Positions 1 through 64,000 of a DNA stretch of 64,000 bases are shown one piece after another. The DNA is from Nocardioides sp. Root682. GTDB taxonomy: Bacteria; Actinomycetota; Actinomycetes; Propionibacteriales; Nocardioidaceae. Position 1 is the stretch's first letter, and each line of letters starts with the position of its first letter. The notes beneath the pieces are model-generated. The model saw nothing but the letters and a program-made list of their open reading frames with translations, was not told the DNA's origin and made no database searches. The stretch lies in assembly GCF_001427795.1 (NCBI RefSeq), contig NZ_LMHJ01000001.1, positions 2,071,664-2,135,663 of the forward strand. Direction: 5' to 3'. The position numbers and the translations under genes were made by a program.

Positions 1-1844
1 TACATCATCCGCTGGTACTGGGTGTTGATGTCGCGGCCGACCACCTCGGTCGTCGGGTAGAGCGCGGAGGCCCAGTAGACGACGTACTCCCCTGCCTCCT
101 CGTCGTAGAAGGCCTCCGGCGCCCAGGTGTTGCCGGCGAAGTCGGAGGACACCTTGACGTGCCGCTGGTCCGACCAGTGCACGAGGTCGGTGGACTCCCA
201 GACCTCGACGTACTTGCTGCCGCTCTCCTGCGCCTGGCCGAAGTCGACGGCCGGGTAGGCCTTGAGGTCGGTGGCGAGCAGGTAGAACCGGTCGCCCTCG
301 TGGGAGCGGATGATGAAGGGGTCGCGCAGGCCCTGCTCGCCGTACGTCGAGGAGAGCACCGGCTCGCCGTCGTTGAGCGCGTCGTAGGCCAGCGGGTCGT
401 TGCCCTGGCTCGCGCCGAGGTGGATCTTCTCGCCGTCGTCGGTGCTCTCACCGGCGAAGTAGGCGAAGGCGTAGCCCTGGTAGTCCGGTGCCTCGGGGGC
501 AGGCTGGACGCGGACCACGATGTCGCGCGACGCGGAGGCTGTCCCCTTGATCGCGGTGACGGTGAGCGCGACGTCGACCGGGGACTCACCGAACGCTGGG
601 CGGGTCACCTCACCGGTGGCGCTGACCACGTCGTCGGCCGCGGACGACCAGGTGAGGGTGGTGTCGTGCAGGCCGTTGGTCGGCAGGGTCAGGTTGCCCC
701 GCACGTCGTCGGGGTGGACCAGGGCGACCGCCGCGACGGCCTCCTGCGCGTTGCCGGTGTCGTCGAGCTCCTCCGGCAGCACCGTCACGTCGAAGGTGCG
801 GGTGCGGGTCTCGGCGCCCCGCGCCAGGGTGGCGGTCAGGGTCACGTCCCCCGGCGCGGAGCCGTGGGCAGGTCGGGTGACCGTGCCGTCGTCACCGACG
901 ACAGCCGGGTTGCTGCTGGCCCACGTCACCGTCGTCGTTGCGGACGCTCCGGTCGTCGGCAGCGCGAGGTCCGCCACGACGGCGCCCGTGTCGCCGAGCG
1001 TCAGCGCTGCGGCATCGGCATCGAGGGCGGGCGTGACGACGTCGCCGGCGAGAGAGGCCGACTCCTCGGCCGTCAGGACCCTGTCGTAGAGCCGGAAGTC
1101 GCGCAGCTTCCCCTTGAAGGAGAGGTCACCGGAGTACGCCGACCGGCCCAGCACGTTGAGGGTGGTGGTCCCGTCCGGGGTGCCGAGCAGTGCAGGGCTG
1201 GTGGTGACGTTGGCGTTGGTGGCCACCAGGACGCCATCGTCGTAGACACGGGCGGTTCCGGGCGCACCGACAGAGCCGCCGTCGATCGTGTAGGTGACGT
1301 GCTTCCACGATCCCGTCGTCAGCCTGCCGGTCCGGGCCGTGCTCTGCTCGGTGGCGAAACCCGCCTCGGCGATCGTCGAGCGGTAGCGGCCCTGCGCGTC
1401 GTTGGTGGTGAACAGGTACCCCGTGCCGTTGGGGTACGTCGCCTGGTTGCCGAGGTTGTACATGAACCAGTTCCCCGACAGCGTCGGATCGACCCAGACG
1501 TCGAAGTCGACCGTGAGGTCGTTGACGCCGGCCAGCAGGTTGTTCGGCAGCCGGATCGCGTTGCCCGAGCTGTTCGAGCCACCGCTGAACGTGAACCCGT
1601 CGCCGGAGGCCCAGCTCGCCGTACCCGTGACCGTGCCGTCACGGCCGTTGCCCGAGGAGTCCGCCGCAACAGTGCCGCTGGTCTCGTCGAGCTTCCACCG
1701 TGCGATCAGGCCGGTGTCGGTGTCGGCCGGTTCGCCTTCGGCCCGGGCCGGCACCGGGCCGGACAGGGTCGCGGCGACGGCGATCGCGGCGGCAAGGCCG
1801 GCGAGGGCACCACGCCAGTGCCGCCGGGGATGGGTTCGAGTCAC
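1..1844 (-). CDS. Secreted LamG-Ig-like-GH43 arabinan-degrading enzyme, 3' end outside window
   Basis: The gene runs leftward from a GTG at 1844 with an AGGAGA ribosome site at about 1852-1857; 614 complete codons lie in the window and the rest is off the left edge. The visible protein has an export signal (about residues 1-32, ending ARAEG), a LamG/concanavalin-like domain (about 40-225), two Ig-like domains (about 262-357 and 360-443), then the start of a GH43-type five-bladed propeller from about 452. A GLRDP motif places a probable active-site Asp at about 508, followed by a NTWAPE motif. The architecture matches the N-terminal half of the protein at 6650-11086, so the two are paralogues. 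It starts 28 bp after the stop of the GH51 gene upstream and is probably co-transcribed with it. GH43 members release arabinose or xylose from plant polysaccharide; the exact substrate is inferred from the neighbours. Confidence 0.85.
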   Translation of the reverse strand, partial: MTRTHPRRHWRGALAGLAAAIAVAATLSGPVPARAEGEPADTDTGLIARWKLDETSGTVAADSSGNGRDGTVTGTASWASGDGFTFSGGSNSSGNAIRLPNNLLAGVNDLTVDFDVWVDPTLSGNWFMYNLGNQATYPNGTGYLFTTNDAQGRYRSTIAEAGFATEQSTARTGRLTTGSWKHVTYTIDGGSVGAPGTARVYDDGVLVATNANVTTSPALLGTPDGTTTLNVLGRSAYSGDLSFKGKLRDFRLYDRVLTAEESASLAGDVVTPALDADAAALTLGDTGAVVADLALPTTGASATTTVTWASSNPAVVGDDGTVTRPAHGSAPGDVTLTATLARGAETRTRTFDVTVLPEELDDTGNAQEAVAAVALVHPDDVRGNLTLPTNGLHDTTLTWSSAADDVVSATGEVTRPAFGESPVDVALTVTAIKGTASASRDIVVRVQPAPEAPDYQGYAFAYFAGESTDDGEKIHLGASQGNDPLAYDALNDGEPVLSSTYGEQGLRDPFIIRSHEGDRFYLLATDLKAYPAVDFGQAQESGSKYVEVWESTDLVHWSDQRHVKVSSDFAGNTWAPEAFYDEEAGEYVVYWASALYPTTEVVGRDINTQYQRMM

Positions 1845-1872
1845 GTTGTTTCTCCTGGGCTTCAACTGGGCT

Positions 1873-4800
1873 TCAGCGGATCCGCAGGCTGCTGCGGGTC
1901 GAGGACGTGCCGACGGTGGCGGAGCCGGCGTACCGGGTGAGGAGGACGTAGCTCCCCCTCTTGAGGCGAGGCAGGCGGACGGTGCCGCGGCCGCCCGAGA
2001 GGCTGACGGTGCGGTTGAGCACCGTGCGTCCGTTGCGCTGCACGACGACCTGCACGGCGCCGGACACCGGTACAGCAGCACTCACGCGGACGGTGACCTG
2101 CGGCCGGCGCGTGGCCACCCTGGTGATCCGCAGCGCCGTGCTGGCGGCGGCCTTGACCACGGTGACCCGCACACTGTCGCTGGAGCCGGCGTGGGTGGCG
2201 CTGCCCGCGTAGTCGGCGACGAGCTGGTGCGAGCCCACCCGGAGCCGGACTGCCGGGACCCGGAGGACGGCCTTGCCACCGACGAGGTCGGCAGTGGCGA
2301 GCACCGTGGCGCCCTCGCGCAGCGACACCGTGCCGGTCGGGACGCTGGACGCACCGGCGACGGTCACCCGCACCGCCACGTCCTTGCCGAGCGCGACGCG
2401 GGTGGCGACGGCGACGGCCGCCGTGGTCGACGGCGCAGCCTCCACACCTGCGGCCGGGACCTCCAGGCGACCGGGCTCCTCGGCGTTGCCGAAGACGTCC
2501 GTCGACCGGAACTCGACGACCGCGGGCTGCGCGCCCACGACGATCGGGTCGTCGTACGACGTCCAGGCTCCGTCGCCCAGGCGGTACTCCGTGCCGCCGG
2601 CAGGGATGCCGGCGCCCGTGTCGGCGGCCGTCAGCGTGATGGTGCGCGCAGTGGCGTCGAAGGTCGCCTTGGTGACCGGCGCAGCGGCGTCGACTCCGAC
2701 CGCCAACGGCCGCGCCTCGCCCACGTTGCCGGCGGTGTCGACCGCACGGACCGTCAGCTCGTGGCTGCCGTCGCCGGCGACCTCGATGTCGGCCTCGGCA
2801 CCCGCTGCCTGCTGCCAGGCACCGCCGTCGAGCGACCACTCGACGTGGTCCACCTCCCGGTTGTCAGCTGCCTCGACGTGCACCGTGGCGGGGTCGCGGT
2901 ACCAGCCGCGCACGCCCTGTCCCTGGACCGTGAGCTCCTCCACCGTCGGAGCCACACCGTCGGCGGTGTGCATCCGCAGGAAGGTCACCGAGGAGCCGGG
3001 GAACTCGTACTCGAAGTCGTTCGAGAGCCCGCCGACCGCGCGCTCCTTGGGCCAGATGACCTGCGGAGCGCCCTTCGTGTTGGTCGCGCCCCGCGACGGT
3101 GCCGTCAGCGTCGTGACCGTGCCGGTCGGCTCGATCGCGGCGTCGGAGACCCGCACCTGCGTGCGGACCGGACCGGTCGCGGTGTTGACGACCTTGGCGA
3201 CCAGGTCGCCGGTCTTCTCGTCCTTCGTGACGACCTGGAACAGCTGCTCGCTCGTGTCGACCTGGTCGTAGGTCAGCTTGAGGACGCCGTCCTGGAAGAG
3301 CCGGATCGTCGAACCGTCCACCTCGATCTTCAGGTGGTACGTCGTCCCGGTGGTCACCCCCTCGCCCTCGAGCGCGACGACCTCGCTGGCGTTGCCGCCG
3401 TCGGCCCGCTGCAGCACCGACCGGGTGTTGTTCCAGCCGCCGAGGTTCCACCAGTAGAAGTTGTTCGCACCGGTCGCGCCGAAGCCGACCAGGAAGCCCT
3501 CCGAGCCGGACAGCTTGGTGGCGTCGAGCTCGAGCGTGTAGTTCGTCCAGCCCTTGTCGTAGGCGCCGGTCATGATCGAGCGCGCGTCGGTCGTGCTGGT
3601 CGAGGACTGCACGTACCGCCCGCCGTTGACGGCCCAGGAACCCTGCTGGGAGGCCCATTTCGACGCATCGGCGAAGTCGTCGCTGAACAGCGTCGCGCCG
3701 GTCTCGTTGTCGGTGACGACCACGTTGTCGTAGGCCGCGCTGGTGTTCCACGTCGAGAGGAACGCGCCACCACGCACGTCCTGCGCGTCGTTGACCGCGC
3801 CGTCGAAGGTGCTCGGCACGACCTGGTCGCCCACGTTGTTGCCGAACATCTTCTGGACCTGCCAGTCGGCCGACTCCCACGACTCGTCGTTGTCGAACCA
3901 GATGGCGTCCGGCGACCACTGCACGTGGTTCTCGTGCGCCAGCAGCGGTGCGTACGACGCCAGCTGCACCACGTCACCGTTGCGCTGCAGGCCGGTCATG
4001 TACGCCGCCTCGACGAGCGCGTTGTTGAAGGTGTTGCCGCGGCTGGCGTACTCACCGAGGAAGACCTTCGGACCGGAGCGGTCGTAGTCGTCGTAGCGGT
4101 GGTTGTTGTCGAGGAACCAGTCCGGGTCGTTGTAGTAGTGCTCGTCGACCATGTCGACGCCCTGGGCGCGGTTGAAGCTCCACAGGGTGTCGAAACGCGT
4201 GCCCGTGTCGTCGGGGCCGGAGTTGGAGATGATCGCGATGTCCGGGTACGCCGCCTCGACGGCCTGCTTGAACTGCGGGAAGTTCGCCTCGAACGTGGTG
4301 GTGTTCTCCTCGTTGCCGAGGCCGATCATCTTCATGTCGAAGGGCTCCGGGTGGCCGAGCCCGGCACGCACCGCGCCCCACTCGGTGTCGACGCCGCCGT
4401 TGGCGAACTCGATCAGGTCGAGCGTGTCCTGGACCCAGCGGTCGATCGACGCCTGGTCCTTCATCTCGGGGATGGTGCTGCCGCAACCGTTCGCGCCGAC
4501 GGAGAGGACAGGAAGGGGCTCGGCACCGAGGTCCTCGGCGAGCTCGAAGTACTCGAGGTAGCCGATGCCGTAGGTCTGGTTGTAGCCCCAGAAGTTCTTG
4601 TTGGTCGGGCGTTCCTCGACCGGGCCGATCGTCTCCTTCCACTGGTAGGTGCGCTGCCGGTCGACGTAGCCGCTCTCCTCGTAGGACTTGAACGTGCCGA
4701 CGTTGGTGACGCAGCCACCCGGGAAGCGGACGAAGCCGGGGTCCATCGCGGCGACCCGCTCGGCGAGGTCCTTGCGCAGCACCGAGCGGCCGTTGACCGG

Positions 4801-6522
4801 CCCGACCCAGGTGTCACGGGGCATCACGGAGACCATGTCGACGGCAAGCGTCGACGGAGCCCCGGCGAGGACGGCGATCCGCGCGTTGTTGCTCGTCGCG
4901 GTCGCGGTGACCGGGACCTCGACCTGGTGCCAGCTGCCGTCACCGAGGACCTGCACGGTGCCGGAGCCGAGCATCGTCGTACCGGCGGCGTCCTCGAAGG
5001 CGATCGTCAACGACTGGGGCGTGGTCGTACGGACCCACACCGAGGCGTCGTGGACGGCACCCTGCTTGATCGCGACCGCGTCGAAGCCGGTGTTGCGCAC
5101 GCCGTCGCCGGCGGCAGCAGCGACGACCTGGAGGTAGTTGCGGTTGAGGTCGTTGAGCCGACCGGCGTCGTTGACGACGGTGGCGCTGGACGCGCCGCCG
5201 CTGCGATTCGCCAGGCTCCAGGCGGTCATCGCGTTGAACGAGCCGTTGTCGGTGCCGTTGAACTCGAAGGAGCGGTTGCGGACCAGCTCGGCGTAGATGC
5301 CGCCGTCGGCTGCGTAGTTGATGTCCTCGAAGAAGATCCCGAACATGTCGGGGTTGAGCTCGGCGCCGGCACCGTCGGCATCGATGTCCAGCGTCGCCGT
5401 GCCGTCCTCGACCTCGGTCAGCACGAACCTGATCGCGTCGGCCTCGGCGCCGGTGGCCAGATGACCGTCGCCGTCGGCGACGACGTACCCGTCAGCGCCT
5501 TCGGTGCGCAGCACCACCTTGCCGCCGCCCGCGTCGGTGATCCGGAACGGCGTCGGCTCAGCGCCGGGGTCACCGATGGTCACCGCAGCGCCGTCGAGGA
5601 CGAGCGGACCGGCGGGTGTGGCGATCCCGAGGGCACCGTCACCCAGGACGGCCGCGAGGAGCCGCAGGCTCGAGGTGGGCTGGTCGGCGGTCAGGGCGAG
5701 CCGGTCGCCGTCCGTCACGAGGTACGACGCGTCGCGGTCGGCCTGGAGCGTGAAGGTGCCCGACGGCACGACGTCCGCGCCCTGCGCGTGGGTGATCTCG
5801 ACGTCGTCGAACACGGCCGCGGTGGGCGTGCCGTCCTGCGCGGCGAGGGCGTAGAGGCCCACCTGCGTGGTGTCGAAGGCGACCGTCGTCGTCGCGGCCG
5901 TGACCCAGGTGCCGGTCCCGGCCTCGCGGTAGCTCGAGGTGATCGTGTCGCCGGTCCGCTGCAGGCGCAGCGTCTCGCCGGTCGAGGCAGGGCGGTCCGC
6001 GAAGGCGACGGCACCGAACGCGGCGCCGACCTCGCGGTCGGTCTCCACGGCGACGCCGGACGGCGACAGCGCGCCGACGTACGTCAGCCCGGCTCGGACG
6101 TAGTTGTCCATGTCCTGCCACGCGATCAGGCCGGCGCCCTGGTAGACCTTCGAGACGGGCGCGGCGACGGTGGCCGTGGCGGTGAAGTCGCCGGCCGGTA
6201 CGTCGAGCATGACGATGTTCTTCGCCGTGTTGACGCCCTGATAGGTGTCGCCGGGCTGGCCGCTGATGCGCAGCGCACCGCCGCTGACCTCGAGGGCGCC
6301 GGGGTCGGGGTTCACGACGTCCCAGCGTTCGTCGAGGGAGGCGCCGTCGAAGGCATCGGTCCACGTGACCGGGGTGTCCGCGGGCGCGGCAGCGGCCGCA
6401 GGGCTGGCGGCACCGAGACCGGCGGCCGCAGCCAGGGTTCCGGCGAGGAGGGCGAGGGCGGCACCGGAGGCGGCCAGCAGGCGGCGGCCGGAGCGGGGCG
6501 AGGGCGATGTGACGGACGACAC
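1873..6522 (-). CDS. Secreted multidomain GH51 alpha-L-arabinofuranosidase
   Basis: This predicted exported enzyme of about 1549 residues should remove arabinofuranosyl side chains from arabinan or arabinoxylan. After a twin-arginine-containing signal (SGRRLLAAS) come a jelly-roll domain (about 55-250), a beta-rich, possibly trefoil domain (about 250-375) and the GH51 catalytic region (about 376-908). The GLGNEE motif supplies the acid/base Glu (about 738) and FLGEYAS the nucleophile (about 824). A second LamG-like domain (about 941-1130) is inserted before the last GH51 strand segment, which retains the typical FPGSSVTFLRM ending. Two bacterial Ig-like regions finish the protein. I chose GTG 6522 because the export signal follows at once and the operator at 6532-6545 then lies just upstream. 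No good ribosome site is visible, and a TTG at 6579 is an unlikely alternative. It leads the operon with the GH43 gene downstream. Confidence 0.9.
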   Translation of the reverse strand: MSSVTSPSPRSGRRLLAASGAALALLAGTLAAAAGLGAASPAAAAAPADTPVTWTDAFDGASLDERWDVVNPDPGALEVSGGALRISGQPGDTYQGVNTAKNIVMLDVPAGDFTATATVAAPVSKVYQGAGLIAWQDMDNYVRAGLTYVGALSPSGVAVETDREVGAAFGAVAFADRPASTGETLRLQRTGDTITSSYREAGTGTWVTAATTTVAFDTTQVGLYALAAQDGTPTAAVFDDVEITHAQGADVVPSGTFTLQADRDASYLVTDGDRLALTADQPTSSLRLLAAVLGDGALGIATPAGPLVLDGAAVTIGDPGAEPTPFRITDAGGGKVVLRTEGADGYVVADGDGHLATGAEADAIRFVLTEVEDGTATLDIDADGAGAELNPDMFGIFFEDINYAADGGIYAELVRNRSFEFNGTDNGSFNAMTAWSLANRSGGASSATVVNDAGRLNDLNRNYLQVVAAAAGDGVRNTGFDAVAIKQGAVHDASVWVRTTTPQSLTIAFEDAAGTTMLGSGTVQVLGDGSWHQVEVPVTATATSNNARIAVLAGAPSTLAVDMVSVMPRDTWVGPVNGRSVLRKDLAERVAAMDPGFVRFPGGCVTNVGTFKSYEESGYVDRQRTYQWKETIGPVEERPTNKNFWGYNQTYGIGYLEYFELAEDLGAEPLPVLSVGANGCGSTIPEMKDQASIDRWVQDTLDLIEFANGGVDTEWGAVRAGLGHPEPFDMKMIGLGNEENTTTFEANFPQFKQAVEAAYPDIAIISNSGPDDTGTRFDTLWSFNRAQGVDMVDEHYYNDPDWFLDNNHRYDDYDRSGPKVFLGEYASRGNTFNNALVEAAYMTGLQRNGDVVQLASYAPLLAHENHVQWSPDAIWFDNDESWESADWQVQKMFGNNVGDQVVPSTFDGAVNDAQDVRGGAFLSTWNTSAAYDNVVVTDNETGATLFSDDFADASKWASQQGSWAVNGGRYVQSSTSTTDARSIMTGAYDKGWTNYTLELDATKLSGSEGFLVGFGATGANNFYWWNLGGWNNTRSVLQRADGGNASEVVALEGEGVTTGTTYHLKIEVDGSTIRLFQDGVLKLTYDQVDTSEQLFQVVTKDEKTGDLVAKVVNTATGPVRTQVRVSDAAIEPTGTVTTLTAPSRGATNTKGAPQVIWPKERAVGGLSNDFEYEFPGSSVTFLRMHTADGVAPTVEELTVQGQGVRGWYRDPATVHVEAADNREVDHVEWSLDGGAWQQAAGAEADIEVAGDGSHELTVRAVDTAGNVGEARPLAVGVDAAAPVTKATFDATARTITLTAADTGAGIPAGGTEYRLGDGAWTSYDDPIVVGAQPAVVEFRSTDVFGNAEEPGRLEVPAAGVEAAPSTTAAVAVATRVALGKDVAVRVTVAGASSVPTGTVSLREGATVLATADLVGGKAVLRVPAVRLRVGSHQLVADYAGSATHAGSSDSVRVTVVKAAASTALRITRVATRRPQVTVRVSAAVPVSGAVQVVVQRNGRTVLNRTVSLSGGRGTVRLPRLKRGSYVLLTRYAGSATVGTSSTRSSLRIR

Positions 6523-6531
6523 AAGGGCGAT

Positions 6532-6545
6532 TGTTAGCGCTAACA
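6532..6545. promoter_or_regulatory. LacI-family type operator, perfect 14-bp palindrome
   Basis: The sequence TGTTAGCGCTAACA is perfectly self-complementary with a central CG, the usual form of LacI/GalR-family sites. It lies 10 bp upstream of the proposed start of the GH51 gene and so overlaps its likely promoter. A second copy is at 6621-6634. No LacI-type regulator gene is in the window, so the repressor must be encoded elsewhere or beyond the left edge. Confidence 0.75.
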
Positions 6546-6620
6546 CTTGGTCTTGGCAAGGGCAGTGGCCAGATTTCAAGGCACTCTTGACGTTTCGTGG
6601 TGACCGTGGTCACACTCGAT

Positions 6621-6634
6621 TGTTAGCGTTCACA
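6621..6634. promoter_or_regulatory. Second, imperfect copy of the LacI-type operator
   Basis: The sequence TGTTAGCGTTCACA differs at two positions from the perfect palindrome at 6532-6545. It lies 15 bp before the ATG of the rightward double-GH43 gene, close to its ribosome site. Two sites 89 bp apart between divergent glycosidase genes imply that one sugar-responsive repressor controls both sides. Confidence 0.65.
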
Positions 6635-6649
6635 CATCGGAGGACCGCA

Positions 6650-9600
6650 ATGCCCCGTTCCACCTCAGCTCTCCGCCGGCTACCCGCCCTGCTCGCCCTG
6701 GCGCTCGTGGCGAGCCTCCTGCTGCTGTTGCCGACGACGCGGCCGGCGGCGGCGTCAGCGGGGGCGACCGACGTGACCGACGGGCTGGTGCTGCGCTACG
6801 ACCTCGACCAGGTGTCCGGCACGACCGTCGAGGACTCCTCCGGCCACGACCGCGACGGCACCGTGGTCGGCGGCGGCACGTGGAGCGACGGAGCGCTGGC
6901 CCTGGACGGGGTCGACGACCACGTGAAGCTCCCGAACAACGTGCTGACCGGGCTCGACGCGATCACCGTGCACCTCGACGTCTTCGTCGAGACCAGCCAG
7001 GCGACGCCGTTCTTCCTGTGGGGACTGGGCAACTCCGCCACGTCCGGCGCGGGCACCGGCTACCTCTTCGCGAGCGGCAACAGCTTCCGCGCCGGCATCA
7101 CCCCGACGAACTGGTCCGGCGAGAAGGTCACCGCGCGCACCAGCGGCGGCAACCTGGCCCGCGGCGCCTGGAAGGGCGTGACCTACACGCAGGCCGGCAC
7201 GACGGGAACGCTCTACGAGGACGGCACCCAGGTCGGGCAGAACACTGCGGTCACCGTGAAGCCGAGCGACCTCGGCGCGGGCAGCACCGTCAACAACCTG
7301 CTCGGTGAGTCGAGCTACGCCACCGACAACAGCCTCAAGGGCAAGATCCGCAACTTCCGGATCTACGACCGGGCCCTGACCCCGGCCGAGGTCTCCGACA
7401 TCACGCTGCTCGAGCCCGAGCTGCCCGCCGACACCGAGCTCGCCGAGGCGGCCGCGGCTGCCATCTCGATCGTCCACGCCGACGACGTACGCGGAAACCT
7501 CACGCTGCCCACGACCGGCGCCGGCGGCGCCACCATCACGTGGGCCAGCGACGACACGTCCGTCGTCGACACCGAGGGCCTCGTGCACCGTCCCGCCCAC
7601 GGAGCGGGCGACACGACGGTCACCCTGACCGCCACCGTCACCGCCGGGACGGCCACGACGACGCGCGCCATCGAGCTCACCGTGCGCGAGCTGCCCGCGG
7701 ACGCGGCGTACGAGGGCTACGCCTTCAGCTACTTCACCGGCAACTCGATCGCCGGGGAGAAGATCTACTTCGCGGCCAGCCGCGGCAACGACGCCCTGAC
7801 CTGGGACGAGCTCAACGGCGGCCAGCCCGTGCTCGAGTCCACGATGGGCGAGATGGGCCTGCGCGACCCGTTCCTGATCCGCTCGCCCGAGGGCGACCGC
7901 TTCTTCCTCATCGCCACCGACCTGTCGATCGGCCGCAACGGTGACTGGGACCGCTCGCAGCGGACCGGCAGCCGCTACCTCGAGGTCTGGGAGTCCACCG
8001 ACCTCAAGACGTGGTCGCAGCAGCGCCACGTGCTGGTGTCCCCGCCGACCGCCGGCAACACCTGGGCACCCGAGGCGTACTGGGACGAGGACCTGCAGCA
8101 GTACGTCGTCTTCTGGGCGTCGAAGCTCTACGCCGAGAGCGACACCAACCACACCGGCAGCACCTACAACCGGATGCTCTACGCCACCACGCGCGACTTC
8201 GTGACGTTCAGCGAGGCGAAGATCTGGCAGGACCGTGGCGAGTCCCGGATCGACTCGACGGTGATCCGCGACAACGGCCACTACTACCGCTTCACCAAGG
8301 ACGAGGGCGGCGGCGGCACCGGCTGCTCCGACATCATCCAGGAGACCGCCGACGAGCTGACCGCCGTCGACCTGCCCGGCAACCCGGCGTGGACCATGCA
8401 GGACTCCTGCATCGGCCGTGACGCCGGCACCTCCGCGGTCGAGGGACCGACGGTGTTCCGCGCCAACGAGGGCGACACGTCGGGCAACGCCTTCTACCTC
8501 TTCGTCGACGAGTACGGCGGCCGCGGCTACATCCCGCTGGGGACCGACGACCTCGCCGACCCCGACTGGAAGGTCGCCACCGGGTACGACCTCCCCGCGA
8601 GCCCGCGCCACGGCACCGTCATCCCCGTCACGAAGGCCGAGCTCGACAGCCTGCGCGAGGGCATCGTCGTCCCCGAGCCGGTGACCCCGGTCGAGGCGAA
8701 CGAGGACGGGCTGGTGGCTCACTACGAGCTCGACGCGACCAGTGGCAGCACCGCTGCCGACAGCTCGGGCCACGGCTACGACGGCACCGTCTCCGGTGAC
8801 ACGACGTGGTCCGGCGAGCCCGACGGCGGCCTGGCGCTCGGCGGCACCAACGGCCACGTGCGACTGCCCGACAACATGATGGCCGGGCTCGATGCGATCA
8901 CCGTGTCGACCGAGGTCAAGGTGGACCCGACCCAGCCGACGCCGTACTTCGTGTGGGGCCTGGGCAACACCGACGGCGGTGGGACAGGCAACGGTTACCT
9001 CTTCACCACCGGCAACAGCGCCTACCGGTCCTCCATCGCCACCGGCAACTGGACCACCGAGCAGACCGTCACCAGCGGCGCGGCCCTGGCCCGCGGCACC
9101 TGGAAGACACTGACCTACACGTTGCAGGACGGCACCGCCATCCTCTACCTCGACGGCGTGAAGGTCGGCGAGAAGACCGGCGTCACCATCGAGCCCGGCG
9201 ACATCGGCGACGGACGCACGACCGCCAACTACATCGGCCGTTCCGTCTACTCCGGCGACAAGTACCTCAAGGGCGCGGTGCGCGACTTCCGTCTCTACAA
9301 CAGGGCGCTGACGACCGCGGAGGTCCGCGACCTCGCGGCCGATCCGACCGCGATCCTGGGCGTCGAGCTCGACAGCCTCAAGGTCCCGGCCGTCATCGAC
9401 AGCGCCACCTCGACGGTCACCCTGCCGGTGACGCCGGGGACCGACGTCACGAGCCTCGACCCGTCGTACGACGTCAAGGGCGGCTCGATGCTCGACGTCG
9501 ACGGACCGGCCGACTACTCGGCGGCGCGCACCGTCACCGTGACGGCACCTGGCGGGGCGACCCGCGAGTGGACCGTGCGGGCGGTCGAGATGAAGTCGCC

Positions 9601-11086
9601 GGTGCTGCCGGGGCTCTACGCCGACCCGAACATCGCCGAGTTCGACGGCACCTACTACCTCTACGCCACCACCGACGGCGTGGCCGGCTGGGGCGGCAAG
9701 GAGTTCTACGTCTGGAAGTCGACCGACCTCGTCGACTGGACCCGGTCCGCGGAACCGTTCCTCACCCTGGACGGCGCGAACGGCGACGTGCCGTGGGCAA
9801 GCGGCAACGCCTGGGCGCCGACCATCATCGAGCGGGACGGCAAGTACTACTTCTACTTCTCCGGCCACAACCCGACGTACAACCGCAAGACCATCGGCGT
9901 GGCCGTGGCCGACAGTCCCGAGGGTCCGTTCACGGCCCAGCCGGAGGCGATGATCCTCAACAACGAGGCGGTGACCTCAGGCCAGGCCATCGACCCCGCG
10001 GCCTTCCGTGACCCCGCCACGGGCAAGTACTTCCTGTTCTGGGGCAACGGATCGCCCGTCTACGCCGAGCTGGCCGACGACATGGTGTCGATCAAGCAGG
10101 ACACGATCAGCGCGATCAGCGGCCTGACCAGCTTCCGCGAGGGCACCTTCCTCAACTACCGCGACGGGACCTATCACCTGACCTACGCGATCGACGACAC
10201 CGGTTCGCCGGACTACCGGGTCGGCTACGCGACGTCGACGAGCATCAGCGGACCGTGGACCTACCGCGGCGTGATCCTCGAGAAGGACGCCTCGCAGGGC
10301 ATCCTCGGTACCGGGCACAGCTCGATCGTGCAGGTCCCCGGGACCGACGACTGGTACATCGCGTACCACCGCTTCGCCATGCCCACCTTCTCGTCAGCCG
10401 GCGGGGACGGGACGCACCGGGAGACCACCATCGACCGGCTGACCTTCGGCGAGGACGGCCTGATCCAGAAGGTGACCCCGACGCTCACGAGCGTCGACCC
10501 GCTGGAGGAGCCCGAGCCGCCGGTCGTCGCGCCGGTCAACGAGGCGAAGCCGACGGTCACCGGAACCGCCCAGGTCGGTCGCAAGCTGACCGCCAGTGCC
10601 GGGATCTGGGACCAGCCGAACCTGACCTACGCCTACGAGTGGCTGCGCGGCAGTACGCCGATCGCAGGCGCCCGGTCGGCGACGTACACACCACGGGCGA
10701 CGGACGTCGGCCACCGACTCTCCGTCCGGGTCACGGCCAAGGCGTCGAGCGGGCTCTCGGGTGTCGCCACCTCGCTGCCGACCGCCACGGTCGTCCGCGC
10801 CGGAGCGACGACGCGACTGCGGCTGTCCGACACCACCCCACGGGCCGGCCAGCGGGTCGCGGTCCGGGTCACCGTGGCGACGTCTCCGTCCACCATCGCT
10901 GCGACCGGGCGGGCCGTGATCAAGGTCGACGGCCGCGTCGTCGCTCGCCCGCTGCTGAGCAACGGCACCGCCCGGATCGTGATCCGGCTGCGCCGGGGCG
11001 TGCACACGATCACGGCCGGCTACGCCGGGTCGTCGACCGTGGGCAGTGACTCAGCGACGCCGGTGCGGGTACGCGTGCGGCCGTAG
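6650..11086 (+). CDS. Secreted double-GH43 protein with two LamG domains
   Basis: The protein has 1478 residues; ATG 6650 has a CGGAGGA ribosome site at 6638-6644. Domain order: export signal (1-38), LamG (about 40-247), Ig-like (263-347), GH43-type propeller (350-670, with GLRDP and NTWAPE motifs), second LamG (683-898), a cadherin-like/Ig linker (903-980), second GH43 catalytic domain (983-1283), then two Ig-like domains. The second GH43 shows the canonical LYADPN motif (general base Asp about 992), a later RDP motif and SFREGTF (probable general acid Glu). The first GH43 is of the same subtype as the enzyme truncated at the left edge. The two halves look like a fusion of two secreted arabinan/xylan enzymes, presumably giving endo/exo or two-linkage activity; that split is inference. 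Confidence 0.88.
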   Translation: MPRSTSALRRLPALLALALVASLLLLLPTTRPAAASAGATDVTDGLVLRYDLDQVSGTTVEDSSGHDRDGTVVGGGTWSDGALALDGVDDHVKLPNNVLTGLDAITVHLDVFVETSQATPFFLWGLGNSATSGAGTGYLFASGNSFRAGITPTNWSGEKVTARTSGGNLARGAWKGVTYTQAGTTGTLYEDGTQVGQNTAVTVKPSDLGAGSTVNNLLGESSYATDNSLKGKIRNFRIYDRALTPAEVSDITLLEPELPADTELAEAAAAAISIVHADDVRGNLTLPTTGAGGATITWASDDTSVVDTEGLVHRPAHGAGDTTVTLTATVTAGTATTTRAIELTVRELPADAAYEGYAFSYFTGNSIAGEKIYFAASRGNDALTWDELNGGQPVLESTMGEMGLRDPFLIRSPEGDRFFLIATDLSIGRNGDWDRSQRTGSRYLEVWESTDLKTWSQQRHVLVSPPTAGNTWAPEAYWDEDLQQYVVFWASKLYAESDTNHTGSTYNRMLYATTRDFVTFSEAKIWQDRGESRIDSTVIRDNGHYYRFTKDEGGGGTGCSDIIQETADELTAVDLPGNPAWTMQDSCIGRDAGTSAVEGPTVFRANEGDTSGNAFYLFVDEYGGRGYIPLGTDDLADPDWKVATGYDLPASPRHGTVIPVTKAELDSLREGIVVPEPVTPVEANEDGLVAHYELDATSGSTAADSSGHGYDGTVSGDTTWSGEPDGGLALGGTNGHVRLPDNMMAGLDAITVSTEVKVDPTQPTPYFVWGLGNTDGGGTGNGYLFTTGNSAYRSSIATGNWTTEQTVTSGAALARGTWKTLTYTLQDGTAILYLDGVKVGEKTGVTIEPGDIGDGRTTANYIGRSVYSGDKYLKGAVRDFRLYNRALTTAEVRDLAADPTAILGVELDSLKVPAVIDSATSTVTLPVTPGTDVTSLDPSYDVKGGSMLDVDGPADYSAARTVTVTAPGGATREWTVRAVEMKSPVLPGLYADPNIAEFDGTYYLYATTDGVAGWGGKEFYVWKSTDLVDWTRSAEPFLTLDGANGDVPWASGNAWAPTIIERDGKYYFYFSGHNPTYNRKTIGVAVADSPEGPFTAQPEAMILNNEAVTSGQAIDPAAFRDPATGKYFLFWGNGSPVYAELADDMVSIKQDTISAISGLTSFREGTFLNYRDGTYHLTYAIDDTGSPDYRVGYATSTSISGPWTYRGVILEKDASQGILGTGHSSIVQVPGTDDWYIAYHRFAMPTFSSAGGDGTHRETTIDRLTFGEDGLIQKVTPTLTSVDPLEEPEPPVVAPVNEAKPTVTGTAQVGRKLTASAGIWDQPNLTYAYEWLRGSTPIAGARSATYTPRATDVGHRLSVRVTAKASSGLSGVATSLPTATVVRAGATTRLRLSDTTPRAGQRVAVRVTVATSPSTIAATGRAVIKVDGRVVARPLLSNGTARIVIRLRRGVHTITAGYAGSSTVGSDSATPVRVRVRP

Positions 11087-11090
11087 CCCG

Positions 11091-11132
11091 GTGGTTGAGG
11101 TGCGAGGAGCGCCAGCGACGAGCCTCGAAACC
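11091..11132. repeat. REP-like intergenic palindromic element
   Basis: A 42-bp element between convergent genes begins GTGGTTGAGGTGCGAGG and ends GAGCCTCGAAACC. Its arms (TTGAGG...GCGAGG against CGAGCCTCGAA) fold into an imperfect hairpin. It fills the gap between the double-GH43 gene and the aldo/keto reductase exactly. I associate near-identical units with many intergenic sites in Nocardioides and related genomes; that is recalled knowledge, not a search. It may also serve as a bidirectional terminator. Confidence 0.6.
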
Positions 11133-12128
11133 TCACCAGCGCGGGTGGATGGCCTCCCGCAACCGGGCGTCGTAGATGGCCCGCACCCCGTCGAGGAGCT
11201 CGGCGGGGAGCGGGCCGAGGGCGCCGGCGGCTGCGTTGGACCGCGCCTGGGCGACGTTGCGGGCGCCGGGGATCACCGTGCTCACACCGGCCTGCTGCGC
11301 GCACCAGGCGATGGCGGCCTGCGCGGGCGTGACGTCGTCGCCGAGCGTCGCGCGGACGAGAGCGGTGAACTCCGCGGCAGCTGCGATGCCGACGCGGTAG
11401 TCCACGCCGGAGAAGGTCTCGCCCACGTCGAACGCGCTGCCGTCGCGGTTGTAGTTGCGGTGGTCGTCGGCGGCGAAGACGGTCGTGTCGTCGTACCGAC
11501 CGGAGAGCAGGCCCGACGCCAGCGGCACCCGCGCGATGATGGCGACGCCGGCCGCGGCGGCGGCCGGCAACACCTCGTCGAGCGGCTTCAGCCGGAACGC
11601 GTTGAGGATGATCTGCACCGACACGACACCGGGGCGCGCGATGGCGGCGAGGGCCTGCGCGCAGGTCTCGACGCTGACGCCGTACGACGCGATGACGCCG
11701 TCGGCGACGAGCGTGTCGAGGGCGTCGTACGTCGCGTGGTCGTCGATCACCGCCGACGGCGGGCAGTGCAGCTGGACGAGGTCGATCCGGTCGACGCCGA
11801 GGTTGGTGCGCGAGCGGTCGAGCCAGCCGCGGAAGTTCGCCAGCGTGTAGTTGTCGGGCACCTGCTCCGCGCGGCGGCCCATCTTGGTCGCCACCGTGAA
11901 GCCAGCGTCCGGGTGCGCGGCGAGGAAGCGTCCGACGACCTGCTCGCTGCGGCCGTCGCCGTAGACGTCGGCGGTGTCGTAGAAGGTGACGCCGGCGGCA
12001 GCCGACTCCTCGAGCACGGCGCGCGCCTCGTCCTCGCTCACGTCACCCCAGTCGGCGCCGAGCTGCCAGGTGCCGAGGCCGACGACCGACGTGTCGCGTC
12101 CGATGCGCCCGAGATTGCGCTGTTCCAT
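11133..12128 (-). CDS. Aldo/keto reductase
   Basis: A complete 331-residue NADPH-dependent oxidoreductase of the TIM-barrel AKR superfamily. The catalytic tetrad is visible: Asp51 and Tyr56 in FYDTADVYG, Lys82 in ATKMG and His121 in LVQLHCP. The C-terminal IPGARN segment is the usual cofactor-binding loop. ATG 12128 has an AGGAGA site five bases upstream. It follows the ROK repressor on the same strand by 60 bp and may be co-transcribed with it, which would suggest a sugar or sugar-derived aldehyde as substrate. The substrate cannot be read from the sequence. Confidence 0.9.
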   Translation of the reverse strand: MEQRNLGRIGRDTSVVGLGTWQLGADWGDVSEDEARAVLEESAAAGVTFYDTADVYGDGRSEQVVGRFLAAHPDAGFTVATKMGRRAEQVPDNYTLANFRGWLDRSRTNLGVDRIDLVQLHCPPSAVIDDHATYDALDTLVADGVIASYGVSVETCAQALAAIARPGVVSVQIILNAFRLKPLDEVLPAAAAAGVAIIARVPLASGLLSGRYDDTTVFAADDHRNYNRDGSAFDVGETFSGVDYRVGIAAAAEFTALVRATLGDDVTPAQAAIAWCAQQAGVSTVIPGARNVAQARSNAAAGALGPLPAELLDGVRAIYDARLREAIHPRW

Positions 12129-12150
12129 CAGTTCTCCTTGTGCCGTTGCG

Positions 12151-12195
12151 AGGTTCAGTTGGGAGGTTCAGTTGCGAGTCAGTGGAGGTCAGTTG
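12151..12195. repeat. Short direct repeats between ROK and AKR genes
   Basis: AGGTTCAGTTG occurs at 12151-12161 and 12164-12174, and a one-base-shorter form AGGTCAGTTG at 12186-12195, which includes the ROK stop codon. The pattern suggests replication slippage at the junction of the two genes. A role as a protein-binding array is possible but unsupported. Confidence 0.5.
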
Positions 12196-13379
12196 CGGGC
12201 CCGGGCGAGCCGGGAGTCGACCGCACCGGGGCTGAGCACAGCGTCCAGCGCCAGGGCCGCGCACCCGACGAGGCCGGCGCGATCGCCGTACGTCGACGGC
12301 AGGAACTGCAGCTCGCGGGTCGCGAGCGCGGACGACCGCGCATAGACGGACTCGCGCACGCCGGCGGCGTAGACGTCGTACGCGGCAGCCATGTCGCCCC
12401 CGAGGACGACGGCCTGCGGGTTGAGCAGGTTGATGGCCACGGCGAGCAGCTCGCCGACCTGCCGCCCGCTCTCGCGGAGCAGCTGCTTGGCCTCCGCATC
12501 GCCGGCCAGGGCATGAGCGACGAGGTCACGGACGTGCCCGACGTCGCGTCCCTCTTCCTGGAGCCGTGCCACCAGGGCCCACCCCGACGCGAGCGTCTCC
12601 AGGCACCCGGCGTCGCCGCAACGACACGGCCGGCCGACAGCCTCCGGCACCTTGGTGTGGCCGATGTCCCCGGCCCCGCCGCGCGATCCCGTGATGATCC
12701 GACCGCCGGCGAGCACGCCCAGGCCGATGCCCGTCGACGCCTTGAGGACCAGCAGGTCGCGGATCTCGCGGGCGTGGCCGAGGTACTCCGAGCGGGCCAG
12801 GGTGTCGGCGTCGTTGGCGAGGAAGAGGGGGGCGTCCGCCACCCCGGCGAGGTACGGCGCCAGCGGGATGCCGTCCCAGCCGCCCATCACGGGCGTGTCG
12901 ACGCTGACGCCCCGTGCGGAGTCGACCACGCCGGGGAGCGAGCAGCCGATGCCCAGCACCGGCGGGAGGTCCACGGTGAGCAGCTGTGCGAGCTGGTCGG
13001 CGACGACGGGCATCACCTCGTCGGGACCGGCGCCGACCTCGTGGTCGACGGCCGACGCCGCCAGCTCGGTGCCGCCGAGGTCGAAGACGGCGACCTGGGA
13101 CCGGGAGCGCCCGACCGCGGCGGCGAGGACGACGCCGGCCTCGGTGTTGAAGACCAGGCTCCCCGGAGGGCGGCCTCCCGTGGACGCCAGCTCGGCGCCG
13201 AGGCGCAGCAGGCCGGCGTCGGCGAGGGCGTTGACCCGGGCGACGACGGCCGTGCGGGACAGCCCGGTGACGGTGCGCAGCTCGGAGCGCGTGGATGCCC
13301 GGCCGCTGCGCAGCAGGGCGAGCAGGTCGCCGGCCGACGCGGACTCCCGCACCGCCGGCGGGGTCGTCTCGTCGGTCAC
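12189..13379 (-). CDS. ROK-family transcriptional regulator
   Basis: A repressor of about 396 residues. An N-terminal winged helix-turn-helix (from AGDLLALLRSG through GLSRTAVVARVN) is followed by a two-lobed ROK sugar-kinase-like domain. It contains the family's zinc-binding cysteine cluster (GRPCRCGDAGCLE) and the GGDM segment of the second ATPase-fold lobe. GTG 13379 is chosen because TAGGAT lies just upstream, either a ribosome site or a -10 element; an in-frame GTG at 13430 would add 17 residues of poor quality. It diverges from the zwf-edd-eda operon with an inverted repeat between them, so it is the obvious candidate regulator of Entner-Doudoroff glucose metabolism. The inducer is unknown. 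Confidence 0.85.
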   Translation of the reverse strand: MTDETTPPAVRESASAGDLLALLRSGRASTRSELRTVTGLSRTAVVARVNALADAGLLRLGAELASTGGRPPGSLVFNTEAGVVLAAAVGRSRSQVAVFDLGGTELAASAVDHEVGAGPDEVMPVVADQLAQLLTVDLPPVLGIGCSLPGVVDSARGVSVDTPVMGGWDGIPLAPYLAGVADAPLFLANDADTLARSEYLGHAREIRDLLVLKASTGIGLGVLAGGRIITGSRGGAGDIGHTKVPEAVGRPCRCGDAGCLETLASGWALVARLQEEGRDVGHVRDLVAHALAGDAEAKQLLRESGRQVGELLAVAINLLNPQAVVLGGDMAAAYDVYAAGVRESVYARSSALATRELQFLPSTYGDRAGLVGCAALALDAVLSPGAVDSRLARARN

Positions 13380-13435
13380 GAGAGCCGATCCTAGGGCATC
13401 GATCCCACCGGATCGTCGTACTTTGATCACAAAAA

Positions 13436-13460
13436 GTCCTAAGTAGGGGTTCTAAAGGAC
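13436..13460. promoter_or_regulatory. Candidate ROK operator in the zwf promoter
   Basis: GTCCT at 13436-13440 and AGGAC at 13456-13460 form an inverted repeat with a 15-base interior, in an AT-richer patch of the divergent promoter. The position, just before the zwf -10 element, suits a repressor site. The symmetry is short, so this is tentative. Confidence 0.4.
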
Positions 13461-13472
13461 AGAGTTACGCAC

Positions 13473-13478
13473 TACCGT
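13473..13478 (+). promoter_or_regulatory. -10 element of zwf, leaderless type
   Basis: TACCGT fits the actinobacterial TANNNT -10 form and ends exactly 7 bases before GTG 13486. Transcription would start at the initiation codon, and no ribosome site is seen near it. Confidence 0.5.
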
Positions 13479-13485
13479 TGTGCCA

Positions 13486-14958
13486 GTGACCGCGCCCCTC
13501 CCTGATCTCGACCTCCCGGCCTGCGACTTCACCGTCTTCGGCGCCACAGGCGATCTGGCCCTGCGCAAGCTGCTCCCGGGGCTCTACGAACGTGAGCGCC
13601 AGCGCCACCTGCACCCCGACACCCGGATCGTCGGGGTCTCGCGGCACCCGCTCGACGACAACGGCTACCGCGCCCTGGTCACCGAGGCCCTGTTCGAGCA
13701 CGTGCCCGAGGACCACCTCGAGGCCGGCGCCGTCCACCGGCTGATCAGCCGGCTGCACCACCTCTCGCTCGACGCCACCACGCCCGAGGGCTGGGACCTG
13801 CTGCACGGGTTGCTGAAGGAGCGGGTCCCGACAGGCTCGACCACCGAGGAGCCGGTCCGGGTCTACTACCTGGCCGTCGCGTCCGACCTCTTCGGACCGA
13901 TCTGCGACCGCCTCGACGACCTCGGCCTGGTGACGCCGCAGTGCCGGGTGGTCCTCGAGAAGCCGATCGGCTGGGACCTGGCGTCCTCCCGGGTCGTCAA
14001 CGACGCCGTCGGCCGGGTGTTCGAGGAGCGGCAGATCTTCCGGATCGACCACTACCTCGGCAAGGAGAGCGTCCAGAACCTCCTCGTCACCCGCTTCGCC
14101 AACACCTTCCTCGAGCCGGTGTGGAACTCGCGCTGGGTCGACCACGTGCAGATCACCGTGTCCGAGACCCTCGGCGTGGCGGGCCGCGGCGAGTACTACG
14201 ACCGGGCCGGCGCGATGCGCGACATGGTGCAGAACCACCTGCTGCAGCTGCTCTGCCTGGTCGCGATGGAGCCTCCGACGTACGTCGGCGGAGACCCCGT
14301 GCGCGACGAGAAGCTCAAGGTGCTGCGCGCCCTGGTGCCGCTCACCGGCACCGCGGTGGACCGCAACACCGTGCGCGGGCAGTACACGACGTACGGCGAG
14401 GAGCTCGGGCACCCGAGCACCAGCGAGACCTTCGTGGCGTTGCGCGCAGAGGTGCAGAACTGGCGATGGGCCGGCGTGCCGTTCTACCTGCGCACCGGCA
14501 AGCGGATGGCGCGCCAGGAGTCGACCATCGAGGTCGTCTTCAAGGAGCCGCCGCACGCGATGTTCCCGCACAGCGAGGGCACCACGACCCCCAACCGACT
14601 GACCGTGCGGATGCAGCCCGACGAAGGCATGCAGCTGCACCTGACGGCCAAGCACCCCGGCCCCGGCGGCATCCGGCTGCACCCCGCGTCGCTGGACCTC
14701 AGCTACGCCGACACCTTCGACGAGCGGTGCCCGGACGCCTACGAGCGGCTGCTCATGGACGTCATGCGCGGCATCCCGACCCTCTTCATGCGCCGCGACG
14801 AGGTCGAGGCCGCGTGGTCATGGGTCGAGCCGATCCTCGAGCAGTGGGACCGCGACGGCGTCGAGCCGGTCCGCTACCACCCCGGCACCAACGGCCCGGC
14901 CGCGGCAACGCGGCTGCTGGCACGTGAGGGCCACACCTGGCAGGAGCCCACCACATGA
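13486..14958 (+). CDS. zwf: Glucose-6-phosphate 1-dehydrogenase
   Basis: Oxidises glucose-6-phosphate to 6-phosphogluconolactone with NAD(P)+, the entry to the Entner-Doudoroff and oxidative pentose-phosphate routes. About 490 residues, normal for the family. The N-terminal dinucleotide motif is GATGDLA (19-25), [11 protein letters not shown] is the conserved substrate-loop region, and RIDHYLGKE (about 186-194) contains the catalytic His and substrate-binding Lys. GTG 13486 is preferred on the leaderless -10 pattern; GTG 13480, two codons earlier, is an alternative. The stop overlaps the start of edd by 4 bp (ATGA), so the genes are translationally coupled. No 6-phosphogluconolactonase gene is in this cluster. 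Confidence 0.95.
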
Positions 14959-16820
14959 ACACACCCGTCCCCCTCCACCCCGTGCTGGACGACGTCACCC
15001 GCCGGCTGACCGAGCGCAGTGCAGCGACCCGGGCCACCTACCTGGCACGGATCCGTGCGGCAGGACACCGCGGCCCGGCCCGCGGCCGGCTCGCCTGCGC
15101 CAACCTCGCGCACGGCTTCGCTGCTGCCGAGGGTGCCGAGAAGACCGAGCTCGCGCGCGGCCAGAAGCCGAACCTCGCGATCATCACCAGCTACAACGAC
15201 ATGCTGTCCGCCCACCAGCCGTACGGCGACTACCCGCCCGTGCTCAAGAAGGCCGTGATCCGCGCCGGCGGGCTCGCCCAGGTCGCTGGCGGCGTGCCCG
15301 CGATGTGCGACGGCGTCACGCAGGGCCGTGACGGCATGCAGCTCTCCCTCTACAGCCGCGACCTGATCGCCATGTCGACGGCGATCGCGCTCTCGCACGA
15401 CATGTTCGACGGCGCGCTGCTGCTGGGCGTGTGCGACAAGATCGTCCCCGGCCTGCTGATCGGCGCCCTGTCGTTCGGCCACCTCCCGGCCGTGTGGGTG
15501 CCCGCCGGGCCGATGGAGTCCGGTCTCCCGAACAAGGAGAAGGCCGCCGTACGACAGCTCTTCGCCGAGGGCAAGGTCGGGCGTGAGGAGCTGCTCGAGG
15601 CCGAGGCGGCGTCGTACCACTCGCGCGGGACGTGCACCTTCTACGGCACCGCCAACTCCAACCAGTTGCTGATGGAGGTGCTCGGCCTGCACCTTCCGGG
15701 GTCGTCCTTCGTCAATCCCGGAACGCCGCTGCGCGAGGCCCTGACCCGCGAGGCCGCTGCCCGAGCGGTCCGCCGGACCGTGCAGTACGACGCCGCGCCG
15801 GCCCTGGGCGAGATGGTCGACGAGAAGGCCATCCTCAACGCGTGCGTGGCACTCCTCGCGAGCGGCGGATCCACCAACCACACGCTGCACCTCGTCGCCA
15901 TCGCCCGCGCCGCCGGCATCCTGCTGACCTGGGACGACCTGGCCGAGCTGTCGGCCGTGGTGCCGTCGCTGGCGCGGATCTACCCCAACGGCGCAGCGGA
16001 CGTGAACCACTTCCACGCAGCCGGGGGCATCGGCTTCCTGGTCCGCACCCTGCTCGACGCGGGCCTGCTGCACGAGGACGTCGAGACCATCGTCGGCCAC
16101 GGCCTGCGCCGCTACACCGAGGAGCCGGTGCTGGTCGACGGCGAGCTGACCTGGCGGCCGGGTCCCGCCGAGAGCCTGGACCTCGACGTGCTGCGCCCGG
16201 CAACGGACCCGTTCGCCGCGGACGGCGGGGTGAAGGTGGTCAGGGGACCGTTGGGCACGGGCGTTGTGAAGACGTCGGCCGTCGCGCTCGAGCACCGGTT
16301 CGTCAGCGCACCGGCGCGCGTCTTCGACGACCAGCACGACTTCCTGCTCGCCTTCGCCGACGGCGACCTCGACGGGCACGACCTCGTCGCGGTGATCCGC
16401 TACCAGGGACCGGCGGCCAACGGCATGCCCGAGCTGCACAAGCTGACCCCCGCGCTCGGCGTGCTCCAGGACCGCGGCCAGAAGGTCGCGATCGTCACCG
16501 ACGGGCGGATGTCCGGCGCGTCGGGCAAGGTCCCGGCCGCCATCCACGTGACGCCGGAGGCCGCCCTCGGCGGTCCCCTGTCCCGCGTCCAGGACGGCGA
16601 CCTGATCACCCTGGACTCCGATGCCGGGACGCTGACCATCGCGGCGGACCTCACCCACCGCACACCGACCGGCAACCCGCCGACCGGCGACGAGTGGGCC
16701 GGCACCGGCCGCGAGCTGTTCGCGGCCTTCCGCAGCACCGTCGGCCCGGCCGACGAGGGCGCCTCGGTCTTCCCCGCACCCAACGCCACCGACCTGGAGG
16801 TCCGCCTTGTCCACTCCTGA
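14955..16820 (+). CDS. edd: 6-phosphogluconate dehydratase
   Basis: Converts 6-phosphogluconate to 2-keto-3-deoxy-6-phosphogluconate, the diagnostic Entner-Doudoroff step. The 621 residues match the IlvD/Edd family at full length. Iron-sulfur ligand regions are recognisable in [12 protein letters not shown] and GVCDKIVPG, and [10 protein letters not shown] is a conserved family segment; [19 protein letters not shown] near the C-terminus is characteristic of Edd. It overlaps zwf by 4 bp and eda by 14 bp, giving a tight three-gene operon. Confidence 0.95.
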
Positions 16821-17430
16821 GAGCGTCCTCGACGTCGTACCGGTGATGCCGGTCGTCGTCATCGACGACCTGGCGTCCGCCGTCCCCCTGGCCAAGGCGC
16901 TCGTGGCGGGCGGCCTGCCCGCCATCGAGCTGACCCTGCGCACCCCGGTGGCGCTCGACGCGCTCCGCGCCATCGCCGCCGAGGTGCCCGACATCCTGCT
17001 CGGCGCCGGCACCATCACGACGCCGGCCCAGGCGGCCGCGGCGGTCGAGGCCGGCGCGCGCTTCCTGGTGTCCCCCGGCCTGACGCCGGACCTGCTCGCC
17101 GCGATGGTGGACACCGGTGTGCCCTTCCTGCCCGGCACGTCGACGGTGTCCGAGGTGATGCGGGTGCTCGAGGCGGGGCTCACCGAGATGAAGTTCTTCC
17201 CCGCCGAGGCGGCGGGCGGGACGCCGTACCTCAAGTCCGTGGCGGGCCCGCTCCCCCAGGCCCGCTTCTGCCCGACCGGCGGCATCAGCCCGGCGTCCGC
17301 GCCGACGTACCTCGCGCTGCCGAACGTCGGCTGTGTCGGCGGCAGCTGGATCACGCCGGCCGACGCCGTCGCGGCGGGCGACTGGGAGCGGATCAGCAAA
17401 CTCGCCGCGGAGGCGGCGGCGCTCCGCTGA
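16807..17430 (+). CDS. eda: KDPG aldolase (2-keto-3-deoxy-6-phosphogluconate aldolase)
   Basis: Cleaves KDPG to pyruvate and glyceraldehyde-3-phosphate, completing the Entner-Doudoroff pathway. The class I aldolase residues are present: Glu41 in AIELTLRT and the Schiff-base Lys129 in EMKFFPAEA. The 207-residue length is typical. The start is TTG at 16807, supported by a strong GGAGGTC ribosome site at 16796-16802 inside the end of edd. The gene converges on the lipoprotein gene downstream with only 15 bp between stops. Confidence 0.95.
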
Positions 17431-17445
17431 CTCCTGGAGAAACGC

Positions 17446-18435
17446 CTATTCGGCGGCTGCGCAGAGCTCGACGTCGCCGTCCGGAAGCAGGGCCTCACGC
17501 TCACTCGGGTCCATCTGGGTCAAGGCGGTGATGTCCATGCCTCCCAGCGCCGTCGCATCGATGAGGCGCGACGCTGGTGGGGCCTCGATCTCGACGGGGT
17601 CACTGGCCCCGTACTCGATCGTCACGACCCCCGACATGGCGGTCTTCAGCTCGCCTCGGGACGCACCCGCCGGTACGCGAGCGCCCGCCTCGACCAGTGC
17701 GTCGATGGCGGCACCGAGCTCGTACTCGGCCTTGACGGGGCGCCCGTCCCGGAGCGTGATGACGACCGGCACCGGGACGTCCTTCTCGACATAGAGCAGC
17801 CGTGCCGTCTTCGGCCAGATAGCAGCAACCAGGTTGACTGCGTCCGCGTCGATGACGATCACGTCGGGGTCCTCCCGGGTGAATCCACGCGCGTATCCGT
17901 CCGCCACCAGCAGGGCAGGTGGGTACCACCCGATGTCGCCTGGGCCCGCCATCTGGCCGAAATCGAACCAACATCCTTTCAGCTCAGGGACGGCGACCTG
18001 TCCGTACGAGCGGCCGGCGATGTAGCGGGTTCGCGTCTGGAAGCCTTCGACTGCCTCGCTGAGATGCGCGAGCGCCTCGGGGACGTCGTTGATCTCGGTT
18101 GCTGTTCTCGACCGCTCGACTTCGGGGTCGCCTGCTCCCGAGATGGACACCGTTCCCATCACCATCCTCACCCTTCCCTGGTAGGTCACGGGGCTGGAGA
18201 TGAGGGCGGTCAGCGCCTTCGTGTGGAGAGCATCGGCGTCCTGCTTCGTGGATCCATCGACGTCAGGAATTGTCCAGGCGGCCACCTCCGGAGGCACCGA
18301 AGGTTCGCCCGCCGAGGGAGATCTGTCGCGGTCGCTGCGATCAGCATCACCGCCGCATGCGCCCGCCATGAGAGACACGGCCAGCAGGATCGAGGCGCCA
18401 CGTCCGCGGATCACGCCGGCGACACTAGCGCGCAT
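17446..18435 (-). CDS. Putative lipoprotein of unknown function
   Basis: A 329-residue protein with a basic start, a hydrophobic stretch and a lipobox ending LMAGAC (Cys about 27), so it should be lipid-anchored on the outer face of the membrane. A charged, serine/proline-rich linker follows. The mature part is beta-rich, with alternating polar/hydrophobic strands and helices such as EALAHLSEAVEGFQT, and recalls in outline the LppX/LprG lipoprotein fold; I cannot confirm this without a search. Base composition looks slightly less GC-biased than its neighbours, so it may be a later arrival. It stands alone between eda and an isomerase-like gene. Confidence 0.75.
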   Translation of the reverse strand: MRASVAGVIRGRGASILLAVSLMAGACGGDADRSDRDRSPSAGEPSVPPEVAAWTIPDVDGSTKQDADALHTKALTALISSPVTYQGRVRMVMGTVSISGAGDPEVERSRTATEINDVPEALAHLSEAVEGFQTRTRYIAGRSYGQVAVPELKGCWFDFGQMAGPGDIGWYPPALLVADGYARGFTREDPDVIVIDADAVNLVAAIWPKTARLLYVEKDVPVPVVITLRDGRPVKAEYELGAAIDALVEAGARVPAGASRGELKTAMSGVVTIEYGASDPVEIEAPPASRLIDATALGGMDITALTQMDPSEREALLPDGDVELCAAAE

Positions 18436-18489
18436 TCGTCGTCACGCACTCCGAAACCCGCACGGTCCGGGCAGGGCTGCCCGCGGCAG

Positions 18490-19065
18490 TCAGGCCCGGC
18501 GGCCCATCATCGCGAGCAACCGGGTCAGCGGTGCGTCGTCGGCGGCGTACGGCAGCACCGGACCGAACGCGTCGCCCCGCTCGCCCGCCACCTCCGGGGT
18601 CGAGAACGGCTCCGCGAACGCCATGCATCCGGCGACGTCGGCATCGGTCACCGCGAACGGCTGGCCCAGCGCCGTGGCGAGGTCCCACCCGTGGACCACC
18701 ACCTCGTTGAGCGCGACCGAGGCCGCGACCTCGCCGGGCAGGTCGATCCCGCCGGCGGCCGTCATGCCCTCGTACGCCGACGGGTCGCGCCAGGCCTCGG
18801 CCAGCTCCGCGAGGTCCCCGTCGATGCGGTCGCGCCACCCCGGCTCGAGCCGCGACGCGTCACCGCTCCCGCCCTGGTCCGAGCCGGGAGCCGGCTGCTT
18901 GCGGGCCGCACCCGTGAACGCGGCAGCGAGGCCGCCGACGTGCTCCACCAGGTCACCGACGGTGTACTTCGTGCACGGCGTCGGGAGGCTCAGCTGGTCA
19001 TCGGTGACCGAGGCCACCAGGCCACGCAGGGTCGTCGTGGCCGGTCCGAGATCGAGAGTGGTCAT
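18490..19065 (-). CDS. Mycothiol-dependent maleylpyruvate isomerase-like (TIGR03086-type) protein
   Basis: A 191-residue protein of the DinB-like four-helix family common in actinobacteria, with an N-terminal mycothiol/metal-binding domain. The metal ligands are probably the histidines in DLVEHVGGLA and VVVHGWDLATALG. The LPTPCTKYTVGDLVEH segment is typical of the TIGR03086 group. Family members are metal-binding and often thiol-linked, but few have known substrates. It lies directly downstream of tadA on the same strand, 31 bp away. Confidence 0.8.
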   Translation of the reverse strand: MTTLDLGPATTTLRGLVASVTDDQLSLPTPCTKYTVGDLVEHVGGLAAAFTGAARKQPAPGSDQGGSGDASRLEPGWRDRIDGDLAELAEAWRDPSAYEGMTAAGGIDLPGEVAASVALNEVVVHGWDLATALGQPFAVTDADVAGCMAFAEPFSTPEVAGERGDAFGPVLPYAADDAPLTRLLAMMGRRA

Positions 19066-19096
19066 GTCGGGAACAGACCGTCCCCGGCCACCGGAC

Positions 19097-19552
19097 TCAT
19101 CGGCGCTGTTCGGCGAAGAACTTCTCGAGCAGGGCGGCCGACTCGTCGGCCAGCACCCCGGCCACCACCTCGGGACGGTGGTTCAGCCGGCGATCGCGTA
19201 CGACGTCCCACAGCGAACCCACGGCGCCCGCCTTGTCGTCGTACGCACCGAAGACGAGGCGGTCGACCCGGGACAGCACGACGGCGCCGGCGCACATGGT
19301 GCACGGCTCGAGGGTGACCACCAGCGTGCAGCCCGTCAGCCGCCACTCGCCGCGAGCCCTTGCCGCCTCGCGCAGCGCCACCACCTCGGCGTGGCCGGTG
19401 GGGTCGGCGTCCTGCTCGCGCACGTTGCGACCCGTACCGATGACCGCGCCCGCGGGGTCGAGGACCACCGCTCCGATCGGTACGTCGCCAGAGACGACCG
19501 CAGCCTCTGCCTCCGCGAGTGCGGCACGCATCGGCTCGAGCCAACGGCTCAC
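19097..19552 (-). CDS. tadA: tRNA-specific adenosine-34 deaminase
   Basis: Deaminates the wobble adenosine of tRNA-Arg(ACG) to inosine. A complete 151-residue protein with zinc-site motifs HAE (His54, catalytic Glu56) and PCTMC (Cys84, Cys87), and a normal C-terminal helix. It starts at GTG 19552, which overlaps the stop of the preceding gene by 4 bp (GTGA), so the two are coupled. That upstream partner is the protein conserved next to tadA in actinobacteria. Confidence 0.93.
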   Translation of the reverse strand: MSRWLEPMRAALAEAEAAVVSGDVPIGAVVLDPAGAVIGTGRNVREQDADPTGHAEVVALREAARARGEWRLTGCTLVVTLEPCTMCAGAVVLSRVDRLVFGAYDDKAGAVGSLWDVVRDRRLNHRPEVVAGVLADESAALLEKFFAEQRR

Positions 19553-20031
19553 GCCGAGGTGAGTCCGACGACGTCGTCGAACAGGTCACCGAAGCCGAGG
19601 GCACGGGCCACCTCGGACAGCATCTCGTCGGGGTAGAGCTCGTCGTCGTCGAGGATCTCCGCGAGGTCCATCGCGTCGACACCGAGGTCGCTCAACAGCT
19701 CGAGGTCGCCCGCCGGCTCGGCCTCGTCCTCGTCGTCGACCAGCGCCAGGCCGAGGTGCTCGACGACCGTGGCCGCCAGCTCCCACTCGGTCGCGGCACT
19801 GATGTCGGACAGCATCACGCGGGTCCGGGGTCCCGCGACGCGGACCACGACGAAGAAGTCCTCGTCGACCGCGACGAGTCCGACCGCTCCCCCGTCGCCC
19901 GGGAACCGGCGCAGGGCCGAGGCCAGGGTCTCGACGTCGACCGCATGGTCGGGGGTGAGCTCGGCAACCTGCCAGACGCCTTCCTCACGGTAGGCGGCCA
20001 ACGCGAAGTCGACGGCGTCGGTTGCGGTCAT
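19549..20031 (-). CDS. tRNA adenosine deaminase-associated protein
   Basis: A 160-residue acidic protein of the family conserved immediately before tadA in many actinobacteria; its role is unknown, presumably assisting or regulating TadA. A beta-rich N-terminal part (VWQVAEL, FFVVVRVAG) is followed by an extremely acidic segment (VDDEDEAEP) and a C-terminal helical region. I placed the start at ATG 20031 (MTATDAVDF); the open frame continues further upstream only as an antisense image of upp. It shares 4 bp with tadA. Confidence 0.85.
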   Translation of the reverse strand: MTATDAVDFALAAYREEGVWQVAELTPDHAVDVETLASALRRFPGDGGAVGLVAVDEDFFVVVRVAGPRTRVMLSDISAATEWELAATVVEHLGLALVDDEDEAEPAGDLELLSDLGVDAMDLAEILDDDELYPDEMLSEVARALGFGDLFDDVVGLTSA

Positions 20032-20105
20032 GTCATCAGCGTGACACGCGAACCCCCACAGGGCTAGGGGATTCTGGGTGACGGGCACCCGTTCGGGCCG
20101 GGGAC

Positions 20106-20111
20106 TAGGCT
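20106..20111 (+). promoter_or_regulatory. -10 element of upp, leaderless type
   Basis: TAGGCT ends 7 bases before the ATG at 20119, and no ribosome site precedes that ATG, which suggests a leaderless transcript. Confidence 0.5.
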
Positions 20112-20118
20112 GCCGGTC

Positions 20119-20763
20119 ATGCGCACCCAGGTGGTGGACCACCCACTCGTCGCCCACAAGCTGACCGTGCTGCGGGACCAGGAGACGGACTCCCCGACCT
20201 TCCGGTCCCTCACCGACGAGCTGGTCACCCTGCTCGCCTACGAGGCCACCCGCGACGTCCGGGTCGAGCCGTGCGAGATCGTCACGCCGGTCTCCCCCGC
20301 CACCGGGACGCGGCTCGCGACGCCCCGGCCCCTCGTCGTACCCATCCTCCGGGCGGGGCTCGGGATGCTCGACGGCATGATGCGCCTGCTGCCCACGGCC
20401 GAGGTCGGCTTCCTGGGCATGGTCCGCAACGAGGAGACCCTCGAGGCCGCGACGTACGCCGAGCGACTGCCGGACGACCTGTCCGGCCGCCAGTGCTACG
20501 TCCTCGACCCGATGCTCGCGACGGGCGGCACCCTCGCCGCAGCCATCCGCTTCCTGGTCGACCGTGGGGCGGATCACATCACCGCGGTCTGCCTCCTCGT
20601 CGCGCCCGAGGGCGTCGCCCGGCTCGAGGAGGAGCTCGCCGACCTCGCCATCCCGGTCACCGTGGTCACCGCAGCGCTCGACGAGCGGCTGAACGAGAAG
20701 GGCTACATCGTCCCGGGTCTCGGCGACGCCGGCGACCGGCTGTACGGGATCGCCGGGGGCTAG
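20119..20763 (+). CDS. upp: Uracil phosphoribosyltransferase
   Basis: Salvages uracil to UMP using PRPP. The 214-residue protein has the PRPP-binding loop DPMLATGGT (130-138), the [11 protein letters not shown] segment and the C-terminal uracil-binding [13 protein letters not shown] motif, all canonical. It is a single gene, divergent from the tadA pair with an 87-bp promoter region between them. Confidence 0.96.
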
Positions 20764-20884
20764 CGGACATCCCACCCAGTGGGCAGCGACCCAGTAGACG
20801 GATGTCACACGTAAGACGGGGACCTCACGAGCCAACGGCTGTGTAGGTTGAGCGGCGCTGTATCCACGAATGGCTGGAGGCTCG
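20764..20884. promoter_or_regulatory. upp-pntA intergenic region with weak hairpin
   Basis: GACATCC at 20766-20772 can pair with GGATGTC at 20800-20806, and a shorter CCCAC/GTGGG pair lies inside. It may be a weak terminator for upp. The pntA promoter should lie in the rest of the 121-bp gap, but no convincing -35/-10 pair stands out. Confidence 0.35.
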
Positions 20885-22417
20885 ATGCTCATCGGCATCC
20901 CCCGCGAGTCGAAACCGGGCGAAACCCTCGTTGCGGCGACCGCGAAGACCGTAACCCAACTGACCAACCTCGGCTACGACGTCGTCGTCGAGGCTGGAGC
21001 AGGCAACGCTGCCGACCAGCCCGACTCCGCGTTCACCGACGCCGGTGTGCGCGTCGGGACGTCCGAGGAGGTGTGGGCCGCCGACGTCGTCGTCAAGGTC
21101 AACGCCCCCTCCGCCGAGGAGATCGGGCGGCTCCGACGGGGCGCCACGATCATCTCGATGATGGCTCCCGGACGCAGCCCCGAGCTGCTCGAGCAGTTCC
21201 AGGCAGCCGGCGTCACGGCCCTGGCCATGGACGCGGTGCCGCGGATCTCGCGCGCCCAGTCGATGGACGTGCTGTCCTCGATGGCGAACGTCGCCGGCTA
21301 CCGCGCCGTCGTCGAGTCGGCTCACGAGTTCGGACGGATGTTCACCGGCCAGGTGACCGCTGCCGGCAAGATCCCGCCCGCGCGGGTCTTCGTCGTCGGT
21401 GCCGGCGTCGCCGGCCTCGCCGCGATCGGTGCCGCATCGGCGATGGGCGCCATCGTGCGCGCCTTCGACGTGCGTCCCGAGGTCGCCGAGCAGGTCGAGT
21501 CGATGGGCGCCCAGTTCGTCTCCGTCGACATGGAGCAGGAGGTCTCCTCCGACGGCTACGCCAAGGAGATGACCGAGGCCCAGGTCGCCGCGACGGCTGC
21601 GATGTACGACGAGGAGGCCCGCGAGGCCGACATCGTCATCACCACCGCGCTGATCCCGGGACGCCCGGCCCCGAAGCTGCTCTCGGCCGAGACGGTCGCG
21701 GGCATGAAGAACGGCTCGGTCATCGTCGACATGGCGGCGGCCAACGGCGGCAACGCCACCGGCACCGTCACCGACCAGAAGATCGTCACCGACAACGGCG
21801 TCACGATCCTCGGCTACACCGACCTGGCGGGTCGCCTCGCGGCCCAGACGAGCCAGCTGTACGGCACGAACATCGTGAACCTGCTCAAGCTGCTGACCCC
21901 GGAGAAGGACGGCGCCCTCGCGCTCGACTTCGACGACGTCGTACAGCGGGGCATCACGGTGGTCAAGGAGGGTGAGTCCACGTGGCCGCCCCCGGCCGTG
22001 CAGGTCTCGGCCGCCCCGGCAGCCGTTGCTGCTCCGGTCGAGGTCAAGGAGCCCAAGGTTCCGATGTCGGCCGGCACGAAGGTCGGCCTGGTGCTCGGCG
22101 CGATCGGCCTGTTCTGGCTGGTCAACGCGCTGGCTCCGACCGACGACCTGCGTCGCCACTTCACGGTGCTGATGCTGTCGATCGTGATCGGCTACTACGT
22201 CATCGGCAAGGTCGCGCACGCGCTGCACACGCCGCTGATGTCGGTCACCAACGCGATCTCCGGCGTGGTGGTCGTGGGTGCGCTCGTCCAGGTGGCCAGC
22301 GACGACAAGCTGATCGTCGGACTGTCCGCAGCGGCGATCCTGCTCGCGTCCATCAACATCTTCGGTGGCTTCGCGGTCACCCGACGCATGCTCGCCATGT
22401 TCAGCAAGGGAGCATGA
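20885..22417 (+). CDS. pntA: NAD(P) transhydrogenase subunit alpha
   Basis: Alpha subunit of the membrane transhydrogenase that uses the proton gradient to reduce NADP+ with NADH. About 510 residues: an NAD-binding domain I (MLIGIPRES start; [18 protein letters not shown] Rossmann loop; [13 protein letters not shown]) and a C-terminal membrane part with about four helices (from [19 protein letters not shown]). Domains that are separate in some bacteria are fused here as in E. coli PntA. ATG 20885 has GGAGG at 20876-20880; an ATG 15 bases earlier is less well placed. It overlaps pntB by 4 bp. Confidence 0.94.
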
Positions 22418-23841
22418 CCATGGACATCTTCTCCATCACCGGAGCGGCGTACATCGTCGCCGCGCTGCTGTTCATCCTGTCCCTGGCGGGCCTCTCGAGG
22501 CACGAGTCGGCCAAGAACGGCCTGACCTACGGCATCGTCGGCATGGGCGTCGCCCTGGTCGCCACCGTTGCCGGCACCGTCGACGCCAGTGAGTTCATCG
22601 AGGACCGTCCCCTGGTCATCGGCCTCCTGGTCGCCGCCGTCGTGGTCGGTGCCCTGATCGGCCTGTGGCGCGCCAGGATCGTCGAGATGACCGGAATGCC
22701 CGAGCTCATCGCGGCCCTGCACTCCTTCGTGGGTCTGGCCGCCGTGCTGATCGGCGTCAACGGCCACCTCGAGGGCTCGCACTTCGAGCTCGACAGCCTC
22801 AACAACATCCACGAGGCCGAGGTCGCGATCGGCATCTTCATCGGTGCGGTCACCTTCACCGGATCGATCGTCGCCAACCTGAAGCTGTCGGCGAAGATGA
22901 GCTCTGCCCCGCTGATGCTGCCGGGCAAGAACTTCATCAACGTCGGCTCGCTCGGACTGTTCGCGATCCTGACCGTCGTCTACGTCGCGGTCGAGGAGGG
23001 CACCGGCCAGGACATCGTCCTCGCGGTGCTGACGGTCCTCGCCCTCGCGCTCGGCTGGCACCTCGTCGCCTCCATCGGCGGCGGCGACATGCCGGTCGTG
23101 GTCTCGATGCTCAACTCGTACTCCGGTTGGGCCGCGGCCGCCTCGGGCTTCCTGCTCGGCAACGACCTGCTGATCGTGACCGGTGCACTCGTCGGGTCCT
23201 CCGGTGCCTACCTGTCCTACATCATGTGCAAGGCGATGAACCGCTCGTTCATCTCCGTCATCGCCGGTGGCTTCGGCATCGCCGCCCCCGCAGGCGACGA
23301 CAAGGACTACGGCGAGCACCGCGAGATCCAGGCCGATGCTGTCGCCGAGCTGCTCGCCGGCGCGTCCTCGGTCGTGATCACGCCCGGCTACGGCATGGCC
23401 GTCGCGCAGGCGCAGTACCCCGTCGCCGACCTGACCGCGAAGCTGCGGGCCAAGGGCATCAACGTCCGCTTCGGCATCCACCCCGTCGCGGGTCGCCTGC
23501 CCGGACACATGAACGTGCTCCTGGCCGAGGCGAAGCTGCCCTACGACATCGTCCTCGAGATGGACGAGATCAACGACGACTTCCCCGACACCGACGTCGT
23601 GCTGGTCATCGGCGCCAACGACACCGTGAACCCGTCCGCGGCGGAGGACCCGTCCTCCCCGATCGCCGGCATGCCGGTCCTCGAGGTCTGGAACGCCAAG
23701 GACGTCATCGTGTTCAAGCGGTCCATGGCCGCCGGCTACGCCGGTGTCCAGAACCCGCTGTTCTTCCGCGAGAACAGCCAGATGCTGTTCGGCGACGCGA
23801 AGGACAAGGTCGAGGAGATCGTCCGCCACCTCGGCGACTGA
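22414..23841 (+). CDS. pntB: NAD(P) transhydrogenase subunit beta
   Basis: Beta subunit, about 475 residues, with about nine membrane helices followed by the NADP-binding domain III. The NADP site shows [10 protein letters not shown], the later [14 protein letters not shown] and the ANDTVNPSA segment, all canonical. It starts at ATG 22414, overlapping the pntA stop, with AAGGGAG just upstream. With pntA it supplies NADPH, a sensible partner to the NAD(P)H economy set by the nearby zwf-edd-eda operon, though the two are not co-transcribed. A strong hairpin follows. Confidence 0.95.
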
Positions 23842-23852
23842 CACAGCTGTAC

Positions 23853-23889
23853 GACGAAGGGCCGGTTCCGTTGGAACCGGCCCTTCGTC
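23853..23889 (+). terminator. Strong hairpin terminator after pntAB
   Basis: A perfect 17-bp stem (arms 23853-23869 and 23873-23889) with a 3-base loop, 12 bp past the pntB stop. It has no clear U-tract, as is common in high-GC actinobacteria. Confidence 0.85.
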
Positions 23890-23980
23890 ATCTGCCACGC
23901 AGCTGGACGCGGGCAACGTCAGTGCAGCGTCAGCTCGCCTACCGTCCAGTCATCCGAACCAGACGTGAAGGAAACCCCAC

Positions 23981-24553
23981 ATGCGCCTCCTCCTGATGGG
24001 CCCGCCCGGAGCCGGCAAGGGCACCCAGTCCGCCGCACTCGCTGCTCACCACCGCATCCCCGCCATCGCAACCGGCGACATCTTCCGCGCGCAGGTCAGG
24101 GACCGCACGCCGCTCGGGCTGACGGCCCAGGGCTACATGGATCGCGGCGAGTACGTGCCGGACGAGGTGACCAACGCGATGGTCGCGGTGCGGCTCGCCG
24201 AGCCCGACTGTGCGGACGGTTTCCTGCTGGACGGGTACCCGCGCACCGTTGACCAGGCAGCCGAGCTCGACACGATGCTGGCCGGGGCCGATGCCTCACT
24301 CGACGCAGTGGTGGTGCTCACGGTGGATGCCGAGGAGCTCGTCGGGCGGCTGCGACGGCGCGCCGAACTGGAGGATCGGGCCGACGACACCGAGCTGGTC
24401 GTCCGCCGACGGCTGCAGGTGTACGCCGAGCAGACCGCTCCGCTCGTCGAGCTGTACGCCGCGCGCGGGCTGGTCCGGGAGATCGACGGGGCCGGCACGG
24501 TCGTGGAGATCGCGGCACGGATCGACCAGGCCCTGGCCCGGCCGGTGGTCTGA
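23981..24553 (+). CDS. adk: Adenylate kinase (short form)
   Basis: Interconverts 2 ADP with ATP and AMP. The 190-residue protein has the P-loop GPPGAGKGT (7-15), an AMP-site TGDIFRAQV, the DGYPRT motif and RRRAELEDRADD in place of a long LID, so it is a short-form enzyme. Actinobacteria normally carry adk next to secY in the ribosomal protein cluster; this copy stands alone, so it may be a second paralogue. A weak GAAGGAAA site precedes ATG 23981. Confidence 0.9.
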   Translation: MRLLLMGPPGAGKGTQSAALAAHHRIPAIATGDIFRAQVRDRTPLGLTAQGYMDRGEYVPDEVTNAMVAVRLAEPDCADGFLLDGYPRTVDQAAELDTMLAGADASLDAVVVLTVDAEELVGRLRRRAELEDRADDTELVVRRRLQVYAEQTAPLVELYAARGLVREIDGAGTVVEIAARIDQALARPVV

Positions 24554-24572
24554 CCGCGACTCAAGGCACGGC

Positions 24573-25124
24573 TCAGAGCACGACCTCGGCGAGCGTCTCG
24601 TAGCGCGGCGAGCGGCGCGGCCCCTCGCCGAGGTGCGAGGCGATCACCGCAACCGAGTCGAACGTCCAGGCCGGCCCCTCGTAGGTCTCCAGCAGGCGCA
24701 CCCAGTTCGTCATCTCGACGAACCTGCCGCCCGTGCGGGCGACGGTGACGTGGGGACGGAAGCGCTGGCCGTCCACCTCGACACCACTGACCACCGCGGC
24801 GTTCCGGGCGCGGACGGCGGCCGTCGTCAAGGTCTCCGGCGCCGTGACCCCGGTGGCGAGGACCCGTGCCTCGGCGACGTTCGGGAACGCGACGGCACCA
24901 GCGAGCCGGAGCTCGGCCGCGGGGAGACCTTCGAGCGACGTGGCCAGCCGGTCGACGTACTCGTCGACACGGTGGCTGGCGGCGTCGGCCATGAAGGCCA
25001 GCGTGATGTGGAGCTGTTCGGGTCGGGTCCAGCGGAACTCGGCCGCATCGCGACGCGGGTCCAGGAACGCATCGAGGTGCTCGATCGCGTCGGTCGACGG
25101 GATCACGGCGGTGAAGAGTCGCAT
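24573..25124 (-). CDS. thpR: 2'-5' RNA ligase family (2H phosphoesterase) protein
   Basis: A 183-residue member of the LigT/ThpR two-histidine family, with both signature motifs HIT (His39-Thr41) and HVT (His125-Thr127). Family members act as RNA 2',3'-cyclic phosphodiesterases; the ligase name is historical. ATG 25124 overlaps the stop of the VIT1 gene by one base (TGATG), so the two genes are coupled although the functions look unrelated. Confidence 0.85.
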   Translation of the reverse strand: MRLFTAVIPSTDAIEHLDAFLDPRRDAAEFRWTRPEQLHITLAFMADAASHRVDEYVDRLATSLEGLPAAELRLAGAVAFPNVAEARVLATGVTAPETLTTAAVRARNAAVVSGVEVDGQRFRPHVTVARTGGRFVEMTNWVRLLETYEGPAWTFDSVAVIASHLGEGPRRSPRYETLAEVVL

Positions 25125-25864
25125 CAGACCTGGGTCCCGACGAGCTGGCCGATGCCATGGGTGACCGCCATCGCGATGAGGCCGCCGAGGATGTTGCGCA
25201 CCACGGCCATCCGCGCCGAGCCGTAGCCGAATCGGGCGCTGGCCCAGCCGGTCAGCGCGAGGGCGGCCACGACCGCGACGACGGTGATCGCGACCCGGAG
25301 GTCCTGGGACGCGAGCAGGATGGTGAGCAGCGGCAGCAGCGCACCGAGCGTGAAGGACAGCATCGAGGCGATCGCCGCGTTCCATGGGCTGGTGAGGTCG
25401 TCGGGGTCGATGCCGAGCTCGACCTCGGCGTGCGCCGCCAGCGCATCCTTCTTGGTCAGCTGCTTGGCGACCTCGAGCGCGAGGTCGGGCTCGAGCCCCT
25501 TGTCGACGTACAGGCCGGCGAGCTCGGCGAGCTCGTCCTCGGGGTCCTCGGCCAGCTCCCGACGCTCCTTGGCGAGCAAGGCGTCCTCGGAGTCGCGCTG
25601 GGTGCTCACCGAGACGTACTCACCCGCCGCCATGCTCATCGCACCGGCCACCAGGCCCGCGATGCCGGCGACGAGGATCGTGGTCCGGTCCGTGGTCGCA
25701 CCGGCGACGCCCAGCACGATGCCGGCGGTCGAGACGATGCCGTCGTTGGCGCCGAGCACGCTCGCCCGCAGCCAGTTGAGCTGGTTGTTGAAGCCTTCCT
25801 GGTGCGGCTCGTCGTCGTGGGGACCGATTGCCTCCCCTGATCCGGTCTCCGTGTTCGCACTCAC
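25124..25864 (-). CDS. VIT1/CCC1-family metal transporter
   Basis: A membrane protein of about 246 residues of the vacuolar iron transporter family, which exports Fe2+ or Mn2+ in bacteria. The NWLRASVLGANDGIVSTAGIV helix 1 region and the GAMSMAAGEYVSV helix are highly characteristic. A charged middle segment with many Glu and Asp (DSEDALLAKERRELAEDPEDE) corresponds to the cytoplasmic metal-binding domain, and three more helices follow. The start is GTG 25864, giving a short acidic/polar N-terminus; the ribosome site is poor. Confidence 0.88.
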   Translation of the reverse strand: MSANTETGSGEAIGPHDDEPHQEGFNNQLNWLRASVLGANDGIVSTAGIVLGVAGATTDRTTILVAGIAGLVAGAMSMAAGEYVSVSTQRDSEDALLAKERRELAEDPEDELAELAGLYVDKGLEPDLALEVAKQLTKKDALAAHAEVELGIDPDDLTSPWNAAIASMLSFTLGALLPLLTILLASQDLRVAITVVAVVAALALTGWASARFGYGSARMAVVRNILGGLIAMAVTHGIGQLVGTQV

Positions 25865-25942
25865 CCCTGCATGATCCCCGATCCTGCGGTTGTCATGCGA
25901 CCCGATTGCCGATGAGCGTGCACGAACGGAGGGAAACAACGA

Positions 25943-25980
25943 GAAACCGGTCGCGACGAGTGCTCGTCGCGACCGGTTTC
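25943..25980 (-). terminator. Strong hairpin terminator of the acyl-CoA dehydrogenase gene
   Basis: A perfect 18-bp inverted repeat (25943-25960 and 25963-25980) separated by 2 bases, starting 16 bp after the stop of the leftward dehydrogenase gene. On the minus strand it is followed by a T-rich stretch (TTGTTTCCC). Confidence 0.88.
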
Positions 25981-25996
25981 CCTTGGTTCGTGCTGG

Positions 25997-27142
25997 CTAC
26001 AGGCCGAGGTCGCGCCCGATGAGCTCCTTCATGATCTCGTTCGAGCCGGCCCAGATCTTGGTGACGCGGGCGTCGCGCCAGGCGCGGGCCACGCGGTACT
26101 CGTTCATGAAGCCGTAGCCGCCGTGCAGCTGGACGCAGGCGTCGAGGACCTCGCTCTGGGCCTGGCTGGACCACCACTTCGCCTTGGAGGCGTCGATAGC
26201 GGTGAGCTCGCCCTTGCTGTGCGCGAGCACGCACTTGTCGATGTAGGCCTCGGCGACCTCGATCTGCGTGAAGAGCTCGGCGAGCAGGAACTTGTTGCTC
26301 TGGAACTTGCCGATCGACTGGCCGAAGGCCTGGCGGTCCTTGGTGTACTGCAGGGTCTCGATCAGGATCTGCTTGGCCTGCGCGACGTTGGCGACGGCGC
26401 AGCCGAGGCGCTCCTGCGGGAGCTTCTGCATCATGTGGATGAAGCCCATGTTGAGCTCACCGATGATCTCGGCGTCGGTCACCCGGACGTTCTCGAAGAA
26501 CAGCTCGGCCGTGTCGGACTCCTCCATGCCGACCTTGTCGAGCTTGCGGCCGCGGGAGAACCCTTCCTTGGTCGCCTCGATGCCGAACAGGGTGATCCCC
26601 TTCGGGCCCCGCTCCGGGTCGGTGCGCACGGCGGTGACGAACAGGTCGCCGGAGAAGCCGTTGGTGATGAAGGTCTTCGAACCATTGATGATCCACTCGT
26701 CGCCGTCGCGCACAGCGGTGGACTTCAGGTTCGCGAGGTCGGAGCCGCCGGAGGGCTCGGTCATGCCGATGCCCAGCAGGATCTCGCCGGAGACGACGCC
26801 CGGGAGCCAGCGCTCCTTCTGCTCCTCGGTGCCCAGCTCGACGATGTACGGCGCCGTGATGTCGGCGTGGATGCCGTGACAGGTCGGGTACGCCGCACCG
26901 ACCTTGGCCAGCTCCTCCTGGAGCACGGCATTGAACCGGAAGTCATTGGCCTCGGCGCCGCCGTACTGCTCCGGGACCTCGAGGCCGAGCAGGCCCTGCT
27001 TGCCGGCTTCCAGCCAGAACTCCCGGGGCAGCGCCTTGGCGGCGATGTGCTCCTCGGTGTGCGGCAGGACCGACCGGTCGATGAATTCCTTCACGGAGGA
27101 CCGGAAGGCCTCGTGGTCCTCGTCGTAGATCTCGCGCTTCAT
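25997..27142 (-). CDS. Acyl-CoA dehydrogenase, long-chain-like
   Basis: FAD-dependent dehydrogenase of beta-oxidation, 381 residues. It has the family signatures GIGMTEPSGGSDL and QLHGGYGFMNEYRV. The C-terminal WAGSNEIMKELIGR resembles mammalian LCAD, which lacks Glu at the usual medium/short-chain base position. The catalytic base is instead probably Glu244 in LPQERL, the LCAD/isovaleryl-type position; the preference for long or branched substrates is inferred. ATG 27142 is preceded by a leaderless-type -10 element and no ribosome site. It is a monocistronic unit ending in a strong hairpin. Confidence 0.92.
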   Translation of the reverse strand: MKREIYDEDHEAFRSSVKEFIDRSVLPHTEEHIAAKALPREFWLEAGKQGLLGLEVPEQYGGAEANDFRFNAVLQEELAKVGAAYPTCHGIHADITAPYIVELGTEEQKERWLPGVVSGEILLGIGMTEPSGGSDLANLKSTAVRDGDEWIINGSKTFITNGFSGDLFVTAVRTDPERGPKGITLFGIEATKEGFSRGRKLDKVGMEESDTAELFFENVRVTDAEIIGELNMGFIHMMQKLPQERLGCAVANVAQAKQILIETLQYTKDRQAFGQSIGKFQSNKFLLAELFTQIEVAEAYIDKCVLAHSKGELTAIDASKAKWWSSQAQSEVLDACVQLHGGYGFMNEYRVARAWRDARVTKIWAGSNEIMKELIGRDLGL

Positions 27143-27149
27143 GCACCCA

Positions 27150-27155
27150 ACACTA
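27150..27155 (-). promoter_or_regulatory. -10 element of the acyl-CoA dehydrogenase, leaderless type
   Basis: On the minus strand TAGTGT ends 7 bases before ATG 27142, the TANNNT-N7-start pattern seen at several other genes here. Confidence 0.5.
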
Positions 27156-27214
27156 CTGGTGGGTCACATCGCCCGTCGCTGTCCCCGAGCACAAGATTCC
27201 GGGGCGCGGATTGG

Positions 27215-28723
27215 TCATTCCGTCACGGAGGAGACGCGTGACGGCATCACCAGCCCGGCGACGACCAGCGCGACGGACGTGCACGCCACCACCACGAAGA
27301 CCGTGTGCAGGGCCGGGTCGAGGATGCTGATCGGGAGCGCGTCGAGGTCCACCTCACCGGCTCGCTGCCCGCCGCCGAGACGCGAGGCCACCACACCGTT
27401 GGCCACGGCACCGAACACGGCGACGCCGACCGCGCTCCCGACCGAGCGCGCGAACATGTTGGTGCCGGTGGCCACGCCCCGGTCGCGCCAGCCGACCGCG
27501 GACTGCGCCGCGATGATGCTCGGGCTGGCGACGTAGCCGAGGCCGAGCCCGAGCACCAGGCAACCGAGCGCCAGCAGCCAGACCGGGCTGCCGGGTCCCA
27601 CGCTGGCAACGATGCCGGTGCCGACGAGGCCGAAGGCGGCACCCGCGAGCAGGCAGGGGCGATAGCCCCAACGCAGGTAGAAACGCCCGGCCGTGCTCGC
27701 TGCGATGGGCCACCCGATGGCGAGCGCCGCGACCGCGAGGCCGGCGACGACAGCTCCGGCGCCGAGAACCCGCTGGGCGTACACCGGGACGTAGGAGGTG
27801 ACGCCGAGCATCAGCATTCCGACCACGAACGCCCCGATCGTGGCGGCGTTGAGGACCCGGTTGCCGAACACCCACAGCGGCAGGACGGGATCGGGGACCC
27901 GCCGCTCGACGGCGACGAAGGCCAGCAACAGGACCGCGGAGGCGACGAAGATGCCCACGCCGGCCGGCGACCACCAGGGCCACCGGATGCCACCCTCGAG
28001 CAGGCCGAGCAGCAGCAACAGGGCCGCCCCGGCCAGCAGGAGGGCTCCGACGACATCGATGGATCGACGCTCCGCGCGGGCCTCGTGGGCCGCGGTCTCC
28101 TCGAAGCGACGCACCAGCACCACGGCGGCCAGCACCCCGAGCGGCACGTTGATCCAGAAGATCCAGCGCCAGGACGTGTGCTCCGACAGCAGACCGCCGA
28201 GGGTCGGGCCGACGACCGCCGCGACGGCCCACACGCCGGCGACGTAGCTCTGCGCGACCGCGCGCTCGGCAACGGAGTAGATGTCGCCCATGATCGTGAC
28301 GGCCGCGGGCTGGATCGCACCGGCGCCGAGGCCCTGGACCGCGCGGAAGACGATCAGTGCGGTCATGCTCCACGAGAGCGCGCAGAGCACCGAGCCGAGG
28401 ACGAACAGCGTGATCCCGAACAGCATCAACGGCTTGCGGCCGAAGACATCGGCCAGCTTGCCGTAGATCGGGGTGGTCACGGCCTGCGCCAGGAGGTACG
28501 TCGAGAACAGCCACGGGAACTGGGTGAAACCGCCCAGGTCCTCGACGATCGCGGGGACAGCAGTCGCGAGGATCGTGGTGTCGATCGCGACGAGCGCCAC
28601 GCTCAGCATCACCGCGCCGAGGATCGGGCCCCGCTCGCTGCGCAGTCCCACATGGGCCCGCGTCACGGGAGCGGGCGCGGAGAGGGTCACGTCAAGCGGC
28701 AACCGGCGGCCGCGGTTCGGCAT
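27215..28723 (-). CDS. MFS drug exporter, DHA2 (EmrB/QacA) family, 14 helices
   Basis: A proton-driven efflux transporter of about 502 residues. Helix 1 has AIDTTILATAVPAIVEDLGG, followed by the loop motif KLADVFGRKP and the antiporter motif C form GPTLGGLL, all typical of the DHA2 group. About 14 hydrophobic segments are visible. I placed the start at ATG 28723, preceded by GAGGGA; a later GTG is possible. It begins 31 bp after the stop of the Ser/Thr kinase gene on the same strand, so the kinase and exporter may be one transcript. The substrate is not predictable. Confidence 0.88.
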   Translation of the reverse strand: MPNRGRRLPLDVTLSAPAPVTRAHVGLRSERGPILGAVMLSVALVAIDTTILATAVPAIVEDLGGFTQFPWLFSTYLLAQAVTTPIYGKLADVFGRKPLMLFGITLFVLGSVLCALSWSMTALIVFRAVQGLGAGAIQPAAVTIMGDIYSVAERAVAQSYVAGVWAVAAVVGPTLGGLLSEHTSWRWIFWINVPLGVLAAVVLVRRFEETAAHEARAERRSIDVVGALLLAGAALLLLLGLLEGGIRWPWWSPAGVGIFVASAVLLLAFVAVERRVPDPVLPLWVFGNRVLNAATIGAFVVGMLMLGVTSYVPVYAQRVLGAGAVVAGLAVAALAIGWPIAASTAGRFYLRWGYRPCLLAGAAFGLVGTGIVASVGPGSPVWLLALGCLVLGLGLGYVASPSIIAAQSAVGWRDRGVATGTNMFARSVGSAVGVAVFGAVANGVVASRLGGGQRAGEVDLDALPISILDPALHTVFVVVACTSVALVVAGLVMPSRVSSVTE

Positions 28724-28754
28724 TCCCTCGACACGTGACCGGAACGTGATCGGG

Positions 28755-30638
28755 CTACCCGAGGCCGTCCTCGGCCTTGTCGAGGAACCCCTGGAGGTCG
28801 AAGACGTCACCGGAGGGCGGCGCCGCGATCTCGACCTCCTTGTCGAAGTCGGAGAACTCGAAGAAGTCCACGTCGCTCTCCTCGATCCTCAGCAGGTAGT
28901 GCGGTTCGTCGAGCCGGACGTGGAGGACCTCGCGCTGAGAACCCTCGGTCTGCTCGATCTTCACGGCGTCCTCGTCGCCGACCTCGTCCTCGCCGAGGCT
29001 GGTGGCCGTGGCGTCCTCGCGACCGTCCCGCTCCAGGAACTCGTCGAGGTCGCAGAAGGCATCGGTCGTCTCGAGCAGGCTGTTCTCGAGCACCCAGCGA
29101 TCCCCGATGACCGGCAGCACCAAGGCCGCCGCGTCGCCGCCGCTCGTCGAGTTCCAGAACGCTGCGTCGGCGCGGAGGTAGAGGTTCTCGTCCACCCGCA
29201 GGATCTCGGCGACCCCGCCGGAGGACTTCTCCGTCATGGTGCCCTTGCAGTCGCCGCGACTGGTCGCCGTGACGTCCACCTCGACCGGCGAACCGTCGTC
29301 ATCGAACTGCCCGCGGATGCGCGCGCTCTCGACGACGGCCATGTCGCGTTCGGAGGCCCGGAGGATGTCCTTGGGCTCCAGTGCCAGGAACGACTCCTCC
29401 GCCGGCGAGGGGTCGTCGCCACCGCTGCCACTGGTGAGGAGCGCGGCGCCGATGCCGGCGCCGAGGGCGACCGCCGCGGCAGCCCCACCGAGGGCCCACC
29501 ACTTCTTCGAGGAGGTACGACGTCCGGTGGGCGTCGCGCTCAGGAAGGCCGGCGGCGGCGGATTCGCGGCCGCGGGCACGTAGGCCGTCACGGGCACGGG
29601 GCGCGCGGCCGGCGCGGGCGTGGGTGTCGGCGTCGGCGTGGGTGTGGGCGTGGGCGTCGGCGTCGGCGTGGGGCGGATCGGTCGCATCGCCGTACTCCCC
29701 TTGGCCTCGGGCACCGCGGCACCCGGGGTGATCGGGAGCCGGAGCGCGGCGTGCAGGTCGGCACTCATCTCGCTGGCCGCCTGGTAGCGCTCGGCGGCGT
29801 CCTTGGCCATCGCGGTGCGCAGGATCCGGTTGGTGGCGTTGACCATCGGGCTGCTGCCCGACAGCTGGGGGACCGGGTGGCTCACGTGGGCGGCGACCAG
29901 CTGGTACTCGGAGGTGCCCGCGTAGGGCGGGGTCCCCGTCAATGCGACCCACAACAGGCAGCCGAGGGCGTAGATGTCGGTCGATGCGCTGGCCTTGGCC
30001 CCGCCGTGGAGCTCGGGCGCCATGTAGGACGGGGTACCGACGGCCGAGGCGCTGAACCGGGTGGCGTCGGCGTTCATCTTGCGGGCGATACCGAAGTCGG
30101 CGAGGTAGGCCCGCACTGAACCGGGCCTGCGCCGCACCAGCACGTTGCCGGGCTTGATGTCGCGGTGCACGAGGCCCGCGTCGTGGGCGTCCGCGAGACC
30201 GCTGGTGACCTGCTCGATGATCTCGAGCGCCTCGACCAGGCTGGGCGTCCCGTGGGTCCGGATCAGGTGCCCGAGGTCGCCGCCCGGGATGAGCTGGCTG
30301 GCGATGTAGAGGTAGCCGTCCTCCTCCCCGTGGGCGTACACCGACACGACGTGGGCGGACTCCAGGGACGCCTGCGAACGTGCCTCACGGGTGAAGCGCT
30401 CACGGAACTCCGGGTCGTGCGCGAACAGCGGCGTGATGACCTTCAGCGCGACCTCGCGCCCGAGGTTCTCCTCCATGGCGCGGTAGACCACGCCCATTCC
30501 GCCCTGGCCCAGCTGCTCGACGATCCGGAACCGGCCGATCCGCGACCCGGGGACCGGGTCGCCGGAGCCGGAGCCAGAGCCGGAGCCAGAGAAGGAGGAC
30601 ACGCCCTCTGTTCTACCGGACGACCGTGTCGGCGACAT
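28755..30638 (-). CDS. Transmembrane serine/threonine protein kinase with extracellular lipoprotein-like sensor
   Basis: About 627 residues. The PknB-type kinase domain has a glycine loop GQGGMGVVY (44-52), ALKV Lys66, HRDIKPGN (Asp160) and DFG (Asp181). A proline-threonine dipeptide repeat linker follows, then one membrane helix (about 379-403) and an extracellular domain of about 220 residues. That domain has no PASTA repeats; its pattern of strands and helices, with YLRADAAFW, looks like the LppX/LprG lipoprotein fold, which is an inference. A glycine-serine run (GSGSGSGSG) lies near the N-terminus. ATG 30638 lacks a clear ribosome site, and GTG 30602 preceded by AGAGG is a credible alternative. 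An MFS exporter follows 31 bp downstream. Confidence 0.9.
   Translation of the reverse strand: MSPTRSSGRTEGVSSFSGSGSGSGSGDPVPGSRIGRFRIVEQLGQGGMGVVYRAMEENLGREVALKVITPLFAHDPEFRERFTREARSQASLESAHVVSVYAHGEEDGYLYIASQLIPGGDLGHLIRTHGTPSLVEALEIIEQVTSGLADAHDAGLVHRDIKPGNVLVRRRPGSVRAYLADFGIARKMNADATRFSASAVGTPSYMAPELHGGAKASASTDIYALGCLLWVALTGTPPYAGTSEYQLVAAHVSHPVPQLSGSSPMVNATNRILRTAMAKDAAERYQAASEMSADLHAALRLPITPGAAVPEAKGSTAMRPIRPTPTPTPTPTPTPTPTPTPAPAARPVPVTAYVPAAANPPPPAFLSATPTGRRTSSKKWWALGGAAAAVALGAGIGAALLTSGSGGDDPSPAEESFLALEPKDILRASERDMAVVESARIRGQFDDDGSPVEVDVTATSRGDCKGTMTEKSSGGVAEILRVDENLYLRADAAFWNSTSGGDAAALVLPVIGDRWVLENSLLETTDAFCDLDEFLERDGREDATATSLGEDEVGDEDAVKIEQTEGSQREVLHVRLDEPHYLLRIEESDVDFFEFSDFDKEVEIAAPPSGDVFDLQGFLDKAEDGLG
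29615..29680. repeat. Proline-threonine dipeptide repeat tract in the kinase gene
   Basis: About ten tandem Pro-Thr codon pairs (alternating GGCGTG/GGCGTC units on the plus strand) code for a stiff spacer between the kinase domain and the membrane helix. The short repeated unit makes copy-number change likely. Confidence 0.8.
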
Positions 30639-30651
30639 GACGCGGCGGTCA

Positions 30652-30731
30652 GTGCCGCGCTCCGACTGCTCTGGAAATCCCCCCAGGGTTGTCCCCAGAA
30701 CCACCGACGGTGTGGTCAGGGAGCGCGGCAC
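30652..30731. other. Long-range inverted repeat in the kinase/histidine-kinase divergent region
   Basis: GTGCCGCGCTCC at 30652-30663 is exactly complementary to GGAGCGCGGCAC at 30720-30731. The 56-base interior contains smaller pairings (ACCACCG...CGGTGTGGT). It could be a structured leader, a pair of protein-binding half sites, or chance in GC-rich DNA. Confidence 0.45.
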
Positions 30732-30858
30732 GCCGTACTGCACGGGCCACTCCCCCACGGTGCGACCCGTGCGAATTGTCTCGCTTGCGCAGTGGCACCG
30801 ATACCCGCGATTCCGAGGACAGCCACCCAATCCGGGGTCGCACCCCCACCATTGGGCC

Positions 30859-30864
30859 TAGCAT
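30859..30864 (+). promoter_or_regulatory. -10 element of the histidine kinase gene, leaderless type
   Basis: TAGCAT ends 6 bases before ATG 30871. There is no ribosome site, which suggests a leaderless message. Confidence 0.5.
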
Positions 30865-30870
30865 CCGGCC

Positions 30871-33045
30871 ATGAGGCGCGGGCGGTCCGAAGGTCGTTCC
30901 TTCGCCGCGTCCGTGGAACGCGGGCTGCAGCTGGCCATCGGCATGGTGATCCTGGCGAAGACCCTCGTCTGGGCCGGCCAGTTCGCCCTCCAGCCGTCGT
31001 ACGACGGCGAGGACCTGACGCTCGCAGCGGTCCTGGTGTGCTCGGTCCTCATCGCCGGGATCAACTGTCTGCGGGGGCGCGCGTCCACCGCGGACGTCGT
31101 GCTGTGCACGATCGCGATGGTCGCGGGCGCCCTGATGCATCGCGACGACGTGCCTCTGTCCGGGGCTGCGGACTCCCCGATCATCCATCTGGCCGAGCCG
31201 ATGCTGCTGGTGATCGCCGCCCGTCGCCGCGGCGCGGTGGCGACGATGGTGCTCATTGCCGCACTGTTCGTGGGCCTGCGCTGGATCACGGGAGGTGACG
31301 ACGGCCTCGTCTACGGGCTCCAGGAGGCCGCGCTCATCGGCGGCTCCGTGTTCGGCGCCCTGTTCCTCGTCACGCACATGCGGCGCGCCTCAGGCCGCGC
31401 GGAACGTGCGCTCGCCACCCGTCGGGTCGACGAGGCCGAGCGCATGTCGTCGGCCGAGGTCGAGGCGACGTCGTTCCTGCACGACGACCTGATCCCGACC
31501 CTGCTGGCCGTCGCCGGCCTGCCCGGGGACCCGGACACGTGGTCCGCGGCAGCCAACGCGCTCGAGGAGATCGAGGTCCCGGCGGCCGAGCAGGGACTCG
31601 GCGACCTGGTCGCGGAGATCCGGACGGCGGCGGATCGCGAGCACCTCAAGGCCCGGTTCGTGGTGCGCGGGCGACGCCAGCGACTGCCCGACGTCGTACA
31701 GGACGCCCTGCTGGGCGCGGCGACCGAGGCGCTGCGCAACGTCGCGCGGCACAGTGGGCAACGGCGCGTGCGCGTCACCGTCGTACGACGAATTGGCTCG
31801 ATCCGCGTGGTGATCGCCGATCCGGGTCTGGGGTTCACCGCGGATCCCGGCGTCGGGCTGCGCGTCGCGATCGCTGGACGGGTGTCCGCCGTGGGCGGGA
31901 CGTCGCGCGTGGACAGCGTCCCCGGCTCGGGGACGACGGTGGTCCTGATGTGGCGCTACCGCCGGCTCGCGCGCCTGCTCGGCATGTCGCCCGCCCACGA
32001 CCAGGTGATCCGGGCGGTGGTGCCGGACCCGGGCCGGGTGGCCCTGGTGGCCAGCGCGGTGCTCGCCGGCGGGTACCTCGCGACCGCGGCGCTGTTGACG
32101 CTGGACAACCCGGTGCAACCGGAGTCGTACCTGGGCGCCGTCGCCATAGCTGCGCTGGTCGTGCTCCTCACCAATGCGATGACCCGGGGGCCACTGTCGC
32201 CGGCCCACCTCGTTCTCGCCGCGGCGGCCCCGACCGCGATCCTGGCCGCGGCGCTCCCCTCTGTTCCGGCCGAGGGTCTCGGCGGTGCCCAGTCGTGGTT
32301 GATCGAGTTCAGCGCCCTGCCGGCGCTCGCGGTCGCCTGGGTCGTGTCGCAACGCATGATCATGCTGCTCCTGGTGCCGAACGCGCTCGTGATCACCGCG
32401 GTCGCCCTGCACCTGGATCGGCCTGTCAGCGACCTGCCGCACCTGCTGTTCGTCCAGCCGCTCAACGCCCTGTTCGTCGGGATCATCGTGTCCGTGTGTC
32501 GGCGCGCCGGACACATGGTCACGAACCGGGCCACCCCCCGGACGTCCGATCGCCGGGTCGCCCTCGAGAGTCTCCTGGGCAATTTCCTCGCGCCCGTGCA
32601 GGAGATCCTGATCCGAGGAGCGCTGGGCAGGGTGACCACCACTGAGTCGACGCGGGCGGCGCTCCTGGCGCACGCCGCGAGGGACTGCCTCTACCTTCCC
32701 GGGACCGAGCACGCCGACCTGCGGGCCGAGCTCACCGCGCTACGGGCCGCCGGCGCCCAGGTGGAGAGCCGGATGACCGAGTACCCCGCGGCCACGCGCA
32801 CCCTGGCCTCCGCGCTCCGGGCGCTCGTCGGCAGCAGCCCCGGTCAGGTCACCATCTCCGGCACCGTCGACGAGTCGTCCGTGGTCGTGGTGCCCGGCCT
32901 CGCGGCCGACGCCGCTGCGCGGGTCACCCGCTCGCTGCCCATCTCCTGGCAGGCGCGAGCCGAACCGGAGGCCCTGGTGCTGACGGGGCCGCCGGACCTC
33001 GCTTCGGTCATTCGTCGAGGTGGCCGTCGGCTCGTGCGCGACTGA
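30871..33045 (+). CDS. Unusual membrane sensor histidine kinase (NarL/DesK-like) with degenerate second half
   Basis: A 724-residue protein. Five or so membrane helices (about 20-168) precede a phosphoacceptor segment FLHDDLIPTL with His204. A HATPase domain follows, with an N-box (EALRNVARHS), DPGLGF and a GSGTTVVL G-box. A second set of membrane helices (about 395-515) follows, and the last 190 residues look like a worn copy of the dimerisation/ATPase part (ALRALVGSSPGQVTISG resembles the N-box region, but the ATP motifs are lost). This doubled layout is uncommon. The gene ends inside the 3' end of the convergent response regulator, its likely partner. A leaderless start at ATG 30871 is probable. 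Confidence 0.82.
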   Translation: MRRGRSEGRSFAASVERGLQLAIGMVILAKTLVWAGQFALQPSYDGEDLTLAAVLVCSVLIAGINCLRGRASTADVVLCTIAMVAGALMHRDDVPLSGAADSPIIHLAEPMLLVIAARRRGAVATMVLIAALFVGLRWITGGDDGLVYGLQEAALIGGSVFGALFLVTHMRRASGRAERALATRRVDEAERMSSAEVEATSFLHDDLIPTLLAVAGLPGDPDTWSAAANALEEIEVPAAEQGLGDLVAEIRTAADREHLKARFVVRGRRQRLPDVVQDALLGAATEALRNVARHSGQRRVRVTVVRRIGSIRVVIADPGLGFTADPGVGLRVAIAGRVSAVGGTSRVDSVPGSGTTVVLMWRYRRLARLLGMSPAHDQVIRAVVPDPGRVALVASAVLAGGYLATAALLTLDNPVQPESYLGAVAIAALVVLLTNAMTRGPLSPAHLVLAAAAPTAILAAALPSVPAEGLGGAQSWLIEFSALPALAVAWVVSQRMIMLLLVPNALVITAVALHLDRPVSDLPHLLFVQPLNALFVGIIVSVCRRAGHMVTNRATPRTSDRRVALESLLGNFLAPVQEILIRGALGRVTTTESTRAALLAHAARDCLYLPGTEHADLRAELTALRAAGAQVESRMTEYPAATRTLASALRALVGSSPGQVTISGTVDESSVVVVPGLAADAAARVTRSLPISWQARAEPEALVLTGPPDLASVIRRGGRRLVRD

Positions 33046-33649
33046 TCAGGCCGTGCACGTTGCCGGGGTCGACGCCTCCGGACCGGTAGGCACGGGCCGC
33101 CCGGAACAGGTGTTCACGCACCGTCACCTCGCTGATCCCCAGGTCGCGCGCCACCAACCGGTAGGGCAGGCCGGTGCTCACGGCCCGGAGGATCTCGATC
33201 TGGCGCTGCGACAGGCGCGTGCCGAGCCCGTCATCGGTCAGCAACATCGCTGCGAGCTGGCCCGAGCAGGCGAGCTCGCCCGCAACGCCGTCCCGGATGG
33301 CCTGGGCGATGGTCTGGATCGGGTCCACCTTGAGGACCAGGCCAGCCGCGCCGGCCTGGATGGCCCGCCGGACCGGCATCGGCCGCTCCTCCGCGGTGAA
33401 CAGCAGGACGACGATGTCGCGGGCCACGAGCGCGGCCACCGATTCCTCGGCGACGGGCTGGTCCGGGATGTGCAGGTCCAGGAGGACGACGTCGAGCCCG
33501 TCGGGAGTGTTCTCGAGGAGCTCGTCCACCGAGCCGGCGATGGACACGAGCGCCATGTCGGGGGCGTGCTTCGCCAACGCGGCACCCACACCAGCAAGCA
33601 CCACTGGATGGTTGTCGATCGCCCCGACCCTGATCACTGCGGACACCAC
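33008..33649 (-). CDS. LuxR/NarL-family response regulator
   Basis: About 213 residues: a receiver domain with acidic residues near Asp12 and the phosphorylation site Asp58 (VVLLDLH), a conserved Lys in GLVLKVD, and a C-terminal LuxR helix-turn-helix (LSQRQIEILRAVSTGLPYRL, then DLGISEVTVREHLF). The start is taken as GTG 33649; an in-frame start at 33685 would add 12 weak residues. Its last 38 bp overlap the end of the convergent histidine kinase gene, so the two transcripts are antisense at their ends. It begins 41 bp after the MMPL gene on the same strand. Confidence 0.88.
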   Translation of the reverse strand: MVSAVIRVGAIDNHPVVLAGVGAALAKHAPDMALVSIAGSVDELLENTPDGLDVVLLDLHIPDQPVAEESVAALVARDIVVLLFTAEERPMPVRRAIQAGAAGLVLKVDPIQTIAQAIRDGVAGELACSGQLAAMLLTDDGLGTRLSQRQIEILRAVSTGLPYRLVARDLGISEVTVREHLFRAARAYRSGGVDPGNVHGLISRARADGHLDE

Positions 33650-33690
33650 GCCAGTATGGCCAGCACGCACGGTCCCGCGTGCCAAAACGG

Positions 33691-35868
33691 TCAGACCCCG
33701 ACAGGTTCCTTGTCCGCCGACGCGGCGCCGCCGTCGGGATGCGGCAGGTCGTCGTACTCCTCACGGAAGCCGTGGCGCTGCCACCAGCGGGCCATCGGCG
33801 CGGGCGCCCACCAGTTCCAGCGACCGAGCAGCTTCATCGTGGCCGGCACCAGCAGGGCCCGTACGACGGTCGCGTCGACGAGGATCGCCACCAGCATCCC
33901 GAGGCCCATCATCTTCATGAAGACCACGCCGCTGAGGCTGAAGGCACCGATGACGACCGCGAGCAGCAGGGCAGCACTGGTGATGATGCGACCGGTCTTC
34001 TGCACACCCGTCTGGACGGCGAGATCGTTGTCGCCCGTGGCGTCCCACTGCTCGCGGACCCGCGACAGCAGGAAGACCTCGTAGTCCATCGAGAGGCCGA
34101 ACAGCACGGCGAGCATCACGATCGGGTTGGTCAGGTCGAGGAAGCCCTGCGGCGTGAAGCCGAGCAGGCCCGACAGGTGGCCGTCGCTGAAGATCCAGGT
34201 GACCACACCGAAGGAGGCGGTGATCGAGAAGGCGTTCATCAGCACGGCCTTGAGCGGGAGCACCAGCGACCCGAAGGCCATGAAGAGCAGCAACAGCATC
34301 ACGCCGATGACGATCCCGCCCATCAGCGGCAGGTGGTTCCCGACCGATTCCGCGAGGTCGACCGTGTCGGCCGTCAGGCCGCCGACGAGGGCCTCCGAGC
34401 CGTCCGGGCTGGCCACCGCGCGGACGTCGCGCACGATCTGCTGCGACCCCTCGGTCTGGCTGTTGCCCTCCCAGGTGACGCGGAGCAGGGTCGTGTCGCC
34501 CTCCGTCACCACGGGACGGACGTCGGTCACGCCGGTGACGTCGCGCTTGATCGCACTCTCGTACGACGCCACGCCGGTCTCGTCCGCTCCGGTCAGCAGC
34601 ACGTTGGCGGTCGAGCGCTCCTCGCCGAACTCGGAGTTGAGTCGCTCGGCGGCCTGGTGGGACGGGGTGTCCGCAGGGAGCACCCGGTAGTCGACGCTGC
34701 CCCACTTCACGCCCAGGAAGGGCGAGGCGACGGCGAGCAGCACCACGGTGACGGCGGTGGCGACGATGACCGGACGGCGCATCACGGCGCGCGCGAGGCG
34801 GGCCCAGGCGCCGGTGTCGGACTCGGTCGGGGTGGAGCGCTGCAGGAACGGGATCCGCACCGAGTCGATCCGGGTGCCGAGCACGGCCAGGGCGGCGGGC
34901 AGGACGGTCAGTGCGGCGACCATCGCGATGAGCACGGCCGCGATCCCGCCGTACCCGATCGACTTGAGGAAGGTCTGTGGGAACACCAGCAGCGAGCTCA
35001 TCGCAGCCGCGACGGTGAGCGCCGAGAAGGCAACGGTGCGGCCAGCGGTCGCCATCGTGCGCAGCAGCGCCCGGCGGGTGTCATCGGGGGTCTTCGCGAT
35101 CTCCTCACGGAAGCGCGAGACCACGAAGAGGGCGTAGTCGATCGCCAGGCCCATGCCGAGCAGGGTGATGATGTTGGGCGCGAAGATCGAGACCTCGACG
35201 AGCTCGTTGAGCCCGGCGACCGTGGCGCGGGCACCGAGCACCGCGATCAACCCGACCAGGACCGGCATCAGTGCCGCGACCACGCTGCGGAAGATGATCA
35301 GCGACAGGATCAGCACGATCGGGAGCGAGACGATCTCGGCCCGGAGCAGGTCGTTCTTCGTCTCCTCGTTGACGTCGTTGTAGACGGCGTAGGGTCCGGC
35401 GATCCCGGTCTCCAGCGAGCTCTCCCCGATGATCGGCTTCAGCGCCTTGGAGGCGTCGAGGAAGTCGTTCTGGGTCTCACCGGCGAGCGAGATGTAGACC
35501 GCGGTGGCGTGTCCGTCCTCGCTGAGCATCGCCGGGTCCTGGACGTCGTAGTAGGTGACGTCCGAGGCCGCGATGTCGCCCGGGACCTGGGCGAGGGTCC
35601 GCTCGACCTCCGCCTGGAAGGCGGGGTCGGTGGCCAGCTCGTCGTCACTGGAGAAGATGACGATCGCGTCGATCGACTGGTTGCCGAAGGTCTCGCGTTC
35701 GAGGGCGAGCTCGCGTGACGACTCCGACGCCGGGTCGTCGAAGCCCCCGGAGGCGAGCTTGTCCTCGAGTCCGATGCCTGCAATTGCGGCAGCGGCCGTG
35801 ACGGCGAGCCCGACCAGCAGGATCACCACCGCGCGCCGTACGACCAGGGCGCCCCATCGCTCGATCAT
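33691..35868 (-). CDS. MMPL-family (RND-type) membrane transporter
   Basis: A 725-residue transporter with the two-fold MMPL/RND plan: one helix, a large extracytoplasmic loop (about 40-180) and a bundle of five helices, repeated once. DYALFVVSRFREE and DYEVFLLSRVREQW mark the equivalent loops with the conserved Asp-Tyr pair. Mycobacterial relatives export lipids or siderophores. ATG 35868 has a good GAAGGAG ribosome site. It diverges from a TetR-family gene across an inverted-repeat-rich promoter, so it is very probably repressed by that protein, as in other MMPL/TetR pairs. Confidence 0.92.
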   Translation of the reverse strand: MIERWGALVVRRAVVILLVGLAVTAAAAIAGIGLEDKLASGGFDDPASESSRELALERETFGNQSIDAIVIFSSDDELATDPAFQAEVERTLAQVPGDIAASDVTYYDVQDPAMLSEDGHATAVYISLAGETQNDFLDASKALKPIIGESSLETGIAGPYAVYNDVNEETKNDLLRAEIVSLPIVLILSLIIFRSVVAALMPVLVGLIAVLGARATVAGLNELVEVSIFAPNIITLLGMGLAIDYALFVVSRFREEIAKTPDDTRRALLRTMATAGRTVAFSALTVAAAMSSLLVFPQTFLKSIGYGGIAAVLIAMVAALTVLPAALAVLGTRIDSVRIPFLQRSTPTESDTGAWARLARAVMRRPVIVATAVTVVLLAVASPFLGVKWGSVDYRVLPADTPSHQAAERLNSEFGEERSTANVLLTGADETGVASYESAIKRDVTGVTDVRPVVTEGDTTLLRVTWEGNSQTEGSQQIVRDVRAVASPDGSEALVGGLTADTVDLAESVGNHLPLMGGIVIGVMLLLLFMAFGSLVLPLKAVLMNAFSITASFGVVTWIFSDGHLSGLLGFTPQGFLDLTNPIVMLAVLFGLSMDYEVFLLSRVREQWDATGDNDLAVQTGVQKTGRIITSAALLLAVVIGAFSLSGVVFMKMMGLGMLVAILVDATVVRALLVPATMKLLGRWNWWAPAPMARWWQRHGFREEYDDLPHPDGGAASADKEPVGV

Positions 35869-35922
35869 TCCGACTCCTTCGCACCCATCCGTGGAAACCT
35901 CCTGTGACAGCCAGTCAGTTTC

Positions 35923-35953
35923 GTTAACACTGTTCACGGTAAACGGTGTAAAC
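35923..35953. promoter_or_regulatory. Candidate TetR operator between MMPL and TetR genes
   Basis: Four related half-sites lie in 31 bp: GTTAACAC (35923-35930), GTTCAC (35932-35937), GTAAAC (35939-35944) and GTGTAAAC (35946-35953). The outer pair forms an inverted repeat and so does the inner pair, as if two dimers bind. The patch is clearly AT-richer than its surroundings and sits where both divergent promoters must be. Confidence 0.65.
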
Positions 35954-35996
35954 TAATCTCGTCAAGTGCTCTCACCCCCACATCTCGAGGAGCCCC

Positions 35997-36758
35997 GTGC
36001 CGCACATCCGCGTCCCCGTCACTCGCCGTGAACGCCAACGCGAAGCGACGTACGACGAGATCGTGGCCGTCGCCGCCGAGCTCCTCGACGCCGGCGCCGA
36101 CCTGTCCCTGCGCGCCGTGGCCGCGAAGATGGGCCTGACCGCGCCGGCGCTGTACCGGTACGTCGCCAACTACCAGGAACTCGTCGACCTGGTCGCCTTC
36201 GAGCTCGACAAGGCAGCCACCGCGGAGTGGGCCGCGGCCGCCGAACGCTTTCCGGCGGACGACCCGGCTGCCCGGCTCGCCGTCGGCTGCGCCCGTTTCC
36301 GCAACTGGGCCCTGAGCAAGCCGCGCCAGTTCGCCCTCGTCTTCGCGAACCCGATCGCCGCGGGAGACACCGACCGGCGCGAGCTGTTGACCATCTCCAC
36401 GTCCGGCCACTTCTTCACCGACCTGGTCTGGCAGGTCTGGGAGCTCTACCAGTTCCCCTTCCCGGCACTGGACGACCTCGACCCGGTCGTGCGTGAGGCC
36501 GTGCTCGACCCGCTGATCCCCGCGAAGTCCGAGCACATCCCCCGTGAGGACCGCGGCCTGATGTGGATCTACATGCGCTCGTGGTCAGCGCTGTACGGCG
36601 TGGTCACCCTGGAGTCGACCGGCCACTGCGACCCCCGGGTCATCGAGTCGGGCCAGCTCTTCCGGGCAACGGTCCTGGACTGGCTCGGACCCCTGGGCCT
36701 GGATGGCGAGCGAGAACGACTGACGAAGATCCTCGACGAGGAGCTCGCTCGACGCTGA
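35997..36758 (+). CDS. TetR-family transcriptional regulator
   Basis: A 253-residue repressor. The N-terminal helix-turn-helix (SLRAVAAKMGLTAPALYRYV) is canonical and the C-terminal part matches the TetR_C_33-like/WHG group (SKPRQFALVFANP). The GTG 35997 start has GGAG 8-9 bases before it. Divergent from the MMPL transporter, which it probably represses together with itself. Confidence 0.9.
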   Translation: MPHIRVPVTRRERQREATYDEIVAVAAELLDAGADLSLRAVAAKMGLTAPALYRYVANYQELVDLVAFELDKAATAEWAAAAERFPADDPAARLAVGCARFRNWALSKPRQFALVFANPIAAGDTDRRELLTISTSGHFFTDLVWQVWELYQFPFPALDDLDPVVREAVLDPLIPAKSEHIPREDRGLMWIYMRSWSALYGVVTLESTGHCDPRVIESGQLFRATVLDWLGPLGLDGERERLTKILDEELARR

Positions 36759-36805
36759 GCACCTGGGCTCACGCCCTTCGGGTGGTCCGCACCCATGCTG
36801 AAGAC

Positions 36806-37738
36806 ATGAAGACGACCCTCGCCCTCGCCAGCATCTTCGCCCTCTCCGTCCCCGTCCTGGCCGGGTGCGCCGACCCCAGCCGCGCCGTGGAGGCGGGCGA
36901 CCTGCGGGACGAGCTCGCCTCGATGCCCGGGGTGGTCTCGGCACAGCTCGACTACACCGAGCCGCTCACGCTGGACTCCGGGAAGCTCGAGCTCCGCGTC
37001 GAGATGGACCCGGGTGCGAGCGCCGACCAGGTCAGCGAGGTGGTGGCGACGACGTACACCGCTTTCGAGGGCGTGCACCACGACGAGGAGGGCGACCTCC
37101 ACGTCACGATCGGGGACGATGCCGTCCACCTGCGCAGCTTCCAGCCCGACGCGGAGACCGCCGACGTCGCGGCCGCCGCCGAGCGAGCGGTCGCGGTGCT
37201 CCCCAGCGGCACCGTCAGTGCGGGCATCGACACCCAGGACGTGTCCGCTGCGCCCCACGTCCACACGCAGTACGACGTGGTCGTTGCCGAGCCCGGCGCC
37301 GAGGGCCTGCTCAGCACACTGGCCAGCCTCGAGGCTGCCCACTCCGGGATCCCGCACGCCGGGTGGACGGTCCGGTCGAGCGACGACAGCTGGGGAATCA
37401 CGGCCGCGGACGGGTTCCCCGACCACGGCCAGCTCGACCGCTTCGACCAGCTCCGGGAAGGGCTGCCCGCGAACGCGGCGATCTGGTTGGGCGAGGACGA
37501 CCTGACGCTGCGGCTGTCGCCCGACACCTCACCGACCGATGCCTCCGCGGTCGTCGGCCGGCAGCTGGCCCTGGTCGGTGGCGCCCGCAACGCGTTCTAC
37601 GAGGTCCAGCAGGGAGAGGACTCGCTGGCGATGTTCCTCGACGGCGAGTGCTTCTTCGACGACGGCACGGCGGGCGCCCTCCTCGAGAAGGACCACGGCG
37701 GGGAGTGCACGGACGTGAAGCACCCCGAACCTGCTTGA
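36806..37738 (+). CDS. Putative lipoprotein of unknown function
   Basis: A 310-residue protein with a lipobox VLAGC (Cys21). The mature part is acidic and consists of alternating strands and helices. I see no known domain, although two similar beta-alpha units (about 35-115 and 125-205) suggest an internal repeat. A C-terminal segment with two cysteines (GECFFDD and GGECTD) could form a disulfide. ATG 36806 lacks a strong ribosome site. It converges on the sirtuin gene with 10 bp between the stops. Confidence 0.75.
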   Translation: MKTTLALASIFALSVPVLAGCADPSRAVEAGDLRDELASMPGVVSAQLDYTEPLTLDSGKLELRVEMDPGASADQVSEVVATTYTAFEGVHHDEEGDLHVTIGDDAVHLRSFQPDAETADVAAAAERAVAVLPSGTVSAGIDTQDVSAAPHVHTQYDVVVAEPGAEGLLSTLASLEAAHSGIPHAGWTVRSSDDSWGITAADGFPDHGQLDRFDQLREGLPANAAIWLGEDDLTLRLSPDTSPTDASAVVGRQLALVGGARNAFYEVQQGEDSLAMFLDGECFFDDGTAGALLEKDHGGECTDVKHPEPA

Positions 37739-37748
37739 GCGTCCGCGG

Positions 37749-38441
37749 TCAGGACCAGAGCATCTCGCGCACCCACACCGGGACGAGGTCTCCGGCACGG
37801 CCCTGACGCGACTCGTGGAAGAAGTGGCTGCCCTCGCTCGGGTCGAGATTGAGCTCGAGGGTCCGCGCCCCGTGCCGCCGGGCGTGCTGGACGAAGCCGG
37901 CCGCGGGATAGACGGCTCCCGAGGTGCCGATCGACACGAAGTGCGTCGCCTCGGCGAGCGCATCGGTGATCCGGTCCATCTCGTAGGGCATCTCGCCGAA
38001 CCAGACGACGTCGGGACGCAGGTCGTGCGCGCCGCAGCCCGGGCACGCCGGCTCGTCGAGAAGGGTTCCCTCCCAGGGCGAGACCACCTGGCACGCGCGG
38101 CACAGGGCCTTGAGCAGCTCCCCGTGCATGTGGATCACGTTGCGCGAGCCGGCCCGCTCGTGGAGGTTGTCGATGTTCTGGGTGACGACGAGCAGCGCGT
38201 CGCCCACGGCGTCCTCGAGCTCGGCGAGAGCGACATGGGCCGGGTTGGGGTCGACCAGCTTGAGCGCAGCCCGCCGGTCGTCGTAGAAGCGCTGGACCGT
38301 GGCGCGGTCGGCCTCGAACCCCTCGGGCGTCGCGACGTCCTCGACCCGGTGGCCCTCCCAGAGCCCGTCGGCGTCCCGGAACGTCGGCACCCCGCTCTCG
38401 GCGGAGATGCCGGCACCGGTGAGGACGACGATCTGGGGCAC
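37749..38441 (-). CDS. cobB: NAD-dependent protein deacylase, class III sirtuin
   Basis: A 230-residue Sir2 protein. It has the NAD-binding GAGISAESG and TFRDADGLW motifs, QNID (88-91), the catalytic His106 in HMHGEL and four zinc ligands (Cys114, 117, 133, 136). The Y-x-x-R pair Tyr53/Arg56, which in SIRT5 and bacterial CobB recognises acidic acyl groups, predicts desuccinylase/demalonylase activity alongside deacetylation. GTG 38441 lies 7 bases after a TAGCCT -10 element and lacks a ribosome site. Confidence 0.92.
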   Translation of the reverse strand: MPQIVVLTGAGISAESGVPTFRDADGLWEGHRVEDVATPEGFEADRATVQRFYDDRRAALKLVDPNPAHVALAELEDAVGDALLVVTQNIDNLHERAGSRNVIHMHGELLKALCRACQVVSPWEGTLLDEPACPGCGAHDLRPDVVWFGEMPYEMDRITDALAEATHFVSIGTSGAVYPAAGFVQHARRHGARTLELNLDPSEGSHFFHESRQGRAGDLVPVWVREMLWS

Positions 38442-38448
38442 GGACGGG

Positions 38449-38454
38449 AGGCTA
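38449..38454 (-). promoter_or_regulatory. -10 element of the sirtuin gene, leaderless type
   Basis: On the minus strand TAGCCT ends 7 bases before GTG 38441. Confidence 0.5.
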
Positions 38455-38522
38455 CCCGCCGACGGGGTGACCGTCGTCACCCGTCCGCGGATGCTCGGAC
38501 CCGGCTCGGGTACTGGCCGGAC

Positions 38523-38993
38523 ATGAGCCACCTCGCGCGCTACCTGCGCACCCACCTCGCCGGATCGACCGCCGGGGTCAACCTCTTCGACCGAGCGGCC
38601 GGCGAGCACCCGGAGCCGGCCGCATCCGTCCTCAGGCGCATCCACGGCGAGCTGGTCGAGGAGCGGGTCGCACTGCGAGCAATGATGGCTGCGGTCGGCG
38701 TGCACGAGAATCCGGTCTTCAACCTCGTGGCCAGCGCTGGCGAGCGCCTCGGCCGGCTCAAGCCCAACGGCAGTCTCCTGCACCGCACGGCGATGACCGA
38801 CCTCGTCGAGCTCGAGACGATGAGCATCGCGCTGGCCGGGAAGCTGAACGGCTGGGAGTCACTGCTGACGCTCGTCGACGACGAGCCGCGGTGGAGCCGT
38901 GACGAGCTCGAGTGTCTGGCCCAGCAGGCGCGCGACCAGCGCGACGTCGTACGGGATCTGCACGCCGAGGCCGCCGCCCGCGCGCTGGGCTGA
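38523..38993 (+). CDS. Small helical protein of unknown function
   Basis: A 156-residue, almost wholly helical protein, likely a four-helix bundle, with heptad-like stretches (LVEERVALRAMMAAV, DLVELETMSIALAGKLNGW). It has no signal peptide, no membrane segment and no motif that I can tie to a known family; ferritin-like or DUF892-like stress proteins have a similar outline. It is divergent from the sirtuin by 81 bp and convergent with the acyltransferase. Confidence 0.65.
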   Translation: MSHLARYLRTHLAGSTAGVNLFDRAAGEHPEPAASVLRRIHGELVEERVALRAMMAAVGVHENPVFNLVASAGERLGRLKPNGSLLHRTAMTDLVELETMSIALAGKLNGWESLLTLVDDEPRWSRDELECLAQQARDQRDVVRDLHAEAAARALG

Positions 38994-39005
38994 CCGGCCC
39001 CCACC

Positions 39006-40895
39006 TCAGGGTTGCGCGGCGAGGTCCCGCACGGCCCGGCGGATCACCGCGGCGTAGATTCCGCCACCGCGCGGTCCCGGGTGGATGCCGTCAGCGAAGT
39101 CGGAGACCTGACGGGACGCCGAACGCCAGTCGGCGAGGGCGCACCCGGGGTGGGTGGCCACGAAGGCACGGACGCTCTCGTTGTACGGCCGCACCCAGGA
39201 GCGCGGCGCATGGGCAGTGACGAAGACGAAGCGATGCCCGGGACCAGCAGCATCGACGATGCTGGGGAAGGTGCCACGGGGCGCAGCGCCATTGGTACCG
39301 AGCGCGATCACGACGTACTTCCTGAGCCGACCCGCCTTGCGCAGACGCTTCACCTGGTCCACGACGTCCCAGACCTGGGCGCCCACCTTGGCCCGGATCG
39401 CGATCCCGGCCATGTCCTTGAGCAGGGCGGGCGCACTGGCCACCGCGACCGAGTCCCCGAACAGCGTGATCTGCCTCCCCAGCGGGACGTCCTGCGCCGG
39501 CGCCGGGGCGGACGCGGCGGGCTCGATCACGGCGGGCTCCATGACAGCGGGCTCCATGTCGGCGACGTCGGTCTGCTGGCTGCGGAGGATGGCCTCGGCA
39601 CCGGCCGCAATGCTGTCCTCGGCGACGGTCCTCGCAGGCGAGTCCGCCACCGTGTGCAGGCCGATCGCCATGACGACCGTGGCCGCCATCGCCGGCACCA
39701 GCCAGCGATCAGGCCGCTCCGGCCAGGCCCACCGGATGCCGCTCAGGAACGGCTTCTCGACGTACTTCCAGCTCAGGCTGGCGAGCAGCACCGAGATCGC
39801 CAGGATCACCAGGCCGCGCACCGCCAGGCCCGAGCCCGACGTCGCCGCCCAGCGCTCGGCAACGAGTACGACGACCGGCCAGTGCCACAGGTAGAGCCCG
39901 TAGCTGCGTTCGCCGAGCCACACGAGGGGTCCCAGCGGAAGGGCCTTCGCCACTCTCCGGTGGTCCACCGTCTCCAGCACGATGATCAACAAGCCGGTCA
40001 TTGCGGCAATCACCGCGATTCCGCCGCGGTAGGCGAAGGCGCTGGTGTCACTCATCGATGCGAAGGCGACCAGCAGCGCCGCAAGCGCCAGCGCGACCGA
40101 CGACTTCACCGCCGCTGGCCGGCGGACCGTGAACCGGTCCGACGGGAGCTGGATCGACAGGAGCTGGATCGACGTGAGCTGGATCGACGCGAACTGCGCG
40201 ACGGGGACACGCACGAGGGCGGCCAGTGCCCCGAGCATCAGGGAGAAGCCGTGCGTGTCGGTCCCGAAGTAGAGACGGCTCGGATCGACCGAGCCGGAGA
40301 ATCCCACGGCCATCGCGAGGATGCTCGCCACGGCCAGGACCGCCACCACCATCCAGCGGTGGCGCTCGCGACGGACCAGCCGCAGCAGCACCAGGAGGAG
40401 CAGTGGCCAGAGCAGGTAGAACTGCTCCTCGATGGCCAGGGACCACAGGTGCTGGAAGATCGGCGGGTTCAGGCTGGCGAAGTAGGACTCCCCGGTGCTG
40501 ATCTGGTGCCAGTTGGTCGTGAAGGTCAGTCCGCTGACCACCTGCCCCCGCAGGCGCACCGCACTCATCGCGCCGAGGACGCCCGCAGCCGCGCAGGTGA
40601 CCGTCATCATCACGACCAGGGCCGGCAGGATCCTGCGGGCCCGGCGGATCCAGAACCGCTGGAACGTCCGCGCGCGGGACGCCCCGAGGTCCCTCGACAG
40701 CCCGACGGTGATCAGGTAGCCCGAGATCACGAAGAAGACGTCCACGCCGAGGAATCCGCCCGGCACCGCGCCCGGCCAGATGTGGTAGGCGACGACCCCG
40801 CTGACCGCGATCCCGCGCAGCGCGTCGAGGAGGTGGTTGCGTTCCCTGGGCACGGCTTCGGGCGTCGAATTCGACGTGCGAGGGGCGGCTCTCAT
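39006..40895 (-). CDS. Acyltransferase-3 membrane protein with C-terminal SGNH domain
   Basis: A 629-residue OafA/YrhL-type O-acyltransferase. The N-terminal half has about ten membrane helices with the signature LDALRGIAVSGVVAYH and FFVISGYLI. The C-terminal periplasmic SGNH hydrolase-like domain shows GDS (block I), GTNG (block III) and DGIHP (catalytic Asp/His). Such two-domain proteins O-acetylate cell-surface polysaccharide or peptidoglycan. The start at ATG 40895 precedes a short basic cytoplasmic tail. Within one loop a pentapeptide of SIQL type is repeated three times. No polysaccharide genes are adjacent. Confidence 0.88.
   Translation of the reverse strand: MRAAPRTSNSTPEAVPRERNHLLDALRGIAVSGVVAYHIWPGAVPGGFLGVDVFFVISGYLITVGLSRDLGASRARTFQRFWIRRARRILPALVVMMTVTCAAAGVLGAMSAVRLRGQVVSGLTFTTNWHQISTGESYFASLNPPIFQHLWSLAIEEQFYLLWPLLLLVLLRLVRRERHRWMVVAVLAVASILAMAVGFSGSVDPSRLYFGTDTHGFSLMLGALAALVRVPVAQFASIQLTSIQLLSIQLPSDRFTVRRPAAVKSSVALALAALLVAFASMSDTSAFAYRGGIAVIAAMTGLLIIVLETVDHRRVAKALPLGPLVWLGERSYGLYLWHWPVVVLVAERWAATSGSGLAVRGLVILAISVLLASLSWKYVEKPFLSGIRWAWPERPDRWLVPAMAATVVMAIGLHTVADSPARTVAEDSIAAGAEAILRSQQTDVADMEPAVMEPAVIEPAASAPAPAQDVPLGRQITLFGDSVAVASAPALLKDMAGIAIRAKVGAQVWDVVDQVKRLRKAGRLRKYVVIALGTNGAAPRGTFPSIVDAAGPGHRFVFVTAHAPRSWVRPYNESVRAFVATHPGCALADWRSASRQVSDFADGIHPGPRGGGIYAAVIRRAVRDLAAQP
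40146..40188. repeat. In-frame 15-bp tandem repeat in the acyltransferase gene
   Basis: GAGCTGGATCGAC occurs exactly at 40146-40158, 40161-40173 and 40176-40188, a period of 15 bp, encoding consecutive SIQL-type pentapeptides in an extracytoplasmic or cytoplasmic loop. It probably arose by slippage. Confidence 0.85.
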
Positions 40896-41029
40896 GACAG
40901 GCGCCAGCCTACGTTCGGAGGGCCCCGGACTCTGCATCTGAGGCGGCGGTTCGATTCGTCACACCAACTGTCCAGCGCAGGCGCGCTGGGGGATCGACCG
41001 ACGGTCCGCTGCGGGTGGATGATCCGGAG

Positions 41030-41374
41030 ATGAGCGAAGAACCGGAAGTGCCGGAGACCAGGGGCGTCACGATGGAGCTGCTGTCCTCGATCGACCTCGG
41101 TCCCGAGATCCCGGGCATGGCAGGCCACCAGCTCCGGACGCGACTTTTCACCTTCGAGCCGGGAGCGGTGTTCGGCCCCCTGCACGACCACGTCGGCAGG
41201 CCGGGGAGCGTCTACGTGCTGCAGGGCACGATCACCGACCACCGCGACGGGATTGCCACCGAATACGGCCCGGGGCCGGGTTGGCCCGAGGACCGCAACA
41301 CCCGGCACTGGCTGGAGAACCGGGGCACGGAGACCGCGATCGAGGTGTCCGTCGACGTGGTCCGCCAGCCCTGA
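41030..41374 (+). CDS. Cupin-domain protein
   Basis: A 114-residue single-domain cupin with the barrel motif FGPLHDHVGRPGSVYVLQG and a second half ending in GWPEDRNTRHWLENRG, where histidines could bind a metal. Substrate unknown. ATG 41030 is chosen; GTG 41015 in frame is also possible and neither has a clear ribosome site. It is divergent from the acyltransferase and lies upstream of the XRE-TPR regulator, separated by a hairpin. Confidence 0.78.
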   Translation: MSEEPEVPETRGVTMELLSSIDLGPEIPGMAGHQLRTRLFTFEPGAVFGPLHDHVGRPGSVYVLQGTITDHRDGIATEYGPGPGWPEDRNTRHWLENRGTETAIEVSVDVVRQP

Positions 41375-41570
41375 TTGTCAGATTCAGTCATTCCAATTGA
41401 CAACTTTGGACATCATCCCGCAGTCTGGTCACGTCGCATCGGCCGGGCGTCCGTTGTGGGGACGGGCGTCCGGCTGACACAGAGGCGTGGCCGCAGCTCC
41501 CGTTCCCGGGGAGGGAGCTGCGGCGGACACCTCTGGATGAATCGGACATCCCTGTCACCGACGAGGCACA
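41375..41570. promoter_or_regulatory. Cupin/XRE-TPR intergenic region with promoter-like AT patch and hairpin
   Basis: An AT-rich patch just after the cupin stop contains a TTGTCA...TGACAA inverted pair and a -35-like TTGACA at 41397-41402. An 11-bp stem (41491-41501 with 41513-41523) with an 11-base loop lies between this patch and the regulator ATG. It may end the cupin transcript or act in the regulator's leader. Confidence 0.45.
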
Positions 41571-42938
41571 ATGGGACACGTGGATCTACACCTCGCAGAG
41601 CTGAGCCGCACCATCGATCCGGCGGTGCTCGGGCAGCGCATCCGTACGGCGCGCGTCGCTGCAGCCATGACCCAGGCCCAGGTGGCTGCCGGCGAGGTCA
41701 CCGCGGCCTACCTGTCGCGGATCGAGGACGGCCAGCGCCGCCCCGAGGCAAGTCTCCTCGAACGGATGGCGACCCGGATGGGCGTCAGCCTGGACGACCT
41801 GCTCCTCGGCGTCTCGCGGGACCAGGTGCAGGAGCTCCAGCTGGCCGTGGACCACGCCGAGCTGTCACTCGTGTCCGGCGACGGCGCCGGCGCGCTCAGG
41901 GCGATCGACGCCGTCCTCGCCGACCCGGCGATCCAGGGAACACCGCTGGTGCTGCGAGCAGCCCAGCAGGTCCGTGCCGGAGCCCTCGAGGCGACCGGAG
42001 ACCTCGACAGCGCGATCGTCCTGCTCGAGAAACTCACGGCGAGCCCCACACCCGACGCGATCTGGCTCAAGGGACTGATCGCGCTCAGCCGCTGCTACCG
42101 CGAGAGCGGCGACTACCCCCGTGCCATCAATGTCGGCGAGCAGGCCCAGGCCATCGTCGACGAGCTGGGCATCGGCGGACTCACCGAAGCCATCCAGCTC
42201 ACCGTCACCACGGCGGGCGCCTACCACTCGCAGGGCGACCTCGGACAGGCGATGCGGACCTGCATGCGCGCCCTCGAAGCAGCCGAGAGGTACGACTCGC
42301 CCGTGGGCAAGGCGTCGGCGTACTGGAACGCCAGCATCGTGGAGGCGACCCGCGGTTCGGCCAGTGCGGCGATCGACCTGGCCCGCAAGGCCCTTGCCCT
42401 CTTCGAGCTGAGCGACGACAGCCGCAACCTGTCCCGGCTCCGCGCCACGGTCGCGAACATGCTCCTCCTCCAGGATCCACCGGACCCGGAGGCCGCCCTC
42501 GAGATGATGTCGACCATCGAGCGCGAGATGAGCTGGTCGAACGCATCGGCGTGGGACATCTCCTGGCTCCACCTCTGCCGCGGGAAGGCGCACTTCCTGC
42601 TGGGAGACCACGACGCAGCGCTGGCGAGCGTCGCCAGGGTCGAGGAGACGAAGCCGACCGGTGCGCCGACCCTGGAGGCACAGTGCCTCGTCCTCGAAGG
42701 GCGGATCGCATTCGCCGGCGGCGATCGCGACCGCGCACGGAGCCTGTTCCGGGCCGGCGTGCACGCCCTGACCGCGGCCGGAGCCGACCGGGGAGCCGCA
42801 CAGCTCTGGTTCGAGCTGGCCGACCTGCTCGCCGAGGTGGGCGACCACGAAGGAGCCGTGGAAGCCTTCCGCAGCGCCGGCGCCTCGACCGGACTTCGAC
42901 TCCCGAGCCGCACGGCCGCCGTACCCGCGCAGCGCTGA
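41571..42938 (+). CDS. XRE-family helix-turn-helix regulator with C-terminal TPR domain
   Basis: A 455-residue protein. An N-terminal Cro/XRE helix-turn-helix (about 17-75: LGQRIRTARVAAAMTQAQVA, AAYLSRIEDGQRRPEASLLE) is followed by a long all-helical array of TPR-like pairs from about 85 to 440 (AYHSQGDLGQAMRTCMRALE, RIAFAGGDRDRARSLFRAGV). This is the layout of RRNPP-type peptide-sensing regulators, in which the TPR groove binds a small peptide; other XRE-TPR proteins have different or unknown ligands. It faces a 23-codon gene across a strong terminator, a suggestive arrangement. Start at ATG 41571, with GTG three codons later also possible. Confidence 0.85.
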   Translation: MGHVDLHLAELSRTIDPAVLGQRIRTARVAAAMTQAQVAAGEVTAAYLSRIEDGQRRPEASLLERMATRMGVSLDDLLLGVSRDQVQELQLAVDHAELSLVSGDGAGALRAIDAVLADPAIQGTPLVLRAAQQVRAGALEATGDLDSAIVLLEKLTASPTPDAIWLKGLIALSRCYRESGDYPRAINVGEQAQAIVDELGIGGLTEAIQLTVTTAGAYHSQGDLGQAMRTCMRALEAAERYDSPVGKASAYWNASIVEATRGSASAAIDLARKALALFELSDDSRNLSRLRATVANMLLLQDPPDPEAALEMMSTIEREMSWSNASAWDISWLHLCRGKAHFLLGDHDAALASVARVEETKPTGAPTLEAQCLVLEGRIAFAGGDRDRARSLFRAGVHALTAAGADRGAAQLWFELADLLAEVGDHEGAVEAFRSAGASTGLRLPSRTAAVPAQR

Positions 42939-42945
42939 CGTACGA

Positions 42946-42984
42946 CTTCCGGCCGCACACCGGTGATCGGTGTGCGGCCGGAAG
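42946..42984. terminator. Strong bidirectional hairpin terminator
   Basis: A perfect 17-bp stem (42946-42962 with 42968-42984) and a 5-base loop lie between the convergent regulator and peptide genes, 8 bp from one stop and 15 bp from the other. Confidence 0.88.
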
Positions 42985-42998
42985 GCAGTTGAACGGGA

Positions 42999-43070
42999 TC
43001 AGTGGAACGTGTCGGCGGCGTTCTTGTTGGCCAGCTTGGCGGTGGTGCGGAAGACGGCGGAGGTGGTCAT
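42999..43070 (-). CDS. Small 23-residue peptide gene
   Basis: ATG 43070 opens a 23-codon frame (starts MTTSAVFRTTAKL, ends AADTFH) with an AAGGA ribosome site 7 bases upstream, a stop at 42999 and a strong terminator 15 bp beyond it. These flanking signals argue for a real gene. The peptide is basic in the middle, amphipathic if helical, and lacks a classical signal sequence or cysteines. Its neighbours are the XRE-TPR regulator (convergent) and a MEST-like hydrolase (divergent). A signalling role as ligand of the TPR protein is a hypothesis; a short leader peptide or structural peptide is also possible. Confidence 0.6.
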   Translation of the reverse strand: MTTSAVFRTTAKLANKNAADTFH

Positions 43071-43193
43071 GATGTGTCCTTGGAGTGTGAAGGTCTGCTC
43101 CGGACGTCTGCCGGGCTCATGGGTAGGAGCACCGGGCCGGCCCGACCTTGCAAGAACTTCCGCACCAATTCCGAGCAAGCGAACGGAGGGGTC

Positions 43194-44051
43194 GTGAACA
43201 TTCACGACTGGTGGACCGAAGGTGACCGGGCACCGCTGGGCTTCAGCGGTTCCGAACACCAGATCTTCTGTCGCAGCCTCGGATCCGGGCCGTCGATGAC
43301 GCTCCTGCACGGCTTTCCGAGCTCGTCCCACGACTGGGCCGGGATCGCGGCTCCGCTGTCGGCCGACCACGCCCTCCTGATGCCTGACCTGCTCGGCTTC
43401 GGCGCGTCGGACAAGCCCGTCGGCCACACGTACTCGATCCACGAACAAGCTGACCTCGTCGAGGCCCTCTGGGACCGGGAAGGGATCACCGAGACCACCC
43501 TGGTCACCCACGACTACGCCGACACGGTCGCCCAGGAGCTTCTCGCACGGCGAGCCGTTGGAGGACTGGCCGTCGACATCGTCGAGCTGTACCTGCTCAA
43601 CGGCGGGATCTATCCCGACCTGCATCGGCCCGAGCCGATCCAGGTCGCGCTGCTCGACCCGGAGCAGGGGCCATCGATCAGCGCAGCGATCACGCCCGAG
43701 CTCACCGCACAGGCGTTGCAACCGACCTTTGCGCCCGGCTTCGACTCCACCGGGGCCGCCCAGGACGCATGGATCGCCAACTCACGCGATCACGTCAACC
43801 TGCACGAGCTGATCACCTACATCACCGACCGCCAGGTCCACGAACGCCGCTGGGTCGAGGCACTCGAGTCGACCGACGTACCGCTCACGTTCGTGTGGGG
43901 GATGCTCGACCCGATCTCGGGCGCCCACATGATCGAGCGCGTGCACGAACGGATCCCCCACGCGACCGTCATCGAGCTCACCGAGGTGGGCCACTGGCCC
44001 GCGATCGAGGCGCCCGACGCGGTGGTCGCAGCCGTCACGTCGGCTCAGTAG
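43194..44051 (+). CDS. MEST-like alpha/beta hydrolase
   Basis: A 285-residue alpha/beta hydrolase. The nucleophile elbow is THDYADTVAQELL, with Asp107 in place of Ser, as in epoxide hydrolases and haloalkane dehalogenases. HDY-DTVAQEL and the later LLNGGIYPDLHRP are strongly reminiscent of the MEST (mesoderm-specific transcript) subgroup, here with Ala109 where HDYG is usual. The oxyanion HGFPSSSHDW, the acid in WGMLDP and the His in VGHWPA complete the site. GTG 43194 has a strong GGAGGGG ribosome site. The gene diverges from the 23-residue peptide gene, sharing a 123-bp promoter region. Confidence 0.85.
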   Translation: MNIHDWWTEGDRAPLGFSGSEHQIFCRSLGSGPSMTLLHGFPSSSHDWAGIAAPLSADHALLMPDLLGFGASDKPVGHTYSIHEQADLVEALWDREGITETTLVTHDYADTVAQELLARRAVGGLAVDIVELYLLNGGIYPDLHRPEPIQVALLDPEQGPSISAAITPELTAQALQPTFAPGFDSTGAAQDAWIANSRDHVNLHELITYITDRQVHERRWVEALESTDVPLTFVWGMLDPISGAHMIERVHERIPHATVIELTEVGHWPAIEAPDAVVAAVTSAQ

Positions 44052-44065
44052 TACCCCGGGTGAAC

Positions 44066-44590
44066 CTAGGCGCGCCGCAGAGCGAGGTTGTTGCACGCCT
44101 CGCAGGTCTCCTGCGGGACCAGTCCGGCCCGCATGAGCCAGCCGAAGATGGTGCAGCCCAGGCAGAACGCGAGGAACGCCTCGAGCCCGGCGGCCACGAT
44201 GATCAGTCCCAGCAGGACCTCGGCAAGGACGAACTGGTCGAACGCGACGGCGGCAGCGGCAAACCCGGTGACCACGGCGCCGATGACCTGGGCGAAGCGC
44301 TTCGGAGGCCCAGCGACGGATTTCGCCGGTCCCAGACGAGGAGCGATCACGCTGCTGGCGAGGCGTCCGAGCGGGCTGAGCGTCGGGCCCGTCAGCGCAC
44401 GGGCGACGAAGCCCAGCGCCAGCGGGAGGCTCAGCCAGAGCCAGTCCGTGCTGACCAGGCGGCCCAGCAGCAGGGCGGACGTGGCGATGGCGACGACGCC
44501 ACCCGCGACCACCCGGGCGGCCTTCTCGTTGACCGGGTGCGGGAAGCTGAAGGTACGGCGGAGCAACGACTCCGGAACACCTGTTGTCAT
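44066..44590 (-). CDS. DUF4395 membrane protein with two CxxC motifs
   Basis: A 174-residue protein with three or four membrane helices of the DUF4395 type. Near the C-terminus are FCLGCTIFG (Cys143, Cys146) and ETCEAC (Cys163, Cys166), which could bind a metal or exchange thiols. DUF4395 proteins often sit beside thioredoxin- or rhodanese-like genes. Here it is the last gene of the CopC/CopD operon, overlapping the stop of the upstream gene by 4 bp (ATGA). Confidence 0.82.
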   Translation of the reverse strand: MTTGVPESLLRRTFSFPHPVNEKAARVVAGGVVAIATSALLLGRLVSTDWLWLSLPLALGFVARALTGPTLSPLGRLASSVIAPRLGPAKSVAGPPKRFAQVIGAVVTGFAAAAVAFDQFVLAEVLLGLIIVAAGLEAFLAFCLGCTIFGWLMRAGLVPQETCEACNNLALRRA

Positions 44591-47448
44591 GGTCGGGGAC
44601 TTCCTTCCGATGAGAGGCCGAGACCTGGCACGAGCCCGAGCGGTGCGGTGGAGGTGACGGTCCAGTTCCCCTCGGGGAAGTAGGAGTCGTCCTGCCGCTC
44701 ACCACCGGAGGAACCGGGGATCAGCGTCGGCGCCAGGAACTGCGGCTGGAGGGGCACGACCGCGGTCGATCCCAGGCCCGGAGAACGCCGGCTCCACGGC
44801 GCGAGCAGCGCCGAGCTGAACACGTCCGGCGAGCTCAGGTACGCGACGATGTCCTTCGAGGAGGTCCCCGTCTCCAACGCCTCCGCGATCGCTCGGCCGG
44901 CCGCGTACCCCCGCAACCCGTCGAGCGAGGCGAGCTCGCCGCGGAAGAGCTGCGGAACGGCCATCCGGTAGAGCACGCCGTCGGTCGACGAGGTCGAGAC
45001 CTCGCTCACCCCCTGCACCGCGCCGAGGTGACCGAGGGCACCCGAGGCACGGACCACCGTCTCGGAGAGCACCCGCTCCGACAACAGGATCGGCGAGGTC
45101 AGGACCTTGTCGCCCCTGGCCCGTCCCAGTCGCTCGATGGCGCCGACGTCGGCACCTCCGGCATTCGGCAGGTCCACGACCAGTGCCGTGGTCCGTCGAG
45201 CGTCGATGACGCGCGTCAGGGCACCGTCGTCGAGCGCAGCCAGGGCACCCGGCTCGAGCTGGACGACCTCGGGAATCGGTCGCGACGAGGGGTCAGCGAA
45301 GCCCTCCGGCGCTGCCTCCGGCGTGATTCCGAGCTTCAGGCCAGCGAGCAGGCGTCGGCCCTGGAGGTCATCGGCGACGAGAGCGCGTACGACCGGCTCG
45401 TCGGCAACGCCGGCCGGCTGGATCCGGCCCCGGATCAGCTGTCCGAGGGCGATGCCCTGCGCGAACGGGTCGGCCACCAGGCGGAACACGCCCGGCGTCT
45501 CGGTGGGGTCGACGGCGGGATCGCCCACGACCACCGGGATGTCGGCATCGGCCATCGCCTCGACAGCCTCGGAGCCACCCCCGCCGCAGGTGCCGGCGGA
45601 AGCGATGCCGCCCGCACGCAGCGCCCGGGCCACGGCCTTCCTCGCGCCGTCGGCGGTGCCGCCGCTGTCGAGCGTCAGCAGTGCCACCTTCCGTCCGCCG
45701 TCGAGCCCGCCGTCAGCGTTGACCCTGGCCAGCGCCATCTGGACCCCCAAAACGTGAGCACGGCAGCGTTCAGCCGCGGGCCCACTGAGGTCGGCCACAG
45801 CGATCACGTTGACGGGTGTTGCGCCCGGCGCCTCGGGGACACCGACCTCGAGAGCCACGGCCTGGGCGGGCTCGCCGCCGTTCACCGTGACCTCGGCACG
45901 CCACTGACCGTTCGACGAGACGTCCACCGGAGCCGACCAGGTACGCCCTCCGTTCTGCTGCAGCTCGAGGGTGCGCGGTTGCTCGCCAGGTCCGGACAGC
46001 AGCACTGACACCTTGCCCGCCGTCGGGGTCTCCGGCGGCAGGGCCACGGTGAGGACGTTGTCGCCCACCCGGGCAGGTGCCAGACCGACCGCCGCCGTAC
46101 CGGTGTCCAGCACTGCCGTGGCAGCCGCCGGACCGGCGAACAGCGTCCCGACCTGCGCCGGGAGCGGACGCTCGCGGCCCTGGACCAAGGCGCCCAACGT
46201 GACGGCGAGGGCGAGCACGACGACGCCGACCACGAGCTCGAGGCCCACGGCACGACCGGGTCCGGCCTCACGCTCGCGTTGGGAGCGACGCCAGGCGATC
46301 AGGCCGATGACCGCGATCACGACGACCAGTGCGGCCTTCGCGATCACGACGCGTCCGTAGCCCGACCACGTCAGGAAGTACCAGTGCGCGACCTCCCGGA
46401 TCGCCGCAGCCACGCCGGTGAGGACCACCACGACGAGCGCGCCGATCGCGATCCCCGCATAGCGCCGTAGCGCCGTGCGCACCTCGACGCCGCCGACACG
46501 TGCGGCGAGCGCGACCGCGCCGAGTCCGCCGAGCCAGAGGCCGGCGGCGAGCACGTGGACGACGACAGCCAGCAGATAGGGCACGGACGGCTCGGTCAGC
46601 ACGTGGCCGGAGAACGCGTAGCTTGCGAGCACGCCTCCCGCGGCGACGAGGCCGGCCCAGGCCCGCACCCGGCGCTGGCGTCGTACGACGAGCAGGGCGA
46701 CGGTGGCCACAGCCACGAACGCGAGCCGGGCGAGATCGGCCCGCCCGGTGGCTGAGTCGGTCAGCAGCCCGACGTCGAGCTCTCCCGTGGCGCCGGCCGT
46801 CGCCGAGGTGAGCGCACCGGCGAACGCGGCCAACACAGTCACCAGCCAGGCGATCGGCGCGAAGCGCAGGATGCGTGATTCGGCTGCGGGCGTGATCTCG
46901 TCCGCCCGGCGCAGCCGGTGCAGGAGCAGCAGGCCCGCGAACAGGACGGAGGCGACCAGGATGCCCGCCCAGCGGCCCGCCCAGCGGATCGCGCTGTCCC
47001 CGGCGGCGCTGCTCTCGGGCCGTTGGCCGGCACCGGTGAGCGACGCCGCCCCGGGCGGGTCGTCGCCGTTGGCGGCCGCGACGCCGAACCGGAAGGATCC
47101 GGACACGACGTGGCCGTCGTCGCCGAGGGCGGACCAGCGGACCGTGTAGATGGCACTGGCCAACGTGGTGCGTGGCACGACGGAGAGGATCTGCCCGTTG
47201 GCCTTCTCGGTGACGGGTCCGGTCGCAACGACCTTGCCGTCGGGGCCGGTGACCTTGAGCGTCGAGCCGCGGGCGACCGCAGGCTCGCTGAGCGCGATGG
47301 AGATCGCCTTGGGTGCCTCGGGGGCGACGGAGCCCGCCTCCGGCGTGGACTGGATTGCGTTGGGGTGCGCCGCCGCGGGCGCCGCGCCGCTGCCCAGGAG
47401 GGCAGACAGCGCGACGACCGCGACGACGACGAACTGCCGAAGGATCAA
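44587..47448 (-). CDS. CopC-CopD fusion with C-terminal periplasmic-binding-protein domain
   Basis: A 953-residue protein. After a signal sequence, the mature end begins AAHPN with a likely copper-ligand His28, and the CopC domain closes with DGHVVSGSFRFG (His113). A CopD membrane part of about eight helices follows (about 155-430). Next comes a YtkA-like beta domain (about 450-545), then a type I periplasmic-binding/leucine-binding-like domain (about 546-900; starts VNVIAVADLSGP; cysteines in TCGGGGS). CopC-CopD fusions occur in actinobacteria; the added amino-acid-receptor-like domain I do not recognise from any family. TTG 47448 overlaps the preceding stop (TTGA). It also overlaps the DUF4395 gene, so all three are one operon. 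Confidence 0.85.
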   Translation of the reverse strand: MILRQFVVVAVVALSALLGSGAAPAAAHPNAIQSTPEAGSVAPEAPKAISIALSEPAVARGSTLKVTGPDGKVVATGPVTEKANGQILSVVPRTTLASAIYTVRWSALGDDGHVVSGSFRFGVAAANGDDPPGAASLTGAGQRPESSAAGDSAIRWAGRWAGILVASVLFAGLLLLHRLRRADEITPAAESRILRFAPIAWLVTVLAAFAGALTSATAGATGELDVGLLTDSATGRADLARLAFVAVATVALLVVRRQRRVRAWAGLVAAGGVLASYAFSGHVLTEPSVPYLLAVVVHVLAAGLWLGGLGAVALAARVGGVEVRTALRRYAGIAIGALVVVVLTGVAAAIREVAHWYFLTWSGYGRVVIAKAALVVVIAVIGLIAWRRSQREREAGPGRAVGLELVVGVVVLALAVTLGALVQGRERPLPAQVGTLFAGPAAATAVLDTGTAAVGLAPARVGDNVLTVALPPETPTAGKVSVLLSGPGEQPRTLELQQNGGRTWSAPVDVSSNGQWRAEVTVNGGEPAQAVALEVGVPEAPGATPVNVIAVADLSGPAAERCRAHVLGVQMALARVNADGGLDGGRKVALLTLDSGGTADGARKAVARALRAGGIASAGTCGGGGSEAVEAMADADIPVVVGDPAVDPTETPGVFRLVADPFAQGIALGQLIRGRIQPAGVADEPVVRALVADDLQGRRLLAGLKLGITPEAAPEGFADPSSRPIPEVVQLEPGALAALDDGALTRVIDARRTTALVVDLPNAGGADVGAIERLGRARGDKVLTSPILLSERVLSETVVRASGALGHLGAVQGVSEVSTSSTDGVLYRMAVPQLFRGELASLDGLRGYAAGRAIAEALETGTSSKDIVAYLSSPDVFSSALLAPWSRRSPGLGSTAVVPLQPQFLAPTLIPGSSGGERQDDSYFPEGNWTVTSTAPLGLVPGLGLSSEGSPRP

Positions 47449-49649
47449 CGGTAGTCCCGGTAGGAGAGGTCCTTGCCCGACGCGTTGGGGGTGGAGATCC
47501 CCGGCGGCGTCACCCACAGCTCGGAGTGCGGCTTGTAGAAGCCCGCATCCGGGTTGCCTGGCCAGTTGCGACGGTTGAAGTTGACGCCGAGACCGCCGGT
47601 CTTCTCGTCACGGAACGAGTCGTCGTAGCTGAGCTTGCCCGACGGCGTGATGTTCACCGCGTACAGGCGGTGGTCACCGTCGACACCCGTGCGGGAGACG
47701 AAGTAGTCCGTGAACTGGAGCCGCCACGGCGTACCCCACTGGTCGACGGTGTGGTTGTCGAGGGCACCCCAGTGCGGGCCACCCGTCGTCACGTCGGCGA
47801 CAGGCAGGGCGGAGATGAATCGCGGGCAGTCCGCGACCGTCTGGCCCTGGGCGAGCTTGTTCCACAGCTGGATGCCCGTGATGTCGAGGGTGCCGTTGTG
47901 GATGCCTCGCGACAGGTCGCAGTCGACCTTTCCGTCGGCAGCGCTCTTGATGAGCGGCGAGATGTCGATGTCGTAGACGATCTTCGCCGAGCCCTGGTCG
48001 AAGTAGTTGTCCGACCCGGGGTTGCGGCCCTGGACGGCTCGGAAGAGGATCCGGTTGCTGGGCGACACCTGGTGCCAGGCGCCGCCGGCGCAGCCACCGG
48101 GCTCGTCGTACTTTCGACCCTCGTCCGTCTGCACGATCGACAGGCCGTCGTTCCACACCTGGACGATCTGGTCGGAGAAGTCGCCCTTCGCCTTGGTCAG
48201 GTCAGGGACGAAGAACAGGCCACCGCCGCACATCGAGCCGAAGAACGCGCCCTTGGACGACAGGCCGTTCTTGTACCGGTCGGCGTTCGGCCACGTCTTG
48301 GCCGCCTCCATGATCCCGTACTGCTCGTGTGCCCGCTGCGCGGGCTCGGTCGGGCCGTTCGGGACGTGGGCGACACCGATCAGCTTCGGCTTTCCTGCAT
48401 GGGCTCCCGTGTTGTCCCACGTCCGGACCGTCGGGCGGAAGGCGTACTTGTCGATCGTCTTGACCGGGTCGAGGACGATCTCGCGGGGCTCGGCGTAGTC
48501 CGAGGTGATGCCGACGCCGAGGTCGTTGCGGAACTGGATGCCGTGCGGGTTCGCGCAGGTCCCGAGCGGGCGTGCCTCACGCAGCGAGCAGGGCTCCTTG
48601 ATGCCGTTCGGGTTGGCGCCGAGCACGCCGCCGGCCGGGGACTCGGACTCGACCACGACACCCTTGGTCGGGTGCGGCTTGAAGGTCACCACCTCGCCGG
48701 GCGAGCCACCGAAGTTGGCGAGCGGACCACCCATGAGGGTCAGGTAGAAGCGCCCACCGGGGCCGTTCTCGTACGCGTCGGCGATCGAGCCGCCCGGCGT
48801 CGAGGTCACCGGGATCTCGTTGAGCAGCTTGAGGTTGGGGATGTCCGACGCGCCGAGCACGTGCGTCGTGCCGGTGAAGAGACCTCCGGCGAGGATCGGG
48901 TCACCGTCATTCCACTCGTACTGCATGTGGTGCGACTCGTTCTCGAGGCCCCAGGGCAGCGGGAGCTGCACGAAGTTCACCACGCGGCCGTAGTCCGGGT
49001 TGTCCGTGCCGTCGAGGTTCTTGGCCCGACCGTCGATGACCTGGAATCCGTCGAGACCCGGCAGGAACTGCGGGTTCAGCAGGTCGAGCAGGCCCTGCGG
49101 GTTGATCGTCGCGTTCTGGACGAACTTGCTGATGACGTCGGCGTTGATGTCCGCAGCGTTCTGCTTCGCCGACCACACCACGGAGTACTCGGGCTTCGCC
49201 AGCGGGTTGGGCTGCGGGCCCTTCCCTGCCTCGTACTTCGCCTGGGCAGCCTTCCACTCGGCGGTGGCCTTGTCGCGACGCGCGATCGCGCCGGGAACCG
49301 TGTTGTTCTTCACCTTGCCGAGGCTGGTCGCGTTGCTGAGCGTGTTGACGAGCCACTCCGCGCTGATCGGCAGGTCACCGAGCAGGCCCAGCGCGCCGTC
49401 CCCGTCGAGACCGGCGCCGTCCAGTACGTCGAGGCCCGGCAACGGCAGACCCCCTTCGCCGAGCGCGTCGAGACCCGGCAACGCCAGGCCTCCGCCACTC
49501 AGGGAATCGAGACCCGGTACCGGGACGCCGCCCGGATCTGTGGTGTCGTCAGCTGCTGCGGTGCTGGTGGTCGCGGTCAGGAGACCGAGACTGAGCAGGC
49601 CAACGGCGATACCGCGTGTGACGCGGTTCTTCCTGTGCATGCTGTGCAT
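47445..49649 (-). CDS. Large secreted protein of unknown family, operon-leading
   Basis: A 734-residue exported protein with a signal (about 1-33, ending STAAADD). A low-complexity region of PGLD-type repeats follows (about 43-93). The large remaining region is rich in Trp, Gly, Asp and His. Motifs that stand out are ESHHMQYEWNDGDP, FYLTLMGGPLANFGG, GSMCGGGLFFVPDL and CAGGAWHQVSP. The overall strand pattern suggests a beta-propeller and recalls, weakly, copper-dependent SBP56/methanethiol-oxidase proteins, but I cannot assign a family. ATG 49649 has a GAGGAAGG ribosome site. It leads the operon with CopC/CopD and DUF4395, so a secreted copper protein is a reasonable guess. Confidence 0.75.
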   Translation of the reverse strand: MHSMHRKNRVTRGIAVGLLSLGLLTATTSTAAADDTTDPGGVPVPGLDSLSGGGLALPGLDALGEGGLPLPGLDVLDGAGLDGDGALGLLGDLPISAEWLVNTLSNATSLGKVKNNTVPGAIARRDKATAEWKAAQAKYEAGKGPQPNPLAKPEYSVVWSAKQNAADINADVISKFVQNATINPQGLLDLLNPQFLPGLDGFQVIDGRAKNLDGTDNPDYGRVVNFVQLPLPWGLENESHHMQYEWNDGDPILAGGLFTGTTHVLGASDIPNLKLLNEIPVTSTPGGSIADAYENGPGGRFYLTLMGGPLANFGGSPGEVVTFKPHPTKGVVVESESPAGGVLGANPNGIKEPCSLREARPLGTCANPHGIQFRNDLGVGITSDYAEPREIVLDPVKTIDKYAFRPTVRTWDNTGAHAGKPKLIGVAHVPNGPTEPAQRAHEQYGIMEAAKTWPNADRYKNGLSSKGAFFGSMCGGGLFFVPDLTKAKGDFSDQIVQVWNDGLSIVQTDEGRKYDEPGGCAGGAWHQVSPSNRILFRAVQGRNPGSDNYFDQGSAKIVYDIDISPLIKSAADGKVDCDLSRGIHNGTLDITGIQLWNKLAQGQTVADCPRFISALPVADVTTGGPHWGALDNHTVDQWGTPWRLQFTDYFVSRTGVDGDHRLYAVNITPSGKLSYDDSFRDEKTGGLGVNFNRRNWPGNPDAGFYKPHSELWVTPPGISTPNASGKDLSYRDYR

Positions 49650-49826
49650 GTGCCTTCCTCTGTACGTGCGGTGACGTGACCGATCGGCCGACGTCGAGAA
49701 AATGGACAGGTACGACGCCGTGACGCACCGCTCCCAGCTCCGCACCCGAGCAGGCCAGGTCGTGCTCCCAGTTCGACCCGACGCGGTCCACGCCGTACAT
49801 GTCCAGCAGTTCTCGACTGCCTCCCA

Positions 49827-49849
49827 TCGATGGCCGCAGCGGCCATCGA
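49827..49849. other. Perfect 23-bp palindrome
   Basis: Arms TCGATGGCCGC (49827-49837) and GCGGCCATCGA (49839-49849) flank a single A. It lies between the lipoprotein stop and the next operon's promoter on the minus strand. It could terminate the lipoprotein transcript or be an operator; the near-absent loop favours a protein site slightly. Confidence 0.6.
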
Positions 49850-49864
49850 CTCCCTACAGACGAT

Positions 49865-49906
49865 GGTGACATCTAACCATACTATTTTAGGTGACTTAGA
49901 GGTGAT
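49865..49906. promoter_or_regulatory. AT-rich promoter patch with GGTGA direct repeats
   Basis: The most AT-rich stretch of the region carries GGTGAC at 49865-49870 and 49890-49895 and GGTGAT at 49901-49906. On the minus strand, TAAAAT and TAGTAT offer -10-like elements, so this is the likely promoter of the 47445-49649 operon, perhaps with activator or metal-repressor sites. The rest of the 291-bp gap (49650-49940) holds no gene I can support. Confidence 0.5.
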
Positions 49907-49940
49907 TGGGTTTTGGTGGCACCCCCACCTGCCACGCCAT

Positions 49941-50642
49941 TCACTTCGACGCGACGAACGTCCCCTCGAGGTGCCAGTTGCCGCTGAACCTGTCGAAGGG
50001 TCCGCCCTCGATGGTGCTCGACCACGAGAGCTCGAAGCGCCCGGATTCCTCGTCATAGGTCCCCACGACCGGGCTCGTGAGGCCCTCGGTCGTCCCGTCG
50101 GGCTTGGGCGATCCCTGGTTGAAGTAGAGGTTGTTCCAGGCTGCCGTCCACGCCGTCAGCTGTCCCGACAGCTTCCCGTCGTCGTTGCGGACCTCAGGCG
50201 CTGGAAGCTTCTCCCCCGTCCCCGGGTCGACCGACTGCGTCGAGATGGCGAACTTGATCGCGGTGAAGGTGCCCGGTCGGGTGATCTGCCCTGCGAGCGC
50301 GTCGCCTCGCGCATTGAACGCCGGATCGGGGCCTGGCTGGAAGGTGCCGGTCACCAGGCCACGGTCGGTTCCCGCGATCGCGACCGAGTAGGACTGGTCG
50401 GGGCACTTCGAGTCGGGATTGAGGAAGTACCCGCCCTTCTCGACGGTGCCTCCGGGCTGGATCATGCGGAAGTACGAGCCGGTCGCCCCCTTCGCGTCAC
50501 AGTGGCCGGGGTCGAGCTGGAACGTGCCGACCAGTGCCTCTCCTGCGGGCTTCTCCTCCTCGGACGATCCGCACCCCGTGAGGATCGTGAGGATGAGTGC
50601 GCCGACGGCAGCGATCCGCAACGACGGTCCAGTGATTTTCAT
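49941..50642 (-). CDS. Lipoprotein with two conserved cysteines, paralogue of 51627-52760
   Basis: A 233-residue lipoprotein (lipobox ILTGC, Cys24). The mature domain begins LVGTFQLDPGHC, has a second cysteine in SKCPDQSY, and ends with the striking FNQGSPKPDGT and EGGPFDRFSGNWHLEGTF. The exported protein on the other strand (51627-52760) has the same domain with the same two cysteines and the same ending, so these are homologues. No known family is recognised. ATG 50642 overlaps the stop of the upstream membrane-protein gene by 4 bp. Confidence 0.8.
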   Translation of the reverse strand: MKITGPSLRIAAVGALILTILTGCGSSEEEKPAGEALVGTFQLDPGHCDAKGATGSYFRMIQPGGTVEKGGYFLNPDSKCPDQSYSVAIAGTDRGLVTGTFQPGPDPAFNARGDALAGQITRPGTFTAIKFAISTQSVDPGTGEKLPAPEVRNDDGKLSGQLTAWTAAWNNLYFNQGSPKPDGTTEGLTSPVVGTYDEESGRFELSWSSTIEGGPFDRFSGNWHLEGTFVASK

Positions 50643-51529
50643 GGTCGTGCCTTTCGAGGGATGAACGAGATCAGGACGAGGACGGCACCTGGAGCGACGA
50701 AGAACCAGGGGAAGAGCCGGAAGCTCGGCAGCGAGGCGACCGCCTGGTAGTTGTCGACGCTGTCGCTCATCGCGCCGATCATCGGGGTCATGTCGTTGAG
50801 GATGCCGATCCACTCGGCGTCCAGGCGCTCGGTTGCCGGGTGCGGCACGCCGGCGCGGACGAGCTCGGGAGCGATGTCCAGCCGGATCGCACCCTGGCCC
50901 GACGCCATCGTGGCGAAGTAGCCCTGGATCCGGGCGACGTTCTCCGTGGTCTCGATCGTCTCGAAGGCGCCCATCATCTGCGCCCCCTGGGGCGCCTTGT
51001 GGAACATCCCGACAGCGAAGGGCAGCACGACCAGGGCGACGCCGATCGCGGCAGCAGGCCCCCGCAGCCACCACCCGTCACGCCCCGTCACCGCGGCGTA
51101 CCCCGCCAGGAGGAAGATGATCACCCCCGGTACGGCGAAGAACCACGGGAACAGGCGGAAGTCCGGCAAGGACGCCACGGCGTCGTAGCCCTCGCGATTC
51201 GCCGCGACCTGGTCCATCAGGGACGTCATCGTGGTGTGGATCTCGGGCCAGTCCTTGCTGAACGTCGCGTACGACGGACTGCCGATGTCGGGTTGCTCCT
51301 CCACCAGCGGGTCGAGCTCCTGCACCGAGGCGTCGATCCCGGCGAGGTGCCCCTGGAAGCCCGCCAGCCGCTCCTTCGTCATCAACGGAGCGAAGTCCTG
51401 GATCATCTCGGCGCCCAGGGGCGCGCGATGGAACATCCCGAAGACGACCGGGGCGAGAGCCAGTCCCAGTCCCACCAGTGCCAGCGCCACCGCGACCGGC
51501 CGTGCCGAACCTCCACGCGTCGTCACCAC
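50639..51529 (-). CDS. Internally duplicated four-helix membrane protein
   Basis: About 296 residues, built from two similar halves. Each has a membrane helix, then a GMFHRAPLGAEM / GMFHKAPQGAQM segment, about 85 extracytoplasmic residues with conserved Trp and Met, and a helix entered by ASLPDFRLFPWFF / ASLPSFRLFPWFF. No known family is evident. The start is GTG 51529 with GGGGA upstream; GTG 51538 and 51526 are in frame. It leads the lipoprotein gene at 49941-50642 and diverges from the three-gene plus-strand group. Confidence 0.78.
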   Translation of the reverse strand: MVTTRGGSARPVAVALALVGLGLALAPVVFGMFHRAPLGAEMIQDFAPLMTKERLAGFQGHLAGIDASVQELDPLVEEQPDIGSPSYATFSKDWPEIHTTMTSLMDQVAANREGYDAVASLPDFRLFPWFFAVPGVIIFLLAGYAAVTGRDGWWLRGPAAAIGVALVVLPFAVGMFHKAPQGAQMMGAFETIETTENVARIQGYFATMASGQGAIRLDIAPELVRAGVPHPATERLDAEWIGILNDMTPMIGAMSDSVDNYQAVASLPSFRLFPWFFVAPGAVLVLISFIPRKARP

Positions 51530-51626
51530 ATTCCCCACCCACCCGCTTCTTTCTTATTGTCCACTAGATCACTATACTTTATCGGGTTCCCTCCCCGGGC
51601 TGCTCCGCCCTGACAGAAACGACGCC
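51530..51626. promoter_or_regulatory. Divergent promoter region of the envelope module
   Basis: A conspicuously AT-rich stretch (CTAGATCACTATACTTTATC, about 51562-51581) sits between the divergent groups. TATACT on the plus strand and TATAGT on the minus strand overlap and could serve as -10 elements, so the two directions may be co-regulated. Confidence 0.5.
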
Positions 51627-52760
51627 ATGACGACCCTCCCCCTGCGCCGCGCGCACTCACGTCACCGGTGGCTGGCACTGCTGCTCGCCCTGATCGCCGG
51701 CACGCTCGCATCTCTTTCGACCGCGGCGGCGCCGCCCTCGGAGGCCGACACCGCATCTCGGCTGGTGGGCGTCTTCCGTCTCTCGGCGGGCAGCTGCAAG
51801 GGCGGGAAGATCGCGGGCACCTACCTGCGGATGATCCTGCCCAGCGGCACCGTCAACGGTCCGTACATGTCGAACGGCGACTCACCCTGCAGCGACCAGT
51901 CGTACACACCGCTCGGTCCGGGCGTGGACGGCGGCCTCAGCACCGTCGCCCACCAGGCCGCACCCCAGCCTGCGTTCGACTCGGCGGGCAACGCACGAGC
52001 AAACCGAATCACCGCGCCAGCGCAGTACTACGGCACCGCCTTCACCACCGCGACCGCCGCCAAGGAGCCCCAGACCGGGCGGTCGGTGCCGGTCCCGACG
52101 GTGACGCTGCGCGGGGACAAGCTCACGGCCGACCTCCGGGCGTTCACCGTGAGCTGGAACAAGCAGTACTTCAACCAGGGTGCTCCGAAGCCCGACGGCT
52201 CGACACCCGGCAACACGAAGGTCGCGACGGGCACCTACGACCGCGCCACGGGCCGCTTCACCCTCGAGTGGGCCAGCCAGGTGCAGGGCGGCCCGTTCGA
52301 CAGGTTCACCGGCAAGTGGCACCTCGAGGGCGTCTTCGTCCCGGCCGTCGCGAACGGGGCCGGCTCGCCCGGCTCCACGCAACAGGGCTCGGCGTCCGCG
52401 GGCTCCGGCTCCGCGGCCAACCCTGGCCAGGCGCAGCCCGGTGCGGCGGTGCCCGGTGCGGCGGTGCCCGGTACGGCGGTGCCCGGTACGGCGGTGCCCG
52501 GTCAGGCACCGGTGGCCGGCGCACCGGTCGCAGGTGCGCCCGCCGCTGGTGCGCCCGTCGCCGGTGCGCCCGTCGCAGGTGCGCCCGTTCCGGTCGCCGG
52601 TGCAACTGCCGGCCAGACCATCACGCAACGACACACGGAGTGGCGCGTGTCCGGCCCGCTGACCGCCTTCGCCATCGGCCTCGCCGTCGTCGCGCTCGGC
52701 CTGGTCGTCGGCACCCGGGTCCTGGAGCGTCGCGGGGCGCGGAAGGCCGCCGCGTCATGA
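51627..52760 (+). CDS. Exported two-cysteine protein with repeat stalk and C-terminal membrane anchor
   Basis: A 377-residue protein: export signal (about 1-40), a conserved domain (about 45-235) homologous to the lipoprotein at 49941-50642 (starts LVGVFRLSAGSC, second Cys in SPCSDQSY, ending GGPFDRFTGKWHLEG). A low-complexity stalk of AVPG and VAGAP repeats (about 270-325) follows, then one membrane helix (LTAFAIGLAVVALGLVVGT) and a basic tail. This is a surface-display layout without an LPXTG motif. ATG 51627 lies in a region with no strong ribosome site. It overlaps the next gene by 4 bp. Confidence 0.8.
   Translation: MTTLPLRRAHSRHRWLALLLALIAGTLASLSTAAAPPSEADTASRLVGVFRLSAGSCKGGKIAGTYLRMILPSGTVNGPYMSNGDSPCSDQSYTPLGPGVDGGLSTVAHQAAPQPAFDSAGNARANRITAPAQYYGTAFTTATAAKEPQTGRSVPVPTVTLRGDKLTADLRAFTVSWNKQYFNQGAPKPDGSTPGNTKVATGTYDRATGRFTLEWASQVQGGPFDRFTGKWHLEGVFVPAVANGAGSPGSTQQGSASAGSGSAANPGQAQPGAAVPGAAVPGTAVPGTAVPGQAPVAGAPVAGAPAAGAPVAGAPVAGAPVPVAGATAGQTITQRHTEWRVSGPLTAFAIGLAVVALGLVVGTRVLERRGARKAAAS
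52438..52597. repeat. 15-bp tandem repeats encoding the AVPG/VAGAP stalk
   Basis: Four near-identical 15-bp units of GGTGCGGCGGTGCCC type (from about 52438) are followed by several GTCGCCGGTGCGCCC-type units to about 52597, coding for pentapeptide repeats. Unit number is likely to vary between strains. Confidence 0.8.
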
Positions 52761-53590
52761 ACCTGCCCCTCATCCGCAAGGTCGCGCTGGGCGTCCTGCT
52801 CCTCGACGTCCTCGTCATCGGCGCGGCTGCCGTCCAGGTCGACGACGTCAGCTCCACCACGAGCGCCCCACTCGCGGGCGTCCCGGTGCCCCTGGTCCAC
52901 GGGGCGCCCACCGCGGTGCCGGTCGACGCGTCGGCCGTCGAGGTGTTCCCCGCCGTGCCCGGGACCCCGCTGCCCGCCGCCGTACCCATCGGTGACGGTG
53001 GCGTCTCCGCCGGCACGGACAAGCCGTCGTCCGACGGCAGAGGACCAACCCCGCCACCCGAAGGCCCCGAGACGCCCGGTGAGGAAGGCGTGCCCGGGGG
53101 GCGGGGCATCCCGCCCTGCCCGGTCAAGCTCGACGACGACCCGCAGAGCGGCGGCCTCCAGTCGCTGGTGCCCTTCGCGCCGGCCTTCGGCCCGTTCTCC
53201 GCCGAGGCCTTCGCCCTCGCGTCTGCCTACCAGCCGGAGCTCCAGCTCCTCGGACCGATCCTCGCCCAGTACCCCGGCATCGAGCCCGCGGTCGCGCCGA
53301 TCATCGACCCGCTGGTCACCAGCCTGGGCACGCTCCTCACCCGTGGGCTGGACGTCATCGCGCCCCTCTACGGTCCCTACCGGACCCAGTTCCTCGAGGC
53401 CGAGACCAAGCTGGCGGCAGCCCTGGCGCCGTACTCCCAGGCGCTGGCCCACAACGAGCTGGGCGGATGCATCGTCGAGCTGCAGAGCGCACTCCTCGCC
53501 GCCAGCAAGCGCGGAGCGCCGAGCGTGTCCAGCCCGACGGGGCTCGACCTGTCCGCCCTCGACCTGTCCGCCCTCGGCGGGTCCCGGTGA
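52757..53590 (+). CDS. Exported protein of unknown function, envelope module
   Basis: A 277-residue protein with an N-terminal membrane or signal helix (VALGVLLLDVLVIGAAAV). A proline-rich linker (about 35-115) leads to an all-helical C-terminal region with two cysteines (IPPCPVKL and GGCIVEL) and a regular pattern of LLGPILAQYPGIEPAVAPI-type helices. The end has two LDLSAL repeats. No family recognised. It shares 4 bp with each neighbour (ATGA and GTGA), so it is translationally coupled inside the three-gene group. Confidence 0.75.
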   Translation: MNLPLIRKVALGVLLLDVLVIGAAAVQVDDVSSTTSAPLAGVPVPLVHGAPTAVPVDASAVEVFPAVPGTPLPAAVPIGDGGVSAGTDKPSSDGRGPTPPPEGPETPGEEGVPGGRGIPPCPVKLDDDPQSGGLQSLVPFAPAFGPFSAEAFALASAYQPELQLLGPILAQYPGIEPAVAPIIDPLVTSLGTLLTRGLDVIAPLYGPYRTQFLEAETKLAAALAPYSQALAHNELGGCIVELQSALLAASKRGAPSVSSPTGLDLSALDLSALGGSR

Positions 53591-54054
53591 GCCCCCGCGG
53601 TCCCCTGGCAGGGATCGCCCTGGCGCTGGTCAGCGTGGTCCTGGCGGGGTGCACCTTCTCCTCCGGCAGCTCCACCGAGATCACCGAGGTCGCCGCGCCG
53701 GGCCAGGAGGCGTCCGGACCGCAGGGTGCGGGCGGTTCGAGCGACCAGGCACCCGACCGCAAGGCCGCCCAACCCACGCCTTCGGCCGCCCACGTCTCGG
53801 CGCTGTGCGACAGCCTCACGGCCGTCTACCTCACCAACATCTCCGACGCGGAGAACGCAGCCAGCATCGTCAACGACTGGGTGGAGGTCACCGCAGCCGC
53901 GCCAGCGTCACTCAAGGACGACCTCAACACCGTCGGCGCGTACCTGGTGGCAGCCGCGAAGGGCGACTACGCGCGGATCAAGGGGGCTTCCGACCTGGTC
54001 GGCAAAGCACTCGACCAGATCGACAAGTACGTCACCAAGGTCTGCCGCGCCTAG
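53587..54054 (+). CDS. Small lipoprotein, envelope module
   Basis: A 155-residue lipoprotein (lipobox VLAGC, Cys22) with a Ser/Gly/Ala-rich linker and a helical C-terminal domain of about 85 residues with two cysteines (SALCDSL and TKVCRA) near its ends, which could form a disulfide. GTG 53587 overlaps the previous stop (GTGA). It ends 12 bp from the convergent menB stop. Function unknown. Confidence 0.75.
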   Translation: MSPRGPLAGIALALVSVVLAGCTFSSGSSTEITEVAAPGQEASGPQGAGGSSDQAPDRKAAQPTPSAAHVSALCDSLTAVYLTNISDAENAASIVNDWVEVTAAAPASLKDDLNTVGAYLVAAAKGDYARIKGASDLVGKALDQIDKYVTKVCRA

Positions 54055-54066
54055 CCCCGAGGTCGG

Positions 54067-55011
54067 TCAGTAGTACCAGGGGTACGGCGACCAGTCCGGC
54101 TCACGCTTCTCGAGGAACTGGTCGCGTCCCTCCTGGGCCTCGTCGGTCATGTAGGCCAGGCGGGTGGTCTCGCCGGCGAACAGCTGCTGGCCGACCAGGC
54201 CGTCGTCGAGCAGGTTGAAGGAGTACTTCAGCATCCGCTGGGCGGTCGGGGACTTGCCGTTGATCTTGCGCCCCCAGTCGAGGGCGACGGTCTCGAGCTG
54301 CGCGTGCTCGACGACCCGGTTGACGGCGCCCATCGTGTGCATCTCGTCGGCGGTGTACTCCTCGGCGAGGAAGAAGATCTCGCGGGCGAACTTCTGGCCC
54401 ACCATCTTGGCGAGGTACGCCGAGCCGTAGCCGCCGTCGAAGGAGCCCACGTCCGCGTCGGTCTGCTTGAACCGTGCGTGCTCCTTCGACGCGAGCGTCA
54501 GGTCGCACACGACGTGCAGGGAGTGGCCGCCACCGGCTGCCCAGCCGGGCACCACGCAGATGACGACCTTCGGCATGAACCGGATCAGGCGCTGGCACTC
54601 CAGGATGTGCAGCCGCGCCAGCTTCGCCTTGTCGATCACGCTGGGCTCCTCGGCCCCCGTGTCGGACGCACCGATCGACTTGTCCTCGTACTGGTAGCCC
54701 GCCTTGCCGCGGATCCGCTGGTCACCGCCGGTGCAGAACGCCCACTTGCCGTTCTTCGCACTCGGGCCGTTGCCCGTGAGGATCACGCAACCGACGTCCG
54801 CGCTCATCCGCGCGTGGTCCAGCGTGCGCAACAGCTCGTCCACGGTGTTGGGGCGGAAGGCGTTGAGCACGTCGGGCCGGTCGAAGGCGATCCGGACCGT
54901 GCCGTGTTCCCTGGCGCGGTGGTAGGTGAGGTCGGTCAGGTCCTCGAACCCGGGCACCACGTCCCACTGGCTCGCGTCGAAGATCTCGCTGACACCGTCG
55001 ATGGCACTCAT
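54067..55011 (-). CDS. menB: 1,4-dihydroxy-2-naphthoyl-CoA synthase
   Basis: Closes the naphthoquinone ring in menaquinone synthesis. A 314-residue crotonase-fold enzyme with the long actinobacterial insertion (YQYEDKSIGASDTGAEEP), the oxyanion CTGGDQRIRG, AAGGGHSLHVVCDL and the GSFDGGYGSAYLA active-site region with the characteristic Asp. ATG 55011 has no ribosome site; TAGCGT ends 7 bases before it, although its TAG is also the stop of the upstream SRPBCC gene, so either a leaderless start or reinitiation applies. No other men genes are nearby. Confidence 0.94.
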   Translation of the reverse strand: MSAIDGVSEIFDASQWDVVPGFEDLTDLTYHRAREHGTVRIAFDRPDVLNAFRPNTVDELLRTLDHARMSADVGCVILTGNGPSAKNGKWAFCTGGDQRIRGKAGYQYEDKSIGASDTGAEEPSVIDKAKLARLHILECQRLIRFMPKVVICVVPGWAAGGGHSLHVVCDLTLASKEHARFKQTDADVGSFDGGYGSAYLAKMVGQKFAREIFFLAEEYTADEMHTMGAVNRVVEHAQLETVALDWGRKINGKSPTAQRMLKYSFNLLDDGLVGQQLFAGETTRLAYMTDEAQEGRDQFLEKREPDWSPYPWYY

Positions 55012-55018
55012 GGGAGGA

Positions 55019-55024
55019 ACGCTA
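55019..55024 (-). promoter_or_regulatory. Possible -10 element of menB
   Basis: TAGCGT on the minus strand ends 7 bases before ATG 55011 but overlaps the SRPBCC stop codon, so its match to TANNNT may be coincidental. Confidence 0.35.
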
Positions 55025-55486
55025 GTCCCCCGACTTGTCGCCCTCGACGTAGGCCTTGAGCGCAGCAACGGTGCGCTCGATCTCCTGCCGGAACGCCCGC
55101 ATCACGACGGGCCGGAACGGCTTCATGGGGAGCGGCAGCGTCAGCTCGACGACCCGGAGCACGTGCGTCGTGGCACCGGTCTGCGTCAGGGCGTAGGTCA
55201 CCGTGATGTCGACGGTTCCCAGCAGCCGCGGACGCATGGTCATGGGCTGGTGGAACGCAACGGCGGTCGGCCGGACGAACGTGGTGACCGTGCCACGACG
55301 AGTGCCGTCGGCACTCGACTCGACGTACGTCGTACCGACACCGACCGGGCCCTCGCTGATCTCGGTCGTGCCCGGGAACGCCTTCGACGTCGGCAACCAG
55401 CGCGTGTAGCCACGCAGGTCGACGATCAGGTCGAAGATCTCCTCGGCACTGCCTGCGATGTCGGTCTCGACGCGGATTTCGGCCAT
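55022..55486 (-). CDS. SRPBCC-family (polyketide cyclase/dehydrase-like) protein
   Basis: A 154-residue START/Bet v1-like fold protein that should bind a hydrophobic ligand. The opening IRVETDIAGSAEEIFDLIVDLRGYTRWLP is the classic SRPBCC helix-grip start and the last segment is the long C-terminal helix. It ends 10 bp before menB on the same strand, so the two may be linked. Ligand unknown. Confidence 0.85.
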   Translation of the reverse strand: MAEIRVETDIAGSAEEIFDLIVDLRGYTRWLPTSKAFPGTTEISEGPVGVGTTYVESSADGTRRGTVTTFVRPTAVAFHQPMTMRPRLLGTVDITVTYALTQTGATTHVLRVVELTLPLPMKPFRPVVMRAFRQEIERTVAALKAYVEGDKSGD

Positions 55487-55561
55487 GCCGCATTGAACCG
55501 TACGGCGGCTCGTGGCCGCGGGTCCCTGGAATACCGGTCGGCCGCGTGGTCTTGTGGAGGT

Positions 55562-56008
55562 ATGACACTTCAGGGCACGTATGTTCCGAGCAGCTGGGAC
55601 TGGGTCCGCGACCAGGTCGCGGAGTACGAAGCATCGGGCGGCGCCAAGGCGAACACGCTGCGTGGCTCCAAGGACCCGATCGTGGTGATCACGTCCGTCG
55701 GCGCCAGGTCGGGCAACCTCCGCAAGAACCCGGTGATGCGGGTCGAGAAGGACGGCGTCTACGTCGCCGTCGCTTCCAAGGGCGGTGCCCCCGAGAACCC
55801 GAGCTGGTACGACAACTTCGTCGCCCACCCGGAGGTCGAGCTCCAGGACGGCCCGAAGGCGAAGTCGTATCGCGCCCGGATCGTCGAGGGTGAGGAGCGC
55901 GCCGTGTGGTGGGCGCACGCCGTCGCCACCTGGTCGACGTACGCGTCGTACCAGGAGAAGACGGACCGGGAGATCCCGGTCTTCGTCCTCGAGCCGATCA
56001 GCGACTGA
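55562..56008 (+). CDS. Deazaflavin (F420)-dependent nitroreductase-like protein
   Basis: A 148-residue Ddn-family protein (split beta-barrel) that binds F420 and reduces quinones or nitro compounds. It shows the family features WVRDQVAEYEASGG, LRGSKDPIVVITSVGARSG and PENPSWYDNFVAHPEVEL. ATG 55562 is directly preceded by GGAGG with one spacer base, a little tight. It converges on the ACT-domain gene with 10 bp between stops. Confidence 0.88.
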   Translation: MTLQGTYVPSSWDWVRDQVAEYEASGGAKANTLRGSKDPIVVITSVGARSGNLRKNPVMRVEKDGVYVAVASKGGAPENPSWYDNFVAHPEVELQDGPKAKSYRARIVEGEERAVWWAHAVATWSTYASYQEKTDREIPVFVLEPISD

Positions 56009-56018
56009 CCAACGCTGG

Positions 56019-56627
56019 TCAGGCGTTCGCGATCGTCACGGTGAGGCCGCACAGGTGGCCGAGCCGGGCGATCTCGGAGTCCGCGAACTCCGGGCCACCA
56101 CGACGGCCGACGACGACGATCTCGTTCCCGTCGAGCCGGGCTGCGGCGAACAGGGTGACCTCGTCCTCCGGTGACTCGAGGCGCTGCGGCGTCTCGATCT
56201 CGATGAACTCGAAGTCGTCCGGAGCAGCGCCGGTGCCGTAGACGACACCCTTCGCGCGGTGCACGCGGGCGCCCCAGTCGACGCGGAAGGTCGCGGGGAG
56301 CAGGTCGATCAGCTTGTCGTACGCCGTCTCGGGCGAGGCCGTGAGCTCCTCGACCGCCTCGAGGTCCATCACGAGGCTGCCGCCGGCGGGATAGCGACTG
56401 ATCCACAACACCTCGACACCCTCGATCGAGGTGCACGCCGAGACCACCGAGTCGGGCATCATGCCCTGCTGCAGCTCGAGCAGCACATCGTCGACCGCGG
56501 TGCCGTCGTCACGCTTCTCGACGATCTCGATCGCCTCGATGTCGCCCCCGGCCATACCGATCGCCGTCGCGACGCGACCCAGCGAACCGGGGACGTCGGG
56601 CAGCAGTACGCGCAACAGGAACGGCAT
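56019..56627 (-). CDS. ACT-domain protein
   Basis: A 202-residue soluble protein with an N-terminal ACT domain (LLRVLLPDVPGSLGRVATAIG, then GGDIEAIEIVEK), a small-molecule sensing fold usually binding amino acids. The C-terminal region of about 110 residues ends in a two-component-sensor-like motif (FADSEIARLGHLCGL) without a kinase. The role is unknown but related proteins are common next to core genes in actinobacteria. ATG 56627 lies 7 bases after TAGTGT. Confidence 0.8.
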   Translation of the reverse strand: MPFLLRVLLPDVPGSLGRVATAIGMAGGDIEAIEIVEKRDDGTAVDDVLLELQQGMMPDSVVSACTSIEGVEVLWISRYPAGGSLVMDLEAVEELTASPETAYDKLIDLLPATFRVDWGARVHRAKGVVYGTGAAPDDFEFIEIETPQRLESPEDEVTLFAAARLDGNEIVVVGRRGGPEFADSEIARLGHLCGLTVTIANA

Positions 56628-56634
56628 GGCCTCG

Positions 56635-56640
56635 ACACTA
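56635..56640 (-). promoter_or_regulatory. -10 element of the ACT-domain gene, leaderless type
   Basis: On the minus strand TAGTGT ends 7 bases before ATG 56627, identical to the element before the acyl-CoA dehydrogenase gene. Confidence 0.5.
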
Positions 56641-56690
56641 ACCCGCGAGCGTTTCCAGCGGATTGCGGGGCCACGCGTTGAGCGCAGGCG

Positions 56691-58460
56691 TCACAGGCGT
56701 TGACGCAGGCCGGTCGCACGCTGGGCGGTGGTGTCCACCGCAGCGCGTACGGCGGCCTCGGAACCCACCACGACGACGCTCTCCTGGGCGCGCGTGACTG
56801 CCGTGTAGAAGAGCTCGCGGGTCAGGAGACGCGAGTCGGCCTCGGGCAGCAGCACCGCGATCCGGCGCGCCTGGCTGCCCTGGCTCTTGTGGATCGTCAT
56901 CGCGTGCATGGTGTCGATCGCGTCGAGCCGACCCGGGGCGAAGGACCGGGGCGCGTCCGCGCCGGCAATCCAGGCGCGCGGGCGGCCCTTGGCGTCGGCG
57001 ACCACGACGCCGGTCTCGCCGTTGTAGATGTCGAGGGCGTAGTCGTTGCTGGTCACCAGGAGCGGACGGCCGGCGTACCAGGCGGAGCCGAGCGGGGCAC
57101 CCAGCTCCGCGGCCAGCCACTGCTCGACGTGGTGGTTCCAGACGCGGACACCGTGCGGACCCTCGCGGTGGGCGCACAGCAACCGGAAGCCGTCGAGCGC
57201 CGCGATGGCCTCCTGCGGGCCGGCGTCCTCCGCGGCACGGCGGACCGCGAGCGCCGAGGCCGTGCACTCGGCCCGCAACGCCGAGACCGGGTCGTCGGTC
57301 TCGACGTACTCGACCTCGCCGGTGCCCGCACGAAGCACCTCCAGGACCCGGTCGGCGGCGTCGGGGCCGTCGTCGCGCAACGCGGCGGCGAGGTCCTTGA
57401 TCTCCTCCGTCGAGCGGTGGTTCCTGGTGAGGGCGACCACCGGCGAGTCGTCGTGGCCGGCGAAGCCGGCGACGAGGTCGGACAGGACGGCGCCGGCGCC
57501 GACCGAGGTCAGCTGGCGGGGGTCGCCGACCAGCACGAGGCGGGTCTCCGGACGGACCGCCTCGAGGAGCCGGGCCATCATCGTGAGGTCGACCATCGAT
57601 GCCTCGTCGACCACGACGAGGTCGTACTTCAACCGGTTGCCGCGGTCGTGGCGGAACCGGGTCGTGTTGTCGGGGCGCCAGCCCAGGAGCCGGTGCAGGG
57701 TCATCGCCTCGGGCGCCGGGATCTGGTCCGGGCCGTCGCCGAGGGCGCCCAGGGCGCCGAGCTCGGCGCTCACCGCCTCCTGCAGCCGGGTCGCGGCCTT
57801 GCCCGTCGGTGCCGCGAGCGCGACCGACATCCGGCGGCTGTGGTCGGTCCGGAACTGGTCGGCCAACGCCAGCACCAGCCGCGCCACCGTCGTGGTCTTG
57901 CCCGTGCCGGGGCCGCCCGTCAGCACGGTCGTGCGGTGCCGGGCGGCGTGCTCGACGGCGCGGGCCTGCTCCTCGCTGAGGTGCTCGCCGCTCACCCGCT
58001 GCAGCGTCGCCGTCAGCATCGCCTCGTCAACCGGCGGGGCACCCAGCGCGATCCGCTCGGTCAGGTCGTCGGCCACCTGGCGCTCGAGCCGGTGGTAGCG
58101 ATCGAGGTAGACCAGTCCGAGCTCGTGGTGGATGACGCCAGCGGTCACGAGGGGTGAGGCGTCGATCGCCGCGGTCCACTCGGCGAGGTCCGGCCAGGCT
58201 CCATCAACACCCAGCTCGACGAGGTCCGGAAGTCCCTCGAGGTCGAGGCCCACGGATCCGGCACGCACCGATCGGACCGCGAGCGCCACGGCGAGCTTGA
58301 CCCGCTCGTCGCTCTCCCCGCCCAGCGCGGCGACGCGTTCGGCGACCCGGACGTCGGCCGCGTCGATCACACCAGCGGCGTTGAACGCGCCGAGCGAGCC
58401 GGCCACGCGCCGCGCCACGCGCGGGTCGTGCGGCGAGGTCACCTCGAAGAGCCCGGTCAT
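56691..58460 (-). CDS. recD: Exodeoxyribonuclease V alpha subunit
   Basis: The 5'-3' helicase motor of RecBCD, 589 residues. Walker A is GGPGTGKTT (182-190), Walker B/DEAS is VVVDEASMVD, and motif VI-type TRAQESVVVVG near the end completes a superfamily 1B helicase. ATG 58460 follows a strong GGAGGGGG ribosome site and overlaps the recB stop by 4 bp, so recC-recB-recD are coupled in that order on the minus strand. Confidence 0.94.
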   Translation of the reverse strand: MTGLFEVTSPHDPRVARRVAGSLGAFNAAGVIDAADVRVAERVAALGGESDERVKLAVALAVRSVRAGSVGLDLEGLPDLVELGVDGAWPDLAEWTAAIDASPLVTAGVIHHELGLVYLDRYHRLERQVADDLTERIALGAPPVDEAMLTATLQRVSGEHLSEEQARAVEHAARHRTTVLTGGPGTGKTTTVARLVLALADQFRTDHSRRMSVALAAPTGKAATRLQEAVSAELGALGALGDGPDQIPAPEAMTLHRLLGWRPDNTTRFRHDRGNRLKYDLVVVDEASMVDLTMMARLLEAVRPETRLVLVGDPRQLTSVGAGAVLSDLVAGFAGHDDSPVVALTRNHRSTEEIKDLAAALRDDGPDAADRVLEVLRAGTGEVEYVETDDPVSALRAECTASALAVRRAAEDAGPQEAIAALDGFRLLCAHREGPHGVRVWNHHVEQWLAAELGAPLGSAWYAGRPLLVTSNDYALDIYNGETGVVVADAKGRPRAWIAGADAPRSFAPGRLDAIDTMHAMTIHKSQGSQARRIAVLLPEADSRLLTRELFYTAVTRAQESVVVVGSEAAVRAAVDTTAQRATGLRQRL

Positions 58461-61400
58461 CGGCGCACCCCCTCCAGTGATCCGTCCAGCAGGTCGGACA
58501 GGTCGGTGACCAGCGCGGCGGGCGGCTGCCACGTGAAGATGCCGCAGGGTGCGCCGTCGACGGACGGGTTGTCGGGCCCGCACATGCCCCGCAGGTAGAG
58601 GTACGCGACGCCGCCGAAGTGCTGCTCCGGGTCGTAGCCAGGCTGGCGCCAGCGCAGGAACCGGTGCAGCACCACGGCGTACAACAGCGCCTGGAGCGGG
58701 TAGTCCGAGTGACCCATGGCGTCCACCAGCTCCGAGGGTCGGTACGACGCCGCGGTGAGCGGCTCCTCGCGCGGGCCCAGCCAGTTGGTCTTGTAGTCGA
58801 CGATGACGTAGCGGGGCGCATCGAGCGACCCGAGCCGCAGGACGACGTCGACCGACCCGGTGAGGTAGCCGCGCAGCGTCTGTCCGCCGAGCAGGGGGTT
58901 GTCGAGGGAGTCGGCGTAGGCCCGCACCGGGTCGCCCTCGGGCAGGTGGCGGCGGAGCAGGCCGGCAATGTCACCGAGCAGGACCGTGCTCTCCCCCGGC
59001 GCGTCGGCGGCGTCGCCACCGGCGAGCGGCAGCTCGAAGTCGAGCTCGCAGAGCCGGTCCCGGACGCCGATCCGGCGCAGCGTCGTACCGTCCATCAACG
59101 GGCCGAGAGGCGTGTCCAGGACCGCCACCAGGGCATCGGCGAGCTCGCCCGGGTCGACCGGAACCGGCCACCAGGTGAGCTGTTCGTCGATGTGGGTCAG
59201 CAGCTCGGCGCGCAGGTCGGCAGCGGTGGGATCGGTGTGCTCGAGGACCGCGTGGACGAGGGAACCGAAGGTGGCTCCGACGGGGAGGTCGGCCATGGGT
59301 GACGAGACGTCCAGGCCGGGGGTCTCGACGGGCTCGATCGACGGGACCTCCGCGAGGTGCTCGTCGTCCTTGGCCTCCACCTCCGGCTCGCTGTCGACCG
59401 CCGGCTGCCCGACCTCGGCGGCGAGGTCCACGTTGCTGAGGGAGGAGTACGACGTCCGCCGCCAGCCGGTGTCGACGGACCGCGTGAACGTGCGGGCCGC
59501 CAGGTCGGCCGGCGGCTCGATCGCGAGCGGAGCGGTCGCCGCGGCCGGCTGGGACACCTCGGGGCTCGGTCCGCCCCGGTCGCGCCAGCTGGCGAACAGC
59601 GCGGTGACGGCGTCCTCGTCGGGGACGGGTGGCGCGGTGGGCACGTCGGCGCGCAGCTCGCCGTCGGCGCCGGACTGCCGCATGAGCAGGCGGTGCAGCG
59701 GGGAGGCCTCGGCGTTCTTGGTCGGTGCCCACCATGCGACCACCTGGCTCTGGGCGCGGGTGACGGCGACGTACAGCAACCGCAGCCACTCACCGGCCTC
59801 CTCGTCGGCCCAGCGCCGGACGTGGTCACCCCAGTCGGGCCCGGAGCCGCCGATGTCGAGGCAGCGCTGTCCGGTGGCGTCGTGGAACAGCGGCCGCTTG
59901 GGCTTGCCGACGAACCGGTCGCCGAGCGCCGGGAGGTAGACGATCGGGTACTGCAGGCCCTTGCTCGCATGGATCGTGACGAGCTGCACCGCCGCGGCGT
60001 CGGAGTCGAGCCGGCGGGTGCGTTCGGCGCCGCGGCCCTCGCGCGCCTCGAGCACCTGCTGGCGCAACCAGGCGAGCAGCGCGACCGCACCCATCTGCTC
60101 GCGCTGCGCGACCTCGTGCAGCACCTCGCCGATGTGGCGCACGTCGGTCAGCGTCCGCTCGCCACCGATCCGGCCGAGCATCCGGGCCGGCATCCCGCCG
60201 GACGTGGCCGCCTCGAGCACCGCGGCCACACCGCGGCGGGCCAGGGCTTCGGACCAGGACCGGACCCTGTCGCCGAGGTCGTCGGCGAGGTCGTCGCCAC
60301 CGTCGGCGAGCCCGGCGGCGTCGTACCCGAGGAAGCAGGTCAGCGCCGCGGCGCGCACGCGGGCCATCCGGTGCGGCTGCTCCAGCGCCTCCAGCAGGGA
60401 CAGCCACTCGGTGGCCGCGGGCGTCGCGAAGACACTGCCGCCGCCGGCGATCACGGCCGGGACCCCGACCGCCTGGAGCGCGGCGCGCGCGGCCGAGAGG
60501 TCCGCGTGGCGGTAGCAGATGACGGCGACGTCGCTGGGTCGCAACGGACGCCCCTCGAAGGTCGCGTCGCTGGTGATCAGCGCCCGGATGTCGTGGGCGA
60601 GGTCGTCGGCGATGTGGGGACGCACCTTCGCCACCGGAAGCATCGTCGCCGGCCCCCGACGGAAGGTCTCGCGCCGCACCACCCGCAGGCGGAACGGCGT
60701 GGGGTTCGGTGCGCCTGCGAGCCGCGACTCCTGGTGGTGGGCGGTCACGTCGTGCACCACGATCTCCGGGTCGCCCAGCTCGGCTCCCTGCAACAGCTTC
60801 TGGAACGCGCCGAGCAGGCCGGCATCGCTGCGCCGGTTGATCCCCAGGGTCTGCTGGGTCGTGGCGGTTGCCGCGGCTGCGAGGTACGTCGTCACGTCGC
60901 CGCCGCGGAACGCGTAGATCGCCTGCTTCGGGTCGCCGATCAGCACCATGGTGGCGTGGCCGGAGAACGCACGGTCGAACACCTGCCACTGCACCGGGTC
61001 GGTGTCCTGGAACTCGTCGACCAGCACGATCTTCCAGCGGGCACGCATCCGCGCCCGGGCCGGGGAGTCGGGGTGCGCGAGCGCCTCCGCGAGTTGGCTG
61101 AGCAGGTCGTCGTACGACAGGACGCCGAGGCGGCGCTTGCGCCGTTCCAGCTCCGTTCGTACGGCGGCCGCGAAGGCCACGCGCCGACCAGCGGGCTGCT
61201 CGCGGGGCAACCCGGCGGGCTCGAGCTGCGACTGCGGGTCGTTGACCACGGCGCGGGCGATGGCCAGCGCCTCGCTGTGCGTGAAGGGCGGAGCAGACCC
61301 GTCGGAGGACTGCGCGAAGGCGCGGAGGTAGAGGTCGTCGACGACCTCGACCAGGCGGTCGTCGAGGTTCTCGACGAGCCGGGCGCGGGCGTCGGTGTCG

Positions 61401-61828
61401 CCGGCGACGCCGAGCGAGTCGAGGACCAGCGAGCAGAACTGGTGGATGGTGGCGACGGTCGCGGCGTCGAAGTCGGCGAGCGCCTGCACGACGCGGCTGT
61501 GCCGGAGGGCGCGATCGGCATCGGAGCAGTCGAGGATCTGGGCGATCAGCTCGGTCTGCCCCGTCGATCCAGCATCCGCGGGGAGGTCTCCGGCCAGCGC
61601 CTGCTCGGCCTCGACGAGCTGGCGACGGACCTGCTCGCGCAGCTCCTGGCTGGCAGCGCGGCCGAAGGTCACCACGAGCAGCTGCTCAAGCGGGATGCCC
61701 TCCTCGGCGACGTAGCGGGTGACGAGGGCGCCGATGGTCCAGGTCTTCCCGGTGCCGGCGCTGGCCTCGAGCAGGGTGGTGCCGGTGGGGAGGTCGGCAC
61801 GGATGTCGAACGGGTTCAGCTGGGCCAC
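58457..61828 (-). CDS. recB: Exodeoxyribonuclease V beta subunit
   Basis: The 3'-5' helicase and nuclease of RecBCD, about 1123 residues. Walker A is ASAGTGKT (22-29), the UvrD-type motifs include VDEFQDTDPVQW and VTIHASKGLQYPIVYLP, and the C-terminal nuclease has YVIVDYKTNWLG with the catalytic Asp-Tyr-Lys. The start is GTG 61828, overlapping the recC stop by one base (TAGTG). Open reading continues far upstream in frame only because the overlapping recC strand lacks stops there. Confidence 0.94.
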   Translation of the reverse strand: MAQLNPFDIRADLPTGTTLLEASAGTGKTWTIGALVTRYVAEEGIPLEQLLVVTFGRAASQELREQVRRQLVEAEQALAGDLPADAGSTGQTELIAQILDCSDADRALRHSRVVQALADFDAATVATIHQFCSLVLDSLGVAGDTDARARLVENLDDRLVEVVDDLYLRAFAQSSDGSAPPFTHSEALAIARAVVNDPQSQLEPAGLPREQPAGRRVAFAAAVRTELERRKRRLGVLSYDDLLSQLAEALAHPDSPARARMRARWKIVLVDEFQDTDPVQWQVFDRAFSGHATMVLIGDPKQAIYAFRGGDVTTYLAAAATATTQQTLGINRRSDAGLLGAFQKLLQGAELGDPEIVVHDVTAHHQESRLAGAPNPTPFRLRVVRRETFRRGPATMLPVAKVRPHIADDLAHDIRALITSDATFEGRPLRPSDVAVICYRHADLSAARAALQAVGVPAVIAGGGSVFATPAATEWLSLLEALEQPHRMARVRAAALTCFLGYDAAGLADGGDDLADDLGDRVRSWSEALARRGVAAVLEAATSGGMPARMLGRIGGERTLTDVRHIGEVLHEVAQREQMGAVALLAWLRQQVLEAREGRGAERTRRLDSDAAAVQLVTIHASKGLQYPIVYLPALGDRFVGKPKRPLFHDATGQRCLDIGGSGPDWGDHVRRWADEEAGEWLRLLYVAVTRAQSQVVAWWAPTKNAEASPLHRLLMRQSGADGELRADVPTAPPVPDEDAVTALFASWRDRGGPSPEVSQPAAATAPLAIEPPADLAARTFTRSVDTGWRRTSYSSLSNVDLAAEVGQPAVDSEPEVEAKDDEHLAEVPSIEPVETPGLDVSSPMADLPVGATFGSLVHAVLEHTDPTAADLRAELLTHIDEQLTWWPVPVDPGELADALVAVLDTPLGPLMDGTTLRRIGVRDRLCELDFELPLAGGDAADAPGESTVLLGDIAGLLRRHLPEGDPVRAYADSLDNPLLGGQTLRGYLTGSVDVVLRLGSLDAPRYVIVDYKTNWLGPREEPLTAASYRPSELVDAMGHSDYPLQALLYAVVLHRFLRWRQPGYDPEQHFGGVAYLYLRGMCGPDNPSVDGAPCGIFTWQPPAALVTDLSDLLDGSLEGVRR

Positions 61829-64000
61829 TAGAGGACACCCACCCTCTCCGCACCGGCGAGCAGCGGCTCCCACAGCTGCCACGCCCACGTGGTCAGGCCG
61901 GCGTCGACGAGCACGTCGATCGGGGCATCGGGCCCGTAGATCCGGCGGTGTGAAGGGTCGTCGTCCTCGCCCTTGATCCCCCAGTCGTTCCAGGGGTCGG
62001 TGACCCACGACCGGGCAGCGGCCTCGACCGGGTCGATGTCCATGCCCCGCAGCGACTTGGCCTGCGCCTCGGCCCATGCGTTCGCCGTCGCGAGTGGCAG
62101 GGGCAGCGGTCGGGTCAGCCCCTGGTCGTGGAGCTCCACGATCGAGGTGAGCCACTCGAGGGCGCGGTGGTCGAGCGGACCGACCAGGGCGCGTTGCGGC
62201 CCGGCCTTGGAACGGGCGATCGCGTGGGCGGTCCAGTTCTCGTCGGGATGGGAGGCGCTCAGCGCGAGCACGTCGAGCCAGGAGGACAGCCGCTGCTTCG
62301 GCTTGAGCCGCGAGTAGGACAGCGACACGACCTGGTTGCCGTGCACCTGCGGCACCGTGCCCGTCAGCCGTCGCCCGCCGCCGAGGTCGATGTCGACGTC
62401 GATGCTGCGGGCCGCACCCGTGCGGACCGGTGCGCTGCGGGTGAACAGCTCCTGACACTCCGCGACCACCTTGGTCAGCTCGCCGCGGCCCAGCTCGAAC
62501 GGCGGCAGGGTGCCGCGCAGCTGCTCGGCCACCATCACTGCCGTCGCCGTGGCACCCGGGTCCTCGGCAGCGAGGACCTCCCGCAGCAACCGGTCGCCGA
62601 TCTGCCACACCTCGAGGCCGTTGAGGGTCACCGGGATCGCGTCGGCCACCTGGTCGGGCTCGAACGGTGTCGCCACCTCGAGCCGTCGGCGCAGGAAGTA
62701 GCGCGCCGGGTGATGCAGGAACGCACGCAGGTCGGCGAGCGACACGTCTGCTGGCGGTTGGGCGGGCAACGCGTCGGGCAGGAACGCCGGGACCGGCACG
62801 CGCTCGGCCACCGAAGCCAGCGCACCGGCCAGGGACGAACGGTCGAAGCTGAACGGACCGTCGGTGGCCAGCGATCCCGGCACATGGTTGCGGACGTCGT
62901 ACGGCTGCAGGGGGTGGCGTACGACGACGTCGGCGCGCACCGGCGCGGCAGCAGTGCGGTCGAGAGCATCGAGCAGCTCGCCGAGAGGTACGGCGGGGGG
63001 CCGCTCCTGGCCGGTGTGCTCGGCGGCGCCGGTGTAGGTGATCACGAGGCGTTCGCCGGCGGCGAGCACCGCGTCGAGCAGCAGCTGCCGGTCCTCGGCG
63101 CGCAGGTCGCGCTCGCCGACGACGGGACGGCGCGCGAGCACGTCGTCGCCGTCGATGCCGGTCGCGCGCGGGAAGACGCCGTCGTCCAGCCCGACCAGGC
63201 AGACCACGCGGTGGGGCACCGAGCGCATCGGGACCATCGTGCAGACGGTGAGGGTGCCGGTGCGGAAGTTCGCCCGGGTGGGCCGGCCGGCGAGGCGGGC
63301 CTGCAGGAGCGCGCGGACGTCGGCCAGCCGGAGCGGGACGTCGGGGCCGGTCTCGTCGGCGCTGGCCCGTGCCCGGGCGAGCTCGCGCTCGAACTGGGGA
63401 AGCTGCCACGCGGCGTCGGGGTCGACCTCACACAGGTCGCGCACGCCCCCGGTGATCGCGTCGAACCAGTCGTCGGCCGCGGTCGCCGTGCTCAGCGCCG
63501 CGAGGCACGCACCGAGGCGCGCCACGGCTTCGCTGAGCCGGCCGACGAGCTCGATCTCGCCGCTCGCGACGTCGTCGACGGGCAGTCCGCGTCCGAGGTG
63601 CTGGTGCTCGTCGTCGCTCATCGCGACACCCAGGAGCAGCCGGTCGAGGCCGGCGCGCCAGGTGTTGTGCTCGAAGCCCTCCATGGCGTACGACGTCCGC
63701 TGGGTGCCGTCGATCCCCCACCGGATGCCGGCTTCAGCGACCCAGCGGGTGATCCGGGCGAGGTCGTCGTCGCTGAACCCGAACCGGCGGCGGCAGACCT
63801 CCCGCGAGAGCAGGTCGATCACCTGCGACGCGGTCGCCCGGCCACCGGCCAGCTCGACGAGCGCGACGGCGACGCCGAGCAACGGGTTGGTGCTGCTGGC
63901 GGCGCGATCGGCGAGCCGGACCCGCAGCCGGTGGGCGGGATGCAGCACATCGGCCACGCCCTTCGCGGACTCGTCGGTGATCAACTCGCCCAGCCCGAAA
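61828..64000 (-). CDS. recC: Exodeoxyribonuclease V gamma subunit, 5' end outside window
   Basis: The C-terminal roughly 720 residues of RecC, the Chi-recognition and scaffold subunit, are present; the start lies beyond the right edge. Family hallmarks include GFSDDDLARITRWVAEAGIRWG, CTMVPMRSVPHRVVCLVGLD with the following DGVFPR, and the FLHHPARYFLRRRL region. The inactive-nuclease-like C-terminal part is intact. It leads the recC-recB-recD operon. Confidence 0.92.
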   Translation of the reverse strand, partial: FGLGELITDESAKGVADVLHPAHRLRVRLADRAASSTNPLLGVAVALVELAGGRATASQVIDLLSREVCRRRFGFSDDDLARITRWVAEAGIRWGIDGTQRTSYAMEGFEHNTWRAGLDRLLLGVAMSDDEHQHLGRGLPVDDVASGEIELVGRLSEAVARLGACLAALSTATAADDWFDAITGGVRDLCEVDPDAAWQLPQFERELARARASADETGPDVPLRLADVRALLQARLAGRPTRANFRTGTLTVCTMVPMRSVPHRVVCLVGLDDGVFPRATGIDGDDVLARRPVVGERDLRAEDRQLLLDAVLAAGERLVITYTGAAEHTGQERPPAVPLGELLDALDRTAAAPVRADVVVRHPLQPYDVRNHVPGSLATDGPFSFDRSSLAGALASVAERVPVPAFLPDALPAQPPADVSLADLRAFLHHPARYFLRRRLEVATPFEPDQVADAIPVTLNGLEVWQIGDRLLREVLAAEDPGATATAVMVAEQLRGTLPPFELGRGELTKVVAECQELFTRSAPVRTGAARSIDVDIDLGGGRRLTGTVPQVHGNQVVSLSYSRLKPKQRLSSWLDVLALSASHPDENWTAHAIARSKAGPQRALVGPLDHRALEWLTSIVELHDQGLTRPLPLPLATANAWAEAQAKSLRGMDIDPVEAAARSWVTDPWNDWGIKGEDDDPSHRRIYGPDAPIDVLVDAGLTTWAWQLWEPLLAGAERVGVL

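What the first reader, a model, noticed from the sequence alone, without database searches (positions are those of the whole stretch)
44066..54054. An uncharacterised envelope module of eight exported or membrane proteins, possibly copper-linked
Two divergent groups (five genes leftward, three rightward), with stop/start overlaps of 4 bp at five junctions, encode only exported, lipid-anchored or membrane proteins. One fuses CopC and CopD to a binding-protein domain; the gene at 47445 is a large secreted protein with His/Met/Cys-rich motifs; DUF4395 brings two CxxC motifs. Homologous proteins occur on both strands, which ties the groups into one module. I know of no described system with this composition. 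The copper link rests only on the CopC/CopD parts.
Basis: partly seen in the sequence, partly recalled or inferred. Interest (0 to 1): 0.85.

Follow-up and report, generated by a model that had tools for sequence, protein, structure and literature searches.

The report
Secreted copper-linked sulfur-processing gene module
Eight neighbouring genes in an actinobacterium probably encode surface machinery, built round a distant relative of the copper enzyme methanethiol oxidase, that handles small sulfur compounds; this gives an unnamed set of proteins a testable job.

Summary
The eight genes and five 4-bp overlaps are there. The large secreted protein C (47445-49649) is a divergent relative of the SBP56/methanethiol-oxidase family: best fold match 2ECE, profile-profile E 1.7e-5, weak Pfam SBP56 hits in 8 of 9 aligned members (not in the window copy). 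In 79 genome loci C is followed directly by a B-type protein in 75; CopC is an optional part of it. Neighbours elsewhere are sulfur genes: YeeE-type transporter (32 of 79), MBL-rhodanese, cys and sulfite-reductase genes, TauE. The D/F and E families, unmatched in Pfam, sit beside TusA, DsrE and Hdr-like genes in another class. DUF4395 (A) often sits with thioredoxin and rhodanese. Not shown: activity, substrate, copper. The HxxH of known enzymes is missing in C, and the host lacks YeeE and a close MBL-rhodanese, so the mechanism is inferred. New variant of a known kind.

The parts
44066..44590 (-). A: DUF4395 membrane protein with two CxxC; probable redox/sulfur relay partner
   Evidence: Pfam DUF4395 E 2.4e-31. 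In 11 of 13 read loci of other genomes (of 24 fetched) DUF4395 lies by a rhodanese-type sulfurtransferase, in 10 of 13 by a thioredoxin (by reading; Pfam check on 3 loci)
44587..47448 (-). B: CopC-CopD-periplasmic-binding-domain fusion, membrane protein; probable copper supplier/partner of C
   Evidence: Pfam CopC 9.6e-17, Peripla_BP_6 6.8e-13, CopD 4.6e-11; a B-type gene directly downstream of C in 83 of 87 loci; CopC-bearing and other B-type proteins are homologous by profile, E 2.2e-27
47445..49649 (-). C: secreted seven-bladed propeller, divergent SBP56/methanethiol-oxidase relative; proposed catalytic protein
   Evidence: AF2 model pTM 0.86, best PDB match 2ECE, hhalign with SBP56 E 1.7e-5, invariant His240, 241, 369, 626, 660, 708 in 34 of 34
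49941..50642 (-). D: lipoprotein with one D/F beta-barrel domain
   Evidence: lipobox by reading; AF2 model of the domain pLDDT 86, all-beta; D/F in 3 of 396 phylum genomes
50639..51538 (-). E: membrane protein of two similar units, four membrane segments
   Evidence: a half-length relative beside TusA and DsrE (L117) and a weak relative beside a flavoprotein gene (L116), Pfam
51539..51626 (.). divergent spacer between E and F; CTATACTTTA and the part next to F are the same in the G006 (Root240) genome
   Evidence: alignment of the two spacers
51627..52760 (+). F: exported protein with D/F domain, Pro/Ala/Gly repeats and C-terminal membrane segment
   Evidence: 46% identical to D; segments
52757..53590 (+). 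G: exported or anchored protein, no known domain
   Evidence: no Pfam match; homologue beside F in L028 and L021
53587..54054 (+). H: small lipoprotein
   Evidence: lipobox by reading; only sub-threshold DUF3558; homologue in L021 (Root240) only among 79 loci

Best explanation
The region encodes one extracytoplasmic sulfur module. C is a secreted seven-bladed propeller derived from the SBP56/methanethiol-oxidase family and oxidises a small thiol (methanethiol or a like compound) outside the membrane, with copper as the likely cofactor. B, whose gene overlaps that of C, is its fixed partner: the binding-protein domain docks on or senses C or its substrate, and the CopC-CopD parts supply copper, in the role that SCO1/SenC is thought to play beside known mtoX genes. 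A (DUF4395, two CxxC) relays electrons or sulfane sulfur across the membrane. E, D and F-G-H form a surface assembly of a two-unit membrane protein and beta-barrel proteins that holds or passes a sulfur intermediate. Shown here: the homologies, the fixed C-B pair, the sulfur neighbourhoods, the recurrence of the module. Inferred: activity, substrate, copper, the roles of A, B and D-H.
For: Fold: 2ECE is top by Foldseek (E 1.6e-15; next, the copper enzyme N2O reductase, 2.4e-8) and by Z 27.6 over 385 residues at 2.8 A. Sequence: hhalign prob 78.7, E 1.7e-5 over 230 columns; Pfam SBP56 in 8 of 9 members of A1, best 2.1e-5. Invariant H240-H241 and E448 align with the HH pair and a Glu of SBP56; SELENBP1 needs HH and Glu252 (that this is the same Glu is by recalled sequence). 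B-type gene directly after C in 83 of 87 loci, homology of B-type forms E 2.2e-27. Sulfur neighbours of C: YeeE-like in 36 of 87 loci, query locus L016 included, 27 of the others starting from 60 bp before to 150 bp after the B-type stop (Pfam Sulf_transp for one); MBL-rhodanese in 7 of 87, L016 included; cysC, cysD, PAPS reductase and sulfite reductase on two Streptomyces plasmids; TauE (L026). D/F and E beside GcvH-like, DsrE, TusA, Hdr-like and molybdopterin/NrfD genes in G149. DUF4395 beside thioredoxin and rhodanese (the host's second copy, by reading). E, D/F, C and B together in L020 and L028.
Against: The window copy of C itself has no Pfam match at E 1 and 2ECE is only E 0.0075 by profile. 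Neither His of the HxxH motif needed in SELENBP1 is kept; that place holds D-A-Y/F-x. No SCO1 or MauG among the ten flanking proteins scanned. The host genome has no YeeE, no close MBL-rhodanese (best 39% over 113 aa), and one TusA with no Hdr-like gene seen in 17 kb round it, so where the sulfur goes is unknown. Other propellers score nearly as high by Z (27.0 over 297 residues). One of four Streptomyces plasmids read shows no sulfur gene near C and a half-length E locus shows none either (L114).
Confidence: 0.5

Rival explanations
1. Copper acquisition or resistance module: B imports or binds copper, C and the lipoproteins are extracellular copper binders.
For: CopC and CopD in B; CopD seen in 14 of 45 B-type proteins and a CopD-like region perhaps in more; a cupredoxin lipoprotein in the L028 locus.
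Against: CopC is in 8 of 45 B-type proteins and the forms of 392-465 aa (L011-L014, L016-L019) have no room for CopC-CopD, yet the pair with C stays; neighbours are sulfur genes; C is not His/Met/Cys-rich overall.
Confidence: 0.12
2. C is a non-catalytic propeller: a sulfur-compound sensor or carrier that hands a ligand to the binding-protein part of B.
For: HxxH of the active enzymes is lost; the B-type protein is the constant partner (83 of 87 loci) and its C-terminal part is shared between the forms, although Pfam names it Peripla_BP_6 in only 5 of 45.
Against: Six His, E448 and D291 are invariant in 34 of 34, more than a mere scaffold needs.
Confidence: 0.2
3. Two unrelated modules that lie side by side: C-B-A and E-D/F-G-H.
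For: C occurs without D/E/F in most loci (D in 4 and E in 3 of 79; part of the loci are cut by contig ends) and D/E/F without a C match in G149; the C/D gap is 291 bp.
Against: They adjoin in Root240, L020 and L028, and D/F also in L039, from three classes by recalled taxonomy; both sets have sulfur neighbours independently.
Confidence: 0.15
4. Envelope lipid or polyisoprenoid handling: D/F are YceI-like barrels and C-B sits by Mce-type genes in a Patulibacter-like genome.
For: The four best second-look matches of the D/F model are, by titles and recall, YceI-type proteins, Z 6.9-7.6; an MlaD gene next to C in L142.
Against: Z under 8 may be only a common arrangement, Foldseek best E 0.19; does not explain the sulfur neighbours.
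Confidence: 0.08

Closest known systems
Bacterial methanethiol oxidase MtoX (SBP56) operon mtoX-SCO1/senC-mauG (PMC5739008, passages read)
   Same: exported SBP56-type protein; copper-handling gene co-encoded; sulfur context; HH pair kept
   Different: C (734 aa) is about 300 residues longer than MtoX (435 aa), falls below Pfam's threshold, lacks HxxH; the copper partner is a CopC-CopD-binding-protein fusion; no SCO1/MauG in the ten flanking proteins scanned; A and D-H are extra
Human SELENBP1, copper-dependent thiol oxidase (PMC10362175, passages read)
   Same: fold family; counterparts of His73, His74 and, by recall of its sequence, Glu252
   Different: counterparts of His137/His140 absent; that of Asp189 unsure (invariant His369 lies near)
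sHdr-DsrE-LbpA cytoplasmic sulfur oxidation (PMC12423496, passages read)
   Same: D/F and E lie beside such genes in G149; the paper mentions dimethylsulfide and MtoX in Hyphomicrobium
   Different: no Hdr-like gene seen by the host's TusA; D/F and E are exported or membrane proteins
YcnJ/CopC-CopD copper importers (recalled; seen only in the listing)
   Same: CopC and CopD domains fused
   Different: B carries a periplasmic-binding domain and is tied to C

Membership tests
SBP56 / methanethiol oxidase (PF05694) | Pfam score over the curated cut-off | tested here: not met
   no match for the window C at E 1; 8 of 9 aligned members match, the three shown at 19-24 bits against a cut-off of 34, best E 2.1e-5
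SBP56 / methanethiol oxidase (PF05694) | fold of 2ECE, seven-bladed propeller | tested here: met
   top match in Foldseek and VIA-align 2; other propellers close in Z, so fold alone does not prove family
SBP56 / methanethiol oxidase (PF05694) | HH motif and Glu needed for activity in SELENBP1 | tested here: met
   H240, H241, E448 in 34 of 34, placed by the alignment with actinobacterial SBP56; equation with Glu252 by recall
SBP56 / methanethiol oxidase (PF05694) | HxxH copper-site motif | tested here: not met
   D-A-Y/F-x at that place in 34 of 34; register unsure by one residue
SBP56 / methanethiol oxidase (PF05694) | copper content and methanethiol oxidation | not testable with these tools
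   needs purified protein
mtoX operon | SCO1/SenC and MauG genes beside mtoX | tested here: inconclusive
   none in 10 flanking proteins scanned; other flanking ORFs and the rest of the genome not searched for them
CopC-CopD copper transporters | CopC and CopD domains | tested here: met
   B over both Pfam cut-offs, below the NCBIfam equivalog cut-offs
sHdr sulfur oxidation | Hdr-like genes, LbpA, TusA/DsrE in the host | tested here: inconclusive
   one TusA in the host, no Hdr-like gene seen by reading 17 kb round it; other places not searched

The most novel reading that the evidence does not exclude
An undescribed extracellular organosulfur-oxidation machine of Actinomycetota: an SBP56-derived enzyme with a rebuilt copper site (HxxH lost; invariant Asp291 and His369 near the places of His137 and Asp189), loaded by a CopC-CopD-binding-protein fusion, with beta-barrel lipoproteins and a two-unit membrane protein that hold or pass sulfane or elemental sulfur to the cell, moved between classes as a block.
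Probability: 0.3. Interest if true: 0.8.

Novelty: new variant of a known kind. Interest (0 to 1): 0.62.

Why it matters
Soil actinobacteria take part in the turnover of volatile sulfur compounds (recalled). A secreted SBP56-like family (167 relatives in one genome scan) with a fixed membrane partner, weak or silent in Pfam, would give a testable gene for that activity, a second way to feed copper to an SBP56-type enzyme, and two exported protein families without a Pfam model (D/F, E) tied to sulfur oxidation.

Tried and rejected
A reciprocal His/Asp swap in the metal site: left as a hint only, because the profile alignment is off by one residue from my reading by eye and has a gap at the Asp. 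YceI membership of D/F: best Z 7.6 and Foldseek E 0.19, not claimed. Literature on the module: searches (methanethiol oxidase, SBP56, copper; DUF4395; methanethiol oxidase, CopC, CopD; methanethiol, Actinobacteria, selenium-binding protein; sHdr, methanethiol, dimethylsulfide; selenium-binding protein, CopC, Nocardioides): no listed title, abstract start or opened passage described it; open-licence papers only. The metal site could not be measured on the model: I looked for its coordinates in the Python box and found none. In alignment A5 the stretch of L119 proved to be in a wrong frame, and L118 had failed before; both were left out, so A6 has four SBP56 sequences only. The distant C relative L143 has a long branch, its place in the tree is unsure.
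Full report
What is there. The window lies in a 5.2-Mb genome; among the rows of the C tree the nearest is Nocardioides sp. Root240 (97% in C). Eight genes fill 44066-54054 as two divergent groups with five 4-bp overlaps. Pfam names only A (DUF4395) and B (CopC, CopD, Peripla_BP_6); C, D, E, F, G and H have no match over a cut-off. D and F are homologues; E is a tandem of two similar units (by reading; half-length relatives).

What C is. Relatives of C are rare: 6 of 149 genomes of the family and 4 of 396 of the phylum, the host counted in each; a pattern scan of the species genomes found 167 relatives and kept 79 loci. By their titles all 79 are Actinomycetota and many Pseudonocardiaceae, so counts over them lean to that family. 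Eight of nine members of a first alignment hit Pfam SBP56 weakly, the window copy does not. The predicted structure (34 sequences, pTM 0.86) has 2ECE, the solved SBP56 protein, as best match in both structure searches. A profile of four actinobacterial SBP56 proteins aligns with E 1.7e-5; a profile of C against PDB sequences ranks 2ECE first but at E 0.0075 only, next an unrelated protein at 0.01. Taken together C is a divergent relative of SBP56, not a member by Pfam's threshold. Canonical SBP56 had no match in the host and matched in 6 of 118 class genomes.

Active site. PMC10362175 (passages) reports that His73, His74, His137, His140, Asp189 and Glu252 are needed in SELENBP1; PMC5739008 (passages) proposes His89, His90, His140 and His412 as copper ligands in Hyphomicrobium MTO. 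In C, H240-H241 and E448 match the HH pair and a Glu of SBP56; the HxxH place has D-A-Y/F-x; H369, H626, H660 and H708 are invariant in 34 of 34. H708 as counterpart of the C-terminal His is by eye, the alignment ends before it. So a metal site is likely, but its make-up must differ.

The fixed partner. In 83 of 87 loci (75 of 79 genome loci, 4 of 4 plasmid loci, 4 of 4 Nocardioidaceae loci) the next gene is a B-type protein, gap up to 238 bp. The four others: L036 has a CopD-like protein there that tblastn missed, L068 ends 71 bp after C, L026 has a TauE-like gene, L074 has none. Six plasmids matched and four were read. The window B and the other downstream proteins do not find each other by tblastn; a profile of 8 CopC-bearing B proteins and one of 37 others align with prob 99.8 and E 2.2e-27 over 561 columns, from the CopD-like membrane part to the C-terminus. 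Of 45 B-type proteins scanned (of 85 aligned), Pfam found CopC in 8, CopD in 14 and Peripla_BP_6 in 5; the forms in Streptomyces plasmids and the four Nocardioidaceae are only 392-465 aa long. In a tree of C, the 8 CopC-bearing rows fall in one supported group of 9 (99/99), the ninth being L026, whose 5.6-kb contig shows no B-type gene.

Sulfur neighbours. YeeE-like genes: 32 of 79 loci, 36 of 87 with the others and the query's own locus; 27 start between 60 bp before and 150 bp after the B-type stop; Pfam Sulf_transp was checked for one. MBL-rhodanese: 7 of 87, the query's locus included. Of four Streptomyces plasmids read, two carry cysC, cysD, PAPS reductase, sulfite reductase, sirohydrochlorin chelatase and an ABC transporter round C (named as sulfonate type in one), one has cysD only, one has no sulfur gene in view. 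DUF4395 in other genomes: of 24 loci fetched I read 13; 11 have a rhodanese-type sulfurtransferase, 10 a thioredoxin, checked by Pfam on three loci; the host's second DUF4395 is in such a locus (by reading).

D, E and F. In the same 396 genomes D/F is found in 3 and E at E<=1e-5 in 10, the host counted; the three with D/F are the three in which nearly all of E matches. In G149, which has no C match, two genes with three D/F domains, E and a sortase lie by GcvH-like, DsrE, NrfD/4Fe-4S and molybdopterin genes (L112), and a double D/F protein with another sortase lies near TusA, DsrE and Hdr-like genes (Hdr-like by order and Pfam Fer4, CCG, Pyr_redox_2; L141). Of seven genomes with partial E matches I read five: L117 (half-length E) has TusA and DsrE next to it and L116 (367 aa, a weak relative) a Pyr_redox_2 flavoprotein; L115 and L113 have DsrE-like or SQR-like genes some 6-8 kb away by reading; L114 shows none. 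The D/F domain is predicted as an all-beta barrel (pLDDT 86) without a clear structural match.

One module. E, F-like, D, C and B lie together in a Solirubrobacteraceae bin (L020), G, F, E, D, MBL-rhodanese, C and B in an Acidimicrobiaceae bin (L028), C, B and two D/F genes in a Frankiaceae bin (L039). The window's C groups with Root240, then L020, then Patulibacter, while the four other Nocardioidaceae copies fall in another group: transfer between classes is the simple reading, not tested further.

How it may work and limits. See Best explanation. PMC10936201 (abstract and outline) reports that Rhodobacteraceae MTOs make sulfane sulfur, which would suit the rhodanese, thioredoxin and Hdr-like neighbours. 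The host lacks YeeE and a close MBL-rhodanese, so the inner end of the path is unknown.

Noticed in passing
L112 and L141 (G149): Sortase genes (Pfam) directly beside D/F proteins in a sulfur-oxidation neighbourhood; D/F proteins there may be wall-anchored.
   Followed up: partly
L120 and L124: Canonical SBP56 genes of Actinomycetota: one after ABC transporter genes (L120), one before a Pyr_redox_2 flavoprotein (L124).
   Followed up: partly
L142:9608-18595: C and B of a Patulibacter-like genome follow Mce/MlaD-type genes (Pfam on one; the rest by reading).
   Followed up: partly
L143:7681-8127: A Cys/His-rich protein that looks by eye like a copper-storage four-helix bundle lies near a distant C relative; Pfam gives no match.
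   Followed up: partly
L028:20528-20959: Cupredoxin lipoprotein downstream of the module; also two more D/F copies at 16396-18410.
   Followed up: partly
window 49650-49940: The C/D spacer is well conserved with G006; the ORF of C could start as far up as 49745, so the start at 49649 is a choice.
   Followed up: no
window 41571-42938: HTH-TPR regulator near the module; no link shown.
   Followed up: no
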